NCBI RefSeq assembly: GCF_032842345.1
Contig: NZ_WBKO01000001.1
Location: forward strand, 1,612,001-1,676,000
Direction: 5' to 3'
From: Methanoculleus caldifontis
GTDB taxonomy: Archaea; Halobacteriota; Methanomicrobia; Methanomicrobiales; Methanoculleaceae
Length of the DNA stretch: 64,000 nucleotides
Position 1 is the stretch's first letter. Every line of letters begins with the position of its first letter. The translations under genes were made by a program, and so were the position numbers. This document shows, piece after piece, positions 1-64,000 of this stretch. The notes beneath the pieces are model-generated. The model worked only from the letters and a program-made list of their open reading frames with translations. It was not told where the DNA came from and searched no databases.

Positions 1-315
1 GTAGAAGAGACCTGCTGGGATGTACATGCTGTTCAAAGGCGCAGGGGCTGGTGCACTACTACCTGATGGGCAAAGCGCACCCCTGGTTTCATGAAGCAGG
101 AGTAGCAGGTTGACAGGGTTGATACGGGCGAGGATACACAGATGCTTCGTCTGTTCCCTCCAGCAGATGAACCTGCATCCGGCTGAATAACCACCACGAT
201 CTCCGGTGTGTCAGCGGTTGCGGAGGCTCGATCTTTATGAGAAAAGGGTGGCAGGTCAGGGCCTACCATCATGGCTCACCGGTAGGTCGGGCCTGGTAGA
301 AGTATGATCGCCTGC
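1..315. other. Non-coding or eroded segment at window start
   Basis: I see no convincing gene here. The one open frame (33-272, minus) has no recognisable domain and no clear ribosome-binding site. Base composition is lower in GC than most of the window and matches the adjacent metallophosphoesterase gene. The segment may be an eroded intergenic region or the remains of a transferred piece. Confidence 0.4.
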
Positions 316-2043
316 CTATAGATCTCTTCCTGTCTTCTGAAGTATTTCCTGCATCTCCGGGGTCAACTGGAGAACAAGTTCTGCATTATATGCACCGCTT
401 GGCATCATCTCTACTGGAGATTTGAATATCTGTTGAGCTGCGATAGCATACGACCGCGATCTGGCAGCGGGTGATCCGTCTCTGACCGCCGGATCAACAT
501 TGGTGGTAAAGATTGAGATTGTATTGTCGCTGTTATAGACGAATTCGAAGGTCCGGAACTGCTGAGGGAACTCCCGCAGCGATGCGGTTTCAACCTGCCA
601 GAAACCGAGTTCAGGGCGGTCAGAATCCGGAGATTCGATAGGTATCACGGTATTTTGATGGCGATGCCCCGAGATCCATGCCATGAGGTTTGGATAGGTC
701 TGAAGTTTGGCTATCAGATCAACATCAGATACCGCAGCGTACTCACTCCATTTCATGACCGAACTGAGACCCGTTTGATCCTTTTCGATGACTATCGGGA
801 TGTGGGCTGCGATGATCATGAGCTTTCCTTCAGCCTGACCACTCTCGAGTTCTTGTACGAGCCAGTCGTACCGCTCCTGATCGATAGAACCAAATCCGGA
901 GGTCCCTTCGCTGGGATCATCGTCCCTCTGGGTATTATCAAGCACAATGACCTTTATCGGGATATCTGATCTCGGTTCGAATGAATAACAGGCAAATCCC
1001 GTTGTTCTATCGGACTGGCTGAATCCATGCCCTTGTGGGTTTGAAGAGGAGTCTAAAAATCCACCGATCCACTCTGTTCTCGAGAGGAAACGGCGATTTT
1101 GATCGGCCGGGACTGTTGGGGGGCCATCAGTGAAGTTGGTGACAGGGCCTGCACCGATAATCTCACCGTCTGGTGTCCGACCATCGATTACTCCCATATA
1201 GAAACCACGGCTTTTTAGGCGGAGAGGGTCGGTGAAAATATTACCTAATTCGAGTATTGCAGTGCCGGTCAAGGCATTTCTGGTAGAATCATCCGGAGGG
1301 AAGAGACCCATCCAGAAGTGATCGTGATTGCCGAGAACCTGATACCATCTGATCGATTCATCAAGCCCGGCTGCAAGGTATTCATCCTGGTAATCATTGA
1401 GAGGGCCGGGGATTGGATCGTCCTTGTCACCGGAGTCGGGGTTGACTATCCTGCCGTCAAGCACATCGATATACCATCGCAGTTCGTTGTACTGGCCGCT
1501 GTTAATTGCATCGCCAAGGAATATGCCGAAGTCGAATGGATTCTCTTTATGAAGGGCGTTTGCCGTCTGGACTGCTGCGTCGAGGGTATGGGTGGTATAC
1601 AGCATAGCCGGAGAGTATCCTGAAATTACGCCCCATTCATAACCATAATAGACCACCTGAGCAGGAGACTCTTTGTCGGTGATATGGATATCACTCATGG
1701 CAAAGAAGGTTAAAAGTTTCTCCGTATTGGTATCTGATGCAGGGGTGTATCCATCTGGCATGAGGTCCAGTCTCTTCTCATAATCCAGCCCCTCGCCGAA
1801 CTCCCAGATCCCATATCCATACTCTGAAAAGTTTGCGACCTGATCCGGATCCAGGGCAGGCGACGTTGAAGGGACGGGGACGGGAAGAACGGTTCTGTTG
1901 AGTGTTGTCAGGACCAGAGAATCTATTGGATAATCCGGTTCTCCATCTTCAGGGAGTTGGGTGTTGGGAGCGGTACATCCTGCTGCAGTGATGAACACCA
2001 CGAACAGAAGAGTCAGTATGACACCTGCTTTAGGATTATACAT
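316..2043 (-). CDS. Lipoprotein metallophosphoesterase (calcineurin-like)
   Basis: A 575-residue secreted phosphoesterase. The N-terminus is a signal peptide ending in a lipobox (TAAGC, Cys 23), so it is probably lipid-anchored outside the membrane. The metal-binding calcineurin-like motifs appear in order: SDIH (117-120), GDAIN (177-181), GNHDH (238-242), a later AAHIP, and GHRHQN near residue 460. It resembles the long TIGR03768-type metallophosphoesterases of methanogens and proteobacteria; that subfamily call is from memory. The substrate is unknown, with phosphodiesters or nucleotides likely for the fold. It is monocistronic with its own TATA box. Its GC is visibly lower than the neighbouring genes, which suggests relatively recent acquisition. 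Confidence 0.85.
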   Translation of the reverse strand: MYNPKAGVILTLLFVVFITAAGCTAPNTQLPEDGEPDYPIDSLVLTTLNRTVLPVPVPSTSPALDPDQVANFSEYGYGIWEFGEGLDYEKRLDLMPDGYTPASDTNTEKLLTFFAMSDIHITDKESPAQVVYYGYEWGVISGYSPAMLYTTHTLDAAVQTANALHKENPFDFGIFLGDAINSGQYNELRWYIDVLDGRIVNPDSGDKDDPIPGPLNDYQDEYLAAGLDESIRWYQVLGNHDHFWMGLFPPDDSTRNALTGTAILELGNIFTDPLRLKSRGFYMGVIDGRTPDGEIIGAGPVTNFTDGPPTVPADQNRRFLSRTEWIGGFLDSSSNPQGHGFSQSDRTTGFACYSFEPRSDIPIKVIVLDNTQRDDDPSEGTSGFGSIDQERYDWLVQELESGQAEGKLMIIAAHIPIVIEKDQTGLSSVMKWSEYAAVSDVDLIAKLQTYPNLMAWISGHRHQNTVIPIESPDSDRPELGFWQVETASLREFPQQFRTFEFVYNSDNTISIFTTNVDPAVRDGSPAARSRSYAIAAQQIFKSPVEMMPSGAYNAELVLQLTPEMQEILQKTGRDL

Positions 2044-2073
2044 ATTTTTCTTTGGATTCAGATAAAGATAAGG

Positions 2074-2083
2074 TTATTTATAG
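2074..2083 (-). promoter_or_regulatory. TATA box of the metallophosphoesterase gene
   Basis: On the minus strand this reads CTATAAATAA, a near-ideal archaeal TATA box, 31-40 bases before the ATG at 2043. The expected transcription start lies close to 2055, leaving a short leader. There is no strong Shine-Dalgarno sequence before the ATG. Confidence 0.6.
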
Positions 2084-2538
2084 TAGAGCACCAAGCCGTC
2101 AGATGTACGTACCAATGTATACCGGCAATGACGGGATACGACAGTACGGCAGCTGGTAACAATACTCCTTTTCATCCTACAGCCCCGCCCATTCATAACG
2201 AGGCTCACAAAAATTGACTGGATTTAGACTTAAATTTCGAACGGAGTAAATTTCATTGAGAAATGTATTTTACCCGTTATGTGTTGTACCTGACACCTAA
2301 CGAGATTCGATATTTCAGAATACTAATAATTTTTCACCTAAATAGCGATCAAGCGCAGATAATACTTTATTTTTCTCCACATCGTTATGAGTGATCGGGA
2401 ATTTGGGCTAAAGGCATGAATCTTAGCAGTCAGCGTAAATGGAGCACATGCTGCACGCGTGTCTCCCCATGCCCATAAGGGACCCCGATCTGCTCGAAAT
2501 ATCTTAAAGAAGAGATTTTGAGTCTGGGTAGCCGGCCC
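2084..2538. other. AT-rich intergenic region without a gene
   Basis: About 450 bases of clearly AT-rich DNA lie between the phosphoesterase promoter and the end of the beta-RFAP synthase gene. No open frame with a recognisable product, no tRNA and no copy of the dispersed GCGAAG repeat family is present. The composition break near 2520 back to the GC-rich chromosome is sharp. Confidence 0.5.
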
Positions 2539-3621
2539 TCACGCCTTTTCTTCCACCCGGATCTTCAACCCCTCGTTGTCCACCGTCGTCGCGATCGCGA
2601 CCCGAAGCCCGGCCTCCGCCAGGATCTCCGCCACTTCCTCCTCAGGCCGGGCGGTGACGACCGCGATCGAGGGCCCCACCGAGCTCATCCCGACGAACTC
2701 GAGGCCGGCGTCTCTGAGCGCCGCCATGTAGCGGTAGATCTCAAAGCCGTGGTGCTCCACTTCGGCCCGCTTCGAGCCGCGGAACTCGATCTCCCAGATG
2801 ACATCCCCGATCTTCTCGAGATCCCCGCGCTCCAGCGCCGGGATGAGGTCCATCAGGATGAGGTAGGACTTCAGTTCGCGGTCGCGGTAGTCCAGGGTCC
2901 GGGCCTTGTTCATCAGCAGGTCGAACTCCTTCTCCCCCGCCGACGAGACATCGGTGGCCGGGATGGCGATGTAGACCTGTTTGCCCTCGGCAAACGGGTG
3001 CCGGTAGACGAGGGTCAGTTCGTCCCCCATCACCGCCATCCCGCCGTAGGTGCTCGCCGCCGGCCCGACGCCGGTCTCGAACCCGAACGCGACGCTCCCG
3101 CCCACGGTCTCCTCGACGAAGTTGCAGCCGAGGAGGATGCGGAGCTCGTCGGGGCTCAGGGGCGAGCCCACGGCGGTGTTGAGGGCGTTCGCGACCGCGA
3201 TCAGGATGGTGCTCGTTGAGCCGAGCCCGACGTGCTCGTACCGGTGGTCGCGGGCGCGGATCTTAAAGCCGCCCTTGTAGCCGACGACCTGCCGGAACGC
3301 CTCCGCGAAGTGCCGGAGGATCGGTTCGCGGGAGTAGTCGATCTCAAGGCCTGAGACCGTGCACTCGACCTCGGCGGTGCAGTAGACACTGATGGCAAAC
3401 CCGATCCCTCCGCCGCCGGGGCGGTCGGGAGAGAACCGGTTCATATCGAGGACGGTGAGGTGAATCCTCGCTGGGGCCTCGACGACGACGGTGCCGGACA
3501 CCGGCGCGAGCCGGTAGTCTTTCTGGAGGCCACGCGGCCGGATATGCTCGCCCGGAGAGAAGGAGGTGAACTCGTACTCGACGAGGTCGAGGTCCCCGCC
3601 CCGGATCTTCATGGTGGGCAT
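2539..3621 (-). CDS. Beta-ribofuranosylaminobenzene 5'-phosphate synthase
   Basis: A 360-residue GHMP-kinase-fold enzyme. Beta-RFAP synthase joins 4-hydroxybenzoate or p-aminobenzoate with phosphoribosyl pyrophosphate, releasing CO2 and PPi in the p-aminobenzoate case. This is the first committed step toward the C1 carrier methanopterin in methanogens. The sequence shows the family's N-terminal APARIHLTVLDMN segment (about 50-62), the glycine-rich phosphate-binding stretch HVGLGSTSTILIAVAN (about 130-145), and a GMSSVGPS motif near the C-terminus. Length fits TIGR00144. The ATG at 3621 is used. The gene follows the DUF2148 gene by 14 bases on the same strand and is probably cotranscribed. This is one of the clearest methanogen markers in the window. 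Confidence 0.87.
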   Translation of the reverse strand: MPTMKIRGGDLDLVEYEFTSFSPGEHIRPRGLQKDYRLAPVSGTVVVEAPARIHLTVLDMNRFSPDRPGGGGIGFAISVYCTAEVECTVSGLEIDYSREPILRHFAEAFRQVVGYKGGFKIRARDHRYEHVGLGSTSTILIAVANALNTAVGSPLSPDELRILLGCNFVEETVGGSVAFGFETGVGPAASTYGGMAVMGDELTLVYRHPFAEGKQVYIAIPATDVSSAGEKEFDLLMNKARTLDYRDRELKSYLILMDLIPALERGDLEKIGDVIWEIEFRGSKRAEVEHHGFEIYRYMAALRDAGLEFVGMSSVGPSIAVVTARPEEEVAEILAEAGLRVAIATTVDNEGLKIRVEEKA

Positions 3622-3635
3622 AATGTCACTTCGCT

Positions 3636-4190
3636 TCAGCGTGTGCGGTCAAAGAAGATATCCTTTCCAGATGCCCGGAGCGGTATTCCGTAGGCTACCC
3701 CGCATCCTTCCAGCCAGCCGAGCGAGAGCGCGCCGACGCCTGCCGAGTACAGCACCCGGTTGTCGACGTTGTGGAGGCTCGCGGTCTTGACTGCGGAGCC
3801 GACCGCGATCCCGAGATCCGCCATCCTGACGACGCAGTTCGGGCCCTGGAACGGGACGGATGCCGGGAGGCCCCTCTTCTGCGCCTCGAGCATATCCGCG
3901 CAGGTGGGATACCCGCACCCGCCGCAGTCGAGGCCCACGGCGTCGTTGAAGAGTGAGCCGATGATGAGGCAGGCGTCGCTTGCGGCAATATTGCCCGCGT
4001 CCCGGATGAAGAACCCCGCGTCGTGCTGCTCCCCGAACCTCCGCATCGCCTCCGCGAGCGCCGTCTTCTCCTCGTCTCCGCTGACGATCATCGTCTCGAT
4101 GACGTCGCTGCCCCTGGCTTTCGGGGCGGTGCGCGCCGAGAGCGTCATCAGCTTCGCGACGGTCTCCACGGCGTCTGATTCAAAACCCAT
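3636..4190 (-). CDS. DUF2148 ferredoxin-domain protein
   Basis: A 184-residue protein of the DUF2148 family, annotated as containing a ferredoxin-like domain. It shows the family's cysteine cluster [15 protein letters not shown] around residue 90 and a later [10 protein letters not shown] segment, plausible iron-sulfur ligands. The family is widespread in anaerobic archaea and bacteria but its reaction is unknown. The open frame continues upstream to 4595, but the extra part overlaps msrA and is arginine-rich shadow sequence. The ATG at 4190 gives the natural N-terminus (MGFESDAVE). It lies upstream of the beta-RFAP synthase gene in the same orientation and diverges from msrA. Confidence 0.8.
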
Positions 4191-4258
4191 GGGAGTACCT
4201 GGCGCCGACCCGTGATAAGCGTATGCCCGGTCGGACCGGCGACACCTTTTTCCCGGAG

Positions 4259-4276
4259 ACCCGCCGAGAGGCGGGT
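4259..4276 (+). promoter_or_regulatory. Hairpin just upstream of msrA
   Basis: ACCCGCC-GAGA-GGCGGGT is a perfect 7-bp stem with a GAGA tetraloop that ends four bases before the msrA ATG. The only purine-rich candidate ribosome-binding sequence (GAGAGGCGGG) lies within this structure, so folding could limit ribosome access. Confidence 0.4.
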
Positions 4277-4280
4277 TACC

Positions 4281-4772
4281 ATGGCATCGGAGAAGACCCA
4301 AAAGGCAACCTTCGGCGCCGGGTGCTTCTGGGGCGTCGAGGAGACGTTCCGGCGCGTGCCCGGCGTCGTAGAGACGGCGGTGGGATTCATGGGGGGCACC
4401 CGCGCGAACCCGACCTACGAGGACGTCTGCACCGGGCGGACCGGGCACGCGGAGGTCGTGCAGGTGACCTACGACCCCGGGAAGGTCTCCTACCGCGAAC
4501 TCCTCGACGTATTCTGGGGCGCCCACGACCCGACGACGCAGAACCGCCAGGGGCCCGACATCGGGGCGCAGTACCGGTCCGTGATCTTCTTCCACACCCC
4601 GGAGCAGGAGGCGGCGGCGCGGGAGTCAAAGGAGGAGGCGGACCGGTCGAAGAGGTTCCGGCGTCCCATCGTGACCGCGATCGAGCCTGCGAAGGAGTTC
4701 TGGCGGGCCGAGGAGTATCACCAGCAGTACTTCGCGAAGCGCGGGGGCGGGCACTGCAGGACGGTGTGGTAG
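4281..4772 (+). CDS. msrA: Peptide-methionine (S)-S-oxide reductase MsrA
   Basis: A 163-residue MsrA that repairs methionine-S-sulfoxide in oxidised proteins and free methionine in the cytoplasm. The catalytic GAGCFWGVE motif is at about residues 11-19, with the nucleophilic Cys inside GCFW. The downstream [14 protein letters not shown] and PDIGAQYRS segments are all typical. Near the C-terminus [11 protein letters not shown] is conserved, and a Cys in the GHCRTVW tail could act as resolving cysteine. The ATG at 4281 puts the active-site motif at the usual distance from the start; upstream in-frame starts lie in the divergent promoter region. In an anaerobe this enzyme fits an oxygen-exposure defence role. 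Confidence 0.93.
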
Positions 4773-4807
4773 GAAGGCGAAGTCGCCGAGGAGCGCTGGA
4801 TTCTTGC

Positions 4808-5093
4808 TTCACACGAAATGCGAGCGAAGCGAGATCGAGCGTCGAAGGTGTGAGCCGCGACGCTCCATAAGGAGCGGAGTTTGAGCACCCTCAGGTGCGA
4901 CTTGCGAGCAAAGCGAGCATGAGAAGCCCTCAGAAGTCCGGTGGATAGGTACCTGGTGATCTCCTTCGCGGCTTCGCGTCTTTCACGTGAGACTTTGTGC
5001 TGTCTCTATGACAACCTCACGCGAAGCCGCGAAGGACGCGAAGTTCAGATCCTGAGAGTAACTCTTCTTCGGGTCTTTCGCGTGAGACCATGT
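4808..5093. repeat. Dispersed GCGAAG inverted-repeat element, copy 1
   Basis: This convergent gap between msrA and the thioesterase gene holds a copy of the window's dispersed repeat family. Facing arms carry the shared core: CTTCGCGGCTTCGCGT on one side and TCACGCGAAGCCGCGAAG on the other. The left part also has the secondary motifs GTGCGA, GAGCACC and CAGGTGCGA. The copy looks composite, with a partial arm (TCTTTCGCGTGAGACC) at its right end. No protein is encoded. Confidence 0.7.
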
Positions 5094-5152
5094 GTTGTAG
5101 GAAGTTACGGTTGGCTGCAGTTCCGTAACCGGGCAGGCAAAGAGGTCCTCTC

Positions 5153-5578
5153 TTACCCCGGCTTCGGGTAGACCCCGGTCTTGAACCCGACGCCCTCGAA
5201 CGTGGCGACCCGGCGCTCGCCGGAGTAGACCTCGACGGCGTAAAGCGACGTCCTCTCCGTCTCCGAGACCTTCCAGGCGACCGCCTCGAGCGTCCCTTCC
5301 GCCGGCACGGAAAAATACTGAATATACGCGGAGATCGCGATCTGGTCGATCCCGTCCAGGTTCGCGGCGATCCCGAAGGCGTGGTCCGCGACGGCGAAGA
5401 TCGCGCCCCCGTGAGTCGTGCCGTGGGCGTTCTCCCTGCCTGCGGTCGGCATGGCGACCCTGACCCGGCCGGCCTCGATCGCCGTCACCTTCAGGTCGAG
5501 GAGGCGTGCAAACCCACAGGTCTCGGACCGGCGCACCGCTTCGGTGTAAGCCTCCGGGATGGGTCGCTCGTCCGTCAC
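5153..5578 (-). CDS. PaaI/YbdB-type hotdog thioesterase
   Basis: A 141-residue single-domain hotdog-fold protein of the PaaI thioesterase family, which hydrolyses acyl-CoA thioesters. The hallmark ENAHGTTHGGAIFAVADHAFG helix region (about residues 48-68) is present, followed by typical beta strands. The start chosen is GTG at 5578, two bases after the stop of the upstream glycosyltransferase gene; an in-frame ATG at 5650 would overlap that gene by 70 bases and adds a non-conserved arginine-rich tail. The gene is the last of a four-gene minus-strand operon. The acyl substrate is unknown. Confidence 0.8.
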   Translation of the reverse strand: MTDERPIPEAYTEAVRRSETCGFARLLDLKVTAIEAGRVRVAMPTAGRENAHGTTHGGAIFAVADHAFGIAANLDGIDQIAISAYIQYFSVPAEGTLEAVAWKVSETERTSLYAVEVYSGERRVATFEGVGFKTGVYPKPG

Positions 5579-5580
5579 GC

Positions 5581-6279
5581 CTACTTGTACTCCCGCTGCG
5601 AGTAGGAGACGCCCTTCGCGTTGCCGCCGCGGAGGACGATATAGAACCATTCCCAGATCGACTTGAGGGTCCCGAACTGCTGGTAGCGCCGCATCGAGAA
5701 CCCTACCTTGAGAGCGGGATCGAGGTAGACCTTCCCGAGCTTCCTCATCCGCTGCGCAATCTCAAGGTCGTCCCCCGCGTCGATGCAGCGGTACATCCCC
5801 GCCTGCATGAACGCCTCCCGGTCGAAGGCCGTGTTGCAGCCCAGCGTGAAGTAGATCGTCCGGGTGTAATAGCCCAGGCGCGCGAAGGTGTTTGCGCCGA
5901 GGAGCGAGAGGTGATTCCTGGATCCGCCCTCGATCGGGTAGACCGTGCCGTAGAGCTGCACGATCTCCTTCTCCGCGAAATCCCTCTCGATCCGCTCCAC
6001 CCAGTCCCGGGGAAGGATGCAGTCGGCGTCCGTCGTCGCGACGATATCGCCGGCCGCGGCCATCGCCCCGTCGTTCCGGGCTCCCCCCACCCGCTTGCTC
6101 GTCTGGATGAAGACCTTGTCGGCGAGGGGCTCCGCGAGCTCCCGGGTCCGGTCCTTTGAGTTCCCGTCGACGACGATGATCTCGTAGGTGTTCCTCGGCA
6201 CCGTCTGGTCGTTCAGGGACCGCAGGCAGCGCTCGATATTCTGCTCTTCGTTGTACGTCGGCACGACGATCGAGATCAT
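5581..6279 (-). CDS. Family 2 glycosyltransferase
   Basis: A 232-residue GT-A fold glycosyltransferase. The N-terminus SIVVPTYNEEQNIERCL is the classic nucleotide-sugar binding start, followed by IIVVDGNSKDRT and the metal-binding TDADC (about 98-102). A short hydrophobic segment lies mid-protein (about 125-145), but there is no strong membrane anchor. It probably adds a sugar to a lipid or glycoprotein acceptor at the inner face of the membrane. The ATG overlaps the stop of the preceding GT4 gene by four bases, so translation is probably coupled. Confidence 0.88.
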   Translation of the reverse strand: MISIVVPTYNEEQNIERCLRSLNDQTVPRNTYEIIVVDGNSKDRTRELAEPLADKVFIQTSKRVGGARNDGAMAAAGDIVATTDADCILPRDWVERIERDFAEKEIVQLYGTVYPIEGGSRNHLSLLGANTFARLGYYTRTIYFTLGCNTAFDREAFMQAGMYRCIDAGDDLEIAQRMRKLGKVYLDPALKVGFSMRRYQQFGTLKSIWEWFYIVLRGGNAKGVSYSQREYK

Positions 6280-7253
6280 CGCTCGATCAACTCCCGGTAT
6301 AGTTGTTGATGCCGTTTTGCTATAAGCGTGATGTCGTATCGCTCCGTCGAGGCGCGGGCTCCTCCGGCGCAGTGGTGCAGGGCCGTGTCGTCGTTGACCA
6401 GGGCCCGGGCCTCGTCGTTGTTCCGGAAGAAGAGGACCGAGTCCCCGAAGATCTCACGGAACTCGTAAATGTCGCGGGCGATGACCGGGAGGCCCGCCGA
6501 GAGCGCCTCCACGATCACGAGGCCGAAGGTCTCCGCGTGCGAGGGCATGAAGAAGACGTCCGCGCCGCTGTAAGCCCGGGAGATGTCGTCGATGACCCCC
6601 GTGAAGATGACGTTTGGGTGGGTGTGGGCCTTTAGCATCTGGATCTTCGCGTAATCCTTCGAGAGCGTCCCGTAGGGGAACCCGCCCACCCAGACCCAGG
6701 TCATATCGGGGTGCTGGTCGGCGAGGGTGAGGAAGTCGTAGATCCCCTTCCGGGGGGTCTGCTGCCCGACGGAGAGGACCACCCGCCGGTCATGGTCGAT
6801 CCCGTACTCCTCGCGGAACGACCGCCGTTTCTTCCTGTCCCGCCTGAAGTATTCCCGGTCGATCCCGTTCGGGATGAGGGTCATCGGGACGTCGGGGACG
6901 AGCTGCTCGGTCTCCCGGTGGCAGGGGTCCGATATCGTGATGATGTGGTCGAACTGGCGGTAGATTTTCGGGTAGATCTTGTTGATCCTTTTGGAGAACG
7001 CGACGTTTCCCTCGTTCAACCGCGGTGTCGAGTGGGCCGTCAGGACCTTCACCCCTTCGGTGAACTTCAGGTGGTACATCGCCCAGGGGCCGAAGGTGTG
7101 GTAGTGGGTCAGGTCGAAGTCGCCGTAGTAGGAGTTGCGGGCGATCTCCATCCCCGGAAGCCGGGCAAGGTGGTTGTGGAGGGTCCGTGCGGCCGTCGCG
7201 CACCCGATGTAGCGCAGGAAGCGGAAGTCCTCGACGAAGATGTTGACCTTCAT
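6276..7253 (-). CDS. Family 4 (GT-B) glycosyltransferase
   Basis: A 325-residue retaining GT-B glycosyltransferase. The C-terminal nucleotide-sugar domain shows VLSVGQQTPRKGIYDF (about 162-177), PNVIFTGVIDD, and the signature FFMPSHAETFGLVIVEALSAGLPVIA (around 255-280), where the EX7E glutamates lie. The N-terminal acceptor domain is shorter than average. It overlaps the flavoprotein gene upstream and the GT2 gene downstream by four bases each (ATGA), so the three are very likely cotranslated and act in one glycan or glycolipid pathway. Confidence 0.88.
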   Translation of the reverse strand: MKVNIFVEDFRFLRYIGCATAARTLHNHLARLPGMEIARNSYYGDFDLTHYHTFGPWAMYHLKFTEGVKVLTAHSTPRLNEGNVAFSKRINKIYPKIYRQFDHIITISDPCHRETEQLVPDVPMTLIPNGIDREYFRRDRKKRRSFREEYGIDHDRRVVLSVGQQTPRKGIYDFLTLADQHPDMTWVWVGGFPYGTLSKDYAKIQMLKAHTHPNVIFTGVIDDISRAYSGADVFFMPSHAETFGLVIVEALSAGLPVIARDIYEFREIFGDSVLFFRNNDEARALVNDDTALHHCAGGARASTERYDITLIAKRHQQLYRELIER

Positions 7254-8569
7254 CGGCTCGCCCTCGCGAAGTCGAGCGCGCTCCGGATGCAGCCGTCCAT
7301 GTTCAGGTACTCGAACTGCGAGAACCGGCCGACGAGGTCGATCCCCTTCTCCCGGCAGAACGTCCTGACGATCTCGATATTCCTGAGATACTCCGTATCG
7401 TAGACGACGTAGGCGAACTTTTCGCGGGCGACGCCGGTGTAGACGACGTTATCCCGCGATGGAATGATCCCTGCGGCGACGAGAGAACCGACCGTATGCT
7501 CGATGACGTCGGCATCCGTCATCTGTGATACCGCGTCGCCGTCGTTGTAGGTGATCTCGGCGAGGATCGAGGCGTGATCGGGCGGGGCGACCGCCGTGCT
7601 GTAATTCGAGGGGAACGAGATCCGGTTGAAGAGGCCGGTCGCCGGGTCGGGGACGTAGAGCCACGAGATGTCGGGGACAGAGCCCTCAAGGCCGATGAAG
7701 ACCGAGCAGAGCGAGTTGTAACGGAGGGCGTCGCAGGCCGCCTGCACCTCTGCCGGGACATCCGCAAGGCAGGGGAGGAGGTTCTGGAGGGGGATCGTTG
7801 AGACCAGCCGGTCGGCGTGGACGGTCTCCTTCCCGTCGCTGACGGCGAACCCCCCCTCCTCCTCGCGGACGGATGCGACCGAAAAACCGGTCCGGACGGC
7901 GGGGAGGACGGGCTCTGCTATCGCCCGGACCAGCGCCTCGATCCCGCCCTCCACCGGGTAGGAGAAGACCGCCTGGTGGGTGTAGCCCTCGGTCTCGATC
8001 CCGACCGCCGACCGGATGATATCCTCGACCGGCGGCCGGGGGATCCGCCCCTCGACCCAGTGGTGCGACATCCGCTCCGCAGGATAGTTCCAGATCTTCT
8101 CGTTGTAGGGGAGCATGTAGCAGTCGGCGATCCCCCGGCCGAAGGTGTGGACGATCCATTCGGCGAAGTTCTCCGGCGGGGGGACCTCGCCCTTCTCGAC
8201 GGCGATCAGGTTCTTCACGAACTCGTTGAGGCAGAAGAAGCGGTCTTCGTCGGGGAGTTGATAGAGGCCGTTCTCGAAGGGATATTTGACGTAGCGGCCT
8301 TTATAGAGGATCTTCGTGTTCCGCTTCCTTCTGTCGGCGTTCCCGGCGAGGACCGAGAGCATGAAGGAGAGGACTTCCGTATCGCGGGAGAAGATGATGT
8401 GCGATCCCCCGGTGTCGAACGTGAAACCGTTCTGTGTTCTCGAGCGGCAGAGCCCCCCGATCGTCCCGTCGCGTTCGAGAACGGTCACGTTGTCGCCCTG
8501 CTCGTGGAGCAGGCGGGCTACCGTGACCCCGGTGAGACCGCCACCCAGTACCGCCGATTTCACGCTCAT
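7250..8569 (-). CDS. FAD-dependent amine-oxidase/UDP-galactopyranose mutase-like protein
   Basis: A 439-residue flavoprotein. The dinucleotide-binding fold is at the very N-terminus (AVLGGGLTGVTVARLL, about 6-21), followed by VLERDGTIGGLCRS and FDTGGSHI, the pattern of the COG1232 protoporphyrinogen-oxidase-like and UDP-galactopyranose mutase-like group. YMLPYNEKIWNYP (about 150-162) is characteristic of sugar-mutase-like relatives. The ATG at 8569 puts the Rossmann motif at residue 6; the longer open frame adds unrelated sequence. It is the first gene of the glycosyltransferase operon, so a role in making or modifying a sugar nucleotide or lipid-linked sugar is likely (inference). Haem synthesis is less likely in this context. 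Confidence 0.75.
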   Translation of the reverse strand: MSVKSAVLGGGLTGVTVARLLHEQGDNVTVLERDGTIGGLCRSRTQNGFTFDTGGSHIIFSRDTEVLSFMLSVLAGNADRRKRNTKILYKGRYVKYPFENGLYQLPDEDRFFCLNEFVKNLIAVEKGEVPPPENFAEWIVHTFGRGIADCYMLPYNEKIWNYPAERMSHHWVEGRIPRPPVEDIIRSAVGIETEGYTHQAVFSYPVEGGIEALVRAIAEPVLPAVRTGFSVASVREEEGGFAVSDGKETVHADRLVSTIPLQNLLPCLADVPAEVQAACDALRYNSLCSVFIGLEGSVPDISWLYVPDPATGLFNRISFPSNYSTAVAPPDHASILAEITYNDGDAVSQMTDADVIEHTVGSLVAAGIIPSRDNVVYTGVAREKFAYVVYDTEYLRNIEIVRTFCREKGIDLVGRFSQFEYLNMDGCIRSALDFARASR

Positions 8570-8673
8570 ACTGTTTATGCCGAAGCCATATATGGTTGAC
8601 CATCCGCCCGGTCGGGGTTGCCCCCTCTCTCGCGTGAAAATTCGGCAGGACCGGGCCGGGAACGGAAGACCGC

Positions 8674-9762
8674 CTACAATTTTTGCAGTTCCTTCGCGAA
8701 CGCCCGCAGGTCCTCTGCGTAGAGTTCCGGCTCTTCCCAGGCCGCGAAGTGCCCGCCGCGGGCCAGATCGGTGAAGCGCACGAGGTTCACCCTCCGCTCC
8801 GCCCACTCGCGGGGCAGCGGGGCGTCGAGGGGCGGGTGGGCGACGGCCGCCGGGACGGGGGTGCGCCGCCAGGGGCCGGTGGGCGCGTGGGTGTCGAGGT
8901 AATACCGGCGGACGGAGGAGGCGATCGTCTCCGTGACCCAGTAGATCGTGATGTTCGTGAGCAGGTCGTCGCGGCCGATGCGCGCTTCAACCTCCTCGCC
9001 GGTCGCTCCCGATACCATGAAACTCATGATCCAGGCCGCAAGGCCTGCGGGCGAGTCGGCCAGGCCGTAGGCGAGGCTCTGGGGTTTGGTCGACTGGACC
9101 ATATTGAAGGCGCCTTCGTTCATCCACCACTCCTGGATGTAGTTCGCGAACGCTAGCTCGGGCTCCGTGAGGGCCGAGAAGTCGGTCGACCCGTCCGGGT
9201 AGCCGACGTCGGTCAGGTGGATGCCGAGCAGGGCATCGGGGTGCCGTTCCGCGAGCGACTGAGCGATCAGCGTCCCGGCGTCGCCGCCGGCCGCGATGAA
9301 CTTCGGATACTTGAGGACGTCCGTCATCAGTTCGGCGAAGAGGTCGGCGGCCTCGTCGGTGGTCATGGCCTTCCGGTCGGAGAACCCGTGGCCGGGAATG
9401 GACGGGACGACCACGTCGAAGGAATCGGTCAGGAGCGGGATGACGCGGTGATACCGGTAGAAGGAGTCGGGCCATCCGTGGAGCAGGAGGAGCGGCACCG
9501 GGTCCGGCCCCCTCCCGCGCTCGTGGACGAAGTGGACCCCCGTCCCGCCGATTTCCGCCATGAAGTGAGCAAACCGGTTCAACTCCGCTTCGCGGGCCCG
9601 CCAGTCGTAGGAGTGCTCCCAGTAACGGGCGAGGTCTTTCATATAGGAGAGGGCGGTGCCGTACTCCCACCCGGCGCCGTCGTCGGGCCAGCGGGTATTG
9701 GCGAGCCGCCGGCGCAGGTCGTCGAGGGTCGTCTCCGGAACGGCGATGGTGAAGGGTTGCAT
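8674..9762 (-). CDS. Epoxide hydrolase (alpha/beta hydrolase with EHN domain)
   Basis: A 362-residue enzyme of the microsomal-type epoxide hydrolase family. The N-terminal EHN domain starts at PFTIAVPETTLDDLRRRLANTRWP, and the alpha/beta core shows LLLLHGWPDSFYRY with the oxyanion HGWP motif (about 94-97). AAGGDAGTLIAQ carries the nucleophilic Asp in place of the usual GXSXG serine. A catalytic His is expected in RGGHFAAWEEPELYA near the C-terminus. Such enzymes open epoxides to diols. The gene is common in soil bacteria and rarer in methanogens, so transfer is plausible. It is monocistronic; the physiological substrate is not evident. Confidence 0.88.
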   Translation of the reverse strand: MQPFTIAVPETTLDDLRRRLANTRWPDDGAGWEYGTALSYMKDLARYWEHSYDWRAREAELNRFAHFMAEIGGTGVHFVHERGRGPDPVPLLLLHGWPDSFYRYHRVIPLLTDSFDVVVPSIPGHGFSDRKAMTTDEAADLFAELMTDVLKYPKFIAAGGDAGTLIAQSLAERHPDALLGIHLTDVGYPDGSTDFSALTEPELAFANYIQEWWMNEGAFNMVQSTKPQSLAYGLADSPAGLAAWIMSFMVSGATGEEVEARIGRDDLLTNITIYWVTETIASSVRRYYLDTHAPTGPWRRTPVPAAVAHPPLDAPLPREWAERRVNLVRFTDLARGGHFAAWEEPELYAEDLRAFAKELQKL

Positions 9763-9897
9763 GTTCGGGTTGGCGACCCGCCTCCGGTTATATATTTCGC
9801 GCGGGAAGGCTGCTTCAAGAGACCGGGCGGCAGGGTCAAGCAGAGATCGAACCGGCCGACCTCGGCATTCCGCCGGCGCTCCCGGGCAGTGACCGCC

Positions 9898-10482
9898 TCA
9901 TCGCCGCCGTAGAATGTTCGCGGCCCATCCGGCGAGTGCGCCGAGGACGAGCAGCATGCTGAGCGCGATGAACGTGAACTTGACCGGCGACATCACGGCG
10001 GTGAACGTTGCAACCCCGTAGAGTTCCGCCGGGTATGCGAGGAGCATCGCGATAACCCCGGCGTTCTCGCAGTAGTCGGCGGCGCCTGCAACGAGCGGGA
10101 CGACATTTGACCGCATCCACGGGCTCTCTGCCTGCAGCCAGCGCGAGAGGAGCCAGGATATCGTTACGGCATAAAAGACCGTGTATGCCGCCGGGAAAAC
10201 GAGGTCGAGCGGCACGATGGACGTCAGGTAAAACGCCCGCCCCGCTTCCCCGAGCGCCGCAAGCATCGCGTACGCCTGCTCGGGGGTGTAGGTGAACGCC
10301 ATGTCGAGAATACCTGCACCGCCCGTGATCGCCTCAAGGTGCGCGGTACCGAACGGCCGCCCGTTGATCAGGGCTGCGAGGGTGGCGAAGGCGGTGAACG
10401 ATGCGAGCACCGCCCTTCCCGAGGAGATCTTTCGTATGACAGATGAGATCGTATCGATGACCTGAAGAGGGCAGGTGGTCAC
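9898..10482 (-). CDS. Small multi-pass membrane protein of the redox cluster
   Basis: A 194-residue integral membrane protein with about four hydrophobic helices (near residues 24-42, 85-115, 125-150 and 163-187) and a basic tail (NILRRR). I do not recognise the family. The GTG start at 10482 overlaps the stop of the preceding 4Fe-4S membrane protein frame (GTGA), so the two are probably translationally coupled. The open frame upstream of this start is an arginine-rich shadow of that gene. Context suggests a membrane partner or maturation factor for the neighbouring iron-sulfur protein. Confidence 0.65.
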   Translation of the reverse strand: MTTCPLQVIDTISSVIRKISSGRAVLASFTAFATLAALINGRPFGTAHLEAITGGAGILDMAFTYTPEQAYAMLAALGEAGRAFYLTSIVPLDLVFPAAYTVFYAVTISWLLSRWLQAESPWMRSNVVPLVAGAADYCENAGVIAMLLAYPAELYGVATFTAVMSPVKFTFIALSMLLVLGALAGWAANILRRR

Positions 10483-11248
10483 GGCCCTCTCCCCGTCCAC
10501 GCGTACGTGATGGCCCCCTCCGGGCAGGCGTCCGCGCAAGCAGCGCAGAGGATGCACTCGGCACTCTCCATATCCCCCTCCCGGACCCTGCCGTGGACGT
10601 CGAGGCCCATCGGGCAGGCCCGCGAGCATTTCCCGCAATCGATGCAGCGGCCGGCGTCGGCGGCGAGCTGCAGGGCGGGCCAGCCGACGGCGTTCCTTAT
10701 CTTCCGGCCGACGATCATCAGGGCGGCAATCGGGCAGACGACACGGCAGAAACCGCGACGGCCCATGACGAACGCGACGGCGAAGATCCCGAAGAAGATG
10801 AAGCCCACGATCATCAGGGTCTCGAAGGAGGTGATCGAGAGACCGTTTACCGTGCCGTAAAGGGGATCGATCGCGAGGATACCGCGCCGGCACCGATGAA
10901 GAGGTACGCAATCAGCACAAGCCAGAGCACCGTGACGCCGTACTTGACCAGGGTGCGCCGGCCGTCCTTGACGGTGCGCTTCATGACGGGCGAACAGATC
11001 TCCTGCCATGCTCCCATCGGGCAGAGCCAGCCGCACCAGAGGCGGGAGACGCCGAGCGAGAGGACAGCGAGCGCGGCAAAGAGGAGCAGGCTGCCGGTGG
11101 CGATGCCTTTGGCCGCCCCCATCAGGATGACGATGGGCGAGATGTAGAAGATCGTGGCCGGAATGAGGAGGAAAGAGACGATGAGCAGCGCTTTCCTGAT
11201 TTTCTGGCGCGAGAGTCGCGGTTTCTGTGAAAGAGTGTTCTCTGTCAC
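10479..11248 (-). pseudogene. NapH/NosR-like 4Fe-4S membrane protein, frameshifted
   Basis: Two frames together make one polyferredoxin-type membrane protein. The 5' frame (GTG start 11248 to stop at 10847) has transmembrane helices and the first cysteine motif WCGWLCPMGAW. The 3' frame (readable from about 10890 to the stop at 10479) has further helices, FCRVVCPIAALM, and two ferredoxin clusters: CIDCGKCSRACP and CILCAACADACP. The frames join with a -1 shift at a run of four C (minus strand, about 10862-10865). One extra C there would restore a continuous protein of about 255 residues. The intact family passes electrons across or along the membrane. The break may be a sequencing error, a real mutation, or ribosomal slippage on CCCC; the well-preserved downstream frame argues that it is recent or not real. 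Confidence 0.75.
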
Positions 11249-11282
11249 TTTGATCCGGTTATACTCTGATATTTATTGATGA

Positions 11283-12158
11283 TTACACTTCCCCCGGGCG
11301 CTCACCCCGGGTTCCAGGCAACCGTCTCTGCACGGCCGGAGTATCCGGAGCCGGCACGTTTTGCCCCCGCTGCGCCTCCATATCCGCAACCGTGAGGTCC
11401 GGGTGTCGGTACCGCCCCCGGCCCTCGGTCCCGAGCATCACGTGGAGCTGGATCGCCTCCGTCGGGCAGAAGTGGAGGCAGGCGCAGCAGATCTCGCACT
11501 GCCGGCCCCACGCCGGGCGACCGTCGACGAGGGTGAGGTTGCCCGCCGGGCAGACCTTCGTGCAGGTGCCGCAGCCGGTGCAGGCGTCCGATACGGAGAA
11601 CTTCTCGCCCGCACCGCGGGCGCTCGCTGCGAACGGCCCGCAGGTCAGGGCTCTCACGAGCCGGGAGATGGGTGCGAACCCCGGGGAGACGGCACGGCCG
11701 CTCCCGATCTCCCTCGCGATCTCGCTGAGCCGCTCATCCGCTCTGATAAGGACCTTATCGCGCTCCCTGTTCTCCGGCGGCCGGAAGAGCGGCGGGAAGT
11801 TGGCAGGCATCCTGACCGCAAACGCGGCATCGAGCCCCCGGCCCTGCCGCTCCCGGAGGATCCCGTCGAGCTGGTGAAGTGCCGAGACGCCCATGCCGCC
11901 CATCGTGACGACCGCGAACGTATAGTTCGCCCGCGAAAGGTCGAGTCTTCGTGCGAAGCCGGCGACCATGATCGGCACCCCGAAGTCGTAGACCGGGCAG
12001 ACGATACCGACCCGGTCGGTGTCCGGGATGACGGCGCCCGCGGTATCCGCAAGCGACGCGATTCCGACGACGTCGCAGTCTCCGAGGGATGCGGCGATCT
12101 TCCTTGCAGCGGCAAGGGAGTTGCCGGTCCCGGTGAAGTAGTAGATGACGGTCTTCAT
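11283..12158 (-). CDS. Flavodoxin-ferredoxin fusion (EFR1 family), paralogue 2
   Basis: A 291-residue fusion of an N-terminal flavodoxin-like domain (YYFTGTGNSLAAARKIA, FMN phosphate-binding loop at about 6-12) and a C-terminal 2x[4Fe-4S] ferredoxin (DACTGCGTCTKVCPAGN and QCEICCACLHFCPTEAIQ, about 195-250). Such EFR1-type proteins combine FMN and iron-sulfur centres for intracellular electron transfer. A C-terminal extension of about 40 residues is polar and proline-rich. The ATG at 12158 overlaps the stop of the upstream paralogue by four bases. The two proteins align throughout, so the pair arose by tandem duplication. Confidence 0.85.
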   Translation of the reverse strand: MKTVIYYFTGTGNSLAAARKIAASLGDCDVVGIASLADTAGAVIPDTDRVGIVCPVYDFGVPIMVAGFARRLDLSRANYTFAVVTMGGMGVSALHQLDGILRERQGRGLDAAFAVRMPANFPPLFRPPENRERDKVLIRADERLSEIAREIGSGRAVSPGFAPISRLVRALTCGPFAASARGAGEKFSVSDACTGCGTCTKVCPAGNLTLVDGRPAWGRQCEICCACLHFCPTEAIQLHVMLGTEGRGRYRHPDLTVADMEAQRGQNVPAPDTPAVQRRLPGTRGERPGEV

Positions 12159-12958
12159 GGTTCGTCTCCCCGCTGACCTTTCAGTTCCGCGATGCCGACC
12201 GAGGGGTTCCGGTAGCGCTGCCTCTTCCCGGTGCCTCTCCCTGCCTGGATCGCCTCCGCCGGGCAGAGGTGGATGCACCCGCAGCAGAGCTCGCAGCGGT
12301 GGTTCCAGACAGGTTTTCCGTCGACCATCTCGATGTTGCCGGCCGGGCAGACCGCCGCGCAGGTGCCGCACGAAGTGCACCCTTCGCTCACCGTGAACTT
12401 GCGGTCGTCCCCGTGGACATGGGAGCGGAACCAGGGGTATGTGAGGGCCTTGACGATCCGTACGACCGGCGAGTTCGGGAGTTTCGGCCTCTCACCCTGC
12501 CGGACCCGGCCCGCGATCGCATCGAGTTCCGCCTCCGCCGCATCAAGCAGGCGGTCCCGCTTCTCCCCTGCGGGCGACTCGTACATCAGGATGTAGTTGC
12601 CCGGCATATGCACCGTGAACCCGGCATCGAGCCCCCGGCCCTGCCGGTCGCGGAGGATGCCGTCGAGCTGCCGGAGGGCGGCGGCACCTCCGCCTCCCCC
12701 GTGCGTGACGACCAAGAAGACGTAGTCTGCCGCGGCGAGGTCGAGCCGCTCTGCAAATGATGCCGCCATCGCCGGGAGCCCGGCGAAGTAGACAGGACAG
12801 ACGATCCCGACCCGGCCGGCATCCGGGGTGATAGACCCCACGGTATTCGTAAACGATGCAATCGGGACGACTTCGCAGTCCCCGAGGGCCCCGGCGATCT
12901 TCTTTGCCGCTGCAAGCGAGTTGCCGGTCCCGGTGAAATAGTAGATGACGGTCTTCAT
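12155..12958 (-). CDS. Flavodoxin-ferredoxin fusion (EFR1 family), paralogue 1
   Basis: A 267-residue protein with the same architecture as its downstream neighbour: flavodoxin loop YYFTGTGNSLAAAKKIAG at about 6-23, then a ferredoxin half with EGCTSCGTCAAVCPAGN and RCELCCGCIHLCPAEAIQ. It starts four bases after the stop of the HTH-flavodoxin regulator gene, so the three genes form a tight operon. VTHGGGGGAAALRQLDG differs from VTMGGMGVSALHQLDG in the paralogue, suggesting altered flavin or partner binding. Likely a low-potential electron carrier under redox-responsive control (inference from context). Confidence 0.85.
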   Translation of the reverse strand: MKTVIYYFTGTGNSLAAAKKIAGALGDCEVVPIASFTNTVGSITPDAGRVGIVCPVYFAGLPAMAASFAERLDLAAADYVFLVVTHGGGGGAAALRQLDGILRDRQGRGLDAGFTVHMPGNYILMYESPAGEKRDRLLDAAEAELDAIAGRVRQGERPKLPNSPVVRIVKALTYPWFRSHVHGDDRKFTVSEGCTSCGTCAAVCPAGNIEMVDGKPVWNHRCELCCGCIHLCPAEAIQAGRGTGKRQRYRNPSVGIAELKGQRGDEP

Positions 12959-12962
12959 GGTA

Positions 12963-13859
12963 TCACGTCAATCCGGTTTTCGTGTTCTGTCCGTCCTCAA
13001 CCGGGAGCGGGTATGCTTCGACGATCCGCTCGATGAGGTCGTTCTCCGCCGTCCGGGCCGCCAGGTCCTCCTGTGTCAGGCTGACCGCCGCCGCGACCTC
13101 GACCCCCCGCGAGGCGAGCGCCGAGCGGAGGAGCGGGAGGGTCTCGCCGGGCTGGCCGCAGTTCGTGCAAAAGACCACGGCCCGCTTCCCCTCGCAGCCC
13201 GAGAGCGCCCTGACCGCGGCATTGATGGCCGGCGCGGGTTTCCAGGCCCAGACCGGCGTTCCGATGACGAGCAGGTCGTAGCGTGAGACGTCGATCCGGT
13301 CGGGGAGGATCGGGTCGCAGACTCCCCGGCGGGAGTGCAGGACCCCGGTCGTATACGCCGTGAACGTCGAGTATCCGGTCACTGTCTTCACCTCGACGAG
13401 GTCGCACCCGCAGGCGTTCCGGATCCGCTCCGCGACGCCCCGGGTCACGCCGGTATACGAGTAGAAGACGACGCAGGCATTCAGCGACGTCTTCTGCGCC
13501 GTCTTCCGGACGAGTTCGCGGTCGCACCGGTCCATGACGGCCCCGCACATCAGGTCGAAGTGCTCCCGGAACTTCAGTACCCGGTCGCGGTTGAACGAGA
13601 AATAGACCCGGAACCCCTCCCGCCGCGAGGTCACGAACCCCTCGCTCTTCAGCGTTTTTAAGTGCTGCGAGGCGGCCGGCTGCGAGATGCCGAGTATATC
13701 CGCAAGGTCGGAGACGCCCAGCGTCCCGGTCGTGTCCGTCGCGAGCAGGTGAATGATCCGGAGCCGGTTCGCATCACCGAGGGCCTTGAAGGCCCCGGCC
13801 ATCTCCGGGGCAATCTTACAGAGTCCGGTGCAGGGATCGCACCCGTTGCAGTCGTCCAT
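12963..13859 (-). CDS. ArsR-type HTH regulator fused to a flavodoxin domain
   Basis: A 298-residue two-domain protein. Residues 1-12 are cysteine-rich (CNGCDPCTGLC). Residues about 18-105 form an ArsR-like winged helix, with DLADILGISQPAASQHLKTL as recognition region. Residues about 128-290 are a flavodoxin domain with the phosphate loop FYSYTGVTRGVAERI and later IGTPVWAWKPAPAINAAV and FCTNCGQPG. Fusing a DNA-binding domain to a flavin-binding domain suggests transcription control by flavin redox state or by the N-terminal cysteines (inference). It heads an operon with two flavodoxin-ferredoxin genes and has an inverted repeat at its own promoter. Confidence 0.85.
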   Translation of the reverse strand: MDDCNGCDPCTGLCKIAPEMAGAFKALGDANRLRIIHLLATDTTGTLGVSDLADILGISQPAASQHLKTLKSEGFVTSRREGFRVYFSFNRDRVLKFREHFDLMCGAVMDRCDRELVRKTAQKTSLNACVVFYSYTGVTRGVAERIRNACGCDLVEVKTVTGYSTFTAYTTGVLHSRRGVCDPILPDRIDVSRYDLLVIGTPVWAWKPAPAINAAVRALSGCEGKRAVVFCTNCGQPGETLPLLRSALASRGVEVAAAVSLTQEDLAARTAENDLIERIVEAYPLPVEDGQNTKTGLT

Positions 13860-13868
13860 GTGAACTGC

Positions 13869-13884
13869 ATAAGTGTATGCTTAT
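13869..13884 (-). promoter_or_regulatory. Inverted repeat operator candidate of the HTH-flavodoxin gene
   Basis: ATAAG-N6-CTTAT lies between a TATA box (minus strand, about 13889-13896, AATATATC) and the ATG at 13859. This is where a bound ArsR-type protein would cover the transcription start. The pattern resembles the imperfect palindromes bound by ArsR/SmtB proteins, so autoregulation is the simplest reading. Confidence 0.5.
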
Positions 13885-13954
13885 ACGGATATATTCTTTG
13901 TGGGGCAGACGGAGATCCTGATCTGCAAAACAGACGACGAGAGCAGAGGGCTAG

Positions 13955-13960
13955 AAAAAA
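13955..13960 (-). terminator. Oligo-T terminator after the symporter gene
   Basis: On the minus strand a run of six T follows the symporter stop codon by about 25 bases. Archaeal RNA polymerase terminates at such U-rich tracts, so this probably ends the symporter transcript. Confidence 0.4.
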
Positions 13961-13985
13961 TTGGGATTTCGGGAGTGTTCTGTGG

Positions 13986-15572
13986 TTACTGCCGGCGGGG
14001 GGAGTCCTGGTCGACGAACAGGGTCTCTCCCGGGCTGCTCTTTCGTGAAGGCTGGCCGGGCGACTGGATGAACCAGCCTGTCCGGGTATTGTCGAGTATC
14101 TCCGCGGAGTTCTTCGCGGTCATGAGGCTGACGACGACCATCGCGACGGCCGAGAGGATGAGCGCGTAGAGGCTGAAGTGCACCGGAAGCGATCCTACGA
14201 ACTTGGAGTAGTAGCCGAAGACGCCGGCCGCGACGAGCCCGGTCGCCATGCTCGCAATCGCACCCTGTCCGGTCGCGCCGCGCCAGTAGAGCCCGGCGAG
14301 CAGCGGGACCGCGAACGTCGCGAGCATCACCCCGATGCCCATCCAGATCAGCCAGGCGAGCATCGCCGGCGGGTTGATGGCGAGGAGGAGCGTACCGCCG
14401 GCACCGAGGACGATGGCGACCTTCGAGACGAGGAGCACCTCTTTGTCTGATGCCGAGGGGCGGAGAATGTTCTTGTAGACGTCCCACGCAAACGAGGTCC
14501 CAACGGTGAGCATGAGCCGGTCGGTCGTCGACATCACCGCTGCAAGGACGATCACCGCAAAGAACGCCCAGAACGCCACGCTCGGCATCGCGTGCTCGAC
14601 ACCGACGATGAAGGAGTAGTCCTGCGCGTTCACGGCCTGCGGGAGCACCAGCGTCCCCTCCTCGACGAGCGACCGGACGGCGAACCCGCTGAACTTGACG
14701 AAGAACATCACGACCGCGTAGATGCCGAACGCGATGAGCGGCGCCCACTTGAAGAACCGGGCTTCCTTTGCGGCGAGGACGTTATTGATGACGTGCGGGG
14801 CGCAGGCGAGCCCGACCATCAGGAGGATCCCGAACGAGACCAGGAACTCCGGCGTCGCGTAGGCGTAGGGGGCGTAGGCCGGGCTCGGGAACCAGGGCTC
14901 GACGAAGTTCGGGTCGACCCCGGCAAGGACGGTATTGATATGCTCAAGCCCGCCGGCGCTCATGATGACGGCCGGCGCCATCAGGAGGACGCCGAGGATC
15001 AGGATCCCGCCCTGGAAGAGGGTCGTCCAGGATACGGCGTAGAGTCCCCCGACGACCGTGTAGGCGGTGATGATGACCCCGGAGATGAGCAGCGCCTCCC
15101 AGTGGGGGATCTCAAAGAGCCAGACGAGGACGATGCTGATTGCGGCGTACTGCCCGACAAGGTAGATCAGCGAGACGACGATGCCCGCGATGGCGGAGAG
15201 GCCTCTGAGCGCCCGCGGACTCTCGAACCGTTCTGCAAGGTAGTCCTGGACGGTCAGGTAGCCCCGCGTCTTCCCGATGGCGTTCAGTTTCACCCCGAAG
15301 AAGATGATGCAGAACGCGGCCGCGAGCGGGACGAAGATCTGCTCCCAGATGCCCGGCCAGCCCGATGCGTACCCGAAACCGCTGACGCCGAGCAGCGTCA
15401 TCCCGCTGCAGATCGAGCAGACGATCAGGATCGTGAAGACCCAGAAGCCGAGCGACCTCCCGGCGAGGATGTAATCCTCGGTACTGTGGATCTTCTTCGA
15501 TGCCCAGCTCCCTATGCCGACGAGCACGACAAAGTAGAGCACGATCAGGGCGAGCGTCAGTGCGTCCGCCAT
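13986..15572 (-). CDS. Sodium/solute symporter (SSS family)
   Basis: A 528-residue membrane protein with about 13 hydrophobic helices and a polar, serine/proline-rich C-terminal tail. It belongs to the sodium:solute symporter family. GRSLGFWVFTILIVCSICSG (about 40-59) and TVQDYLAERFESPRALRGLSA are typical, and a conserved glycine-rich segment (ITAYTVVGGLYAVSWTTLFQG) is present. Solutes in the family range from proline and pantothenate to acetate and other monocarboxylates; none can be chosen from sequence alone. The ATG at 15572 has a good GGAGGTC site seven bases upstream. That site lies inside the end of the 35-residue companion gene, and the start overlaps its stop by one base (TAATG). Confidence 0.88.
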   Translation of the reverse strand: MADALTLALIVLYFVVLVGIGSWASKKIHSTEDYILAGRSLGFWVFTILIVCSICSGMTLLGVSGFGYASGWPGIWEQIFVPLAAAFCIIFFGVKLNAIGKTRGYLTVQDYLAERFESPRALRGLSAIAGIVVSLIYLVGQYAAISIVLVWLFEIPHWEALLISGVIITAYTVVGGLYAVSWTTLFQGGILILGVLLMAPAVIMSAGGLEHINTVLAGVDPNFVEPWFPSPAYAPYAYATPEFLVSFGILLMVGLACAPHVINNVLAAKEARFFKWAPLIAFGIYAVVMFFVKFSGFAVRSLVEEGTLVLPQAVNAQDYSFIVGVEHAMPSVAFWAFFAVIVLAAVMSTTDRLMLTVGTSFAWDVYKNILRPSASDKEVLLVSKVAIVLGAGGTLLLAINPPAMLAWLIWMGIGVMLATFAVPLLAGLYWRGATGQGAIASMATGLVAAGVFGYYSKFVGSLPVHFSLYALILSAVAMVVVSLMTAKNSAEILDNTRTGWFIQSPGQPSRKSSPGETLFVDQDSPRRQ

Positions 15573-15679
15573 TATGAGACCTCCTTGAATCGGAGCCCCC
15601 AGAGGGCGAGCAGGACGAAGGCCAGGGCGACCGCCCCGGTCACGATCACTCCCGTATGGAAAGGTAGCGCGAAGAACAT
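15572..15679 (-). CDS. Symporter small accessory protein
   Basis: A 35-residue single-helix protein translated as MFFALPFHTGVIVTGAVALA and onward to LRFKEVS. The hydrophobic span is about residues 9-28, and the C-terminus is charged. Its stop codon overlaps the symporter ATG by one base, so the two are almost certainly cotranslated. Small one-helix proteins in this position are known beside archaeal and bacterial sodium/solute symporters and are annotated as symporter small accessory proteins. It probably stabilises or modulates the transporter. Confidence 0.75.
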   Translation of the reverse strand: MFFALPFHTGVIVTGAVALAFVLLALWGLRFKEVS

Positions 15680-15702
15680 GCCTGTCACTATGTGGCATGC
15701 TA

Positions 15703-15710
15703 ACATATAA
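15703..15710 (-). promoter_or_regulatory. TATA box of the symporter operon
   Basis: TTATATGT on the minus strand, 24-31 bases before the ATG of the 35-residue accessory protein. This spacing predicts a transcription start at or within a few bases of the start codon, so the mRNA is probably leaderless. Confidence 0.5.
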
Positions 15711-15774
15711 CACGATCGATCGGGATGGGGAGCCCTCCCCGATGAAAGGCCCGGCCGACCGGATCAAAAGAAAG

Positions 15775-16278
15775 TTATTTTGAGCTCTTCACGGTCTTTG
15801 CCCCGCGAAGGAGAGCGATCTTACCCGTGCGAACGAGCTCTTTGATGCCGTACTGGCGCAGGAGCTTCTCCAGCGCATCGATCTTCCCTGTATCCCCGGC
15901 CACCTGGAGGACCAGGGTCTTCGATCCGACGTCCACGACCTGGGCCCGGAAGATCTCGGCGATCTGCAGGATCTCGGCGCGGGAGGTGCCCGACTCGGCG
16001 GCCACTTTGATGAGGGCGAGTTCCCGCTCCACGCTCTCCCGCTCCGTCAGGTCCGAGACCTTGATGACGTCGATGAGCTTGTTGGTCTGCTTCGTCACCT
16101 GCTCGACCACGCCGTCGTCGCCGTTCACGACGATCGTGATCCGGCTCATGTTCGGCTCCTCGCAGGGCCCGACGGCGAGGCTCTCGATGTTGAACCCCCG
16201 CCGCGAGAACATCCCGGCGACCCGGCTCAGGACGCCTGCCCGGTTCTCGACGAGAACGCTCAGGGTGTGCGACTTCAT
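15775..16278 (-). CDS. ilvN: Acetolactate synthase small (regulatory) subunit
   Basis: A 167-residue regulatory subunit of acetohydroxyacid synthase. The N-terminal ACT domain begins [31 protein letters not shown] (in pieces across 3-33), the canonical IlvN/IlvH start that binds valine for feedback inhibition. The C-terminal ACT-like half includes [23 protein letters not shown]. Length matches the family. The ATG at 16278 overlaps the ilvB stop by four bases, fitting the large/small subunit pairing. It is the last gene of the leuA-ilvB-ilvN operon. Confidence 0.94.
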
Positions 16279-17951
16279 TCCTCACGCACCCCGATCATCT
16301 CGTTGATTGCGGCACCCGCCGGGACCATCGGAAAGACGTTCTCCTCCCGCTCGACCCGGAAGTCGAGGACGAACGGCCCGTCGGTGGCGAGCGCGGTCTC
16401 GATCGCCTCTCTGACGCCGCCTTTCTCCTCGACCCGGATCCCTTCGACCCCGTAGGCGTTCGCGATCTTGACGAAGTCCACCGGCGGGAGCTCCGTGTAG
16501 GAGTAGCGGCGGTCGTAGAAGAGTTCCTGCCACTGCCGCACCATGCCGAGGTACATGTTGTTTAAGATCACGACCTTGACCGGGATCTTGTAGTGCGCCA
16601 CCGTCCCGAGCTCCTGGATGTTCATCTGGAAACTCCCGTCGCCGGCGACGTCGACGACCGGGAGGTCCGGCCGGGCGAAGTGGGCGCCGATGGCTGCCGG
16701 GAACCCGTAGCCCATCGTGCCGAGGCCGCCCGACGTGATCCAGGTCCGGGGTTTTGTGAATCGGTAGTAGAGGGCGGTCCACATCTGGTTCTGGCCGACC
16801 TCGCTCGTGATGATCCCCTCGCCCTGCAGGACGTCGGAGAGCTGCCGGACGACGTACTGCGGGTGGAGCCGCTCGTCGTCGCGGAACCGGAGCGGGAACT
16901 GCGCCTTCCAGGTATTGATCCGGGCGACCCAGTTCGCCGTGTCGCCGCGCTTCTTCATCCGCCTGAGGATGGCCCGGAGCACCGCCTTCACGTCGCCGAC
17001 GATCGGGACGTCGACCTTCTTGTTCTTTCCTATCTCTGCCGGGTCGATGTCGATGTGGACGACCGCGGCGTTCGGCGCGAAGGTCTCGATCTTGCCCGTC
17101 ACGCGGTCATCGAACCGGACGCCGACGGCGATCAGGAGATCGCACTCCGTAACCGCGTAGTTTGCCGACTGGGTGCCGTGCATCCCGAGCATCCCGAGGT
17201 TGAGCGGGTGGTCGCCGGGGACGGCGCCGAGGCCCATCAGGGTCGTCGTCACCGGGACCGCGGCCGTCTCGATGAACTCCAGGAGTTCGGGCGAGGCCTC
17301 CGAGAGGACCACCCCGCCGCCGGCGTAGACGAGCGGCCGCTCCGCTCCGACGAGCAGGTCGATGGCCTTGTCGATCTGGCGGACGTGCCCTTCGTAGGTG
17401 GGCTGGTAGCCCCTGAGGGAGACCGTCTCGGGAAGGGGCCTGTTGCCCTTCACCACGCTCGTGCTGACGTCTTTGGGGAGGTCGACCAGCACCGGGCCGG
17501 GCCGGCCGGTCCGGGCGACGTAGAACGCCTCCCGGATCACCTGGTCGAGGTCGTTCGCGTCCTTGACCAGGTAATTGTGTTTTGTGACCGGCATCGTGAT
17601 CCCGGTGATGTCCGACTCCTGGAAGGCGTCGTTCCCGAGCAGCGCGGTCGGCACCTGGCCGGTGAGGGCCACGACGGGGATCGAGTCCATGTAGGCCGTC
17701 GCGATCCCCGTGACCAGGTTGCAGGCGCCGGGGCCGGAGGTGGCAAGGCATACTCCTACGCGGCCGCTCGCGCGCGCGTAGCCGTCGGCCGCGTGCGCCG
17801 CTGCCTGCTCGTGCCTTACCAGAATGTGCCGGATCGACGAGTCGTAGAGTTCATCGTAGATCGGCAACACCACGCCGCCGGGGTAGCCGAATATGGTATC
17901 GACCCCCTCACGCTGCAGCGCTTCAATCAGAGTCCTGGCTCCGGTCTTCAT
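16275..17951 (-). CDS. ilvB: Acetolactate synthase large (catalytic) subunit
   Basis: A 558-residue thiamine-diphosphate enzyme that condenses two pyruvates to 2-acetolactate, or pyruvate with 2-oxobutyrate, for valine, leucine and isoleucine synthesis. The N-terminal domain has [15 protein letters not shown] and [18 protein letters not shown] with the catalytic Glu (HEQAA). The central FAD-binding region and the C-terminal ThDP motif ([18 protein letters not shown] ... NNMYLGMV) are intact. Full length for the family. Its 5' end overlaps the 3' end of the leuA/cimA gene by 29 bases. Confidence 0.95.
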
Positions 17952-19434
17952 GCTCTTCCCTGAGTAATCTGTTCATCCCGACGATAACTGCTTCGACGCT
18001 CGCCATGATGATGTCGGTCCTCACACCTCGCGATGTCACGGTCTTTCCGTCCTTGCTGAGTTTCACCGATACGTCGACGACGGCGTCGGTACCGCCCGTT
18101 ATCGCGTCGACGGTGTATTCATCGAGCCGTACGCTTCCGACGTCTGCGACCGATCGCTGGAGCGCGCGGATAGCGGCATCCACCGGTCCGGTCCCGACTG
18201 CGGCGCCGGTGACCTCCTCGCCGTTGACGAGCATCGTCACCGAAGCGGTCGGCATCGCGTTGCTCCCCGATACGATGGTGAACTGGCGGAGTGCGAGGCA
18301 GGGCGTGAACTCGAGTTCCATCACGGTATCGGCGATCGCCATGATGTCGGCGTCGGTGATCCGCATCCCGGTATCCCCGACCTGCTTGATCCGGGCGACG
18401 ATCTCGGCGAGTTGCGCTGCATCCGGGGCATACCCCATCTCGCGGAGGGCGGCCTCGACCGCTGCCGACCCGGAGTGCTTCCCGAGGACGATCCGGCGCT
18501 TCCTGCCGACCCGCTCGGGCTGGAGCGGCTCGTAGGTGCTCGCGTCCCGCATCACCCCGTGGGCGTGGATCCCGCTCTCGTGGGTGAAGGCCATCTCGCC
18601 GACGATCGGCTTGTTGGTCGCGAGCGGCACCCCGGTCAGCCGGGCGACGCGGGTCGAGAGGTGGTAGAGCTCCTCGGTCCGGATCCCGGTCTTCTTCCCG
18701 TAGAGGACCTCGAGCGCCATCACCAGTTCTTCGAGGGATGTGTTTCCCGCCCGCTCTCCGAGGCCGTTGACGGTGACGTGGGCGCAGGTGGCCCCGGCAC
18801 GGAGAGCGGCGACGGTGGTTGCGAGCCCGAACCCCAGGTCGTCGTGGCAGTGGATCGAGAGTGGGGCAAAGAGGAGCGGCGGTATGATCGCCGCGGCCCG
18901 CTCGGGCGTGAGAAGCCCGACGGTGTCGCAGAAGCAGAGCCGGTCGGCTCCCCGCTCGACCCCCTCCCGGAAGACCTCCGCGAGGAACGCCTGGTCGGCG
19001 CGGGACGCGTCTTCGCCGGAAAGTTCCACGATAAGCCCGCGGCTCTTCGCGTACTCGACGGCGCTCCAGGCCATCTCGCAGACCTGCTCGCGGGTCTTCC
19101 GAAGCTTCGTGGCGATGTGGAGATCGCTCACCGGGACGACGAGGTGGACGGAGTCGGCGCCGGCGTCGGCGGCAAGGTCGATGTCCCCGGCAAGGGCCCG
19201 GACGTAGGTGCAGCACTCGGCGGCAAGCCCGGCATCGGCGATGGCGCGGATGGACTCGCGCTCTCCTACGGATGCGGCCGCGGAGCCTGCTTCGATGACG
19301 TGGACGCCTACCTCGGCGAGGTACGTTGCAATCTCAAGTTTCTCGGCCGGCGTCAGGCAGACACCCGGTGTCTGTTCGCCGTCCCGTAACGTGGTGTCAA
19401 AAAAGCGTGTCGATTCGCCAAATAAAACAATCAC
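17923..19434 (-). CDS. 2-isopropylmalate synthase / (R)-citramalate synthase family enzyme
   Basis: A 503-residue Claisen-condensing acyltransferase. The TIM-barrel domain starts [15 protein letters not shown] with the family's catalytic and metal-binding DTTLRDGEQ, has the metal-binding [11 protein letters not shown] and [14 protein letters not shown] motifs, and ends with [13 protein letters not shown]. Residues about 380-490 form the C-terminal LeuA allosteric dimer domain. Either acetyl-CoA plus 2-oxoisovalerate (leucine) or acetyl-CoA plus pyruvate (citramalate route to isoleucine) could be the reaction. Heading an operon with ilvBN fits both, and sequence alone does not decide. The start is GTG at 19434. 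A TATA box lies 39-47 bases upstream. Confidence 0.88.
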
Positions 19435-19472
19435 ACATAGTGCAATTCACCGTCAAAGAATTGGCGGCGGCG

Positions 19473-19481
19473 TTACTTAAA
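19473..19481 (-). promoter_or_regulatory. TATA box of the leuA/cimA-ilvBN operon
   Basis: TTTAAGTAA on the minus strand, preceded by CCAACC, lies 39-47 bases before the GTG start and fits an archaeal TATA box with a leader of roughly 15 bases. Confidence 0.5.
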
Positions 19482-19619
19482 GGTTGGGCAGCCGGGGAAT
19501 CTGGTGCAGGATAAAAGATTTTCTGGAAGATCTCCCGTCCGGGCCAGGGTCCCGGCCCTCCATCGCCGACCGGCTGAGGCGAAGATGTGGAGTTCGTATG
19601 ACGGGTGATAATCCAACCT

Positions 19620-19967
19620 CGCTCTTCGCGTCCTTCGCGGTTCGAAGCCTGAGGGCTTCTCATGCTCCGGTCCTTTGGGCCATCGCACTTCGCACCTTCG
19701 GTGCTCGAACTCCGGACGTCCCGTCCGTCGCACTTCGCGGCTTCGCGCTCTTCGCGTGAGATCTTATCAGTCCCTGTACTTTCCCTCACGCGAAGCCGCG
19801 AAGAACGCGAAGTTCGGTGAATGGGTGCTGGCAGTCCCCTCCGTACCTGGCGGCGCTCATGCTCCTGCCCTGCAGGCAGTCGCACTTCGCGGCTTCGCGC
19901 CTTCGCGTGAGACTGTATCGCTATCCGAACAAGTTAGATCACGCGAAGCCGCGAACCAAAAAAGAGG
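19620..19967. repeat. Dispersed GCGAAG inverted-repeat elements, copy 2 (composite)
   Basis: A 350-base block between the DUF4013 gene end and the leuA promoter, built of two or three adjoining copies of the repeat family. Arms CTTCGCGGCTTCGCGCTCTT, TCACGCGAAGCCGCGAAGAA, CTTCGCGGCTTCGCGCCTTC and TCACGCGAAGCCGCGAAC alternate in orientation. They enclose secondary motifs GCACCTTCGGTGCTCG and GGGCTTCTCATGCTCC. The element ends only a few bases before the DUF4013 stop codon (19974). No gene is present. Confidence 0.7.
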
Positions 19968-19973
19968 GGGGTG

Positions 19974-20651
19974 TTACGCCGGCGCCGGGGCGCTCTCGTA
20001 GACGAGGGCGATGTAGCGGGAGGCGAAGATGATGAACGCCGGCGAGAGGAGGAAGAGGAGGAACCAGCCCACGACCGGGATGAACATCAGGACGAACTGC
20101 ACGATCGCGATGACGACCGTCAGCACGACGAGGGCGATGAAGACGTCGAGCCACCCGACTCTCCCGATATGGTCGCGGAGGGTGCCGATCCTGAAAGCAT
20201 CGCCCATCCTTCCCGTCCGGGCGAACCGTGCCACCCCGAAGGTCGCGAGGATGCCGCAGACGATGATGGCGACGACGAAGAGGACCAGGATGGCGAGGAC
20301 CACGACGATGCTGAGTTCGGGGCTGAGAAGCCCGCCGGAGCTCGTTCCCGCCGGGGTCGTCGTCGACGAGACCGGGACGAGGTACGCGAGGAGGGATACG
20401 GCCGCGAGGACGTAGACCGGGATCGTGTAGACGAGCGAGATGATGATCATCTTGATGCCGTCGATGAAGAGGCCGATCCAGCCTTCTGGTTCGGGGGCGG
20501 GTTTTGCGCCGCTCATGACCCGGACGCTGTAGCCGTAGATGAACGGGAAGAGGATCGAGGCGATGAGCAGGAGGAGCCAGCGGACCCACCTGCCCCAGAG
20601 GGCCTCCTTTGTGTAGTCGAAGGACTCGTTGAGGTATCGGACGTAATCCAT
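19974..20651 (-). CDS. DUF4013 membrane protein, paralogue 4 of the array
   Basis: A 225-residue integral membrane protein of the DUF4013 family, common in methanogens and of unknown function. A short conserved N-terminal soluble part (MDYVRYLNESFDYTKEALWG) is followed by a helix near 25-45, the GYSVRVMSGAKPAPE loop, and about five further helices. It ends YESAPAPA, shared with its three neighbours. The ATG at 20651 is preceded by GGTGAT; an in-frame GTG three codons upstream is the alternative. It is the last of four tandem copies and is followed immediately by a repeat element. Confidence 0.82.
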   Translation of the reverse strand: MDYVRYLNESFDYTKEALWGRWVRWLLLLIASILFPFIYGYSVRVMSGAKPAPEPEGWIGLFIDGIKMIIISLVYTIPVYVLAAVSLLAYLVPVSSTTTPAGTSSGGLLSPELSIVVVLAILVLFVVAIIVCGILATFGVARFARTGRMGDAFRIGTLRDHIGRVGWLDVFIALVVLTVVIAIVQFVLMFIPVVGWFLLFLLSPAFIIFASRYIALVYESAPAPA

Positions 20652-20795
20652 GGATATCACCGCATGTTATGGGAAGGATCGTTTGTTTGTAGGGATAAAG
20701 GCGTTGTTTTGCTCGTCGGATAATATGAATCCCGATCGGGGAACTGCCCGGTGGCGGAGGGCCGGATTGCAGAAAAATGGATGGGTTATCCCGTA

Positions 20796-21491
20796 TCACG
20801 CGGGAGCGGGTGCTTCCTCGTAGGCCTGGGCCAGGTAACGGGCGTAGAAGATGGCGAACGCCGCGTTGAGGAAGAGGGCGATGATGAAGCCGATGAAGGG
20901 TATCGCACCGAGAAGGCCGACCACGAACCCGTAGACCGCCGCGATGACGATGAGGACGATGACCGCGATGATCCAGGTTCCCCAGCCGAGGCTGCCGATG
21001 TGGCTGAAGATCGCGCTGAAGTTGAACGCCTCGCCGAGGCTGTCCGTGTGGGCGAACCGCAGTATGGCGAACAGGGCGATGAGCGACATGATGAGCGCGA
21101 CGACCACCGCGATGAGGGCGCCTCCGATGAGGCTCAGCGCAGCAGCGCCTGCTGCTGCCGGGTCGCCGCCCGCTGCTTCACTCGCGAGCATCCCGATTGC
21201 ACCGAGCCCGCCGAAGATCAGGAAGACGATGATCGCCGGGAGCATGTAGACCAGCGAGATGATGTTCAGTTTCCACCCGTCGACAAAGAGCCTGACCCAG
21301 TCGTCGATCTCGGGAGCCGGCGTCTTTCCTGAGAGGATACGCACGGTATATCCGCTGAGGAGCGGGATCAGCGAGAGCGTGAGCCCCTGCACGAGCGACA
21401 GGACGGCCAGGATGACCCACTGCATCCATTTTCCTACCAGGGCATCCTTGGTGTACTCGAATGACCTGGAGATTACAGTTCCGTAGTCCAT
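20796..21491 (-). CDS. DUF4013 membrane protein, paralogue 3 of the array
   Basis: A 231-residue DUF4013 protein. It begins MDYGTVISRSFEYTKDALVG, has a helix near 26-46, then the signature GYTVRILSGKTPAPEIDDWVRLFVDGWK (within 49-76), followed by several hydrophobic helices, and ends YEEAPAPA. The ATG is preceded by GGTGAAACACCT. It is separated from the next copy by about 145 bases on the minus strand, so each copy could have its own promoter. Function unknown; the topology suggests a membrane scaffold or channel-like protein. Confidence 0.82.
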   Translation of the reverse strand: MDYGTVISRSFEYTKDALVGKWMQWVILAVLSLVQGLTLSLIPLLSGYTVRILSGKTPAPEIDDWVRLFVDGWKLNIISLVYMLPAIIVFLIFGGLGAIGMLASEAAGGDPAAAGAAALSLIGGALIAVVVALIMSLIALFAILRFAHTDSLGEAFNFSAIFSHIGSLGWGTWIIAVIVLIVIAAVYGFVVGLLGAIPFIGFIIALFLNAAFAIFYARYLAQAYEEAPAPA

Positions 21492-21718
21492 AGGTGTTTC
21501 ACCTACGAGTAGATGTGAGAAGTCGATATATATGCGTATGGGTAAAATCCGGACGCGGAACCCTGCTTTTTCCGGAAATTGGGAAACGAAATCTCCTTAA
21601 TCTCTATAATATTTCCGGGAGCGCCGCGGTACGTGCTCCGGCGCCGGCACTGCGGCGATCACGTGCCGTGGGGGAGAACGGGATAAGTCGGTTTGAGGCA
21701 GAAAAAAGGAGTGTGGGT

Positions 21719-22369
21719 TTAGGCTGGTGCAGGGGCGCTCTGGTAGATCAGCGTCATGTACCGCGCCGCGAAGATCATCCAGACGGGGTACAGGAAGAGC
21801 GTGATCAGCCAGCCGAGGATCGGGATCGCGCTCAGGATGGTCGTGATGACCGAGAAGACGATCCCGACGATCCAGAGGACGATGAGGGCGATGATGTAGC
21901 TTCCCCAGCCGATCTTGCCGATGTGCTCGAGGATGGCGCCGAAGGCGAACGCCTGGCCCACACTGTCCTTCTGCGCGAACCGGATCATACCGATCGCCGA
22001 GACGAGCGAGATGATGATCGCGACGACGATCATGAGCAGCAGGCCGATACCCAGCGACCCGAGGGCGAGCATGGAGTCTCCGTTGCCGCCGGCGATGATC
22101 GCCGGGACCATGAAGATGGCCATGATGATGAAGACCGGGATGGCATAGATGATGCCGATGACGAGGAGTTTTAAGCCGTCAACGAACATCCCTACCCAGT
22201 TATCCGCCTCGGGAGCAGACCTTGCACCGCTGTAAATACGGACCATATATCCCATGATGAGCGGGAATATGATCGTGCTGACGACGAGCAGGGCCCACCG
22301 GCCCCACTTGCCCCAGACAGCGTCTTTTGCATAGCCGAACGAGTCGCTCAGCATTTCTCCGAAATCCAT
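21719..22369 (-). CDS. DUF4013 membrane protein, paralogue 2 of the array
   Basis: A 216-residue DUF4013 protein starting MDFGEMLSDSFGYAKDAVWG, with GYMVRIYSGARSAPEADNWV after the first helix and a conserved IRFAQKDSVGQAFAFGAILEHIGKIGWG segment (around residues 135-160, in pieces). It ends YQSAPAPA. It is the shortest of the four copies because the hydrophobic linker in the middle is reduced. A 227-base spacer upstream of paralogue 3 contains no other gene but is AT-rich enough to hold a promoter. Confidence 0.82.
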   Translation of the reverse strand: MDFGEMLSDSFGYAKDAVWGKWGRWALLVVSTIIFPLIMGYMVRIYSGARSAPEADNWVGMFVDGLKLLVIGIIYAIPVFIIMAIFMVPAIIAGGNGDSMLALGSLGIGLLLMIVVAIIISLVSAIGMIRFAQKDSVGQAFAFGAILEHIGKIGWGSYIIALIVLWIVGIVFSVITTILSAIPILGWLITLFLYPVWMIFAARYMTLIYQSAPAPA

Positions 22370-22578
22370 AGGAATATCACCTACGAATCTTCTTGAGATA
22401 CGATGGTATAAAAGCGTTGCTATGATCTGTTGCCTAATATCCTTTATTTGCTGAAATCCGGCGTTAATTCACGCAGATCCGGGTCAATCGGGTTGCAGAG
22501 CGCTTCGTGGGGCGCCGGGATATATACGCCGGATATTACCGTCAACGCTGGTGGTGCGGGCGGGGGGAGAGCCCCGCG

Positions 22579-23271
22579 TCACGCCGGCGCCGGGACGCTC
22601 TCGTAAGCCGCCGCGAGGTAGCGGGCGTAAAAGATCCCGAACGCCACCCCTAAGAAGAGGTTGACGATCCAGCCGGCGACGGGTACCGACATGATGAGGG
22701 CGGTCGCGACCATGTAGACGAGGCGGATGAGGACGAGGATGAGGACCGCGACGATCCAGGACCCCCACCCGATCCGCCCGATGTGTCTTGCGATCGCGAC
22801 GATGTTGAACGCCTGAAGGAGGCTTCCTGTGTGGGCGAACCGCACGACGGCGAAGAGTGATATGAACGATATGATGACCCAGACGACGCCCGCGGCGAGG
22901 AGCCCGAAGGCGGCGGCGGCGGCTGCCGACGCCCAGACGTCGGGGTTGTCCAGCCCTCGCGCCGCTATGGAGGAGACGAACGCAACCCCCCCGAAGACTG
23001 CCAGGACCAGGATGACCGGGATCAGGTAGATCAGGGTGATGATGTTCCTCTTCCACCCGTCGAGAAAGAGCCTGCCCCACCCCTTCACGTCGGGAGCGGG
23101 GCGCTCGCCGGCGAGGACCCGGACGGTGTAGCCGGAAAAAAGCGGGACCAGGTAGAGCGTGAACGTCTGGACGAGCGAGAGGAGGACGAGAAGGAGCCAC
23201 CGCCCCCACTTCCCCAGGAGGGCGTCTTTCATGTAGCCGGCCGACCCGGAGATGAGGCTGCCGTAGTTCAT
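22579..23271 (-). CDS. DUF4013 membrane protein, paralogue 1 of the array
   Basis: A 230-residue DUF4013 protein, first of the four in transcription order. It starts MNYGSLISGSAGYMKDALLG, has GYTVRVLAGERPAPDVKGWG after the first helix, an alanine-rich loop around 115-130, and ends YESVPAPA. It is closest in sequence to paralogue 3 (shared LVQ...TL after the first helix). The ATG at 23271 was preferred to an upstream in-frame start at 23283 because the MxYG N-terminus aligns across all four paralogues. Confidence 0.82.
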   Translation of the reverse strand: MNYGSLISGSAGYMKDALLGKWGRWLLLVLLSLVQTFTLYLVPLFSGYTVRVLAGERPAPDVKGWGRLFLDGWKRNIITLIYLIPVILVLAVFGGVAFVSSIAARGLDNPDVWASAAAAAAFGLLAAGVVWVIISFISLFAVVRFAHTGSLLQAFNIVAIARHIGRIGWGSWIVAVLILVLIRLVYMVATALIMSVPVAGWIVNLFLGVAFGIFYARYLAAAYESVPAPA

Positions 23272-23400
23272 ATGAGATACCACCTTCGAGCGTGGAGAGG
23301 GGGCGGGGAATATAACAGTTTGGACGCGATCTCACGTGGGTTTGTCATAGGGATGGCAATAAAATCTTACGGGAAGGGGCGTTACTTTCAGTTAAACCAA

Positions 23401-23485
23401 TCTTCGCGTCCTTCGCGGTTTCGCGTGATCTGGCGGCTTATGAGCAGTGATACGGCTTCACGCGAAGGCGCGAAGGCGCGAAGAG
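23401..23485. repeat. Dispersed GCGAAG inverted-repeat element, copy 3
   Basis: A short simple copy: TCTTCGCGTCCTTCGCGGTTTCGCGTGA on the left, a spacer of about 30 bases, then TCACGCGAAGGCGCGAAGGC on the right. It lies between the GNAT gene end (minus strand) and the first DUF4013 gene. Confidence 0.65.
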
Positions 23486-23537
23486 GCGACGGCGGCAATC
23501 CGCCCCGTAACCGGGGTTCGACAGAACGCCCGGACGG

Positions 23538-23981
23538 TCACAACTCCTTCTTCAGGTAGACCATATCGACGAGTTGTTCGCCGCCGTCGAAGATCGGGTG
23601 GTCGTAATGGTCGACAAAGAAGTCCTCGACGCGATGGGATACGGTAAAACCGCAACGCTCGTAGAACCGGAGGATCCGGGGACAGTCTCCCGTGCCGACG
23701 ACCATGACGCGGCACCTGCTCCGGTAGTGTTTAAGGATGTGCTCCACAAGCCGCCTGCCGTAGCCCTGTCCCCGGTACTCTTCGTAGGTGGCGATATTCT
23801 TCAACTCGCAGATGCCGTCGCCTTCGTCTGTCACCACGCAGACACACTTCGGGCCGCCGTCATAGAGGGCAAACATCTCCCCCCGGTCCAGGTAGGTATC
23901 GATCATGGATTCCTGCTCGTCCCCTGCGAGCAGCAGGTCAAGGAACCGCTTCCTGTTGCTCTGGATCTGTTCGATCTTCAT
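23538..23981 (-). CDS. GNAT-family N-acetyltransferase
   Basis: A 147-residue single-domain acetyltransferase. The acetyl-CoA binding motif A is visible as [21 protein letters not shown] (in pieces around 62-82), with the characteristic RGQGYGRRL pyrophosphate loop, followed by [22 protein letters not shown] (motif B, FYERCGF). The substrate is not predictable. It is monocistronic on the minus strand between the DUF4013 array and purH, with the repeat element directly at its 3' side. Confidence 0.88.
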
Positions 23982-24042
23982 GGTAACCCCGGCTGATAAG
24001 GATCTTCGGAATACAGGTTTAAAAAGAGGGTTCCGGCAGGTC

Positions 24043-25527
24043 TCAGTGCCGGAAGTGCCGTACGCCGGTGAAGACCATCGCGATATTGAGCCGGTTTGCC
24101 GCGTCGATGACTTCCTGGTCGCGGATGGAGCCGCCGGGCTGGACGAGCGCCGTCGCGCCCGCCGCCGCCGCGACCTCCATCGTGTCGGGGAAGGGGAGGA
24201 AGGCGTCCGAGGCGACCGCCGAGCCGGCGAGGGGGCTCCGGGCCTTCCGGACCGCGATCTCCGCGGACTCGACCCGGTTCATCTGTCCGGCCCCGATCCC
24301 GATGACCGTCTTCTCGTTTGCAAAGATGATGGCGTTGCTCTTCGTGTGCTTGCAGACCTTCATGGCGAGCTTCATCGCTTTCATCTCGTGAGCGGTGGGC
24401 TCACGCTCGGTCACGACCTGCCAGTCCTCGCGGTGGGCCTCCGTCCGCTGGACCAGGACGCCGCCGTCGATGCTCCGGATCTCGTCCCGTTCCACCGGTT
24501 CGGGGAGCCGGAGGACCCGCATGTTCTCCTTGGCCTTCATTATCTCGAGCGCCTCGACCGTGTAGGACGGGGCGACGACGACCTCGACAAACGTCCCGGT
24601 GAGCTCGCGGGCGACGTCCGCCCCGACCTCGCGGTTCATCGCGACGATCGAGCCGTAGGCCGAGACCGGGTCGACCTCGCGGGCGGCGAGGTAGGTATCG
24701 AGGAGGTTCTCCCCGGTCGCGACGCCGCAGGGGTTGTTGTGCTTGACGATGACCACGGCGCACTCCTCGAACTCACGGAGCAGGCCGACCGCGGCGTGGA
24801 CGTCGAGGTAGTTGTTGTAGGACATCTGCTTGCCCTGGAGGGGCTGCTCGCCCGCGATGCCGGCATCGCCGTAGACGGCGGCTGCCTGGTGGGGGTTCTC
24901 GCCGTAGCGGAGCGTCCTCCCGTTCGGGTACTGGACGGTGAGGACGTCGGGGAACGGCCGGTCGATGCCGGTGAGGTAGTTCGTGATCGCGCCGTCGTAG
25001 GCCGCTGTCCGGGCGAAAGCCTTCGCGGCGAGGGCCAGCCGTTCCTCTGCCGTAAACCCGCCCCGCCGGACGGCGTCCGCGGCCGTCGCGTAGTCGGCGC
25101 TCTCCACCACGACCGCGACGAACTTGTGGTTCTTCGCCGCCGCCCGCACCATCGCCGGGCCGCCGATATCGATGTACTCGATGATCTCCTCGGGTCCGAG
25201 CCCCGCGTCCCGCATCGCCTCGAAGGGGTAGAGGTTCACCACCACGAGGTCGATCGGGTCGATGCCGTGCTCCTGCATCACGGCGTCGTCGATGCCGCGG
25301 CGGCCGAGGATGCCCCCGTGGATCTTCGGGTGGAGGGTCTTGACCCGCCCGTGCATCATCTCGGGCGAGCCGGTATAGGCCGAGACGTCGGTATACGGGA
25401 CGCCTGCCTCTGCGAGCGCCGCCCCGGTGCCGCCGGAGCTCAGGATGCTGTAATCGTGCTCAACAAGCACCTTTGCAAGATCGACGATGCCCGTCTTGTC
25501 CCAGACGGACAGCAGTGCCCACTTCAT
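24043..25527 (-). CDS. purH: Bifunctional AICAR transformylase / IMP cyclohydrolase
   Basis: A 494-residue PurH catalysing the last two steps of IMP synthesis: formyl transfer to AICAR, then ring closure. The N-terminal cyclohydrolase domain shows [30 protein letters not shown] and [16 protein letters not shown]. The transformylase domain has the RYGENPHQ motif, KHNNPCGVA (catalytic Lys-His) and [10 protein letters not shown]. Many archaea use PurP and PurO instead, so a PurH here reflects the bacterial-type route found in some Methanomicrobiales. A TATA box (AGATATAAC on the plus strand, 25551-25559) lies 24-32 bases from the ATG, which suggests a leaderless mRNA. Confidence 0.94.
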
Positions 25528-25749
25528 GGGTACACGTGAGCGGCACGGGGAGATATAACTGGCGTTGCCCGCAGATCCGGCCGTCCTGCATCCCGCCGCG
25601 GCCCGGTTGCGGGGGTGCCGGAGCCGGCGGGAGGGAAGGCAGCCCCTCTCCCGTCGGTGGACTGATCGGCGTGAGAATGTCGCTGAATGAGTCTCCAATC
25701 CGGGATCGGGCCGGTTACCGGGGTCTGATGCCTGCCGTATCCGTTAATA

Positions 25750-25793
25750 TTATATAGAACTACATTACAATAAATATTCGGACCAATATTGGT
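25750..25793 (+). promoter_or_regulatory. Promoter and palindrome of the grpE-dnaK-dnaJ operon
   Basis: Two TATA candidates, TTATATAG (25750-25757) and TAAATATT (25771-25778), precede a perfect 12-bp palindrome ACCAATATTGGT (25782-25793). The palindrome lies where the upstream TATA would start transcription, a good place for a heat-shock repressor. The grpE ATG is at 25821. Confidence 0.45.
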
Positions 25794-25820
25794 ACAATCA
25801 TTCTGAAGCAGGTTAGGCGT

Positions 25821-26330
25821 ATGAAGGAGAATACATCCGAATCAAACGAGAAGCAGCAGGATCTCGGCAAGGTAGCGGATGCAGCATCTCCGGCGCTTGA
25901 AGAGCTGCAGAAGGCGTATGACGACTTAAACAGCCGTCACCTCCGCCTCGCAGCCGATTTCGACAACTACCGGAAACGGATGGCCCGGGAACTTGACGCC
26001 CGCACGACCTTCGCCATCGAGGAGTTTGCGGTGGAGTTGCTCGACGTCGTGGACAACTTCGAGCGGGCAGAGAGAGCCGAGGATGCAGGTCTCAGGGAGG
26101 GCATGGAGCAGATCAGGAAGCTCTTCGCTGCCATCCTCGAGCGGCACGGTATCCGGCCCATCGAGTGCCGGAACCTTCCTTTCGACCCGGAGAGGCACGA
26201 GGCGGTCGCCTACGTCCCTTCGGAGGCAGAGGAAGGCACCGTCATCGACGAGGCCATCCGCGGATACTGTATGCAGGATAAAGTCATCAGATGCGCAAAA
26301 GTTGTGGTATCTAGAGGAAAGGAGGAATAA
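25821..26330 (+). CDS. grpE: Nucleotide exchange factor GrpE
   Basis: A 169-residue GrpE, the nucleotide exchange factor for DnaK. A polar N-terminus leads into a long coiled-coil helix (about 25-75) containing [18 protein letters not shown], the strongly conserved GrpE segment, then [11 protein letters not shown]. The C-terminal beta domain has [29 protein letters not shown]. It is first in the grpE-dnaK-dnaJ operon, with dnaK starting four bases after its stop. The Hsp70 system in archaea was acquired from bacteria; this copy is complete. Confidence 0.94.
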
Positions 26331-26334
26331 ACAG

Positions 26335-28164
26335 ATGGTTTCAGAGAAAGTCCTTGGTATCGATCTTGGAACGACCAACTCGTGCATGGCAATCATGGAA
26401 GGCGGCCGGGCGACCGTCATCGCCAACGCGGAAGGCGGCAGGACCACCCCGTCCGTCGTGGCCTTCACCAAGGAGGGCGAGCGGCTGGTCGGCAACGTCG
26501 CAAAGCGGCAGGCGATCACGAACCCCGGCCGCACCATCCAGTCGATCAAGCGGAAGATGGGCACGAGCGATAAGGTCGAGATCGGCGAGAAGAGCTACAC
26601 GCCGCAGGAGATCTCCGCGATGGTCCTCCAGAAACTTAAGCTCGATGCGGAGGCCTACCTGGGCGAGAAGATCACGAAGGCCGTCATCACGGTCCCCGCA
26701 TACTTCAACGACGCCCAGCGGCAGGCAACGAAGGACGCAGGCACCATCGCCGGCCTCGAGGTCCTCCGGATCATCAACGAACCGACCGCGAGCGCGCTCG
26801 CCTACGGCATCGACAGGGAAGGCGAGGCCACGGTTCTCGTCTACGACCTCGGCGGCGGCACGTTCGATGTCTCGATCCTCCAGCTCGGCGACGGCGTCTT
26901 CGAGGTCAAGGCGACCGCCGGCAACAACCGTCTCGGCGGCGACGACTTCGACAAGCTGGTCGTCGACTACCTGGCCGACGAGTTCAGGAAGAAGGAGGGC
27001 GTCGACCTCCGGAAAGACCCGGTCGCCATGCAGCGTCTCCGCGACGCGGCAGAGAACGCGAAGATCGAGCTATCGACCGTCCAGAAGACCACCATCAACC
27101 TTCCCTACATCACGACGACGGAGAGCGGCCCGAAGTTCCTCGACGTCGATCTGACCCGGGCAAAGTTCGAGCAGCTCATCGGCGACCTCGTCGAGTCGAC
27201 GGTCGGGCCGGTGAAGCAGGCCCTCGCCGACGCGAAGATGAGCGCCGGCGACATCGACCACGTCCTCCTCGTCGGCGGGTCGACGAGGGTGCCGCTCGTC
27301 CAGGAGACAGTGAAGAAGCTCCTCGCGAAAGATCCCGACAAGGGGATCAACCCCGACGAGTGCGTCGCTCTCGGCGCCGCCATCCAGGCAGGCGTCCTGA
27401 CGGGGGAGACGAAAGACGTCCTGCTCCTCGACGTGACCCCGCTCTCGCTCGGCATCGAGACGCTCGGCGGGATCGCGACGAAACTGATCGAGCGCAACAC
27501 CACCATCCCCACGAGGAAGAGCCAGATCTTCTCGACCGCCGCGGACGGCCAGACCTCCGTCGAGATCCACGTCGCGCAGGGTGAGCGGGCGCTCGCGAAG
27601 GACAACTTCACCCTGGGCCGGTTCCAGCTCACGGGCATCCCGCCCGCGCCCCGGGGCATCCCGCAGATCGAGGTCACCTTCGACATCGACGCGAACGGCA
27701 TCGTCCACGTCTCGGCAAAGGATCTCGGCACCGGGAACCAGCAGTCGATCACCATCAAGCCGCAGGACTCCCGGCCGTCCGAGGCCGAGATCGAGCGGAT
27801 GATGGGCGACGCGCAGAAGTTCGAGGAAGAGGACAAGAAGAAGCGCGAGGAGATCGATCTGCGGAACACCGCCGACACCGCGATCTTCACCGCCGAGCGC
27901 GCGATGAAGGACGCGAAGGATACGGTCGACGCCGCGGACAAAGAGAAGATCGAGGCCGCGATCGCCGACCTGAAGAAGGCGCTCGAGGGCGACGACCTCG
28001 AGGCCATCAAGCAGAAGATGGATGCCCTGACCGAAGCGGTATATGCGGTCACGACGAAGCTGTACCAGCAGGCGCAGCAGCAGCAGGCTGCCCAGCAGAA
28101 GACGGAAGGGGCCGCAAAGAAAGATGATAACGTCGTTGATGCCGACTACGAAGTCAAAGAGTGA
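26335..28164 (+). CDS. dnaK: Chaperone DnaK (Hsp70)
   Basis: A 609-residue Hsp70. The ATPase domain has [13 protein letters not shown] at residues 7-19, [13 protein letters not shown] and [16 protein letters not shown]. The substrate-binding domain follows the linker [19 protein letters not shown]. The C-terminal lid is helical, with a glutamine/alanine-rich tail ending [10 protein letters not shown]. The ATG at 26335 was chosen because it gives the exact family N-terminus and has a GGAGGAA ribosome site about eight bases upstream; the open frame extends further into grpE but is a shadow there. Full length and intact. Confidence 0.97.
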
Positions 28165-28169
28165 GGCTG

Positions 28170-29321
28170 ATGGGTCCGGACAGCTACTATGATATCCTCG
28201 GCGTCTCGCGGGACGCCGACGAGAAGGAGATCAGAAAGGCCTACCGGGACCTGGCACGGAAATACCATCCCGACGTCTGCAAGGAGGACGGGGCCGAGGA
28301 GAGGTTCAAGAGCATCAACGAGGCTTACAGCGTCCTCTCCGACGCCCAGAAACGGGCCCAGTACGACCAGATGGGGCACAGCGCCTACAGCAACGCCTCG
28401 AAGGGGTCGTACGCCGGCGGCGGGGGATACTCCGGGGGATTCAACGCCGACTTCTCCGGCTTTGGAGATATCTTCGACTCGTTCTTCGGCGGCGGAGGCA
28501 GGCAGAGCGCCGGCCCCCGCCCCGGCGCCGACCTCCTGATGAGGATGCGTATCACGCTCGAGGAGGCGGCGTTCGGGACCGAGAAGGAGATCTCCGTCGA
28601 GCACATCGAGCCCTGCCCCGCCTGCGACGGGTCGGGGAGCGAGACGAGGAAGTTCACGACCTGCCCGACCTGCGGCGGAAGCGGGCAGATGCGGCAGATG
28701 AGCCAGTCCATCTTCGGGAACTTCGTCCGGATGAGCCCCTGCACCGCCTGCGGCGGGCGGGGGAGGATGCCGGAGTCCCGGTGCAAGACCTGCGGCGGGA
28801 GCGGGCACCGGCGTGCCCGGCAGACGGTGAAGGTCCGGGTCCCGCCGGGCGTGGACACGGGCATGCGCCTCCGGATGGAGGGCTACGGCGACGCCGGGGA
28901 GTACGGCGCACCGGCGGGCGACCTCTACATCGAGATCAGCGTCTCCCAGCACCGGTCCTTCACCCGGCGGGGGGACGATCTCGAGACGACGATCGATATC
29001 ACCCCCGCCCAGGCGACGCTGGGGTCCGAGGTCGAGGTGAAGACGATCGACGGGCGGACGGTCGTCCTGGACGTCCCGGCCGGGGTGCAGCACAACACCG
29101 GGTTGAAGATCGCGGGCGAAGGCGTGCGGTGGCAGACGAAGCCCGGCGATATGGTGGTGCGGGTCCGGATCGTCGTGCCCGGACGGCTGACGGACGAGGA
29201 GCGCGAACTCTATACGCGCCTGCTCGAGCTTGAGGGGAAGAAACCCTCGGCGAAGGGCGCGAAGAAGGGCAAGGGCTTCTTCCAGGACGTCGTCGACAAG
29301 ATGAAAGAGTCGGTGAAGTGA
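28170..29321 (+). CDS. dnaJ: Chaperone DnaJ (type I Hsp40)
   Basis: A 383-residue type I Hsp40. The J domain (about 4-67) has [20 protein letters not shown] and the essential HPD in KYHPDV. A Gly/Phe-rich region follows, then four zinc-finger repeats: [27 protein letters not shown] and CKTCGGSGH. The C-terminal substrate domain and [11 protein letters not shown] end are typical. The ATG at 28170 follows the dnaK stop by five bases; a GTG at 28161 overlapping that stop is an alternative adding three residues. It stimulates the ATPase of the adjacent DnaK. Confidence 0.95.
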
Positions 29322-29425
29322 GGGGGGGATCCTCTCGCTTCAGCGGTTCGGTTTTTAACTTCCTGTTTTCGTCACGATCCCTGTCTGAACTTCGCTGAAA
29401 TGTCGGTGTAGGGGCGGTGACTCCG

Positions 29426-29595
29426 TCTCACGCGAAGTGCGAGCGTAAGCGTAACTTTGAGCATCGAAGGTGCGAGCCGCGATGGTCCGTCAGGACCGGA
29501 GCGTGAGACGCTATTGGGCTTCGAGCCGCGAAGAACGCGAAGTCTGTGAGGTTGCCAGTTACTTCCCTTCGCGGCCTTCGCGTCTTCGCGTGAGG
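29426..29595. repeat. Dispersed GCGAAG inverted-repeat element, copy 4
   Basis: A 170-base copy between dnaJ and the tRNA methyltransferase gene. The left arm TCTCACGCGAAGTGCGAGCG and right arm CTTCGCGTCTTCGCGTGAGG face each other. Inside are GAGCATCGAAGGTGCGAGCC, TCCGTCAGGACCGGAGCG and a second internal core GCCGCGAAGAACGCGAAG. It has the full-length form of the family, with internal secondary hairpins. The rest of the 371-base gap holds T-rich tracts after dnaJ. Confidence 0.7.
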
Positions 29596-29692
29596 TCCTG
29601 CACAATACGAGCGCGAATGTCCCTGCACACACCAAAATACATTTCTTCCCCATCCCCCCGCTTTATCGCCCCGCAGGGCCAATATCATACGA

Positions 29693-30646
29693 ATGAAACT
29701 GCTCTTCGAACTCTCCGGCGAGCACCCCGACCTCCCGGCCGCTGAACTGGAGTGCGTGGGCACCGTCCTCGACCGGCGGACCCAGGTCGCGGTCGCGGAG
29801 TGCCCGGACCCCCGGGCCGTCGGGCGGCTTGCCCTGACGCACGTGGTGATGGAGTACCTCGGCGAGTGCGAGCCCTCGAAGGAGGGGCTCACAGGCCTCC
29901 TCCGCGACCTTGCCATCCGGACCGAGAAGCCGTTTGCCGGCCGGGTGAAGTTGATCCAGGGAGCCCACATGGACGTGCCGCGCCTTGAGGTCGAGAAGCT
30001 GATCGGGGGGCTCGTCGCCGGCCCGGTCTCGCTCCGCGACCCCGTCGAAGAGTACCGCGCCGTCGTCTCGGATGACCGCTGCTACTTCGGCCGCGTGATT
30101 GCGCGGATCGACCGGGGCGGGTTCGAGTTCCGGAACCCCATGCGCCGACCGTTCTTCCACCCCGGCGTGATGATGCCCCGGATGGGCCGCGCGCTCGTCA
30201 ACATCTCCCTGGTCCGGCCCGGCGAACTGATCTTCGATCCGTTCTGCGGTACCGGCGGGATCCTCCTCGAGGCGCGGGAGATCGGCGTCCGGGTTCTCGG
30301 CAGCGACTTCGACCCCGCGATGGTCGCGGGCTACCGGCAGAACCTCCCCGGCTCGGACGTGATGATCGCCGACGCCACGGCGGTCCCGGTCTGCGACGGC
30401 GCCCTCGATTCGGTCGTGACCGACCTCCCCTACGGCCAGTCGGTCCGGATCCACGGGGAGAGCATGGACCGGCTCTACGACGGGTCGCTCGCGGAGATCC
30501 GGCGGATCCTCAAGCCCGGGAGGCGCGCGGTCGTCGTCACGCACCGCGACATCGCGCCGATCGCCGCCCGGCACTTCACCGTCCTCCAGGAGCACGAGCA
30601 GCGCGTCCACAGGAGCCTGACGCGCCGGATCCTGGTGCTCGGGTGA
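29693..30646 (+). CDS. tRNA (guanine(10)-N2)-dimethyltransferase (Trm-G10/TRM11 family)
   Basis: A 317-residue SAM-dependent methyltransferase with an N-terminal THUMP-like RNA-binding region (about 1-140) and a C-terminal Rossmann methyltransferase domain. SAM motif I reads IFDPFCGTGGILLEA (about 182-196), and the amino-methyltransferase motif IV is TDLPYG (about 246-251), the D-x-P-Y type used for exocyclic N2 methylation. Archaeal members dimethylate G10 in tRNA to stabilise the core. The ATG is within an AT-rich leader. The gene is flanked by two repeat elements and appears monocistronic. Confidence 0.85.
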   Translation: MKLLFELSGEHPDLPAAELECVGTVLDRRTQVAVAECPDPRAVGRLALTHVVMEYLGECEPSKEGLTGLLRDLAIRTEKPFAGRVKLIQGAHMDVPRLEVEKLIGGLVAGPVSLRDPVEEYRAVVSDDRCYFGRVIARIDRGGFEFRNPMRRPFFHPGVMMPRMGRALVNISLVRPGELIFDPFCGTGGILLEAREIGVRVLGSDFDPAMVAGYRQNLPGSDVMIADATAVPVCDGALDSVVTDLPYGQSVRIHGESMDRLYDGSLAEIRRILKPGRRAVVVTHRDIAPIAARHFTVLQEHEQRVHRSLTRRILVLG

Positions 30647-30710
30647 TGCCCTGGCACGGAGTCAGCAGCACCCAGATATCGGAATTTACGGCTCGAATAT
30701 AGCGATACAG

Positions 30711-30938
30711 TCTCACACGAAGCCGCGAAGCCGCGAAGGGAATTACTAACAACCAACCGGCTTCGCGTTCTTCGCGGCTTCGCGCGAGCTAATGGGTGCG
30801 GATAGCGATACGATCTCACACGAAGCCGCGAAGCCGCGAAGGAGAGTTGTACGCCCTTACCGAACTTCGCGTTCTTCGCACCTGACGGTGCTCATGCTCC
30901 GTTCCTGCGGAACGTCGCACTTCGCGGCTTCGCGTGAG
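30711..30938. repeat. Dispersed GCGAAG inverted-repeat elements, copy 5 (tandem)
   Basis: Two copies in tandem between the tRNA methyltransferase and GtrA-like genes. The first is compact: TCTCACACGAAGCCGCGAAG facing CTTCGCGTTCTTCGCGGCTT. The second starts with the same TCTCACACGAAGCCGCGAAG and ends CTTCGCGGCTTCGCGTGAG, with the insertion GCACCTGACGGTGCTCATGC and TTCCTGCGGAA hairpins between. The remaining part of the 414-base gap shows no gene. Confidence 0.72.
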
Positions 30939-31060
30939 TTTTTTGGTGTAGAGGGGAAGTAGAACCTCGGGCTAAGTGTGAGCAGGAGGTTTCCCCAAGA
31001 TCATTAGCGAATTACCGATGCCGGCCCCGGTTTTAAGAGGTCCCCGGGCGAATTTTATAT

Positions 31061-31429
31061 GTGGAAGTAAATTTTAAACGATACGGCCTTTATCTCGTCC
31101 GGTGGCAGCTTTCGACCCCGCTCCTCGCCGGCGTCCTCTACCTGCTCGCGGGCCTCGGAGCACTGGCCGCCACCATCGTCGCCAACCTCATCGGCGGCCT
31201 GATCTTCTTCTGGGTCGACCGGTTCATCTTCACCTCCCGGGCGCTCGACGCCCAGTGGGAGGTCAGGGAGGAGGTCCGGTGCGTGGACTGCGGCAAGGTC
31301 GCGCGGGGCTACCGCCTGGTCCGGGCTGAGAACTACGACAAGTCCGACGACCCGGCACCCGAGTTCCGGTGCGAGGAGTGCTCGAAGAAGAAGTCCGAGG
31401 AACTCAAGAAGCGGGGCGTCAAGCACTGA
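31061..31429 (+). CDS. GtrA-like membrane protein with C-terminal zinc ribbon
   Basis: A 122-residue protein. Residues about 12-60 form two hydrophobic helices separated by a glycine-rich turn and end with ANLIGGLIFFWVDRFIFTS, which resembles the GtrA-type ending of small flippase-like proteins. The soluble C-terminal half carries CVDCGK (about 72-77) and CEECSK (about 104-109), a zinc-ribbon pair. Start is GTG at 31061. A TATA-like TTTTAAGA 23-30 bases upstream and no Shine-Dalgarno sequence suggest a leaderless mRNA. The combination of two helices with a metal-binding tail is conserved in methanogens as far as I recall; function unknown. Confidence 0.65.
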   Translation: MEVNFKRYGLYLVRWQLSTPLLAGVLYLLAGLGALAATIVANLIGGLIFFWVDRFIFTSRALDAQWEVREEVRCVDCGKVARGYRLVRAENYDKSDDPAPEFRCEECSKKKSEELKKRGVKH

Positions 31430-31513
31430 AGGGGGCCCCTTTTCCCCTCTTCACCGGGTGCCCCCCTCCGCCGCAGTTAGACGGCCCTGCTCTTCTCAAC
31501 TTCTGCCTCAGAA

Positions 31514-32074
31514 TCACGCCGCGATAATTCCCACCGCCGCGAGCGCCACGCACGCCCCTACCTGGACCGCGACGTTGTCGTCGAGCGGGGAGTAGGCTTC
31601 GACGATACTGGCAACCCCTGCCACCGCCACCGCCGCCCACCAGGGGACCAGAAGGGCGAGCGCGAGAGCGGCGGCCGCCGCCCCGGCAACCGTCCCCTCA
31701 AGCGACTTCTTGCCCCGGAGGGTGTGCCTCCCGAACCGGAGCCCGACCAGCGTTGAGACGCTGTCGAGCACCCCGACCGTGACGAGCCCGACCGCGGCGT
31801 ACTCCCGTGAAAAGACCGCGAGGCAGAAGAGGGCGCCGACGGTATAGGCGATGGCGCCCTTGAGCGGGATCTTCCCCTCACGTTCCGACTCGCCGAGGAT
31901 CCGCGAGAAGACCGGGACGTCGTAGCCGCGGGTGAAGGCGTCGCAGAGGAGGAAGACGGCGACGAGGACGGTGCTCACGAAGATGAACGCCCACCGGTCG
32001 TCGAGGAGGAGGATGACCCCGGCGCCGGTGACCCCCATCAGGAGGTGGGCTGTCTGGCGGAACGTCTCGCCCAT
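31514..32074 (-). CDS. Diacylglycerol/polyprenol kinase-like membrane protein
   Basis: A 186-residue membrane protein with about six helices. The segment GRHTLRGKKSLEGTVAGA (about 121-138) matches the signature of the dolichol-kinase/phosphatidate cytidylyltransferase-like family, where the GxKSxEG stretch contributes to nucleotide binding. AYSPLDDNVAVQV near the end is also typical (EAxxPxDDNxxVP in relatives). It probably phosphorylates a polyprenol or isoprenoid alcohol with CTP, feeding archaeal lipid or glycan-carrier recycling. The ATG at 32074 is used. It converges with the GtrA-like gene. Confidence 0.75.
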   Translation of the reverse strand: MGETFRQTAHLLMGVTGAGVILLLDDRWAFIFVSTVLVAVFLLCDAFTRGYDVPVFSRILGESEREGKIPLKGAIAYTVGALFCLAVFSREYAAVGLVTVGVLDSVSTLVGLRFGRHTLRGKKSLEGTVAGAAAAALALALLVPWWAAVAVAGVASIVEAYSPLDDNVAVQVGACVALAAVGIIAA

Positions 32075-32201
32075 CGCACCAGGATGGCCGCCCCGGATGA
32101 TAAAGTACGGGTGCTCGCCGCCGCCGGGACCCGGTCGCTCCCCCGGCAGCAGTCACCTTAAAGTAGTCTCCTTCTATCCTACACCCCGTGAGGAGAAGAT
32201 C

Positions 32202-32969
32202 ATGGCAGAGGTACGAAAATACATGAACCCGCCTGCGGCTGAGGTGATATGCGAGTTCCGGTTCCCCCAGGAGACTCCCTGGGACATGACGTATCCCGGC
32301 GTACTCTACAACAGCCTGAAGGAGACCTACCCGAAGCGGGACCAGCGCTACGTCCGGGAGGTGGTGATGCTCGTCGGCCCCGAAGGGCTCCGCGAAGAAC
32401 TCCTGGTCACCGAACGGTCGATCTTCCTCGCCGAGGACGAGGGCTGCGCCGTCCAAGTCGGGTCCCGCCTCCTCTCGGTGAGCTGCGAGAAGCCCTACGT
32501 CCACTGGGAAGCCTTCTCGGAGCAGATCATGAGCGTCTTTGACCGGTTCCGCGACGTCATCGGGGTCGAGGCCATCGGGACCATGAACCTCCGCTACGTC
32601 AACGTCATCGAGATCCCGGAACGGGAGGTGACGCTCTCGGACTACTTCGCCTTCTACCCGACCCTCCCTGCGGAACTCCCGCGGGTCCCGGAGGGGTTCA
32701 TCACCGGGTGCGAGTTCATGTTCCATGACAACCGGGACAGCTGTCGGGTGGAACTGACCGACGCCGTCCCGGCATCGACGGAGAACAACGCGTTCCTCTT
32801 GAACATCGACTACTTCCTCGCGGAAGGGCAGGGCGTCCCGCCGGACGGGGTCGCTGACTGGCTCGAGATCGCCCACACCCACGTGCGGGATATCTTCGAG
32901 GCCTGCATCAAAGACTCCCTGCGCGACCTCTTCACCCCCCGCGAGGAGGTGCCCGCGGCGGCACGGTGA
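32202..32969 (+). CDS. TIGR04255-family protein
   Basis: A 255-residue soluble protein. The N-terminal YMNPPAAEVICEFRFPQETP matches the hallmark of the TIGR04255 family (a PPI-E-x-x-C/x-F-x-F start followed by a long mixed alpha/beta body). The family is sporadically distributed across bacteria and archaea and has no established function. The ATG at 32202 has GTGAGGAGA upstream. A methyltransferase gene starts six bases after its stop, so the two form an operon. The patchy distribution suggests a mobile or defence-linked role, but nothing in the sequence proves it. Confidence 0.68.
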   Translation: MAEVRKYMNPPAAEVICEFRFPQETPWDMTYPGVLYNSLKETYPKRDQRYVREVVMLVGPEGLREELLVTERSIFLAEDEGCAVQVGSRLLSVSCEKPYVHWEAFSEQIMSVFDRFRDVIGVEAIGTMNLRYVNVIEIPEREVTLSDYFAFYPTLPAELPRVPEGFITGCEFMFHDNRDSCRVELTDAVPASTENNAFLLNIDYFLAEGQGVPPDGVADWLEIAHTHVRDIFEACIKDSLRDLFTPREEVPAAAR

Positions 32970-32975
32970 GGGTCT

Positions 32976-33776
32976 ATGGGCGATATCGTGCGCCGGAAGT
33001 GGATGACGATGATGGACGTCCACGCAGGCGCAGTCGAGCGGGTCTATGGGGGACCCGTCGGGCTCGTCTGGGAGATGCTCGCGGGCGAGGAGACGGAGCG
33101 CGATACCGGCACCCTTGCGGAGCGAGCGGGGATCGGAAAGGGGAGCCGGGTGCTCGTCCTCCTGCCGGGGGCGGGGGAAGCCGCCCGGCAACTCGCGCGG
33201 GATTACGGCGCGACCGCGATCGGCCTCGCCGCTGTGCCGCAGGTGGTCGATGAGGCGGTCAGGAGGACGGAGGCGGCCGGACTCCCCGCGAGGGTCGATT
33301 TCCAGCAGGGGAACGCCCTCGATATGACATTTCACGATGGGGTCTTCGACGCCGTCTGGGGCGAGGACGCCTGGTGCTACGTCGTCGATAAAGACCGGAT
33401 GATCCGCGAGATCTACCGGGTCTTAAAGCCCGGCGGCGTCCTCGCCTTCACCGACTGGGTCCAGGTCCGGGCCGGCGACGAGGAGTGGCACACCCCGGAG
33501 ACCTTCAGGGTCTTTCCGCACCTTGAGACGGTCGAGAGCTACGCAAACGTCCTCGAACGGAACGGGTTCTCTGTCACCGGCCGGGGGGAGATTCCGGGCG
33601 ATCCGGCCCGGCGGGTCGGTGAGATGCTTACAGCGCTCCGTCGCGGCCGGGATAACATTGTCGGGCTCATCGGGGAGGAGGCCTACGACGACGCTCTCCG
33701 GGGGCTTGGCTTCTGGGAGAAGGCCGCCGGCCGGGGGCTGGTCGGGCGCGGGTGGCTGCTTGCCGGGAAACCCTGA
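32976..33776 (+). CDS. SAM-dependent methyltransferase (class I)
   Basis: A 266-residue class I methyltransferase. SAM motif I is degenerate: SRVLVLLPGAGEAARQLA (about 57-74), with PGAGE in place of DxGxG. Later motifs AVWGEDAWCYVVDKDRMIREIYRVLKPGGVLAF (pieces in 128-160) are strong and resemble sarcosine/dimethylglycine and phosphoethanolamine N-methyltransferases. The N-terminal MMDVHAGAVERVYG region also fits that group. The substrate is unknown; a small amine or osmolyte is a reasonable guess. An internal start at MTMMDV is possible. It follows the TIGR04255 gene by six bases. Confidence 0.75.
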   Translation: MGDIVRRKWMTMMDVHAGAVERVYGGPVGLVWEMLAGEETERDTGTLAERAGIGKGSRVLVLLPGAGEAARQLARDYGATAIGLAAVPQVVDEAVRRTEAAGLPARVDFQQGNALDMTFHDGVFDAVWGEDAWCYVVDKDRMIREIYRVLKPGGVLAFTDWVQVRAGDEEWHTPETFRVFPHLETVESYANVLERNGFSVTGRGEIPGDPARRVGEMLTALRRGRDNIVGLIGEEAYDDALRGLGFWEKAAGRGLVGRGWLLAGKP

Positions 33777-33950
33777 CCCGGCCCCCATACTATCATCCCT
33801 GTCGCCCCGGTCGCGATGTTCGGGCAGCTGTTCGAGCACCATCTCTTCTGTCCCGGTATGCGGGAACCTCTCTGGTCCTCTCCCCGCCGACCCGAGGGTA
33901 TATCAGGATGTACGCCAGAAGTCCGGGCCGTTCATCGGGAGAGATAGAGG

Positions 33951-35450
33951 ATGATCTACACACGGGGAAGCGGCATACTCCTGCACATCACCTCCCTGCC
34001 GTCGGCGTACGGCATCGGGGACTTCGGCCCGGCGGCATACCGGTTCGTCGAGGCGCTGGCACGAGCCCGGCAGCACTACTGGCAGATCCTGCCGCTCAAC
34101 CCGACCCGGGCCCGTTACGGCAACTCCCCCTACAGCAGCCCGTCGGCGTTCGCCGCGAACCCCCTCCTCATCAGTCCGGAACTCCTCGCCCGGGACGGGT
34201 TCGTCGACCCCGGAGACCTGGAGCCGCACCCCGACTTCCCGGAGGACCGGGTCGCTTTTGAGGCGGCCGCCTGGTACCGGGACCGGCTCCTCGCGCTCGC
34301 TTACCGGCGGTTCGCCGAATCGGAGCCGGAGAGCGGGTACGAGACGTTCCGCGCCGGGGCGGGATGGTGGCTCGACGATTACGCGCTCTTTGTCGCGCTC
34401 ACGGACCACCTCCACGGCCTCCCCTGGAACCGGTGGCCGGAGGAGGTCCGGACCCGGCAGCCGGGGACCCTCGAGGAGATGCGGGAGCGCCTCGCCGACC
34501 GGATCCGGAAGGAGACCTTCCTCCAGTACCTCGCGGACCGGCAGTGGTCGGCCCTCCGCCGGCACTGCACGGAGCACGGGGTCCAGGTCATCGGCGACAT
34601 ACCGATCTACGTCGCTTACGAGAGTGCCGATGTCTGGGCGAACTCGGGGATCTTCAAACTGGACGACGACCTCCGCCCGACCGTGGTCGCCGGGGTGCCC
34701 CCGGATATGTTCAGCAGCACCGGGCAGCTCTGGGGGAACCCGGTCTACGACTGGGCCGCGCTCCGGGGACAGGGCTACGACTGGTGGGTGCGCCGGACCG
34801 CCCGCTCCGGCGAGCTCTACGACCTCTTCCGGATCGACCACTTCCGGGCGTTCGCGGACTACTACGAGATCCCGGCGGGCGACGCGACGGCCGAACGGGG
34901 CACCTGGGTCGACGGGCCGGGGACAGACTTCTTCGAGGCGCTCGCCCGGCGGCTCCCCTGCTTTGCCATCGTCGCCGAGGATCTCGGGGCGAACACCCCG
35001 GCGGTCCAGGCGCTCCTCGATCAGTTCGATCTGCCGGGGATGAAGATCCTCCTCTTTGCCTTCGGGGAAGGGATCGCAAAGAGCGCCCACATCCCGCACA
35101 ACTATATTCCAAACCTCATCTGCTACACCGGGACGCACGACAACAACACGGCACGGGGGTGGTTTGAGGAGGAGGCGTCCGAAGAGGACAGAGAACGGCT
35201 CTACGCCTACATCGGGAAGGAGATGGGGGCGGATACCGTCCATCGCGAGTTCGTCCGGCTCGGGATGACCTCGGTCGCCCGGGCCTGCATCGTTCCGATG
35301 CAGGATATCCTCGGCCTCGGCGCGGCGGCGCGGATGAACTACCCCTCAACGGCCGAGGGGAACTGGGTCTGGCGGATGACGCCGGAGGAGTTCGAGGAGG
35401 CCCCGTTCGAGTGGCTCAGGGGGCTCACGGAACTCTCGGGGCGGGGGTGA
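33951..35450 (+). CDS. malQ: 4-alpha-glucanotransferase (amylomaltase, GH77)
   Basis: A 499-residue GH77 disproportionating enzyme that transfers maltooligosaccharide units between glucans. The N-terminus RGSGILLHITSLPSAYGIGDFGP is the family start. The catalytic motifs are visible: DLFRIDHFRAF with the nucleophile Asp, AIVAEDLG with the acid/base Glu, and CYTGTHDNNTARGW with the stabilising Asp. VIGDIPIYVAYESADVWAN is also diagnostic. Full length. It would act in storage-glycogen or maltodextrin turnover, which some methanogens possess. It appears monocistronic, and a repeat element follows. Confidence 0.95.
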   Translation: MIYTRGSGILLHITSLPSAYGIGDFGPAAYRFVEALARARQHYWQILPLNPTRARYGNSPYSSPSAFAANPLLISPELLARDGFVDPGDLEPHPDFPEDRVAFEAAAWYRDRLLALAYRRFAESEPESGYETFRAGAGWWLDDYALFVALTDHLHGLPWNRWPEEVRTRQPGTLEEMRERLADRIRKETFLQYLADRQWSALRRHCTEHGVQVIGDIPIYVAYESADVWANSGIFKLDDDLRPTVVAGVPPDMFSSTGQLWGNPVYDWAALRGQGYDWWVRRTARSGELYDLFRIDHFRAFADYYEIPAGDATAERGTWVDGPGTDFFEALARRLPCFAIVAEDLGANTPAVQALLDQFDLPGMKILLFAFGEGIAKSAHIPHNYIPNLICYTGTHDNNTARGWFEEEASEEDRERLYAYIGKEMGADTVHREFVRLGMTSVARACIVPMQDILGLGAAARMNYPSTAEGNWVWRMTPEEFEEAPFEWLRGLTELSGRG

Positions 35451-35584
35451 GCCTTGAAGAGCGCAAAGAGGAGGGAGAACGCAGTTCCACAACCATCGCG
35501 ATCCCGCACCCTTCGGCCAGTCGCACTCCGGCCCGCCACGTTTCGCGCCTTCGCATAGGGCCGTATCGTTATCCGTACCCGCTA

Positions 35585-35702
35585 TCTCACGCGAAAGACG
35601 CGAAGCCGCGAAGTACGAGCGTAGCGAGCTCGAGCACCGTCAGGTGCGAGGCAAGTTGCATACCCATCACCAATCTTCGCGTTCTTCGCGGCTTCGCGTG
35701 AG
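35585..35702. repeat. Dispersed GCGAAG inverted-repeat element, copy 6
   Basis: A compact complete copy between the convergent malQ and RHH-like genes: left arm TCTCACGCGAAAGACGCGAA, inner motifs GTACGAGCGTAGCGAGCTCG and GAGCACCGTCAGGTGCGAG, right arm CTTCGCGTTCTTCGCGGCTT ending CGCGTGAG. The arms are true inverted repeats, so a transcript would fold into a long stem with small internal hairpins. Confidence 0.7.
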
Positions 35703-35774
35703 TTTTCGTTTACCCTCCCAACCTCTGTGGGCACGCTCTGGCATCAGTTGCCTCCGAGGGCGTTGCTGGCCTCT

Positions 35775-35969
35775 TCAGTACCTGCTCAGGGCCTCGAGTT
35801 CCTCGCGGATGGTCCGGCGGACCATCTCCTCGATGGCGGTGTAGTCGCGTCTGGCCTTCTCCTGCTTCTTCAGGAGTTCCTCCATCTTCATGACCCCGAC
35901 TGAGAGGCTCTTCCCGTACTTGAGGGCGACCTCCAGCGCCTCTTCGTCGATCCGGACGACCTTCGACAT
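35775..35969 (-). CDS. Small ribbon-helix-helix-like DNA-binding protein (putative)
   Basis: A 64-residue protein beginning SKVVRIDEEALEVALKYGKS. A short polar beta strand (KVVRI), then two predicted helices with the second rich in charged residues, fit the ribbon-helix-helix (MetJ/Arc) fold of archaeal repressors and antitoxins; the C-terminal half is a long amphipathic helix. No toxin gene lies directly beside it. The assignment is supported by the six regularly spaced TGTTAC sites just upstream of its promoter, an arrangement RHH proteins commonly bind. ATG at 35969. A TATA-like ATAAATC sits about 25-31 bases upstream, touching the operator array. Confidence 0.6.
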   Translation of the reverse strand: MSKVVRIDEEALEVALKYGKSLSVGVMKMEELLKKQEKARRDYTAIEEMVRRTIREELEALSRY

Positions 35970-36000
35970 GAGGGAGAGGTTTTCCGGCCGCGGATTTATG

Positions 36001-36081
36001 TGTTACAGTTTTGTTACGCGAGGGGGTATGGCTGTTACAGTTATGTTACGCTGCCGGAGTTCTCTGTAACATCTGTGTTAC
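36001..36081. promoter_or_regulatory. Three 32-bp-spaced paired TGTTAC operator sites
   Basis: Six half-sites occur at 36001, 36012, 36033, 36044, 36065 (TGTAAC) and 36076. Within each pair the spacing is 11 bp; between pairs it is exactly 32 bp, about three helical turns. Each pair has the form TGTTACAGTTTTGTTACG. The array lies directly upstream of the RHH-like gene's TATA region, so all sites face the same side of the helix and could bind a protein cooperatively. Confidence 0.75.
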
Positions 36082-36209
36082 GGAGGACAATTGGGCCGAT
36101 CGGAGCGCCTCCCTGCTGCTGCACCGGGGCCGCACATCTCGCCGGGCGATCCGGCAGACGCCTTCACTCCCGGTCTCGGCGAACCGCCGGATGCAGGCCG
36201 CGTCCTGAC

Positions 36210-37268
36210 TCACCCTCCCCCGCCCCCTGCGGGCGGCGGCGCGGGAACCGGGTAGGTCCCCGCGACGACGTTCTGCGGGCTCCCGGCAAAGAATGCCCGT
36301 AAATTCTCGACGCTGGTGGCCAGGATCCGGTCGACCGCCTCCCGCGTGTTGAAGGCGTTGTGCGGGGTCAGGATCGCCTTATCGGAGTGCAGCAGGCCGA
36401 AGCTATCGAGCGCATCCCGCAGTTCGTCCTCCGACGCTTCGCCGGCCCCCTGGAACTCCTCCTGGATCCAGACCTCCTCGCCCTCGAAGGTGTCGAGCGC
36501 GACCCCGCCGAGCCGGCCCTCGCGGAGGGCGCTCGCGACCGCTCCCGTATCCACCACGCCGCCCCGCGAGGTGTTGACGAGGAGCGCGGTATTCCTCACG
36601 AGCTGCAGCCGGTCCGCATCGATCAGGTGATGCGTCACCTTCGTGTAGGGGACGTGCAGGCTGATGACGTCGGCCTCTCGGAGGAGATCCTCGAGGTCCA
36701 CGTAGCGGACGCCGTACTCGTCCGTGAGCGCCGGGTTCGGCCGCAGGTCGTAGGCGATCACTTCCATCCCCGCCGCGTGGGCGATGCGGGCGAGGTGCGA
36801 CCCGATGTTCCCGGTCCCGACCAGGCCGAGGGTCTTTCCGGCGAGGTCCGTCCCTGCGAGGCCGGCCCGCGAGAAGTTGCCCCGGTCGGTTCGCGCAAAC
36901 GTCGGCCTAAACTTCCGGGCGAGGGCCAGGATGAGCCCGAATGCAAACTCCGCGACCGTGTTGTCGCCGTAGCGCGGGACATTGCAGACGGTGATCTTCC
37001 TCTCGCGGCAGGCGTCGAGATCGATGTTGTCGAACCCGGTGGACATGGCGGCGATCACCCTGAGGTTCGGCAGCCGGTCGAGGACCTCCCGGTTGACATA
37101 CGATCGGACGAAGATCCCGACGCCTTCGGCGTTCCGGGCAAGCGGGGCGTTCGCGACCGTGAGCGGTTCGGCGTGAAGGGCGACGTCGTAGCCGCGTTCA
37201 CCGGCGAACGCTTCCCCGACCAGTTCCTGCTCGTGCTCGTCGAGGCCGAAGAAGACGAGGTTAACCAT
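36210..37268 (-). CDS. D-2-hydroxyacid dehydrogenase (D-lactate dehydrogenase-like)
   Basis: A 352-residue NAD-dependent D-isomer-specific 2-hydroxyacid dehydrogenase. The Rossmann loop is LGLVGTGNIGSHLARIAHAAG (in pieces around 150-170). The catalytic residues are visible as VNTSRGGVVDTGA (Arg), LDTFEGEE (Glu) and LTPHNAFNTREA (His in TPH). STGFDNIDLDACRERKI is typical of the family. It is closest to fermentative D-lactate dehydrogenases (LdhA group) by its long FEGEEVWIQEEFQGAGE insertion. The C-terminal tail ends in prolines and glycines (APPPAGGGGG), which is unusual. The ATG at 37268 is used. Confidence 0.88.
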   Translation of the reverse strand: MVNLVFFGLDEHEQELVGEAFAGERGYDVALHAEPLTVANAPLARNAEGVGIFVRSYVNREVLDRLPNLRVIAAMSTGFDNIDLDACRERKITVCNVPRYGDNTVAEFAFGLILALARKFRPTFARTDRGNFSRAGLAGTDLAGKTLGLVGTGNIGSHLARIAHAAGMEVIAYDLRPNPALTDEYGVRYVDLEDLLREADVISLHVPYTKVTHHLIDADRLQLVRNTALLVNTSRGGVVDTGAVASALREGRLGGVALDTFEGEEVWIQEEFQGAGEASEDELRDALDSFGLLHSDKAILTPHNAFNTREAVDRILATSVENLRAFFAGSPQNVVAGTYPVPAPPPAGGGGG

Positions 37269-37555
37269 GCGGGTACCACCCTTCCGCTGCCCGTCTCCCG
37301 GCCCGCCCGAACTCGTTGAAAACAACCGTCATGAATCTTCCCCCCTCTTCGGACAGGGGGTCCACTGTACAGGACGGTATATATGATCTTCCTCCGCTCC
37401 CACCCGCCGGGCCACGCCCCGGGCGGAGGCGTGGGGTGGCCTGAACCGGGATAATCACTATACGTTGCCGGTTTGCTGAATAACTCCCGTATATGTTCGA
37501 TTTTTTTCGAAGTCAACCATGCTTTTATCTCCCTTTCCTGCCCATATGCAGGTGT
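37269..37555. promoter_or_regulatory. Divergent promoter region with upstream ORF and hairpins
   Basis: Between the dehydrogenase (minus) and META protein (plus) genes. For the dehydrogenase, a TATA-like CATATATACC (minus strand, about 37377-37386) precedes a short open frame of 23 codons (37332 to 37264, MTVVFNEFGR...) whose stop overlaps the dehydrogenase ATG. On the other side TTCGA-N6-TCGAA (37496-37511) and a TATA-like CTTTTATC (about 37521-37528) precede the META gene. Confidence 0.4.
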
Positions 37556-39199
37556 ATGGCACCCAACAGAAGAAGGAACAGAAACTACATCCTCGCGACG
37601 GCGTCGCTCCTCGTCATCGTCGTGGCGAGCATCATCACCGCGGGATGCACGGCAGGAACGTCCGCCCCCGGTGCGACTGCCGGGCTGACCGGGGTCTCGT
37701 GGTCGCTCGACTCCTACCTCGCCGGGAACGGCACGCTCGTCCCGGCCCTGCCCGGAACGGAGGTCACGGCGGCCTTCGGCCCTGACGACAAGGTCACCGG
37801 CTCGGCCGGGTGCAATGGTTACGGTGGCGACTACCGTCTCGACGGGACGAGCCTCTCGGTCTCATCGCTCGCCCGGACGCTGAAACTCTGCCTGGAGCCC
37901 GAAGGCATCATGGAGCAGGAGGAGCGGTTCCTGGACCTCCTCGGCTCGGCGGCAGGCTACCGGCTTGAGGGTGACCGGCTCCTCATCACCGGTGCCGACG
38001 GCGCGACGACGCTCGTCTTCGTGAAGGGAGCCGAACCCGTGGCACTCTCCGGAACCTCCTGGAGGCTCGCAAGCCTCGCCGGCGAGAACGGCACGATGAC
38101 CCCGGTCATCTCCGGCACGAACGTCACGGCGAACTTTGATGCCGACGGCAGGCTCGGCGGCTCGGCCGGGTGCAACAGTTACGGCGCCGATTACGCCGTG
38201 GACGGCGCGAACCTCCGGATCGAACCGCCCATAAGGACCGAGATGTACTGCAGCGAGCCGCCGGGTCTCATGGACCAGGAGGACCGCTACCTCGCGTTCC
38301 TGACGGAAGCCGCCTCCTACCGGGTGGAGCGGGTGACGGAGAACGGCGAGAGGATCTCTCTTGGCGCCACCATCTCCTCCCGGACGGAGAGCGACCGGCT
38401 GATCCTCACGGACCGGAACGGCACCGACATCCTGGTCTTCGAACCGGTCTTCCCGACGCCCGATCTCCCGCTCGCCGGGACCGACTGGGTGCTCGACGGC
38501 TACAGCACCGGGGGAGACGCGGTCTCCTCGGTGATCGCCGGGACGACGATCACCGCGACCTTCTCGCCTGACGGGAACGTCACCGGAAACGCCGGGTGCA
38601 ACCACTACGGCGGCAACTACCTCCTCGATGGAACGAACCTCTCGGTCTCCTCGGTCTACAGCACCCTGATGTACTGCGAGGAGCCGGCGGGAACCATGGA
38701 GCAGGAGGCGAGGTACCTCGGCCACCTCGCGAACGTCTCCTCCTACCGGGTCGAGGGCGACCGCCTGACCCTCACGGACGCGGCGGGGATCGATCTCCTC
38801 TTCTTCGTCCAGGCGGAAGAGGTGCCGGCGGCCCCCCTCACCGGGACAGGGTGGACGCTCGAGTCCTACAGCACCGACGGGGTCTCGGCCTCCTCGGTGA
38901 TCGCCGGGACCGCGATCACCGCGGCCTTCAGCGATGACGGGAACGTCACCGGCTCTGCCGGGTGCAACAGGTACGGGGCCGGCTACCTGCTCGACGGCGC
39001 GAACCTCACCGTCGAGCCGCCGATCAGCACGAAGATGCATTGCGGCGAACCGGAAGGGGTTATGGAACAGGAGAATAGATACCTCAGTCTTCTTGAATCG
39101 GTCACGGGCTACCGGATCGACGGCGACCGGCTCGACCTCCTTGATGGGTCCGGCCGGGCCCTGCTCTCCTACCGGGCCGGCGGCGCGGCGCGGCCCTGA
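37556..39199 (+). CDS. Lipoprotein with four META (HslJ-like) domains
   Basis: A 547-residue secreted lipoprotein. A basic N-terminus and hydrophobic helix end in ITAGC (lipobox). Four META domains of about 115-130 residues follow, each with a GTxW start, the core GSAGCNxYGxxY (GNAGCNHYGGNY in repeat 3), a C-x-EPxGxMEQExRYLxLL segment, and a final DRLxLTDxxG strand. The META fold is known from HslJ and related proteins, where it is linked to heat-shock or surface roles; no enzymatic function is established. The second domain carries an insertion after YRVERV. Paired conserved cysteines (GC and C-x-EP) in each repeat suggest one disulfide per domain. The start chosen has AGGTG upstream and excludes a longer in-frame ATG at 37493. 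Confidence 0.85.
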   Translation: MAPNRRRNRNYILATASLLVIVVASIITAGCTAGTSAPGATAGLTGVSWSLDSYLAGNGTLVPALPGTEVTAAFGPDDKVTGSAGCNGYGGDYRLDGTSLSVSSLARTLKLCLEPEGIMEQEERFLDLLGSAAGYRLEGDRLLITGADGATTLVFVKGAEPVALSGTSWRLASLAGENGTMTPVISGTNVTANFDADGRLGGSAGCNSYGADYAVDGANLRIEPPIRTEMYCSEPPGLMDQEDRYLAFLTEAASYRVERVTENGERISLGATISSRTESDRLILTDRNGTDILVFEPVFPTPDLPLAGTDWVLDGYSTGGDAVSSVIAGTTITATFSPDGNVTGNAGCNHYGGNYLLDGTNLSVSSVYSTLMYCEEPAGTMEQEARYLGHLANVSSYRVEGDRLTLTDAAGIDLLFFVQAEEVPAAPLTGTGWTLESYSTDGVSASSVIAGTAITAAFSDDGNVTGSAGCNRYGAGYLLDGANLTVEPPISTKMHCGEPEGVMEQENRYLSLLESVTGYRIDGDRLDLLDGSGRALLSYRAGGAARP

Positions 39200-39419
39200 T
39201 CGGCCCTCCGACTTCGGGGCGGAGACCGGCCTGCTCCCGCCCCCCTTTCTCGATCGTCTCTGTAGTAAAGGCCATCCGGCATCTCCGGTGCCGGAGCGGG
39301 CTCTCACGGCGGATCGGCGCCGGCTCCTTTCTGCCGTAAAGATGCGGGGGATTGAGAGAATTCCGATGGGAATCGGTTAGTTTTTCTTCCCCCGCTCCCC
39401 ACGCCTATCCGTGGTACCG

Positions 39420-40268
39420 ATGGGCGGAGGCGGGCACAATATACTCTCAAAGGTTGCGTTCCTGATCATCGTGGCGGCCTGCCTCGTCTCGGTCGGCTAC
39501 TCCGGCGGGACGGAGACGCCCCCCGACAGCGTCGGCCGGGTCGCGGAGCCGCTTGCGGGAACGGCATGGGATCTCGTCGCGTTCCGTGCCGATAACGGCT
39601 CCGTCGCCACGCCCCTCTCCGGGGCCGAACCGCTCATCATCTTCGGCGACAGCGGCACGCTCTCGGGCTCCGCAGGATGTAACCTCTACTCGGCCACCTA
39701 CCGGATCAACGGCTCCGGCATCAAAGTGGAGCCCGTCGCCGTCACGGCGGCATACCCCGCAAAGGCGCAGGCACTCATGCAGCAGGAGAGCCGCTACCAT
39801 GAGCTCCTCGTCGCGGCGGCCTCCTACCGGGTCGAAGGCGACCGGCTGATCTTCTACGGACCGTCAGGGAGGGAACTGCTGATCTTTGCCCGGTCAGGAG
39901 AGCCGGCGAGCGTGCCGCTCCTCGGGACGGAGTGGCAACTCGCCCGCTACAGCACGACCGGCAGCACCGTCGCCTCGCCGGTCCCCGGCACCGGCGTCAA
40001 CCTGACGTTCGACCCCGACGGCACGCTCTCCGGGTCTGCGGGGTGCAACGCCTACTCGGCTCCCTACCTGGTCAACGAGACGGGGATCGCCGTCGAGCGG
40101 ATCGTCGCGACGAAAGCCTCCGCCACCGAGCCCGCGGGGATCATGGAGCAGGAGGCCGCCTACCTCGCCCTGCTCCGGACGGCCGCGGGCTACCGGATCG
40201 TCGGCGACACCCTGGCGGTCATCGACGGTAACGGCCGGGCGATCCTCTTCTTCAAAGCGGAAGGGTGA
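39420..40268 (+). CDS. Secreted protein with two META domains
   Basis: A 282-residue relative of the upstream protein. The N-terminus (MGGGGHNILSKVAFLIIVAA...) is a signal peptide; VAAC within it fits a lipobox (Cys 21), but a further hydrophobic stretch follows, so lipidation is uncertain. Two META domains follow with GSAGCNLYSATY and GSAGCNAYSAPY cores. Unlike the first protein, both domains lack the Cys of the C-x-EP segment: they read AYPAKAQALMQQESRY and ASATEPAGIMEQEAAY, so the proposed disulfide is absent. A GTG at 39411 is an alternative start. The tandem arrangement suggests duplication followed by divergence. Confidence 0.82.
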   Translation: MGGGGHNILSKVAFLIIVAACLVSVGYSGGTETPPDSVGRVAEPLAGTAWDLVAFRADNGSVATPLSGAEPLIIFGDSGTLSGSAGCNLYSATYRINGSGIKVEPVAVTAAYPAKAQALMQQESRYHELLVAAASYRVEGDRLIFYGPSGRELLIFARSGEPASVPLLGTEWQLARYSTTGSTVASPVPGTGVNLTFDPDGTLSGSAGCNAYSAPYLVNETGIAVERIVATKASATEPAGIMEQEAAYLALLRTAAGYRIVGDTLAVIDGNGRAILFFKAEG

Positions 40269-40324
40269 GCGTCGACTCCGCCGGAATCCGGCGGGGGGTC
40301 TCTCCGGGACGCAGGGTAGCAGAT

Positions 40325-40699
40325 CTCGCACCTGACGGTGCTCGAATTCCTTCCCTCCGGGGGAGTCGTTCTACGCACCTTCGTGTGAGGTGAAGATGCG
40401 GGCAGGGTGATACAGCCTCTCGCGTTGGACGCGAAGCCGTGAAGGACGATGCTCCTATGGAGCGGAGTTGGAGCACCGTCAGGTGCGGAGGAGCATTGCA
40501 CACCCATTTACCGAACTTCGCGCTCTTCGCGGCTTCGCGCGAGCTAACGGGAACAGATAGCAATAGGGCCTCACGCGAAGAGCGCGAAGCCGCGAAGGGA
40601 GTCACCCTCATCGCTCGACCAGGCTTCGCGTCCCTCGCACCTGAACGGTGCTCGAGCTCCTATCCTACGGATAGTCGCACTTCGCGCCTTCGCGTGAGT
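40325..40699. repeat. Dispersed GCGAAG inverted-repeat elements, copy 7 (composite)
   Basis: The 465-base convergent gap between the second META gene and the SnoaL-like gene is filled by two or three adjacent copies of the repeat family. Visible arms are GCGTTGGACGCGAAGCCGTG, CTTCGCGCTCTTCGCGGCTT, CTCACGCGAAGAGCGCGAAG and CTTCGCGCCTTCGCGTGAG. GCACCTGACGGTGCTCG, TCCTATGGAGCGGAG and GCACCTGAACGGTGCTCG inner hairpins recur. Nothing in it looks coding. Confidence 0.7.
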
Positions 40700-40733
40700 T
40701 TTGGCGCAGGGAGGTTCTATAGATAAAAATCCG

Positions 40734-41162
40734 TTACGCCGTCGGATACGACTGCCCGGCTTCCTCGCCCGCCGCCGGGAAGGAGTAATGCAGCTGGGCA
40801 AAGATCCACGCGTGTCCCGTCCCCCGGAGCACCGCCGTCATCCGCCCGTCCATGGTCCGCGGAACGCCGTCGACGACGAAACGGTAGGTCATATCGGCCA
40901 TCACCCAGGCGATCGTCCCCTCGGCACCGATATGAATCCCGGAGAGTTCGAGCGCGACCTCCTCGGCCTGCGCGAAGTCGCGTTCGAGGTGCCGGCGGTA
41001 CTCCTCCTTCCCGATCACCTTCTCGTCGATGCCGGTCCCGAGACCGCGGAACTCAGGGTCGGTGAAAGCCAGGATGGCGTCGACGTCTTTCTTTCCCGTG
41101 GCCTCCGTCAGGCGCCGGAGCATCTCCATGATCTGGTTCTGTGTCTGTTCGCTGACTCGCAT
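40734..41162 (-). CDS. SnoaL-like/NTF2-fold protein
   Basis: A 142-residue NTF2-like protein (SnoaL or DUF4440 type). The N-terminal helix IMEMLRRLTEATGKKDVDAILAFTDPEF is the usual opening of this cone-shaped fold, followed by VIGKEEYRRHLERDF and TIAWVMADMTYRFVVDG beta strands and the GTGHAWIFAQLHYSFP end. Such proteins bind or isomerise small hydrophobic ligands or act as stress proteins; the catalytic residues vary, and no specific reaction can be read here. It is monocistronic and convergent with the META gene across the repeat block. Confidence 0.78.
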   Translation of the reverse strand: MRVSEQTQNQIMEMLRRLTEATGKKDVDAILAFTDPEFRGLGTGIDEKVIGKEEYRRHLERDFAQAEEVALELSGIHIGAEGTIAWVMADMTYRFVVDGVPRTMDGRMTAVLRGTGHAWIFAQLHYSFPAAGEEAGQSYPTA

Positions 41163-41409
41163 GAGGAGTTATCTTGCAGGAAGGGAGATATGCGTTTCCA
41201 GCGGGTGGACCGCCTCCCGGCCGGGCCGGCCTACAGGAACCTCTTCTGCAACGGGTTTCGCGGGTTTCACCCTGCGTACCGGAAGATTGAACTTCGGCGT
41301 TTTCCTATGAGAGATACGGGGCAGCCGGGGTGCCCGGCACGGGATCGCCGTTACAGGGCGGAGGACCGTCCGGCAGACGGAACCGGGGCTGCCGTATGGA
41401 GGAATCAGG

Positions 41410-41892
41410 ATGAAGTTTGTATGTCCCCTGATCGTCGTTCGCGAGATCGGGGTCTCAAGAGCCTTCTATGAGACGGTGCTCGGCCAGAAAGTTCTCTACG
41501 ACCTCGGCGAGAACGTCTTCTTCGAGGGCGGGTTTGCGATCCATCTCCGGTCACATTTTTCCGGCCTCATTGGCGTCGATGAGAGCGAGATCGTGGAGGG
41601 ACCGAAGAACGCCGAACTCTACTTCGAGGAGGACGATCTCGACGCCTTTCTCGAGCGGCCTGAATCTGTCGATCTCGACTACGTACACGAGCTCCGGGAG
41701 CAGCCCTGGGAGCAGCGGGTCGTCAGGTTCTACGACCCCGACCAGCACATCGTCGAGGTCGGGGAACCCATGGAGAGCGTGGCAAAGAGGCTCCTCGCAA
41801 GCGGGCTCTCCGTCGAAGAGGTCGCCGGACGCACACTGATGCCGGTGGAGTTCGTCGGAGAGCTCGCTCCGGTCCATAAATCGAACCGGTGA
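41410..41892 (+). CDS. VOC-family (glyoxalase/bleomycin-resistance-like) protein
   Basis: A 160-residue protein with one vicinal-oxygen-chelate domain. KFVCPLIVVREIGVSRAFYETVLGQKVLYDLG is the standard first beta-alpha-beta unit (ARSRAFYExVLG pattern), and RVVRFYDPDQHIVEVGEPM is the second metal-site half (DPDGHxIEV in relatives). A C-terminal stretch of about 40 residues (ESVAKRLLASGLSVEEVAGRT) looks like a short helical HTH-like extension. Likely a metal-dependent isomerase/dioxygenase-type or ligand-binding protein; substrate unknown. The ATG has AGGAATCAGG just upstream. Confidence 0.82.
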   Translation: MKFVCPLIVVREIGVSRAFYETVLGQKVLYDLGENVFFEGGFAIHLRSHFSGLIGVDESEIVEGPKNAELYFEEDDLDAFLERPESVDLDYVHELREQPWEQRVVRFYDPDQHIVEVGEPMESVAKRLLASGLSVEEVAGRTLMPVEFVGELAPVHKSNR

Positions 41893-42034
41893 AACCCCCT
41901 GAAAGGAGAGCCCCGTCCGGTACATTCCGGGCGGGCTTTCCGGGCCTTACGAACCACTCCCGGAGTACCGGCCGCAACCCCCCAAAGATAGCCTTATGAT
42001 GGAACAGCATGATCCGGCATCGTGGTGAACCACC

Positions 42035-42160
42035 ATGAAGTGCTACAGTTGCGGTGCGGAGATCAACGAGAAGAAGACGAGATGCCCAAAATGCGGGGCG
42101 AAAGTTGAAGCGGGGAGCGGAAGACCGCAGGAAGCCGCAGTTGCCGGGAGGCGGCGGTGA
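42035..42160 (+). CDS. 41-residue zinc-ribbon microprotein
   Basis: Translation gives MKCYSCGAEINEKKTRCPKC followed by GAKVEAGSG and a basic tail (AGRRR). Two CxxC pairs spaced by ten residues form a minimal zinc ribbon. A GGTGAACCACC sequence precedes the ATG. The frame is short but the cysteine pattern and ribosome site support it. Such stand-alone ribbons are common in methanogens and often serve as nucleic-acid or protein adaptors; its function is unknown. Confidence 0.62.
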   Translation: MKCYSCGAEINEKKTRCPKCGAKVEAGSGRPQEAAVAGRRR

Positions 42161-42191
42161 AGGCTCCGATTACGCCTTCCCCGGCTCTCCC

Positions 42192-42830
42192 TTATCCTTC
42201 CTGCTCCTTTTTTGCCCGTGGCGACGTGCGCCACCAGTAATAGACCTCGTAGACCAGCAGCGCAAACAGCACCGCGCAGGCCCCGAAGAAGAAGCCCATC
42301 ACGAGATCGTGGACCGGCGGGGCGCCTGCGGTCTCGAAGGCAACCGACCGGAGTGTTGAGAACTCCTCGCCGTTCCCGCCGGCAAACTTCGGGTCGACAG
42401 ACGAATCTCCGGGGCCCGTCGGCATGCCCTGGAGCCCGGAGAGCACCAGCGGAAGGAACGTCAGAAGGCTCAGGCTCGCGAAGATGAGGATGCCAAAAAG
42501 CGTCGCGTACTTCTGGAGGACCGACCGGAGATCGCTCACCGGCGGTGCGATGATCAGGACCTGGTTTGCCAGGGCGTAGACCTTCACCTCGCGCCCTTTC
42601 TCGCTCCAGCGGGTCTCCGCCACCTCGATGAGCCCGGCATCGAGGAGGTTGTCGATGTGGTAAGAGGCGGTGGTGATGGGGATCTTCATCAGCCGGGCGA
42701 TCTCAGACGAGGTCAGCGGCCCTCCGCCGAAGGCCTGGATGACCGCGTTCGCCGTCTGGCTCGCCATTGCCCGGGCGATCTTCTGTGCCCGCTCATCGCC
42801 CGGCTGGATTACTACGACATCGTCAACCAT
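42192..42830 (-). CDS. Membrane-bound ArsR-type transcriptional regulator
   Basis: A 212-residue protein with an N-terminal winged helix (about 12-95: NAVIQAFGGGPLTSSEIARLM ... ITTASYHIDNLLDAGLIEVAE) and two transmembrane helices (about 114-135 and 177-200), with an extracytoplasmic loop between. The DNA-binding domain is therefore held at the membrane, an arrangement used for sensing envelope signals. The ATG at 42830 overlaps the end of alaS by eight bases, so it is cotranslated with alanyl-tRNA synthetase. The ligand and targets are unknown. The lysine/glutamate-rich C-terminus (SPRAKKEQEG) faces the cytoplasm in the two-helix model. Confidence 0.78.
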   Translation of the reverse strand: MVDDVVVIQPGDERAQKIARAMASQTANAVIQAFGGGPLTSSEIARLMKIPITTASYHIDNLLDAGLIEVAETRWSEKGREVKVYALANQVLIIAPPVSDLRSVLQKYATLFGILIFASLSLLTFLPLVLSGLQGMPTGPGDSSVDPKFAGGNGEEFSTLRSVAFETAGAPPVHDLVMGFFFGACAVLFALLVYEVYYWWRTSPRAKKEQEG

Positions 42831-45567
42831 GGAGTGCTTCGAGAATCTTGCTCCGCCCGTGCTCGAGCGCCTGGCCGAGCCGGGATGCATCCGCTCCCGC
42901 GCCCTGCGCGAGGCCCTGCTTGCCGCCGCCTTTCCCGCCGAGGACGCCGCAGACCTCGCTCACGATCTCTGCGGCGTTCACCGCCGGGTTGCCCGACGTC
43001 GCCACCACCTTCACGTTCCCGTCCCCTGATGCAAGGAGCGCCACGCCGCCTTCGTTCGCGATGGTGGTCGCAAGCGCGACGAGTTCCTTCTGGGCCGCAT
43101 CCACCTGCCGGACGACGACCCGGATCCCGTCCACGACCTCGCCGTCGAGGTTCTGCATCTCAAGCTCCACCACTTTCTTCTGGAGGCGCTCTATCTCCTT
43201 CTTCTGGTCCTTCCACTCACCGAAGAACCGCGTCACCGCCGCCGGCAGGTTGTCGGGCTGGACGCTCACGACCTCGGCGGAGGTCCGCAGGAGGTCTTCC
43301 ATGCCCTGCATCGCGCGCACGGCGGCGACGCCGGCCGCAAAGACCAGCCGCTCGACGCCGTCCTGGATGTGCTCGAGGCCGAGGATCTTGACCGGCCCGA
43401 TCTCCCCGGTCGACCGGACGTGCGTTCCCGCGCATGCCTGGACGTCGCTTCCCACCTGGACCGTCCGGATATCCCGGCCCGGCGGGACGCCGCCTTGGTA
43501 GAGGCCGAACCCGTACTTCTGCTCGGCCTTCGTCCGCTCCTCGATCTTGATGCAGACCTGGGAATCGGCCATGACCAGCCGGTTCGCCTCGACCTCGATC
43601 CGCTTCAGTTCGTCGGTCGTGATATGCTTGTAGTGCCGGATGTCCAGGCGGGACGCCTCGCTTCCCTTCTGGGCGCCGGCCTGGTGAACGTGGGCGCCGA
43701 GCACCACTTTCGAGGCGTGCAGGAGGACGTGGGTCGCCGTGTGGTGGCGCATCATCGAGAGCCGGCGCTCCTCGTCCACCATGCCCTTCACCCGGTCGCC
43801 GCGCCTCAGCGGGCCGCCGGTGACGCGGTGGAGGATCACCTCGCCGATCTTCGTCGCCTCCTCCACCCGCACCATGTGATTGGCCGCAACCAGGGTCCCG
43901 GTATCGGACGGCTGGCCGCCTCCCTCGGGGTAGAAGAGCGTCTGGTCCAGCACCGCCATCCCGTCGAAGTAGTCGAGCACCATCGCCTCGAACTCGATCT
44001 CGCACGGCAGTTCGTAGTAGAGTTTCTTCGTCGGGGGGAGGGTCTTTGCCCGTTCCCGGTAGGGAGCGAGCGGGTCCTGTCCCTCCGCCTCCTTCTGCGC
44101 CTCGGAGTGGACATCGGCGATCAGCGAGTAGAAGTTGTCGGGGATCTCCACCACGGCGCCCTCGGCGGCGGCGACGTCCTTGATCATCTCCGGCGGGATG
44201 CCGTGAGAGTCGTAGAGGGTGATGACCTCGTCGAGCGGGACGCTGGCGCTCTTCGCCTTGTAGTTCCGGGCGATCTTCTGGACGATCCGGGTCCCGCGCT
44301 CGAGCGTGCTCGCGTAGCGGACCTTCTCGTTCTCCACGATCTCCCTGACCACGCCCGCGTCCTGCCCGAAGTTCGCGATCCCCACGGCCTGCATCTGGGC
44401 TTCTACCAGGTCGCCGAGATCCTCGTCCATCGAGAGATCGTTCATCATCCTGAGCGTCCGGCGCAGCACGAGCCGGGCAAGATAGCCCTCGCGGACGTTC
44501 GAGGGGACGATGCAGTCGCCGAGCATGTAGGCGAGGCAGCGGGTGTGGTCCGCGATCGCGTAGACCTTCTCGATCGGGACGACGATCCGCTCGAGCCTAT
44601 CGACGGGGACGTCGATCGACTCGGCGACCTTCCTCCGCAAGTTGTGGAGGTTCGTCCCGGAGATGTCCATCACGCCGGCGCACCGGGCGCTGAGGCCCAT
44701 GATCTTCGTGAACTCCGGGTTGTCGAGGAGGTCCTCGAGGTGGGCCGACCGCATCAGCCGGCTCACCATCTTCGGGAAGACCGCGTCGTAGATCGTCGGG
44801 GAACCTTTCGAGGCCCAGACGAACCGCTCGAGACCGTAGCCGGTATCGACGATGTTCAGCCGCATCGGGTAGTAAGGTACCCCGTTGACGTCGACGGGCG
44901 GCTTATCGGTCTTCTGGCGGCCGAGGTTCATGAAGACCAGCGTCGCGACCTCAAGGCCGCCGATGAGCACCTCGACAGAGGCTCCGGCGTTCCCGCCGCC
45001 GTACCAGGGGTGCTCCTTGTAGGTGACCCGCGAGAGGTCGCCCCCGATCGACGCGATGAACTCGTCGCAGAGGGAGACCGTCTCGTTCTTCCAGTAGATC
45101 TGCTCTTCGGGGGTGTTGAAGGCGTGGTGAGCCATCATCTCAAAGAGCGTCAGGTGACGCCCGGATCTGCCGACGGAGTCGAGGTCGTTCAAGCGGATGC
45201 AGGGCTGGGAGATGGTCAGCGGGTTTGCCGGCGGGGGAACGACCCCGCTCGTGACGAAGGGCTGGAAGTCGGCGATGGACGCGATCGTAAGATAGATGTC
45301 GTCCCTCCATCTGGCGGCCACGGGGTATCGTGCGAGGCGTGTATGACCGTGCCGCTCAAAGAACGAGAGGAACGCCTCCCGCATCTCATCGACGGTATGG
45401 GGCTTGAAGACCGGGTTGCCGATGAAGTTATACGTAACACACGGAGCGTCGCCGCAGAGCTCCTGTTCGGGGTCGCGGGTCCAGAAGGCTGCCCCGCAGC
45501 TCTTGCAGACTTTCCGCTCAAACCCCTGGCTTCTGAAATAGTCGAGCGTATATTCTTCCTCGAGCAT
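42823..45567 (-). CDS. alaS: Alanyl-tRNA synthetase (archaeal type)
   Basis: A 914-residue class II synthetase. The archaeal N-terminal extension (YTLDYFRSQGFERKVCKSCGAAFWTRDPEQ) carries a CxxC ... C zinc-like segment before the catalytic core. Motif 2 and 3 regions, the editing domain with HHTATHVLLHASKVVLG (HxxxH) and the matching QACAGTHVRSTGEIG (CxxxH) zinc-coordinating editing site are intact. The C-terminal dimerisation/C-Ala domain ends GAGADASRLGQALEHGRSKIL. It charges tRNA-Ala and clears mis-charged Ser/Gly. The ATG at 45567 begins MLEEEYTLDYF. A membrane HTH regulator gene is coupled to its 3' end. Confidence 0.96.
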   Translation of the reverse strand: MLEEEYTLDYFRSQGFERKVCKSCGAAFWTRDPEQELCGDAPCVTYNFIGNPVFKPHTVDEMREAFLSFFERHGHTRLARYPVAARWRDDIYLTIASIADFQPFVTSGVVPPPANPLTISQPCIRLNDLDSVGRSGRHLTLFEMMAHHAFNTPEEQIYWKNETVSLCDEFIASIGGDLSRVTYKEHPWYGGGNAGASVEVLIGGLEVATLVFMNLGRQKTDKPPVDVNGVPYYPMRLNIVDTGYGLERFVWASKGSPTIYDAVFPKMVSRLMRSAHLEDLLDNPEFTKIMGLSARCAGVMDISGTNLHNLRRKVAESIDVPVDRLERIVVPIEKVYAIADHTRCLAYMLGDCIVPSNVREGYLARLVLRRTLRMMNDLSMDEDLGDLVEAQMQAVGIANFGQDAGVVREIVENEKVRYASTLERGTRIVQKIARNYKAKSASVPLDEVITLYDSHGIPPEMIKDVAAAEGAVVEIPDNFYSLIADVHSEAQKEAEGQDPLAPYRERAKTLPPTKKLYYELPCEIEFEAMVLDYFDGMAVLDQTLFYPEGGGQPSDTGTLVAANHMVRVEEATKIGEVILHRVTGGPLRRGDRVKGMVDEERRLSMMRHHTATHVLLHASKVVLGAHVHQAGAQKGSEASRLDIRHYKHITTDELKRIEVEANRLVMADSQVCIKIEERTKAEQKYGFGLYQGGVPPGRDIRTVQVGSDVQACAGTHVRSTGEIGPVKILGLEHIQDGVERLVFAAGVAAVRAMQGMEDLLRTSAEVVSVQPDNLPAAVTRFFGEWKDQKKEIERLQKKVVELEMQNLDGEVVDGIRVVVRQVDAAQKELVALATTIANEGGVALLASGDGNVKVVATSGNPAVNAAEIVSEVCGVLGGKGGGKQGLAQGAGADASRLGQALEHGRSKILEALHG

Positions 45568-45628
45568 TGAAAATCACGCAGCATAATTCTGTATGATTGG
45601 GAGCGATATAGTTGTTTGTGCCGATTGT

Positions 45629-45946
45629 TCAAGGTTTCCAGGTGTCCTGGTACCAGAGATCGTAGGATTCGTATAACCCCGTCCGTTCGGCGATGCGTAC
45701 CGCAAGAATGTGCCAGCATTCGCGTCCCCGGAAGAGAAAATCGCTGCAGGTGCAGAAGTCGCCCTCGATGACGTACTCGGCGCTCCGCCCGACGACGACG
45801 AAGAAGTCCCGGTAGCGTTTCACCTGCCCGGCGTCGACTGCAGCAAGGGCTTTTCTCCCCCGCTCCCCGTAGGCCTGTTCGATGCAGGCGCGAAACTCCG
45901 GCGTCAGTCTCTGGTCCCGATCCATCTTCTGCCAGATCCCGCTCAT
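45629..45946 (-). CDS. SWIM zinc-finger protein
   Basis: A 105-residue protein. Its C-terminal half contains the SWIM zinc finger: CTCSDFLFRGRECWHILAV, i.e. CxC ... CxH (about 73-88). The N-terminal half is a helical region with EFRACIEQAYGERGRKALAA. SWIM domains bind DNA or proteins. The ATG at 45946 overlaps the stop of the upstream Nif3-like gene (ATGA), indicating coupled translation. Homologous small SWIM proteins are seen in archaea but without assigned role. Confidence 0.8.
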   Translation of the reverse strand: MSGIWQKMDRDQRLTPEFRACIEQAYGERGRKALAAVDAGQVKRYRDFFVVVGRSAEYVIEGDFCTCSDFLFRGRECWHILAVRIAERTGLYESYDLWYQDTWKP

Positions 45947-46653
45947 AAAATTACCACTACGTGTGGCGGGTCGGGGATATAATGCCACCCCATGCGGGAG
46001 GCGAGCGCCTCCATGCCGGGGGCTTCGAGCGCGTAGTGAGTGGCCTCGAGGCAGGGTATGGGCGAGGCGCGGGCGACGTTGTGCTTCAACTCCGCCGAAA
46101 GGAAGGCCTCCGCCCCGAGGTCGACGGCCTCCCGGAGGAGTTCGGGGTCAAACCCGCTCCCCCCGACGACGGCGAGACGCCGGATCGTCTCCACCTCGCC
46201 GTAGACCCGGATCCCCCCGCCGGGAAGGCGGCGGGCGATCTCTTCTGCGTCGAGGGAGCAGTCGCCGACGAGGCCGGCGGTCATCCGCTTCGTTCCGGTG
46301 AGACCGAGCCTCTCCGCGAGGACATCGTTGACCCCGCCCTCCGCGTGGTCGAAGTTCGTGTGCATTACATAGAGGTTCATGCGGGCGGCAAGGATGGTCC
46401 GGAGCAGATGCGAGATCGGGCCCCTGACCGCCGTGACCGGGCTCCAGATGGGCGTGTGGTGGACGACCAGCATATCCGCCCCGGCCCTGACGGCGGCCTC
46501 CGCCACGCGCTCCGTGGCGTCGAGCGCACAACAGACGGTTCCGACTTCGTCGGTCCCCTCGACGACGAGGCCGATCCTCCCGGCGTCGAACTCCTCGGCC
46601 AGTTCGGGTGGAGCAATTTGCTCCAGTGCGGTGACGAACCTCTGAATCTCCAT
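45943..46653 (-). CDS. Nif3-like dinuclear metal-centre protein
   Basis: A 236-residue protein of the NIF3/YbgI (GTP cyclohydrolase I type 2) family. Metal ligands are visible: ADMLVVHHTPIW (His pair), HTNFDHAEGGVNDVLAERLGL (His and Asp), and a C-terminal LEATHYALEAPGMEALA with the DxTH/ExxH-type site. Function of the family is debated; members form hexameric rings with a di-metal site. The ATG at 46653 gives MEIQRFVTALEQIAP, the canonical start. Coupled to the SWIM gene downstream. Confidence 0.87.
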   Translation of the reverse strand: MEIQRFVTALEQIAPPELAEEFDAGRIGLVVEGTDEVGTVCCALDATERVAEAAVRAGADMLVVHHTPIWSPVTAVRGPISHLLRTILAARMNLYVMHTNFDHAEGGVNDVLAERLGLTGTKRMTAGLVGDCSLDAEEIARRLPGGGIRVYGEVETIRRLAVVGGSGFDPELLREAVDLGAEAFLSAELKHNVARASPIPCLEATHYALEAPGMEALASRMGWHYIPDPPHVVVIL

Positions 46654-46827
46654 ACCATACCCCTCGACCCCGGAGAATAAAAAGGGTGAATGAGGGCAAC
46701 TGGGAGGGTTCGCGCATACCTGTCGTCCCGGCGGCCCCTGTCTCCCGGCACGTTTGAGAACTCGCCGATAAAAAACGTGCAGTATCATTCTAACGTCGCG
46801 AATTCTGGAAATCTGCAAAGGAAAGAG

Positions 46828-46874
46828 TTATATCTAAAAAAATAGACATTCGAGTATTGTCTATCGGAGATAGA
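46828..46874 (+). promoter_or_regulatory. Promoter and RBS hairpin of the PEGA-protein gene
   Basis: TATA box TTATATCT (46828-46835) and, next to the start codon, the perfect inverted repeat TCTATC-GGA-GATAGA (46860-46874). The likely Shine-Dalgarno GGAGAT is inside this hairpin, four bases before the ATG at 46878, so folding would mask the ribosome site. Confidence 0.45.
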
Positions 46875-46877
46875 ACC

Positions 46878-48173
46878 ATGTTCAGAAAGTTTTTACTTGG
46901 AATCGCGCTTCTCGTCCTCTGTGCCGGCATCCCCGCCGTATCCGCAGAGATCGGAGGAGATGAAGGATGGTACGCCGTCAACTGCAACGTCGATGGTGCC
47001 TCCGTCTACTTTGACGGGCAGTACATGGGTATCACGTCCGGTGGAGTGCTCTACGTGCCCGTCTACAGCACCGGGACGCCCTACAACACTATCCGTGTCG
47101 AGAGGAGCGGCTACCGGGCATACTCCGGCAGCCTCCCCTCGGCCCCCGGGATGGGTGATACCGTGAACGTCTACGCGACCCTGCAGCCGGTCGAGACCTC
47201 CGGTTCGATCTACGCCACCTCGAGCCCCTCCGGTGCGGCGATCTACTTGAACGGCAACTACCAGGGAACGGCGCCGCTCACGATCCCGAACCTCTCCCCC
47301 GGCACCTACTCGCTCCGTGCCGACCGGGCCGGCTACCTCTCCGACCAGAGCAGCGTCACCGTCCGGGCGGGGCAGCAGTCGACCGTCCAGTTCACCCTGA
47401 CGCCGGTCCAGCAGTACGGCTCGGTCAGCATCTCCTCGAACCCCTCCGGCGCCTACGTCTACATGGACGGGGTCTACAAGGGCAGGACGCCCCTGACGCT
47501 CAACAGCGTCTCGGCGCAGAACCATAACATCGAGCTCGACCTCTCCGGCTACTACGACTGGACGACGACCGTCTCGGTGACGTCCGGCGTGACCCGTTAC
47601 GTCAACGCCCAGCTCACGGCCCTCCCCTCGTCCGCCGGAGCCATCGACGTGGTCTCTTACCCGGCGGGCGCGGACGTCTACCTCGACGGCAAGCTGCAGG
47701 GGAAGACCCCCTCGGCAGGAGCATACGTGATCTCGAACGTCGCGACCGGCTCCCACACCGTCAGGGTCTCCCTCGCCGGTTACCAGGACTACACGACCTC
47801 GGCGACCGTCAGCCCGGCGACCACGAGCCACGTCAGCGCGGCTCTCCAGCCCGCCCCGGTGACCTCGTCCGGTTCCATCGCGGTCACCTCCTCCCCCTCG
47901 GGCGCCGAGATCTACGTCGACAACGCCTATAAGGGCATAACCCCGCTGACCGTCGAAGGTATCGGTGCCGGCACCCACACGGTCATGCTGGCGCTCGGCG
48001 GATACAGCGACTGGTCGACCAGCGTCCAGGTCGGCGCCGGAAGCACCGCTTCCGTCTCGGCCTCGCTTGCACCGACCCCGACCCAGGCCCCCAGCGCAGG
48101 CATGGCGCCCCTCGCCGTGATCGGTGCGCTCGCCGTTCTCGGCCTCCTCGCGGGCCTGCGGAAGCGGGACTGA
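46878..48173 (+). CDS. Secreted membrane-anchored protein with five PEGA domains
   Basis: A 431-residue surface protein: signal peptide (cleavage near AVSA, residue 23), then five tandem PEGA domains of about 70 residues (starts near 27, 107, 176, 246 and 325). Each has the pattern SSPSGAxxYxDGxYxGxTPLT ... L.GY..., the PEGA core. A short linker (PTPTQAPSAG) and one C-terminal helix (APLAVIGALAVLGLLAGLRKRD) anchor it in the membrane. PEGA repeats occur in S-layer-associated and cell-surface proteins of methanogens. The first domain deviates most. No enzyme motif is seen. Confidence 0.9.
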   Translation: MFRKFLLGIALLVLCAGIPAVSAEIGGDEGWYAVNCNVDGASVYFDGQYMGITSGGVLYVPVYSTGTPYNTIRVERSGYRAYSGSLPSAPGMGDTVNVYATLQPVETSGSIYATSSPSGAAIYLNGNYQGTAPLTIPNLSPGTYSLRADRAGYLSDQSSVTVRAGQQSTVQFTLTPVQQYGSVSISSNPSGAYVYMDGVYKGRTPLTLNSVSAQNHNIELDLSGYYDWTTTVSVTSGVTRYVNAQLTALPSSAGAIDVVSYPAGADVYLDGKLQGKTPSAGAYVISNVATGSHTVRVSLAGYQDYTTSATVSPATTSHVSAALQPAPVTSSGSIAVTSSPSGAEIYVDNAYKGITPLTVEGIGAGTHTVMLALGGYSDWSTSVQVGAGSTASVSASLAPTPTQAPSAGMAPLAVIGALAVLGLLAGLRKRD

Positions 48174-48185
48174 AACGCGAGAAAC

Positions 48186-48198
48186 TCCCCCTTTTTTC
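48186..48198 (+). terminator. Oligo-T terminator after the PEGA gene
   Basis: TCCCCCTTTTTTC follows the stop codon by about 13 bases. A C/T tract with six T fits archaeal intrinsic termination. Confidence 0.45.
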
Positions 48199-48295
48199 GA
48201 TACCGACCGCTCCCGGACTTGGTGCGAAGAGATCGGTCGACGTGCATCTTCTGTATCGGGAACAACCCCCGGGATGCCCCGGTAGCGGGGCACAA

Positions 48296-48329
48296 TATTA
48301 CTAAAAGTAATAATCAACATCTATAAATA
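48296..48329 (+). promoter_or_regulatory. Palindromic operator and TATA box of the homocysteine operon
   Basis: A perfect inverted repeat TATTACT-AAA-AGTAATA (48296-48312) lies nine bases upstream of TATAAATA (48322-48329), and the ATG follows at 48351. The palindrome sits where the BRE/TFB contact would be, ideal for a repressor or activator of sulfur amino acid synthesis. Confidence 0.5.
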
Positions 48330-48350
48330 TTCCAAAATGAATATACGTTC

Positions 48351-49859
48351 ATGGAAAAGTCCCTTGACCTCATCAATGCCCGGATCCGCGACGGTAGCGC
48401 ACGAGTTGTCACCGCCGACGAGATGCCGGGCATCGTCGACGAGCTGGGAGAGGAAGGGGCTCTGGAGGAGGTCGACGTCGTCACGACCGGGACGTTCGGG
48501 GCAATGTGCTCCTCCGGCGCCTTCTTCAACTTCGGGCACGCCGACCCCCCCATCAGGATGGAGCGCGTCTGGCTCAACGACGTTGAGGCGTACGCGGGGA
48601 TAGCCGCGGTCGACGCCTACCTGGGTGCGACCCAGGAGGCCGATACGAAGGACCGGCCCTACGGCGGCGCCCATGTCCTCGAAGACCTCGTCGCCGGAGG
48701 CACCGTCGAACTGCGGGCGACCTCCCGCGGGACCGACTGTTACCCGCGCCGGGGCATCACGACGGAGCTCCTGCTCGAGGACATGAACCAGGCGATCATG
48801 GTCAACCCGCGGAACTCCTACCAGCGCTACAACGCGGCGACGAACACCACCGACCGGACGCTCCACACCTACATGGGCACCCTCCTCCCGCGGTGCGGGA
48901 ACGTCTCCTACTCCGGCGCAGGGACCCTCTCGCCGCTGGTGAACGATCCCGGCTTCCGGGTCATCGGGAGCGGGGTCCCGATCTTCCTTGCCGGCGCGGA
49001 GGGGATGATCGTCGGCGAGGGCACCCAGCACTCGGCCGGGGGCGGCTTTGGGACGCTGATGGTGACCGGGGACATGAAGCGGATGCGCCAGGAGTTCCTC
49101 CGGGCGGCGGTGATGAACGGCTACGGCGTGACGCTCTATATCGGCGTCGGCGTCCCGATCCCGGTCCTCGATACCAGGATCGTCCGGAGCACCGCAGTCC
49201 GCGACGAAGATATCATGACCGAAGTGATCGATTACGGCACGCCCCGGCGGGACCGGCCCTCGATGGCGAGGGTCAGTTATGCCGACTTAAAGAGCGGTTC
49301 GGTCGAGATCGGCGGCGAGACGGTCCGGGCGTCATCGCTCTCGAGCTACCGGGGAGCCCGGGCGGTGGCGCAGGAGTTGAAGGCCTGGCTCGAGGCGGGG
49401 AAGATGGAACTCGCCCTTCCCACCCGTCGGCTCGACCCGGCGAAGCGGGCAAAACCCATGCGGGAGACGGCGGTCGCCCCCCGCGTCAGCGACATCATGA
49501 ACCGGCAGGTGATCAGCATCACGGAGGACGAGGAGATCCGGGTGGCGGCAAAGCGGCTCTTGAAGGACGAGACGAACCACCTCCCGGTCCTCGACGGCAA
49601 CGGGGCGCTCGTCGGGATCATCACCACCTACGACGTCTCGAAGGCCGTGGTGAACGACGGCAGGTTAAAGCAGGTGAAGGACATCATGACCCGGAAGGTG
49701 ATCAAGACGACCCCCGACGAGCCGGTGGATATCGCGGCGCAGAAACTGGAGCAGAACAACATCAGCGCCCTTCCGGTGGTGGACGCGACGAACCGGGTGG
49801 TCGGGATCCTCTCGGCGATCGATCTCGGGAAGCTCTTCGGCGGGAGGCGGCGGCGATGA
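48351..49859 (+). CDS. L-aspartate semialdehyde sulfurtransferase (homocysteine biosynthesis)
   Basis: A 502-residue protein with an N-terminal COG1900/DUF39 domain (about 1-365) and two CBS domains (about 375-500: VSDIMNRQVISITEDEEI and VKDIMTRKVIKTTPDEPV). It corresponds to Methanosarcina MA1821, which with the adjacent ferredoxin and UPF0280 protein converts aspartate semialdehyde and sulfide to homocysteine in methanogens. Cysteines in AMCSSG and TDCYPRRG are candidates for persulfide chemistry. The CBS pair probably senses adenylates or SAM. The ATG is 22 bases after the TATA box, so the mRNA is nearly leaderless. First gene of a three-gene operon with four-base overlaps. Confidence 0.88.
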   Translation: MEKSLDLINARIRDGSARVVTADEMPGIVDELGEEGALEEVDVVTTGTFGAMCSSGAFFNFGHADPPIRMERVWLNDVEAYAGIAAVDAYLGATQEADTKDRPYGGAHVLEDLVAGGTVELRATSRGTDCYPRRGITTELLLEDMNQAIMVNPRNSYQRYNAATNTTDRTLHTYMGTLLPRCGNVSYSGAGTLSPLVNDPGFRVIGSGVPIFLAGAEGMIVGEGTQHSAGGGFGTLMVTGDMKRMRQEFLRAAVMNGYGVTLYIGVGVPIPVLDTRIVRSTAVRDEDIMTEVIDYGTPRRDRPSMARVSYADLKSGSVEIGGETVRASSLSSYRGARAVAQELKAWLEAGKMELALPTRRLDPAKRAKPMRETAVAPRVSDIMNRQVISITEDEEIRVAAKRLLKDETNHLPVLDGNGALVGIITTYDVSKAVVNDGRLKQVKDIMTRKVIKTTPDEPVDIAAQKLEQNNISALPVVDATNRVVGILSAIDLGKLFGGRRRR

Positions 49860-50254
49860 AACTTCTGCTGACGTTCTCGCGGAAGGGGCAGTACGACCCC
49901 GGACGGGAGCCGGTGATCGCCCGGGTGGTGAAGGAGACCGGGGTCCTCATCAACGTCGAGAAGGCGAACATCGATTCGATGGCCGGCGAGGTCCTGATCG
50001 ACGTCCCCGACGCCGACGCGGCCCTCGTCAGGCGCCGCCTCGAGGAGATGGGTGTTTCGGTCCGCGTGATGGAGAACGCCGTTGCCCGCGACGAGGCGGA
50101 GTGCATCGACTGCGGGGCCTGCATCAGCATCTGCCCGCAGGAGGTCTTCTCCTTCGATCCCGGGTGGCGCCTCAGGGTGAACGCCGAGCGGTGCGTCCTC
50201 TGCGGCAGGTGCATCCGGGCGTGCCCGCACGGCGCCCTCTCGCAGCAGGAATGA
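49856..50254 (+). CDS. NIL-domain ferredoxin of the homocysteine system
   Basis: A 132-residue protein: N-terminal NIL domain (about 1-75) and C-terminal 2x[4Fe-4S] ferredoxin with ECIDCGACISICPQEVF and RCVLCGRCIRACPHGAL. It matches MA1822, the electron-transfer partner of the aspartate semialdehyde sulfurtransferase, supplying the two electrons needed to form the thiol. Overlaps both neighbours by four bases (ATGA). Confidence 0.88.
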   Translation: MKLLLTFSRKGQYDPGREPVIARVVKETGVLINVEKANIDSMAGEVLIDVPDADAALVRRRLEEMGVSVRVMENAVARDEAECIDCGACISICPQEVFSFDPGWRLRVNAERCVLCGRCIRACPHGALSQQE

Positions 50255-50967
50255 TCCGGGAGCATTTCGAGTTCCGGCAGACGATCGCGACCATCCTCGC
50301 CGACGATGCGGGGGCGGTCGCGGCGGCGAAGTCGGGGATGCTCGCTGCCCGGCAGGAGGTCGAGCGGCGGATCGCCCTCGACCCTTATTTTCAGGCGACG
50401 TTTGAGCCGTATACCGTCACGGCATCGGAGAAGGCCGTCGGGCGGATGGTCCGGGCCGCCGCAGGGGCCGGGGTCGGGCCGATGGCGGCGGTGGCGGGCG
50501 CCGTCGCGTGGTCGGGTGTCGAGGCTATGGTCGATGCCGGCGCGTCGTTCGGGCTCGTCGACAACGGGGGGGACATCGCCCTCGTGAGCGACCGGGAGGT
50601 GAAGGTGGGCGTCTTTGCGGGCGCGTCGCCCCTGAGCGGGCAGATAGCGTTCCGCGTCCCGCCGCAGGAGGAGATCCTCGGCATCTGCACCTCCTCGGCG
50701 ACGGTGGGCCCGTCGATCAGCCTCGGCGTTGCCGATGCCGTGACGGTCTTTGCCCCCGACGTCGCCGTCGCGGACGCCTGGGCGACGGCGATCTGCAACC
50801 GGATCACGGCGGAAGACACCTCCGTCCTCGACACCCTTTCGGGAGCGGGCGTCCGGGGGGTGCTCGCTGTCATCGGCGACGCGGTCATCCGCTGGGGAGA
50901 CCTCCCGCCGATCGTCCGGGCAAGGGTGGACGAGCGGCTGATCACAGCCGGCAGACGGCCGGTTTAG
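50251..50967 (+). CDS. UPF0280 (COG2122) family protein of homocysteine biosynthesis
   Basis: A 238-residue ApbE-like fold protein. FGLVDNGGDIALVSDREVKVG (about 98-118, in pieces) and GICTSSATVGPSISLG are the family's glycine-rich core, and DVAVADAWATAICNRI follows. The Methanosarcina homologue MA1715 is genetically required with MA1821-1822 for sulfide assimilation into homocysteine, so the operon here groups all three. The precise biochemical step is not established. Confidence 0.85.
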   Translation: MIREHFEFRQTIATILADDAGAVAAAKSGMLAARQEVERRIALDPYFQATFEPYTVTASEKAVGRMVRAAAGAGVGPMAAVAGAVAWSGVEAMVDAGASFGLVDNGGDIALVSDREVKVGVFAGASPLSGQIAFRVPPQEEILGICTSSATVGPSISLGVADAVTVFAPDVAVADAWATAICNRITAEDTSVLDTLSGAGVRGVLAVIGDAVIRWGDLPPIVRARVDERLITAGRRPV

Positions 50968-50982
50968 AACGTATCAGTGCAG

Positions 50983-51050
50983 ACTCACGCGAAGGCGCGA
51001 AGTCAGGATTATTCTCGTCGTCCTTCGCGTTCTTCGCGGCTTCGCGTGAG
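50983..51050. repeat. Dispersed GCGAAG inverted-repeat element, copy 8 (minimal)
   Basis: The clearest minimal copy, 68 bp, in the convergent gap after UPF0280. Left terminal arm ACTCACGCGAAGGCGCGAAG, spacer of about 20 bases, right arm CTTCGCGTTCTTCGCGGCTT then CGCGTGAG. It lacks the internal GAGCACC hairpins of the longer copies, so those are an optional cassette. Confidence 0.72.
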
Positions 51051-51146
51051 ACGACGAGGCGGGGGCTCCGAAAGATCTTTCGTCCGTTTCCGGTCTATCC
51101 CCGTCATTCATGGAGGGCGGCACCATCGCCTTTACGGGGAAGATTT

Positions 51147-51539
51147 TTACAGACCTTCATCCAGGTGCCTGACCATCTCCGCATACGCCCCCTTCCCTTC
51201 GAACCGGGCGAGCACGCTCTCGCCGTCGGTGAGGACGAGGACGGGCGTCGCGTCCTGCCGGAGGAAGACCACCTCGTAGATGTCGAACTCTTCGATGACG
51301 ACCCCCCGTGCGAGGTCCGATGCCGCGTGGAGCTGCATCCGCTCCATCGTAAGTTCGTCAGGGGTCTCCTGGAAGTAGTAGTAGAAGGCCTGGTAGGCAT
51401 TGAGGAGGTCGGAAGCAAGCAGCGCCTCCCGTGTCTCTGCATCAAGCGCATCGAGCCTCTTCGCGAGGCGTTCGTCGTCGTCGCCGCTTGCCTCGAAGAG
51501 CTCCTCGGCAAGGTCCGCAAGTTCAGCATAGGTACTCAT
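51147..51539 (-). CDS. Conserved-looking hypothetical protein
   Basis: A 130-residue acidic soluble protein. The N-terminal two-thirds are helical (YAELADLAEELFEASG, RLAKRLDALDAETREALLAS, ...), and the rest forms beta strands (VVIEEFDIYEVVFLRQDATPVLVL). I do not recognise a family. Start ATG at 51539. It is convergent with the homocysteine operon and diverges from the HTH-Trm56 cluster. The codon usage and GC are native. Confidence 0.6.
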   Translation of the reverse strand: MSTYAELADLAEELFEASGDDDERLAKRLDALDAETREALLASDLLNAYQAFYYYFQETPDELTMERMQLHAASDLARGVVIEEFDIYEVVFLRQDATPVLVLTDGESVLARFEGKGAYAEMVRHLDEGL

Positions 51540-51663
51540 ACGTCTTCCCGCCACGGCATATGCCGCCCGCACCCCTCCCCGGCCGGATTACCGGCCGGAT
51601 GGCCGAAACGGTGCAGGCGGCGCATGAATAACTATATCGGTCCGTCCGGAAAAAAGAATAGGT

Positions 51664-51942
51664 GTGCGTGAGGAAGATCTGGACTGGGCCGTATACCACG
51701 GGATTCCCGAAACCGGGAGCACCACGGTCGAAGACCTGGCAGCAGTCACCGGGTTTGAACCCGATGCGGTCACGGCATCGCTTGAGCGCCTCGAGCGCTA
51801 TATCCTGATCCGGCGGTCCGGGGAGGCGGTGCGCCTCCTCTCCGTCCAGGAGTCGTTGATCGAGTGCCAGTGCCGGCATACGGAAGACCTGCCGTTCGTC
51901 ATCGAGAACGGCGTCGTCAGGGCCAAGAGGCGAGAGAGTTGA
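51664..51942 (+). CDS. Small winged-helix protein with C-terminal CxC motif
   Basis: A 92-residue protein. Residues about 15-60 form a winged-helix domain ([30 protein letters not shown]). The tail has [22 protein letters not shown] with CQC and a His, a possible metal or redox site. GTG start at 51664 with a TATA-like CTATAT about 30 bases upstream (leaderless-type). Its stop overlaps the TTG start of the Trm56 gene. Probably a small regulator of the local operon, or a subunit (inference). Confidence 0.68.
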
Positions 51943-52472
51943 GCGACACGCCCACCGTAGCGGTGCTCCGGATAGGCCACCGGCCCGAACGCGACCAGCG
52001 GGTGACGACCCATGTTGGGCTTGCGGCGCGGGCGCTCGGTGCCCGCGGGATGTATCTCGCCGCAAACGACCCCGGCGTCATCAAGAGCATCGAGGACGTG
52101 GCCTCCCGGTGGGGAGGGGAGTTCTTCGTCGAGAACGACGTGAAGTGGCGGCGGTGCATCCAGGACTGGAAAGCGGACGGCGGCAAGGTCGCCCACCTCA
52201 CGATGTACGGGCTCCGGATGACCGACGTCATGGACGAGATCCGCGGAGAGGAGCGGGTGCTCATCGTGGTCGGGGCGGAGAAGGTGCCGGGAGACATATA
52301 CGGGCTCGCCGACTACAACGTCTCGGTGACCACCCAGCCCCACTCGGAGATATCGAGCCTCGCCCTCTTCCTCGACCACCTCTTCGAGGGGAAGGAGCTC
52401 AACCGGGAGTACCCGGACGCGAAGATCCGGATCGAGCCGACGAAGGTCGGCAAGAAGACGGTGGAGCGGTGA
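51939..52472 (+). CDS. tRNA (cytidine(56)-2'-O)-methyltransferase Trm56
   Basis: A 177-residue SPOUT-superfamily enzyme that methylates the 2'-OH of C56 in the T-loop of archaeal tRNAs. [28 protein letters not shown] is the family N-terminus. [14 protein letters not shown] and [21 protein letters not shown] form the knotted SAM-binding C-terminal half. The only suitable start near the conserved N-terminus is TTG at 51939, overlapping the HTH gene stop (TTGA). Exclusively archaeal. Second gene of an HTH-Trm56-ATP-grasp operon. Confidence 0.9.
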
Positions 52473-53545
52473 AGGGCCGGGTCCTGGTTGCCGGGTTCGC
52501 CACGCGGCACGTGGCGCAGTCGGCCCGCCGGGCCGGTTATGCGGTCTACGCCGTCGACCACTTCTGCGACCAGGACCTCGCCTGGTACACGGAGGACTGT
52601 CTCTCGTTCGGGGAACTCGACGAGCTTCCCGATACGATCGCGGAACTCGCCGCCCGCCACCCGGTCGACGCGCTGGTCGTTACATCGGGCGCCGAATCCA
52701 TCGGGACAACGATCCCGCTCTGCGGCACGCCGCCCGCGAAGGTGGAGCGGTTCCTCGACAAACTGGAGATCCAGCGGTTCTTCGAGGGGCTGGAGGTCCC
52801 GGTCCCGCCGCTTGCGGGGAACGATCGTTTTCCGGCGATGGTCAAGCCGCGGCGGGGAGCCGGGGGATGGCGGAACGCCGTCGTGAAGACCGCAGAAGAC
52901 CTCCGCCGGTGGGAGGGGGCCTGGCCGGACGTGCCCTATGTCGCGCAGCACCTCGTCGACGGTATCCCCTCGAGCGTCTCCTGCGTCGCGGACGGCAGGC
53001 GCGCGCGGGCCGTCGCGGTCAACCGCCAGATCCTGCGCGGGAACGGTGAATCCGCACACGGGTTCGCCGGGTCGGTCACCCCGTTCGCCCACCCGCTCGC
53101 CGGGGAGATGGTCGCGGTCGCGGAACAGATCGCGGCGGCAAGCGGCTGCGTGGGCTCGGTCGGGATCGACTTCATGGCCGGGGAGAAGCCCTGGGCGATC
53201 GAGATCAACCCCCGGTTCCAGGCGACCGTGGATACGGTCGAGATGGCGATCGGGGAGAACCTCTTTGCGATGCACATGGACGCCTGCCGCGGGGTGCTCC
53301 CGGCGGAGAGACCGCGGCCCCGTCAGGTCGCGGTCCGGCGGATCCTCTTTGCGGAGCGCGACATCCGGCTCGACGCGGACCTCTCGGTGCTTGCGCCTCA
53401 CGTCGCCGATATCCCCTGGCCCGGGGCCGAATTCGAGGAGGGCCAGGCCCTCGTGAGCGTCTTCGGGTGCGGAGCGGACGAGGCGGCGGCGTTCGATGCC
53501 CTGGAGCAGAATATTGCGGCCGTCCGGCGACTGATCGGGGCGTGA
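52469..53545 (+). CDS. ATP-grasp domain protein
   Basis: A 358-residue ATP-grasp ligase-like protein. The N-terminal [26 protein letters not shown] is a preATP-grasp fold. The grasp core shows [18 protein letters not shown] (ATP lysine and glycine loop) and the metal-binding GFxxVDFM-like [26 protein letters not shown] (INPRFQ). Such stand-alone archaeal members resemble ligases of the carbamoyl-phosphate/PurK type; the two substrates are unknown. GTG start at 52469 overlaps the Trm56 stop by four bases (GTGA). Confidence 0.83.
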
Positions 53546-53581
53546 GCCCCGGCCGGGTTTTATCCCTGCCGGGAGAGGCCG

Positions 53582-53600
53582 CCCGTCTCCCGGAGACGGG
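53582..53600. promoter_or_regulatory. Perfect hairpin upstream of the tfe promoter
   Basis: CCCGTCTCC-C-GGAGACGGG is a 9-bp inverted repeat nine bases before the tfe TATA box (TTATATATT, 53609-53617). It could end the upstream ATP-grasp transcript or serve as operator; there is no T-run after it. Confidence 0.4.
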
Positions 53601-53687
53601 AAAGGGAATTATATATTGAGCGCACAGTATGCTGGGTACCGAACCCAACATCTATTATAGAATATCACTTACGGGGGAGATCTGAGC

Positions 53688-54209
53688 ATGGTATCCGTCA
53701 CCGAACTGTTAAACGATCCGGCAATAACCGCTTATATCCAGCGGATGATCGGGGAGGATGGCATCGAACTCCTCAGGCGGTTCCCCGAAGAGGGGGAGCA
53801 CAGCGACGAGGATCTCGCCGCGAAGACCGGGGTCAATCTCAACACCGTCCGCCACACCCTCTACACCCTCTACGAGAAGCGCCTCGCCGAGTATCGGAGG
53901 CTGAAGAACACCGAGACCGGCTGGCTCACCTACCTCTGGCACCTCCGCCTGGACCGCGTCCACGACGTGCTCGAGGAGGAGATCCGCGACGCGCTCGAGC
54001 ACCTCGACGCGCGGCTCTCTTACGAGGAGAAGAACGACTTTTACATGTGCAAGAACTGCAGCGTCATCTACACCTTCACGGACGCGGCGAACTGGAACTT
54101 CGAGTGCCCGAACTGCGAGGTGATGCTCGAGCACTTCGACAACGAACTCATCGCCACCGCTCTCAAGAGGAGAGTCAACCGGATCAAGGAGAGCCTCGGG
54201 AGTGCGTGA
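53688..54209 (+). CDS. tfe: Transcription initiation factor TFE (TFIIE-alpha homologue)
   Basis: A 173-residue archaeal TFE. The N-terminal extended winged helix (about 1-90: [20 protein letters not shown] ... [20 protein letters not shown]) is followed by a coiled linker and the C-terminal zinc ribbon [11 protein letters not shown] ... [10 protein letters not shown] (CxxC ... CxxC, about 121-145). TFE stabilises the open promoter complex with RNA polymerase, TBP and TFB. ATG at 53688 with GGGGGAGATC upstream; leader of about 45 bases after the TATA box. Confidence 0.95.
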
Positions 54210-54687
54210 GGAGGACTGCATCGCCCTCCTCCGGCGCGCCGGGTGCTCAGAGGGGGTCATCGCGCATTGCCGGGCGGTGCGCGACCTTGCCCTCACCTAC
54301 GCCTCCGACGGTCTCGTCGACCGCGACCTTGTCGCGGCCGGCGCCCTCCTCCACGACATCGGCCGGGGCGCGACGCACGAGATCCGTCACGCCGAGGTTG
54401 GCGGCGCGTTATGCCGTTCGTTCGGCCTTGACGAGGCGATCGTCGCCATCGTCGAGCGGCACATCGGCGGAGGGCTGACAGCCGACGAGTGCTCGCTCCT
54501 CGGTCTTCTGCCGCGCGACTGCATGCCTCAGACGCTTGAGGAGAAGATCGTCGCCCACGCTGACAACCTGGTGAAAGGGACCCGCGTCATCGTGATGGAA
54601 GAGCGGATGATGCACGCGATCGCTCTTCCCCGGCGGCAGAGGAAGCGGATCTGCCGCCTCGGCCTTGAGATGGAACTCTTCAGATGA
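54202..54687 (+). CDS. HD-domain (HDIG) phosphohydrolase, TIGR00295-like
   Basis: A 161-residue HD-superfamily protein. Metal ligands: [12 protein letters not shown] (first His equivalent in IAHC), [23 protein letters not shown] (HD and following His pair), and [11 protein letters not shown] (Asp). It corresponds to archaeal TIGR00295 proteins, predicted nucleotide phosphohydrolases with no proven substrate. GTG start at 54202, overlapping the tfe stop by eight bases, so the gene is expressed with tfe. Ends convergently with the ACT-domain gene with an eight-base overlap. Confidence 0.85.
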
Positions 54688-55183
54688 TCAGCCGTTTCAC
54701 CTGCGGGAGCGCGCGCAGGTCTTCGTAGACCGATGCCGGGATCCGCGGCTCGTCGAGGATCAAGACGAGTTTCGGGTCCTGTGCGAGATAGGGATCCGTG
54801 ACGAAGATCTGGCGGATGGAGAGGTCGTGGTCGACCAGGACCTTGACCGCCGCGCCGACGATCCCTTTCTGGTGCGCGTCTTTGGGGTAGAGCGTGATGA
54901 CCGAGAGGCCGAGGGCCTCGGCGACCCGTGAGAGGTCGGGCGAGGCGCGCATCCTGAGGAAGACCTCCCGCAAATCGGGATTCTCGAGGATCCGGCGGGC
55001 AGTCGCGTCCACGACCCTCCGATCGGTCTCGATCGCCCTCCCTATGTGCGTCGCGGGGATCTCGATGCCGTTACAGACGATACGCCCCTCTTCATTGATG
55101 CCGAACCCGTTCTCGAGCAGGAACCGGACAACCCGGCCCTGGGAAGGGGAATCGGCGAATTCCCGTGAGATGTCGGCCCACAT
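54680..55183 (-). CDS. ACT-domain regulator of amino-acid metabolism (COG2150)
   Basis: A 167-residue protein: N-terminal small winged-helix-like domain (about 1-70: ISREFADSPSQGRVVRFLLENG) and a C-terminal ACT-like domain (about 88-165: LGLSVITLYPKDAHQKGIVGAAVKVLVDHDLSIRQIFV). COG2150 members are predicted regulators binding amino acids. ATG at 55183. A TATA box (minus strand, GTATATTTATC, about 55206-55216) lies 24-32 bases upstream, so the transcript is probably leaderless. Confidence 0.82.
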   Translation of the reverse strand: MWADISREFADSPSQGRVVRFLLENGFGINEEGRIVCNGIEIPATHIGRAIETDRRVVDATARRILENPDLREVFLRMRASPDLSRVAEALGLSVITLYPKDAHQKGIVGAAVKVLVDHDLSIRQIFVTDPYLAQDPKLVLILDEPRIPASVYEDLRALPQVKRLII

Positions 55184-55269
55184 GCAGGAATGTTGGGCCG
55201 GAGCAGATAAATATACACCGAAGCCGGTATCGGGGCGCCCGGGTGCAGGTCTGTCCGGCGGGCCGGAGA

Positions 55270-55288
55270 GCAACCTATTTTAGGTTGC
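55270..55288. promoter_or_regulatory. 19-bp palindrome overlapping the tRNA-Leu promoter
   Basis: GCAACCTA-TTT-TAGGTTGC is a perfect 8-bp inverted repeat. Its TATTTTAG centre lies about 30-38 bases before the mature tRNA end, where the archaeal box A of a tRNA gene belongs. It is also between two divergent transcription units (COG2150 gene and tRNA). Confidence 0.5.
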
Positions 55289-55313
55289 ACAGCGTTGTAT
55301 AGAGAAGACCAGT

Positions 55314-55398
55314 GCGAGGGTTGCCAAGCCAGGTCAAAGGCGCTAGGTTGAGGGCCTAGTCTCGTAGGAGTTCGAGCGTTCGAATCGCTCCCCTCGCA
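55314..55398 (+). tRNA. tRNA-Leu (anticodon GAG)
   Basis: An 85-nt class II tRNA. Acceptor stem GCGAGGG pairs with CCCTCGC at the 3' end, with discriminator A at 55398. The D-arm region is CCAAGCCAGGTCAAAGGC. The anticodon stem CTAGG/CCTAG encloses the loop TTGAGGG, giving anticodon GAG (reads CUC/CUU leucine). A long variable arm follows, then T-arm GAGCG-TTCGAAT-CGCTC. CCA is not encoded. No intron. A T-rich tract follows within 20 bases. Confidence 0.95.
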
Positions 55399-55552
55399 TT
55401 CTATCTTTTCCTGAGTTTGTTGAAGTGTTTTTGCGGCGACGCGAAGCGCCGTCCCGGCTGGCGACGACCTGCCGGTGCGGCGGGGTGTTGCGAGCCGGAA
55501 CAGGTCCGGAACAAATAACCGAGACCGGCCCGATACCTGTACCGGGATACAC

Positions 55553-56836
55553 ATGGACCTAGCGACCGAGAGAAGAGACGGAATCCTGACGTTTGTGATG
55601 CGCGGAAGGCTCGACGGCTACGGTGCGAGCCGGCTCTCCGATGCCCTGCAGGCGTCGCTGCAGGACGACGACCGGTCGATCGTCTTCGACCTTGCGGGAG
55701 TAAGTTACCTGAGCAGTGCGGGCATCCGGGTTCTCCTCGCCGCAAAGAAGCGGTTGAAGGAGCGGAGCGGCACCCTGGCCCTGGCCGGGATGCAGGAGTA
55801 CCCGAGGAATGTCCTCGATATGGCGGGAGTGACGCAGATATTCTCCTTCTACCCCGGGGTCGAGGAGGCCGTCAGCGCCTGCAGGAGATCGCAGGACAGC
55901 CTCTCGGTCATCAACGAGATCGCCCGGACCCCGGTCGTCAGGGACGGCGTCGCCTATACCATCGAGCCGGTCTCTACACGGAGTTCGTCGCTCCGGGTCA
56001 CCGGCTGTCTGGATAAGATGCTGCGCGCCCGCCTGACCGAAGGCGATATCCGTGCGATACCGTTCTCGGATCTCCACTACTCGCTCGGCATCGGCGCGCT
56101 CGGAGAGGGCGTGGCGGAGACGCTCCCGCTCCTTGGGGAGATGATCACGCTGCACGGCTCGGTGGTATGGCTGCCGACGGACGGGAACGCCACACCGGAT
56201 TTCTTTACGCCGGTGAAGGAGACCGGGGAACTTGCCATCTACTCCGGATATAACGTAGCGCTCGAAGGGCCGTTTCACGAGATCGTCACCATCGATGCCG
56301 GGGATAAGGGCAGCATCGCACTCTCTGATGTATACCGCACAATCTTCGACTTTGCCCGGGAGAAGAGGCGTGACTTTGCCGGTATCGCCGCACTTGCCAT
56401 GTGGGCCGTCGTCGATGGGGTCTGCAGTCTGAGCATGAAGAGATCGCCTGTCGCTGCATCCGCTCCGGCAAACGGTCTTCCCATCAATGCTGAAGAGAAC
56501 GCGAAAGAATGGCTCGAGGATAATGACGAGCCGAAGTACCACGGAGACACGATGGTCAGCTTCGGGTTCGGGATAGACTACTCTGCCTGCAACGCCGAGC
56601 ACCTCTCCGCCCTCATCGACCGGAATCGTCCAAAGACGGAGCAACTGCAGCTTCACAATCACGGCGTCATCTTCCGGGGGGTGCCGTGGGACGCGACGCT
56701 TGACCTCTCCCGGCAGATCGAGCGGATCGTGAGCGAGGGCGAGTTCGTCGATATGCGGCATCTCAAAGAGAGCACCAGGATCCGGCGGGCGAAGGTGGGC
56801 GTGGCCTACATCTCGGAGGTCACGGTCGAGGGGTGA
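55553..56836 (+). CDS. STAS-domain protein with a large uncharacterised C-terminal domain
   Basis: A 427-residue protein. Residues 1-105 are a STAS (anti-sigma-factor-antagonist-like) domain: GILTFVMRGRLDGYGASRL, IVFDLAGVSYLSSAGIRVLL (the phosphorylatable Ser motif YLSSAGI) and GVTQIFSFYPGVEEAV. Residues about 120-427 form a domain I do not recognise, with GIGALGEG, a central acidic/aromatic region (MVSFGFGIDYSACNAEHL) and HNHGVIFRGVPW. Archaea lack sigma factors, so the STAS part likely switches partners with a kinase or phosphatase encoded elsewhere. ATG at 55553 after AACAAATAACC. Confidence 0.8.
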   Translation: MDLATERRDGILTFVMRGRLDGYGASRLSDALQASLQDDDRSIVFDLAGVSYLSSAGIRVLLAAKKRLKERSGTLALAGMQEYPRNVLDMAGVTQIFSFYPGVEEAVSACRRSQDSLSVINEIARTPVVRDGVAYTIEPVSTRSSSLRVTGCLDKMLRARLTEGDIRAIPFSDLHYSLGIGALGEGVAETLPLLGEMITLHGSVVWLPTDGNATPDFFTPVKETGELAIYSGYNVALEGPFHEIVTIDAGDKGSIALSDVYRTIFDFAREKRRDFAGIAALAMWAVVDGVCSLSMKRSPVAASAPANGLPINAEENAKEWLEDNDEPKYHGDTMVSFGFGIDYSACNAEHLSALIDRNRPKTEQLQLHNHGVIFRGVPWDATLDLSRQIERIVSEGEFVDMRHLKESTRIRRAKVGVAYISEVTVEG

Positions 56837-57164
56837 GCGGGGTCCCGGGACCGGCCGGAAGGCGGCAGCCCTCTCCGGTCAAAACCCGTCCCGGTGCGGG
56901 GAAACGATCTGTCTCCGACGGCCGGCGGCCCTCCTGGGTGAGCTTTTCCGGCCTCCCGCACATGAATTGTGGAAATCGGCGCAGCGCTGCCCTGAAACTG
57001 TTGCGATGCACGGTCTGGGTTGTGGAGGTCGGGACGTTAGCATTTCCTGTGTTCGTCAAAATTTGAAACTATTTTTCTAGAAAGGGTCTCCGGAACATAA
57101 AATCGTTTAAGATACCTTTTTACGCCGATCTGCAGAGAGGTGTATATCTATCGTGGAGAACGTT
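56837..57164. promoter_or_regulatory. Leader region of the giant PKD-propeller gene
   Basis: This 316-base gap opens with a 12-bp palindrome GGTCCCGGGACC (56841-56852), perhaps the STAS terminator. It becomes AT-rich after 57050 and holds a TATA-like TTTAAGATA (57106-57114). GAGAGGTG (57135-57142) precedes the GTG at 57153, and GGAGA (57155-57159) precedes the ATG at 57165. No other gene is seen. Confidence 0.45.
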
Positions 57165-60100
57165 ATGTCCCACCACCGACTTGCCTTTTTTGTCTGTTTA
57201 CTGCTGGTAGCCAGTTGCATCTTCTCTGTACAGGCTTTTGAACAAGAAAACATCCCCCCCGGGATGGCGACGACCCCTTTCATCGGGGCCGTGAGCGGCA
57301 CCATGGATTTCCTCTGGCACCTCCTGCTGGATGGTCCGATGATGCTTGCGGAGGCCGTGGCCGGTTTTACCCTCTCGGTCACCTCGAATCCTTCCGGTGC
57401 ATCTATTCTTCTGGACGGGAGCGATACCGGGGCGACCACGCCGGCCGAGATCGGCGACATGTCCCTCTCGGTGCATAACGTCACCGTCGTTCTGGACGGC
57501 TACCTCTCCGGCATCAACGAGACTGTCGAGGGTATGGCCGGCGGGACGACCGCGGTCCACTTCGACCTGACGGCAGAGACCGGCAGGGATGAAGACCCGC
57601 TCGACCCCTCCTTCTCGGCCAACACGACCTCCGGGACGGTCCCGTTTGTGGTCGGGTTCACGGACGAGTCCGCCGGCACCCCGGTCGAATGGTTCTGGGA
57701 GTTCGGCGACGGGGAGGTCTCCGTCGAGCAGAACCCGGTCCACACCTATGCTGATGCGGGGACGTATACCGTCTCCCTGACCGTGGCGGATGCGGAAGAG
57801 TCCGCGACCGCTGTCAGGGAAGACTATATCGAGGCGGCCACACCCGAGGAGCCGGCGTTTGAGGCGTTTGAGGCGTTTGGCGCCCCTTTCGGGATCCCCC
57901 CCTCCGCCCCGACCGCGGCGTTCTCCGGGACGCCGAGATCCGGCCCGGCACCTCTGACCGTAGCCTTCACCGACGCCTCGACCGGCGGTACTCCGACCGG
58001 CTGGGCCTGGTTCTTCGGCGATGAGACCTATGGCGAAGCCTGGACGGAACAGACCGCGAGCGCCGGGTGGGATGCGAGATCCGATCACACCAGTGTGGTG
58101 CTGCCGAGCGGAAGCATCGTGCTCATGGGCGGGCGTGACGACAACACCTGGTACAACGACACCTGGCGGTCGGACGATGGTGGCGAAACCTGGACGAAGG
58201 TGAACGAGAGTTCCGGGTGGACGGCACGATCCCAGCACACCAGCGTCGCGTTGCCGGACGGAAGCATCATACTCATGGGCGGGTATGACGGCAACACCTA
58301 CGCCAACCAGAACGATACGTGGCGATCGGACGACGGCGGCGCAACGTGGGCGCTGGTGACCGCGAGTGCCGGGTGGGAGGCAAGGAACGCCCACGCCAGT
58401 GTCGTGATGCCGGACGGAAGCATCATGCTCATGGGCGGCTTTGACGGCAGCAGCCCCCTGAACGACGTGTGGCGGTCGACCGATGGTGGTGAAACCTGGA
58501 CGCGGGTGACCGAGCACGCCGGGTGGGATGCAAGATACGATCACACCAGTGTTGCGCTGTCGGACGGCAGCATCGTCCTCATGGGCGGTTGGGACGGCAG
58601 CACCCTGAACGACGTGTGGCGATCGACCGACAACGGCACAACCTGGACGCAGATGACCGAGCATGCCGGGTGGACGGCACGAGACTCCCCCACCAGCGTT
58701 GCGATGCCGGACGGCAGCATCGTGCTCATGGGTGGCGATGACGGAAATCGGAAGCGCGACGTCTGGCGGTCGACCGACAACGGCGCGACCTGGACACGGT
58801 TATCTGATGCCGGGTCGAGAAGAGCCAGACACACCAGTGTCGCGATGCCGGATGGGAGCATCATCCTCATGGGTGGGTACGATGGCAACTGGATCCTGTT
58901 GAACGACGTGCGGCGCCTCCAGCCTGCAGGATCGGCGGCAGAGAACCCCACGCACACCTACACAGAACCGGGCACCTACTCAGTAACCCTGCAGGCGTAC
59001 AACGGCGTTGGATACAATGCTTCCACCATCGTCGACTACATCGTGGTCTCCGCTCCTACCCCGACCCCCGCCCCAGCCGCGAGCTTCACGGTGAACGCCA
59101 CCAGCGGGACTGCCCCCCTTGCGGTGCAGTTCAACGATACCTCCGCCGGCAGCCCGACCGGGTGGGCCTGGTTCTTCGGCGATGAGACCTATGGCGAAGC
59201 CTGGACAGAGCAGAACACGAACGCCGGGTGGACGGCACGCCAGGGACACACGGCGGTCGCGCTGCCGGACGGGAGCATCCTCGTTCTGGGCGGTGAGGCT
59301 GATGGCGACATCAGGAACGACGTGTGGCGGTCGGCCGACAACGGCACCACGTGGGCTGAGGTGAACGCGAGCGCCGGGTGGGCGGCGCGGTTCGGCCACA
59401 CCAGCGTTGCGTTGCCGGACGGCAGCATCATACTCATGGGAGGCCGGGACGCCCTAAATTGCTTCAGCGACGTGTGGCGGTCGACCGACAACGGTGCCAC
59501 GTGGACTGAGGTGAACGCGAGTGCCGGGTGGGCGGCAAGAACCTTTCACACCAGCATTGTGCTGTCGGACGGGAGCATCGTGCTTGCGGGCGGCCTGGAC
59601 GGTGATATTAATCAGCAGAACGACGTGTGGCGGTCGGCCGACAACGGCGCCACCTGGACGGAGATGAATGCGAGTGCCGGGTGGCCGGCACGGTTCAGCC
59701 ACGCCAGCGTTGCGCTGCCGGACGGGAGCATCGTCCTCATGGGCGGGTCTGACGGCACCACCTGGTACAACGACGTGTGGCGGTCGATCGATTCCGGCGC
59801 GACCTGGACCTGCGTGAACGCGAGTGCCGGGTGGACCGGACGGCAAGGGCACACCAGCGTAGCGCTGCCGGACGGGAGCATCGTGCTTGCGGGCGGCCTG
59901 GACGGTGATATTGATCAGCAGAACGACGTGTGGCGGTCGACTGACGGCGGCGCGACCTGGACACAGTTACCTGATGCCGGGTGGGCGGCACGCATGGAGC
60001 ACACCAGCGTAGCGCTGCCGGATGGGAGCATCGCCCTGATGGGCGGTACGAGTGCCGACTGGACCCAGTCCAACGACGTGTGGCGCCTCCAGCCCGCAGG

Positions 60101-63100
60101 GTCGTCGGACCAGAGCCCGTCGCACACCTACACGGAACCGGGCACCTACTCAGTAACCCTGCAGGCGTACAACGCCGCGGGGTACAATGCTTCCACGGCT
60201 GTCGACTACATCGCGGTCTCCGCTCCCACCCCGACCCCCGCCCCAGCCGCGAACTTCACGGCGAACGCCACCAGCGGGACTGCCCCCCTTGCGGTGCAGT
60301 TCAACGATACCTCCGCCGGGAGCCCGACCGGGTGGGCCTGGTTCTTCGGCGATGAGACCTATGGCGAAGCCTGGACTGAACAGACCGCGAGCGCCGGGTG
60401 GACGGGACGATACTTCTCAACCAGCGTCGCGCTGCCGGACGGGAACATCGTGCTCATGGGGGGTTATGACGGCAACCCCCTGAACGACGTGTGGCGGTCG
60501 GCCGATGACGGCGCGACCTGGATATGCGTGAATACGAGTGCCGGGTGGGATGCAAGATACGATCACACCAGCGTCGTGATGCCGGACGGCAGCATCGTGC
60601 TCATGGGCGGCTGGGACAGCACCACTACATTCAATGATGTGTGGCAGTCGACCGATTCCGGCGCAACCTGGACGCTGGTGACCGAGCATGCCGGGTGGCC
60701 GGCACGATACGGTCCCACCAGCGTGGCGCTGTCGGACGGCAGCATCGTCCTCATGGGCGGTTTGGGTGGCAATCTCAAGAACGACGTGTGGCAGTCGACG
60801 GATGGCGGCGCAACCTGGACGGAGGTGAATGCGAGTGCCGGGTGGACGGCACGCAGATATCACGCCAGTGTTGCGCTGCCGGATGGGAGCATCGTGCTTG
60901 CGGGCGGTATGGACGGTACTTTCACCATGCAGAACGATACCTGGCGGTCGACGGACGGTGGGACCACGTGGGCGTGCGTGAACGCGAGTGCCGGATGGCC
61001 GGCACGGTTAAGTCCCATCAGCGTGGCGCTGCCGGACGGGAGTATCGTCCTCATGGGCGGCAGTGACGGCACCACTACATTCAATGATGTGTGGCGGTCG
61101 ACCGACAACGGCGCGATGTGGACGGAGGTGACCGCGAATGCCGGATGGGGGGGACGTTTCTATGCTACCAGCGTGGCGCTGGCGGACGGGAGCATCGTCC
61201 TCATGGGTGGTCTGGACGGCACCTTTGCTCCCCTGAACGATACATGGCGCCTCCAGCCCGTAGGTTCGCCGGACCGGAACCCCACGCACACCTACATGAC
61301 CCCGGGCACCTATTCAGTAACCCTGCAGGCGTACAACGCCGGCGGGTACAATGCTTCCACGGCCGTCGATTACATTAACGTCATCGACGCCCCGGCCGCC
61401 CCGACCGCGAACTTCACCGCGAACGTCACCGCTGGATTGGCCCCGCTCGCGGTGCAGTTCAACGATAACTCCACCGGGAGCCCGACCACCTGGAACTGGA
61501 CGTTCGGCGACGGCTCCTTCAGCGAGGAGCAGAACCCGGTCCACACCTACGCGAGCGCCGGGACCTACACCGTCAACCTGACGGCCAGCAACGCGGCGGG
61601 AACCGACACTCTCTCCCGGGCCGGGTACGTCGCGGTCACAGCCCCACTGGCAGCGGCGTTCTCCGGCGCGCCGACCAGCGGCATGGCGCCCCTGACCGTA
61701 ACCTTTACGGATGCATCGACCGGGAGCCCGACCTGCTGGGCCTGGTTCTTCGGCGATGAGTCGTACAGCGAAGCCTGGACTGAGGTGAACGCGAGTGCCG
61801 GATGGGATGCACGCTATGGCCACACCAGCGTCACGCTGCCGGACGGCAGCATCGTCCTCATGGGGGGGAGTAGCGGCGAGAACGACGTGTGGCGGTCACA
61901 CGATAACGGCGCGACCTGGACGTGCATGAACGCGAGTGCCGGGTGGGCGGCGCGTATGTATGCCACCAGCGTGGCGCTGCCGGACGGCAGCATCGTGCTC
62001 ATGGGGGGGAGTGGCGGCGAGAACGACGTGTGGCGATCGCACGATTCCGGCGCAACCTGGACAGAGGTGAACGCGAGTGCCGGATGGGATGCACGAATCT
62101 TCCACACCAGCGTTGCGCTACCGGACGGGAGCATTGTCCTCATGGGCGGCAGGGTCGGCAACGCCTATGAGAACGACGTATGGCGGTCGACCGATGGCGG
62201 TGCAACGTGGACCGAGGTGACCGCGAGTGCCGGATGGGCGGGGCGGTGGAACCCCGCCAGCGTTGCGCTGCCGGACGGGAGCATCGTCCTCATGGGCGGC
62301 AGTGACGGCACTACTACATTCAATGATGTGTGGCGGTCGACCGACAGCGGCGCAACCTGGACGCAGATGACCGGGAGTGCCGGGTGGACGGGACGGCACA
62401 TGCACACCAGCGTTGCGCTGCCGGACGGGAGCATCGTCCTCATGGGCGGTGTCGACATGACCAGCACCAAACTGAACGACACGTGGCGGTCGACCGACAG
62501 CGGCGCGACGTGGACGTGCGTGAACGCGAGCGCCGGGTGGGCGGTACGTGTGTTTGCCACCGGCGTGGCGCTGGCGGACGGAAGCATCGTCCTCATGGGC
62601 GGGTTTGCCACCGATATTGGCAATATGAACGACGTGTGGCGGTTCCAGTTCGCGGGATCGTCGGAGCAGAGCCCGTCGCACACCTACACAACTCCGGGCA
62701 CTTACTCGGTAACGCTGCAGGCATACAACGCCGGCGGCTGCAACGCATCTACGGCCGTCGACTACATCACCGTCGTCTCCCCCCCGACCGCAAACTTCAC
62801 CGCGAACGTCACCGGCGGAACGGCTCCGCTCGCGGTGCAGTTCAACGATACTTCCACCGGGAGTCCGACCGGGTGGAACTGGACGTTCGGCGACGGGGCG
62901 ACCTCCACCGAACAGAACCCGGTCCACACCTACGCGACCGCCGGGACCTACACCGTCAACCTGACGGCCGACAACGCGGTGGGAACCGACACCCTCTCCC
63001 GGACCGGGTACGTCACGGTCATGGTCCCGCCGCCGATAGCCGCATTCAACGGGACGCCTCGTACCGGCATCGCACCACTGACGGTGAACTTCACCGACGC

Positions 63101-64000
63101 ATCGACCGGGAGCCCGACCGGGTGGGCGTGGTTCTTCGGCGATGAGTCGTATGGCGAAGCCTGGACAGAGCAGAATGCGAGCGCCGGGTGGACGGGACGA
63201 TACTTCTCAACCAGCGTCGTGACGCCGGACGGGAGCATCGTCCTCATGGGGGGAACTCGCGGTGGCATTAGTATGCGCGACGTGTGGCGGTCGACCGATG
63301 GCGGCGTGACCTGGGCGTGCGTGAACGCGAGTGCCAGCTGGTCGGCACGAAGGTCTCATACCAGCGTGGCACTGCCGGACGGGAGCATCGTCCTCATGGG
63401 CGGGTATACCAGCACCAGCGGCAGCCGGTTGAACGACGTCTGGCGGTCGACCGATAACGGCGTTACCTGGACGTGCGTGAACGCGAGTGCCGGGTGGACT
63501 GAACGAAACGGTCATACCAGCGTGGCACTGTCGGACGGCAGCATCATTCTCATGGGCGGCAGTAACGGCTCCGCCAGTCTGAACGACGTGTGGCGGTCGA
63601 CCGATAACGGCGTTACCTGGACCTGCATGAACGCGAGTGCCGGGTGGACTGGACGAAACGGCCATACCAGCGTTGTGCTGCCGGACGGGAGCATCGTCCT
63701 CATGGGCGGCAACACTAAAAACGACGTGTGGCGGTCGACCGATGGTGGCGCGACCTGGACGCAGTTACCCGGCGCCGGGTGGTCGCCGCGTATGTATGCC
63801 ACCAGCGTGGCGTTGCCGGACGGGAACATCGTCTTCATGGGCGGGTCTGCCAGTGGTGGTATCAATATGAACGACGTGTGGCGGTCGCCCGATGGCGGCG
63901 CGACCTGGACGCAGTTACCCGGTGCCGGGTGGACGGCACGAATGTGTCATACCAGCGTGGCACTGCCGGACGGCAGCATCGTCCTCATGGGCGGTGATGG
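57165..64000 (+). CDS. Giant secreted PKD protein with nested six-bladed kelch/Asp-box propellers (3' end outside window)
   Basis: One open frame without a stop for at least 2,278 codons, running off the window. Order: signal peptide (cleavage near SVQA), a PEGA-like domain (about 66-140: SVTSNPSGASILLDGSDTGA), an intact PKD domain (about 150-225: WFWEFGDGE ... NPVHTYADAGTYTV), then five PKD domains, each interrupted after WAWFFGDE by a propeller array and resumed at NPTHTYTEPGTYSVTL or a close variant. Two further intact PKD domains separate modules 3/4 (about 61396-61644) and 4/5 (about 62785-63030). Blades are 46-52 residues: GWxARxxHTSVALPDGSIVLMGG, a variable turn, NDVWRSTDNGATWT. The second part is a sialidase-type Asp-box (SxDxGxTW). 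Modules 1-4 each have exactly six blades; the fifth is cut in blade six. ATG at 57165 chosen; GTG at 57153 is an alternative. Likely a surface adhesin or glycan-binding S-layer protein (inference). Confidence 0.9.
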   Translation, partial: MSHHRLAFFVCLLLVASCIFSVQAFEQENIPPGMATTPFIGAVSGTMDFLWHLLLDGPMMLAEAVAGFTLSVTSNPSGASILLDGSDTGATTPAEIGDMSLSVHNVTVVLDGYLSGINETVEGMAGGTTAVHFDLTAETGRDEDPLDPSFSANTTSGTVPFVVGFTDESAGTPVEWFWEFGDGEVSVEQNPVHTYADAGTYTVSLTVADAEESATAVREDYIEAATPEEPAFEAFEAFGAPFGIPPSAPTAAFSGTPRSGPAPLTVAFTDASTGGTPTGWAWFFGDETYGEAWTEQTASAGWDARSDHTSVVLPSGSIVLMGGRDDNTWYNDTWRSDDGGETWTKVNESSGWTARSQHTSVALPDGSIILMGGYDGNTYANQNDTWRSDDGGATWALVTASAGWEARNAHASVVMPDGSIMLMGGFDGSSPLNDVWRSTDGGETWTRVTEHAGWDARYDHTSVALSDGSIVLMGGWDGSTLNDVWRSTDNGTTWTQMTEHAGWTARDSPTSVAMPDGSIVLMGGDDGNRKRDVWRSTDNGATWTRLSDAGSRRARHTSVAMPDGSIILMGGYDGNWILLNDVRRLQPAGSAAENPTHTYTEPGTYSVTLQAYNGVGYNASTIVDYIVVSAPTPTPAPAASFTVNATSGTAPLAVQFNDTSAGSPTGWAWFFGDETYGEAWTEQNTNAGWTARQGHTAVALPDGSILVLGGEADGDIRNDVWRSADNGTTWAEVNASAGWAARFGHTSVALPDGSIILMGGRDALNCFSDVWRSTDNGATWTEVNASAGWAARTFHTSIVLSDGSIVLAGGLDGDINQQNDVWRSADNGATWTEMNASAGWPARFSHASVALPDGSIVLMGGSDGTTWYNDVWRSIDSGATWTCVNASAGWTGRQGHTSVALPDGSIVLAGGLDGDIDQQNDVWRSTDGGATWTQLPDAGWAARMEHTSVALPDGSIALMGGTSADWTQSNDVWRLQPAGSSDQSPSHTYTEPGTYSVTLQAYNAAGYNASTAVDYIAVSAPTPTPAPAANFTANATSGTAPLAVQFNDTSAGSPTGWAWFFGDETYGEAWTEQTASAGWTGRYFSTSVALPDGNIVLMGGYDGNPLNDVWRSADDGATWICVNTSAGWDARYDHTSVVMPDGSIVLMGGWDSTTTFNDVWQSTDSGATWTLVTEHAGWPARYGPTSVALSDGSIVLMGGLGGNLKNDVWQSTDGGATWTEVNASAGWTARRYHASVALPDGSIVLAGGMDGTFTMQNDTWRSTDGGTTWACVNASAGWPARLSPISVALPDGSIVLMGGSDGTTTFNDVWRSTDNGAMWTEVTANAGWGGRFYATSVALADGSIVLMGGLDGTFAPLNDTWRLQPVGSPDRNPTHTYMTPGTYSVTLQAYNAGGYNASTAVDYINVIDAPAAPTANFTANVTAGLAPLAVQFNDNSTGSPTTWNWTFGDGSFSEEQNPVHTYASAGTYTVNLTASNAAGTDTLSRAGYVAVTAPLAAAFSGAPTSGMAPLTVTFTDASTGSPTCWAWFFGDESYSEAWTEVNASAGWDARYGHTSVTLPDGSIVLMGGSSGENDVWRSHDNGATWTCMNASAGWAARMYATSVALPDGSIVLMGGSGGENDVWRSHDSGATWTEVNASAGWDARIFHTSVALPDGSIVLMGGRVGNAYENDVWRSTDGGATWTEVTASAGWAGRWNPASVALPDGSIVLMGGSDGTTTFNDVWRSTDSGATWTQMTGSAGWTGRHMHTSVALPDGSIVLMGGVDMTSTKLNDTWRSTDSGATWTCVNASAGWAVRVFATGVALADGSIVLMGGFATDIGNMNDVWRFQFAGSSEQSPSHTYTTPGTYSVTLQAYNAGGCNASTAVDYITVVSPPTANFTANVTGGTAPLAVQFNDTSTGSPTGWNWTFGDGATSTEQNPVHTYATAGTYTVNLTADNAVGTDTLSRTGYVTVMVPPPIAAFNGTPRTGIAPLTVNFTDASTGSPTGWAWFFGDESYGEAWTEQNASAGWTGRYFSTSVVTPDGSIVLMGGTRGGISMRDVWRSTDGGVTWACVNASASWSARRSHTSVALPDGSIVLMGGYTSTSGSRLNDVWRSTDNGVTWTCVNASAGWTERNGHTSVALSDGSIILMGGSNGSASLNDVWRSTDNGVTWTCMNASAGWTGRNGHTSVVLPDGSIVLMGGNTKNDVWRSTDGGATWTQLPGAGWSPRMYATSVALPDGNIVFMGGSASGGINMNDVWRSPDGGATWTQLPGAGWTARMCHTSVALPDGSIVLMGGD
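58034..64000 (+). repeat. Coding tandem repeat array (about 30 blades of 140-156 bp)
   Basis: At DNA level the blades share near-identical blocks, above all CCGGACGGGAGCATCGTCCT with CATGGGCGG, and GACGTGTGGCGGTCGACCGA. The array has five blocks (about 58034-58915, 59210-60095, 60370-61250, 61770-62648 and 63180 onward), each flanked by PKD halves. Some variable segments recur almost exactly in distant blades, for example GACGGCACCACTACATTCAA at about 61070 and a one-base variant at about 62305. Confidence 0.85.

Follow-up and report, generated by a model that had tools for sequence, protein, structure and literature searches.

A phased array of TGTWACA boxes, the putative operator of an order-wide small-protein gene in Methanoculleus and related methanogens

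The window analysed here, a 64,000-nt stretch of the Methanoculleus caldifontis genome (G000), contains three pairs of short boxes with a 32-bp period (36001..36082), directly upstream of a minus-strand gene for a 64-residue protein (35775..35969). This array is probably the operator of the gene, and from comparison with orthologous loci we infer that the gene's own product binds there and represses its promoter as a cooperative autorepressor. An autoregulated repressor had been proposed in a preliminary description of the DNA, and sequence comparison lends this proposal good support: as expected for such a repressor, a conserved array lies at the core promoter of its own gene. The encoded protein, a putative ribbon-helix-helix (RHH)-like autoregulator, founds a small-protein family that is absent from Pfam, NCBIfam and PHROGs.

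The six box starts (36001, 36012, 36033, 36044, 36065 and 36076) and their alternating spacing of 11 and 21 bp were all found as first described. Five of the boxes read TGTTAC on the plus strand, as had been claimed for all six, while the one at 36065 is TGTAAC, with TGTTAC at 36066 when read on the opposite strand. The array thus comprises TGTWAC boxes in three pairs, 11 bp apart inside a pair and 21 bp apart between pairs, and an independent repeat search returned three 28-nt copies with spacings of 32 and 32. In gene orientation the unit is better described as TGTWACA, a 7-bp near-palindrome, so that a single box could accommodate a complete dimer and need not be a half-site.

All six boxes were assigned to the minus strand and numbered towards the gene. 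Box 1 (36076..36082) forms the distal end of the array, and box 2 (36065..36071) is TGTAACA on the plus strand and TGTTACA in gene orientation. Box 3 (36044..36050) is paired with box 4 (36033..36039), and box 5 (36012..36018) with box 6 (36001..36007), which reads TGTAACA in gene orientation, as it does in 21 of the 22 six-box Methanoculleus loci. Exact TGTTACN5TGTTAC pairs occur twice in the 64-kb window, both times in the array, with 0.00 expected from 100 shuffles, and six of the window's ten TGTTAC words (both strands counted) fall inside these 81 bp. A search of the whole 2.6-Mb genome for the 17-mer, with one mismatch allowed, gave three matches in the array and one elsewhere. The array is not due to chance, and the genome has essentially no such pairs besides its three.

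The boxes sit just upstream of the open reading frame, next to its promoter as first described, and start at -113, -102, -81, -70, -49 and -38 relative to the ATG. Box 6 directly precedes CATAAATCC, which includes the TATA-like element ATAAAT (35994..35999, minus strand); the box adjoins this element and overlaps the expected BRE. The distance of about 28 bp from ATAAAT to the ATG is that expected for leaderless archaeal mRNA and predicts a leaderless transcript, with a start site placed by this spacing. A scan for bacterial promoters gave no match, as expected for an archaeon.

The open reading frame is a real gene: mismatches among 29 close orthologues are concentrated at the third codon position (0.125, 0.082 and 0.261 per position for the first, second and third). 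Orthologues are present in 27 of 35 Methanoculleus genomes and in one sister genus. Of the order's 232 genomes covered by a profile search, 77 have the gene, nearly always in one copy; the bearers belong to families f1, f3, f4 and f5, and families f2 and f6 lack it. Outside the order, none was found among 393 genomes sampled across the phylum. A candidate from Thermoanaerobaculaceae (L048) was rejected as a chance match within a longer unrelated protein, with no boxes. Throughout Methanoculleus the small gene has no partner and, in nearly all genomes examined, faces malQ in convergent orientation, whereas the dehydrogenase on the other flank of the array lacks conservation there, which indicates that the array belongs to the small gene.

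We then asked whether the sites are missing upstream of orthologues, using 30 upstream regions from the window's own family and 36 distant ones (66 loci). Nearly all orthologues in the four families carry the array. In the window's family it is present at 30 of 30 loci, 29 from Methanoculleus and one from a sister genus; over all 66 loci, at least four boxes lie within 160 bp upstream in 57, and all six are present in 36. Spacings are 10-11 bp within pairs and 20-22 bp between them, and of the 85 pair-to-pair periods 81 measure 31-32 bp, skips of 61-63 bp being left out. Identity between loci reaches 86-99% in the boxes compared with 33-45% in the inter-pair gaps and the upstream flank, a contrast that arises partly by construction, because the boxes were picked by pattern.

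The array and the gene also occur together. A strict three-box pattern was found in 59 of the 77 gene-bearing genomes versus 2 of the 155 that lack the gene (Fisher P = 3e-36, a value that is too strong because the genomes share kinship), and the reversed control of this pattern had 0 matches in the 232 genomes. Of the two gene-less genomes with the pattern, one (G202) contains a simple tandem repeat and the other (G076) is incomplete. Among the 59 gene-bearing genomes, the matches of G103 and G107 lie directly behind the small gene, and G082, G114 and G116 have matches away from it; those of G082, G114 (contig C4) and G202 were rejected as real arrays, being simple tandem repeats. Elsewhere in Methanoculleus, paired boxes were not above control (9 versus 12 in 35 genomes), and the window's own genome has, beyond this locus, one two-mismatch pair versus five control matches per strand. 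With paired boxes elsewhere at control frequency, this looks like a one-target system in Methanoculleus.

These observations also bear on whether some other host DNA-binding protein occupies the array, the 64-residue protein being merely its target. Sequence and structure searches recognised no DNA-binding fold in the protein, as that explanation would have it, but boxes and gene are lost together and the boxes have no other clear targets in Methanoculleus. Furthermore, S2, V4 and R6 of the protein are invariant or nearly so in 41 homologues, as expected of residues reading an equally invariant box. We therefore regard a different host binder as unlikely.

The position of the array relative to the promoter argues for repression. 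TATA-like elements lie at a fixed distance from a box in the orthologues, an A/T-rich run beginning 6-9 bp past a box start in 50 of the 66 loci. The TATA-adjacent box is the final one of the array in Methanoculleus, but the one that ends pair 2 in G037, f4 and f5. In the latter group the array is displaced towards the gene by one whole period of 31-32 bp, the TATA-like element lies between pairs 2 and 3, and pair 3 lies partly over the start codon or touches it (TGTAACATG). Genus g22 of f5 retains a single element, the TATA-adjacent one. Taken alone, the Methanoculleus loci could also suit activation, with sites just upstream of TATA. Between lineages the boxes change from abutting BRE and TATA to covering the start, a pattern that points to repression, and the site over the start in the shifted arrays argues in the same direction.

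According to the mechanism that we propose, each near-palindromic TGTWACA box would be bound by a dimer of the 64-residue protein. A pair of boxes would hold two dimers separated by one helical turn, the pairs would recur every three turns, and up to six dimers could align along a single face of the DNA, where they would cooperate. With the TATA-adjacent box overlapping the BRE, a filled array would block the access of TBP and TFB, and this blockage would hold the protein at a set level.

The start of the protein had been described as RHH-like. In an alignment of the 41 homologues, M1, V4, R6, Y18, S23, M29 and R51 are invariant and S2 nearly so, and no family of Pfam, NCBIfam or PHROGs covers them. 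The AlphaFold2 monomer model built from this alignment (mean pLDDT 89, pTM 0.54) has an extended segment at residues 1-8, with no formed strand, followed by a helix (9-18), a three-residue turn and a second helix (22-62). An earlier run with a shallower alignment of 16 close sequences had given one long continuous helix; it was superseded by the 41-sequence run. The predicted order of elements fits RHH, and by comparison with Arc the alternating S2, V4 and R6 would face the DNA.

No profile, profile-profile or fold match accompanied this likeness. PF01402 and related RHH profiles matched one of the 41 members, at an E-value of 0.089, and profile-profile comparison with RHH (hhalign) gave a probability of 5%, equal to that of shuffled controls. 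Foldseek and VIA matched no RHH chain with the model, a monomer without the intertwined dimer, as query. Compared with Arc and CopG, the distance from the strand to the second helix is about four residues shorter in the model. We therefore label the protein RHH-like without placing it in the RHH superfamily, since no RHH profile or structure matched and the first helix falls short by about one turn; membership is plausible on the predicted model, and this small protein of an uncatalogued family probably binds DNA. Among other candidates, searches of the PDB with the single protein returned only designed helical proteins and enzymes, and a profile search gave matches of the same kinds. A dihydrodipicolinate reductase from the latter (E 0.002) was taken as chance, and a RecN coiled coil and an RGS complex (Foldseek, E 9-10) were treated as noise.

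Small size, an N-terminus like that of RHH antitoxins and an array at the promoter would also suit an antitoxin left over from a degraded toxin-antitoxin pair, which the preliminary description had offered as a second reading. The distribution of the gene speaks against it: this is a chromosomal gene found order-wide, nearly always in one copy per genome, and no known toxin gene is adjacent in any family examined, the gene standing alone in f1 and f4 and having non-toxin partners in f5 and f3. A ParD model matched one of the 41 members, weakly (E 0.027). An orphan antitoxin is thus hardly credible.

These partners raise another possibility. The next gene in 14 f5 loci encodes a protein in two parts, the C-terminal one a calcineurin-like phosphoesterase (PF12850/PF00149), and in 14 of 14 f3 loci an Asn-synthase-like protein (PF00733). 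In the f5 genus g19, two of the three loci read (L109 and L112) have the array before the phosphoesterase gene and none before the small gene, which suggests, from the sequence arrangement, that the same binder controls the phosphoesterase partner there. Two further g19 genomes (L232 and L233) have box clusters just downstream of the small gene. Arrays behind the small gene in g19, like the clusters of G114 and G116, are not explained by autoregulation on its own. The product might accordingly bind the array and mainly regulate a partner, autoregulation being secondary, with Methanoculleus having lost or moved the partner and kept the regulator. Against this, the identity of the partner varies between families, f1, f4 and genera g16 and g17 of f5 have no partner gene at that place, and no relatives of the phosphoesterase were found in Methanoculleus genomes; in G001 there is one, without boxes nearby. 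Extra single box pairs in f3 genomes have no consistent gene behind them. Partner control as the main function is possible, though we consider it rather unlikely.

In G114 and G116 the promoters of the small gene have no array. The clusters of these genomes (1984-2052 in L229 for G114; 2057-2105 in L228 for G116) are intergenic, with no obvious promoter or open reading frame. Box clusters away from the gene could mean that an RHH partition-type protein binds the array as a centromere-like or nucleoid-organising site, and phased direct arrays at the promoter of their own binder are typical of plasmid partition sites. Such a function is very improbable here: no partition ATPase is adjacent, each genome has just one three-pair array, and the TATA register is conserved, which a centromere would not need.

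The autorepressor that we favour has counterparts among known systems. Arc, MetJ, CopG and omega bind as RHH dimers to short, often palindromic boxes about one turn apart; they cooperate along arrays and are commonly autoregulated. They differ from the present system in box sequence and in lacking a pattern of 0, 1, 3, 4, 6 and 7 turns, and they have no recognisable sequence similarity to the 64-residue protein, whose modelled first helix is shorter. To our knowledge, few archaeal operators are known at comparable resolution. In the literature library searched, there was no report of the TGTWACA motif or of the 64-residue family.

The closest working analogue that we found is SvtR of the archaeal virus SIRV1, a 6.6-kDa RHH autorepressor with a solved RHH fold and further targets (PMC5569661). 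SvtR is likewise tiny and acts as a repressor at its own promoter, from which it is proposed to extend along the DNA towards BRE and TATA (PMC5569661). Its site is an imperfect inverted repeat, whereas the array here consists of phased 7-bp boxes, and no sequence match between the two proteins was found. The closest cellular analogue is CdrS of haloarchaea, a short RHH regulator of the PF01402 superfamily that is cotranscribed with ftsZ2 (PMC7439475, PMC8406309). CdrS and the 64-residue protein are alike as small archaeal regulators, putatively so in our case, with a single chromosomal copy, but they belong to different protein families, the 64-residue family having no PF01402 match. A small PF01402 protein is encoded separately in the window's genome (G000:C1:1710247-1710366).

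Operator, TATA register and presumed binder can thus be traced together over four methanogen families, and an order-wide gene outside all family databases gains a testable role. The whole-period shifts and the transfers to a neighbouring gene offer a natural test of the limits that phasing and distance to TATA and BRE set on archaeal repression. More tentatively, the protein may represent a new archaeal DNA-binding family that acts as a self-contained expression homeostat. In Methanoculleus it would have no recognisable operator other than the array at its own gene, a helical-turn lattice that moves relative to TATA by whole units of 31-32 bp, and other lineages would have used it to control different partners.

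Other repeats were observed in the window. A dispersed, REP-like repeat, TTCGCGTTCTTCGCGGCTTCGCG, has eight copies in the 64 kb, with 0 expected (5020-5042, 19789-19811, 23403-23425, 29568-29590, 30762-30784, 35676-35698, 40517-40539 and 51024-51046), and the one located behind the small gene makes up an inverted repeat of 20 nt (35598-35617/35680-35699). Long arrays of tandem units of about 150 bp, which encode repeated protein modules, occupy 58032-63994. Finally, two adjoining genes for secreted-looking proteins (37493-39199 and 39411-40268) contain four and two repeats, respectively, of the same module (LAGTxWxLxxY...).
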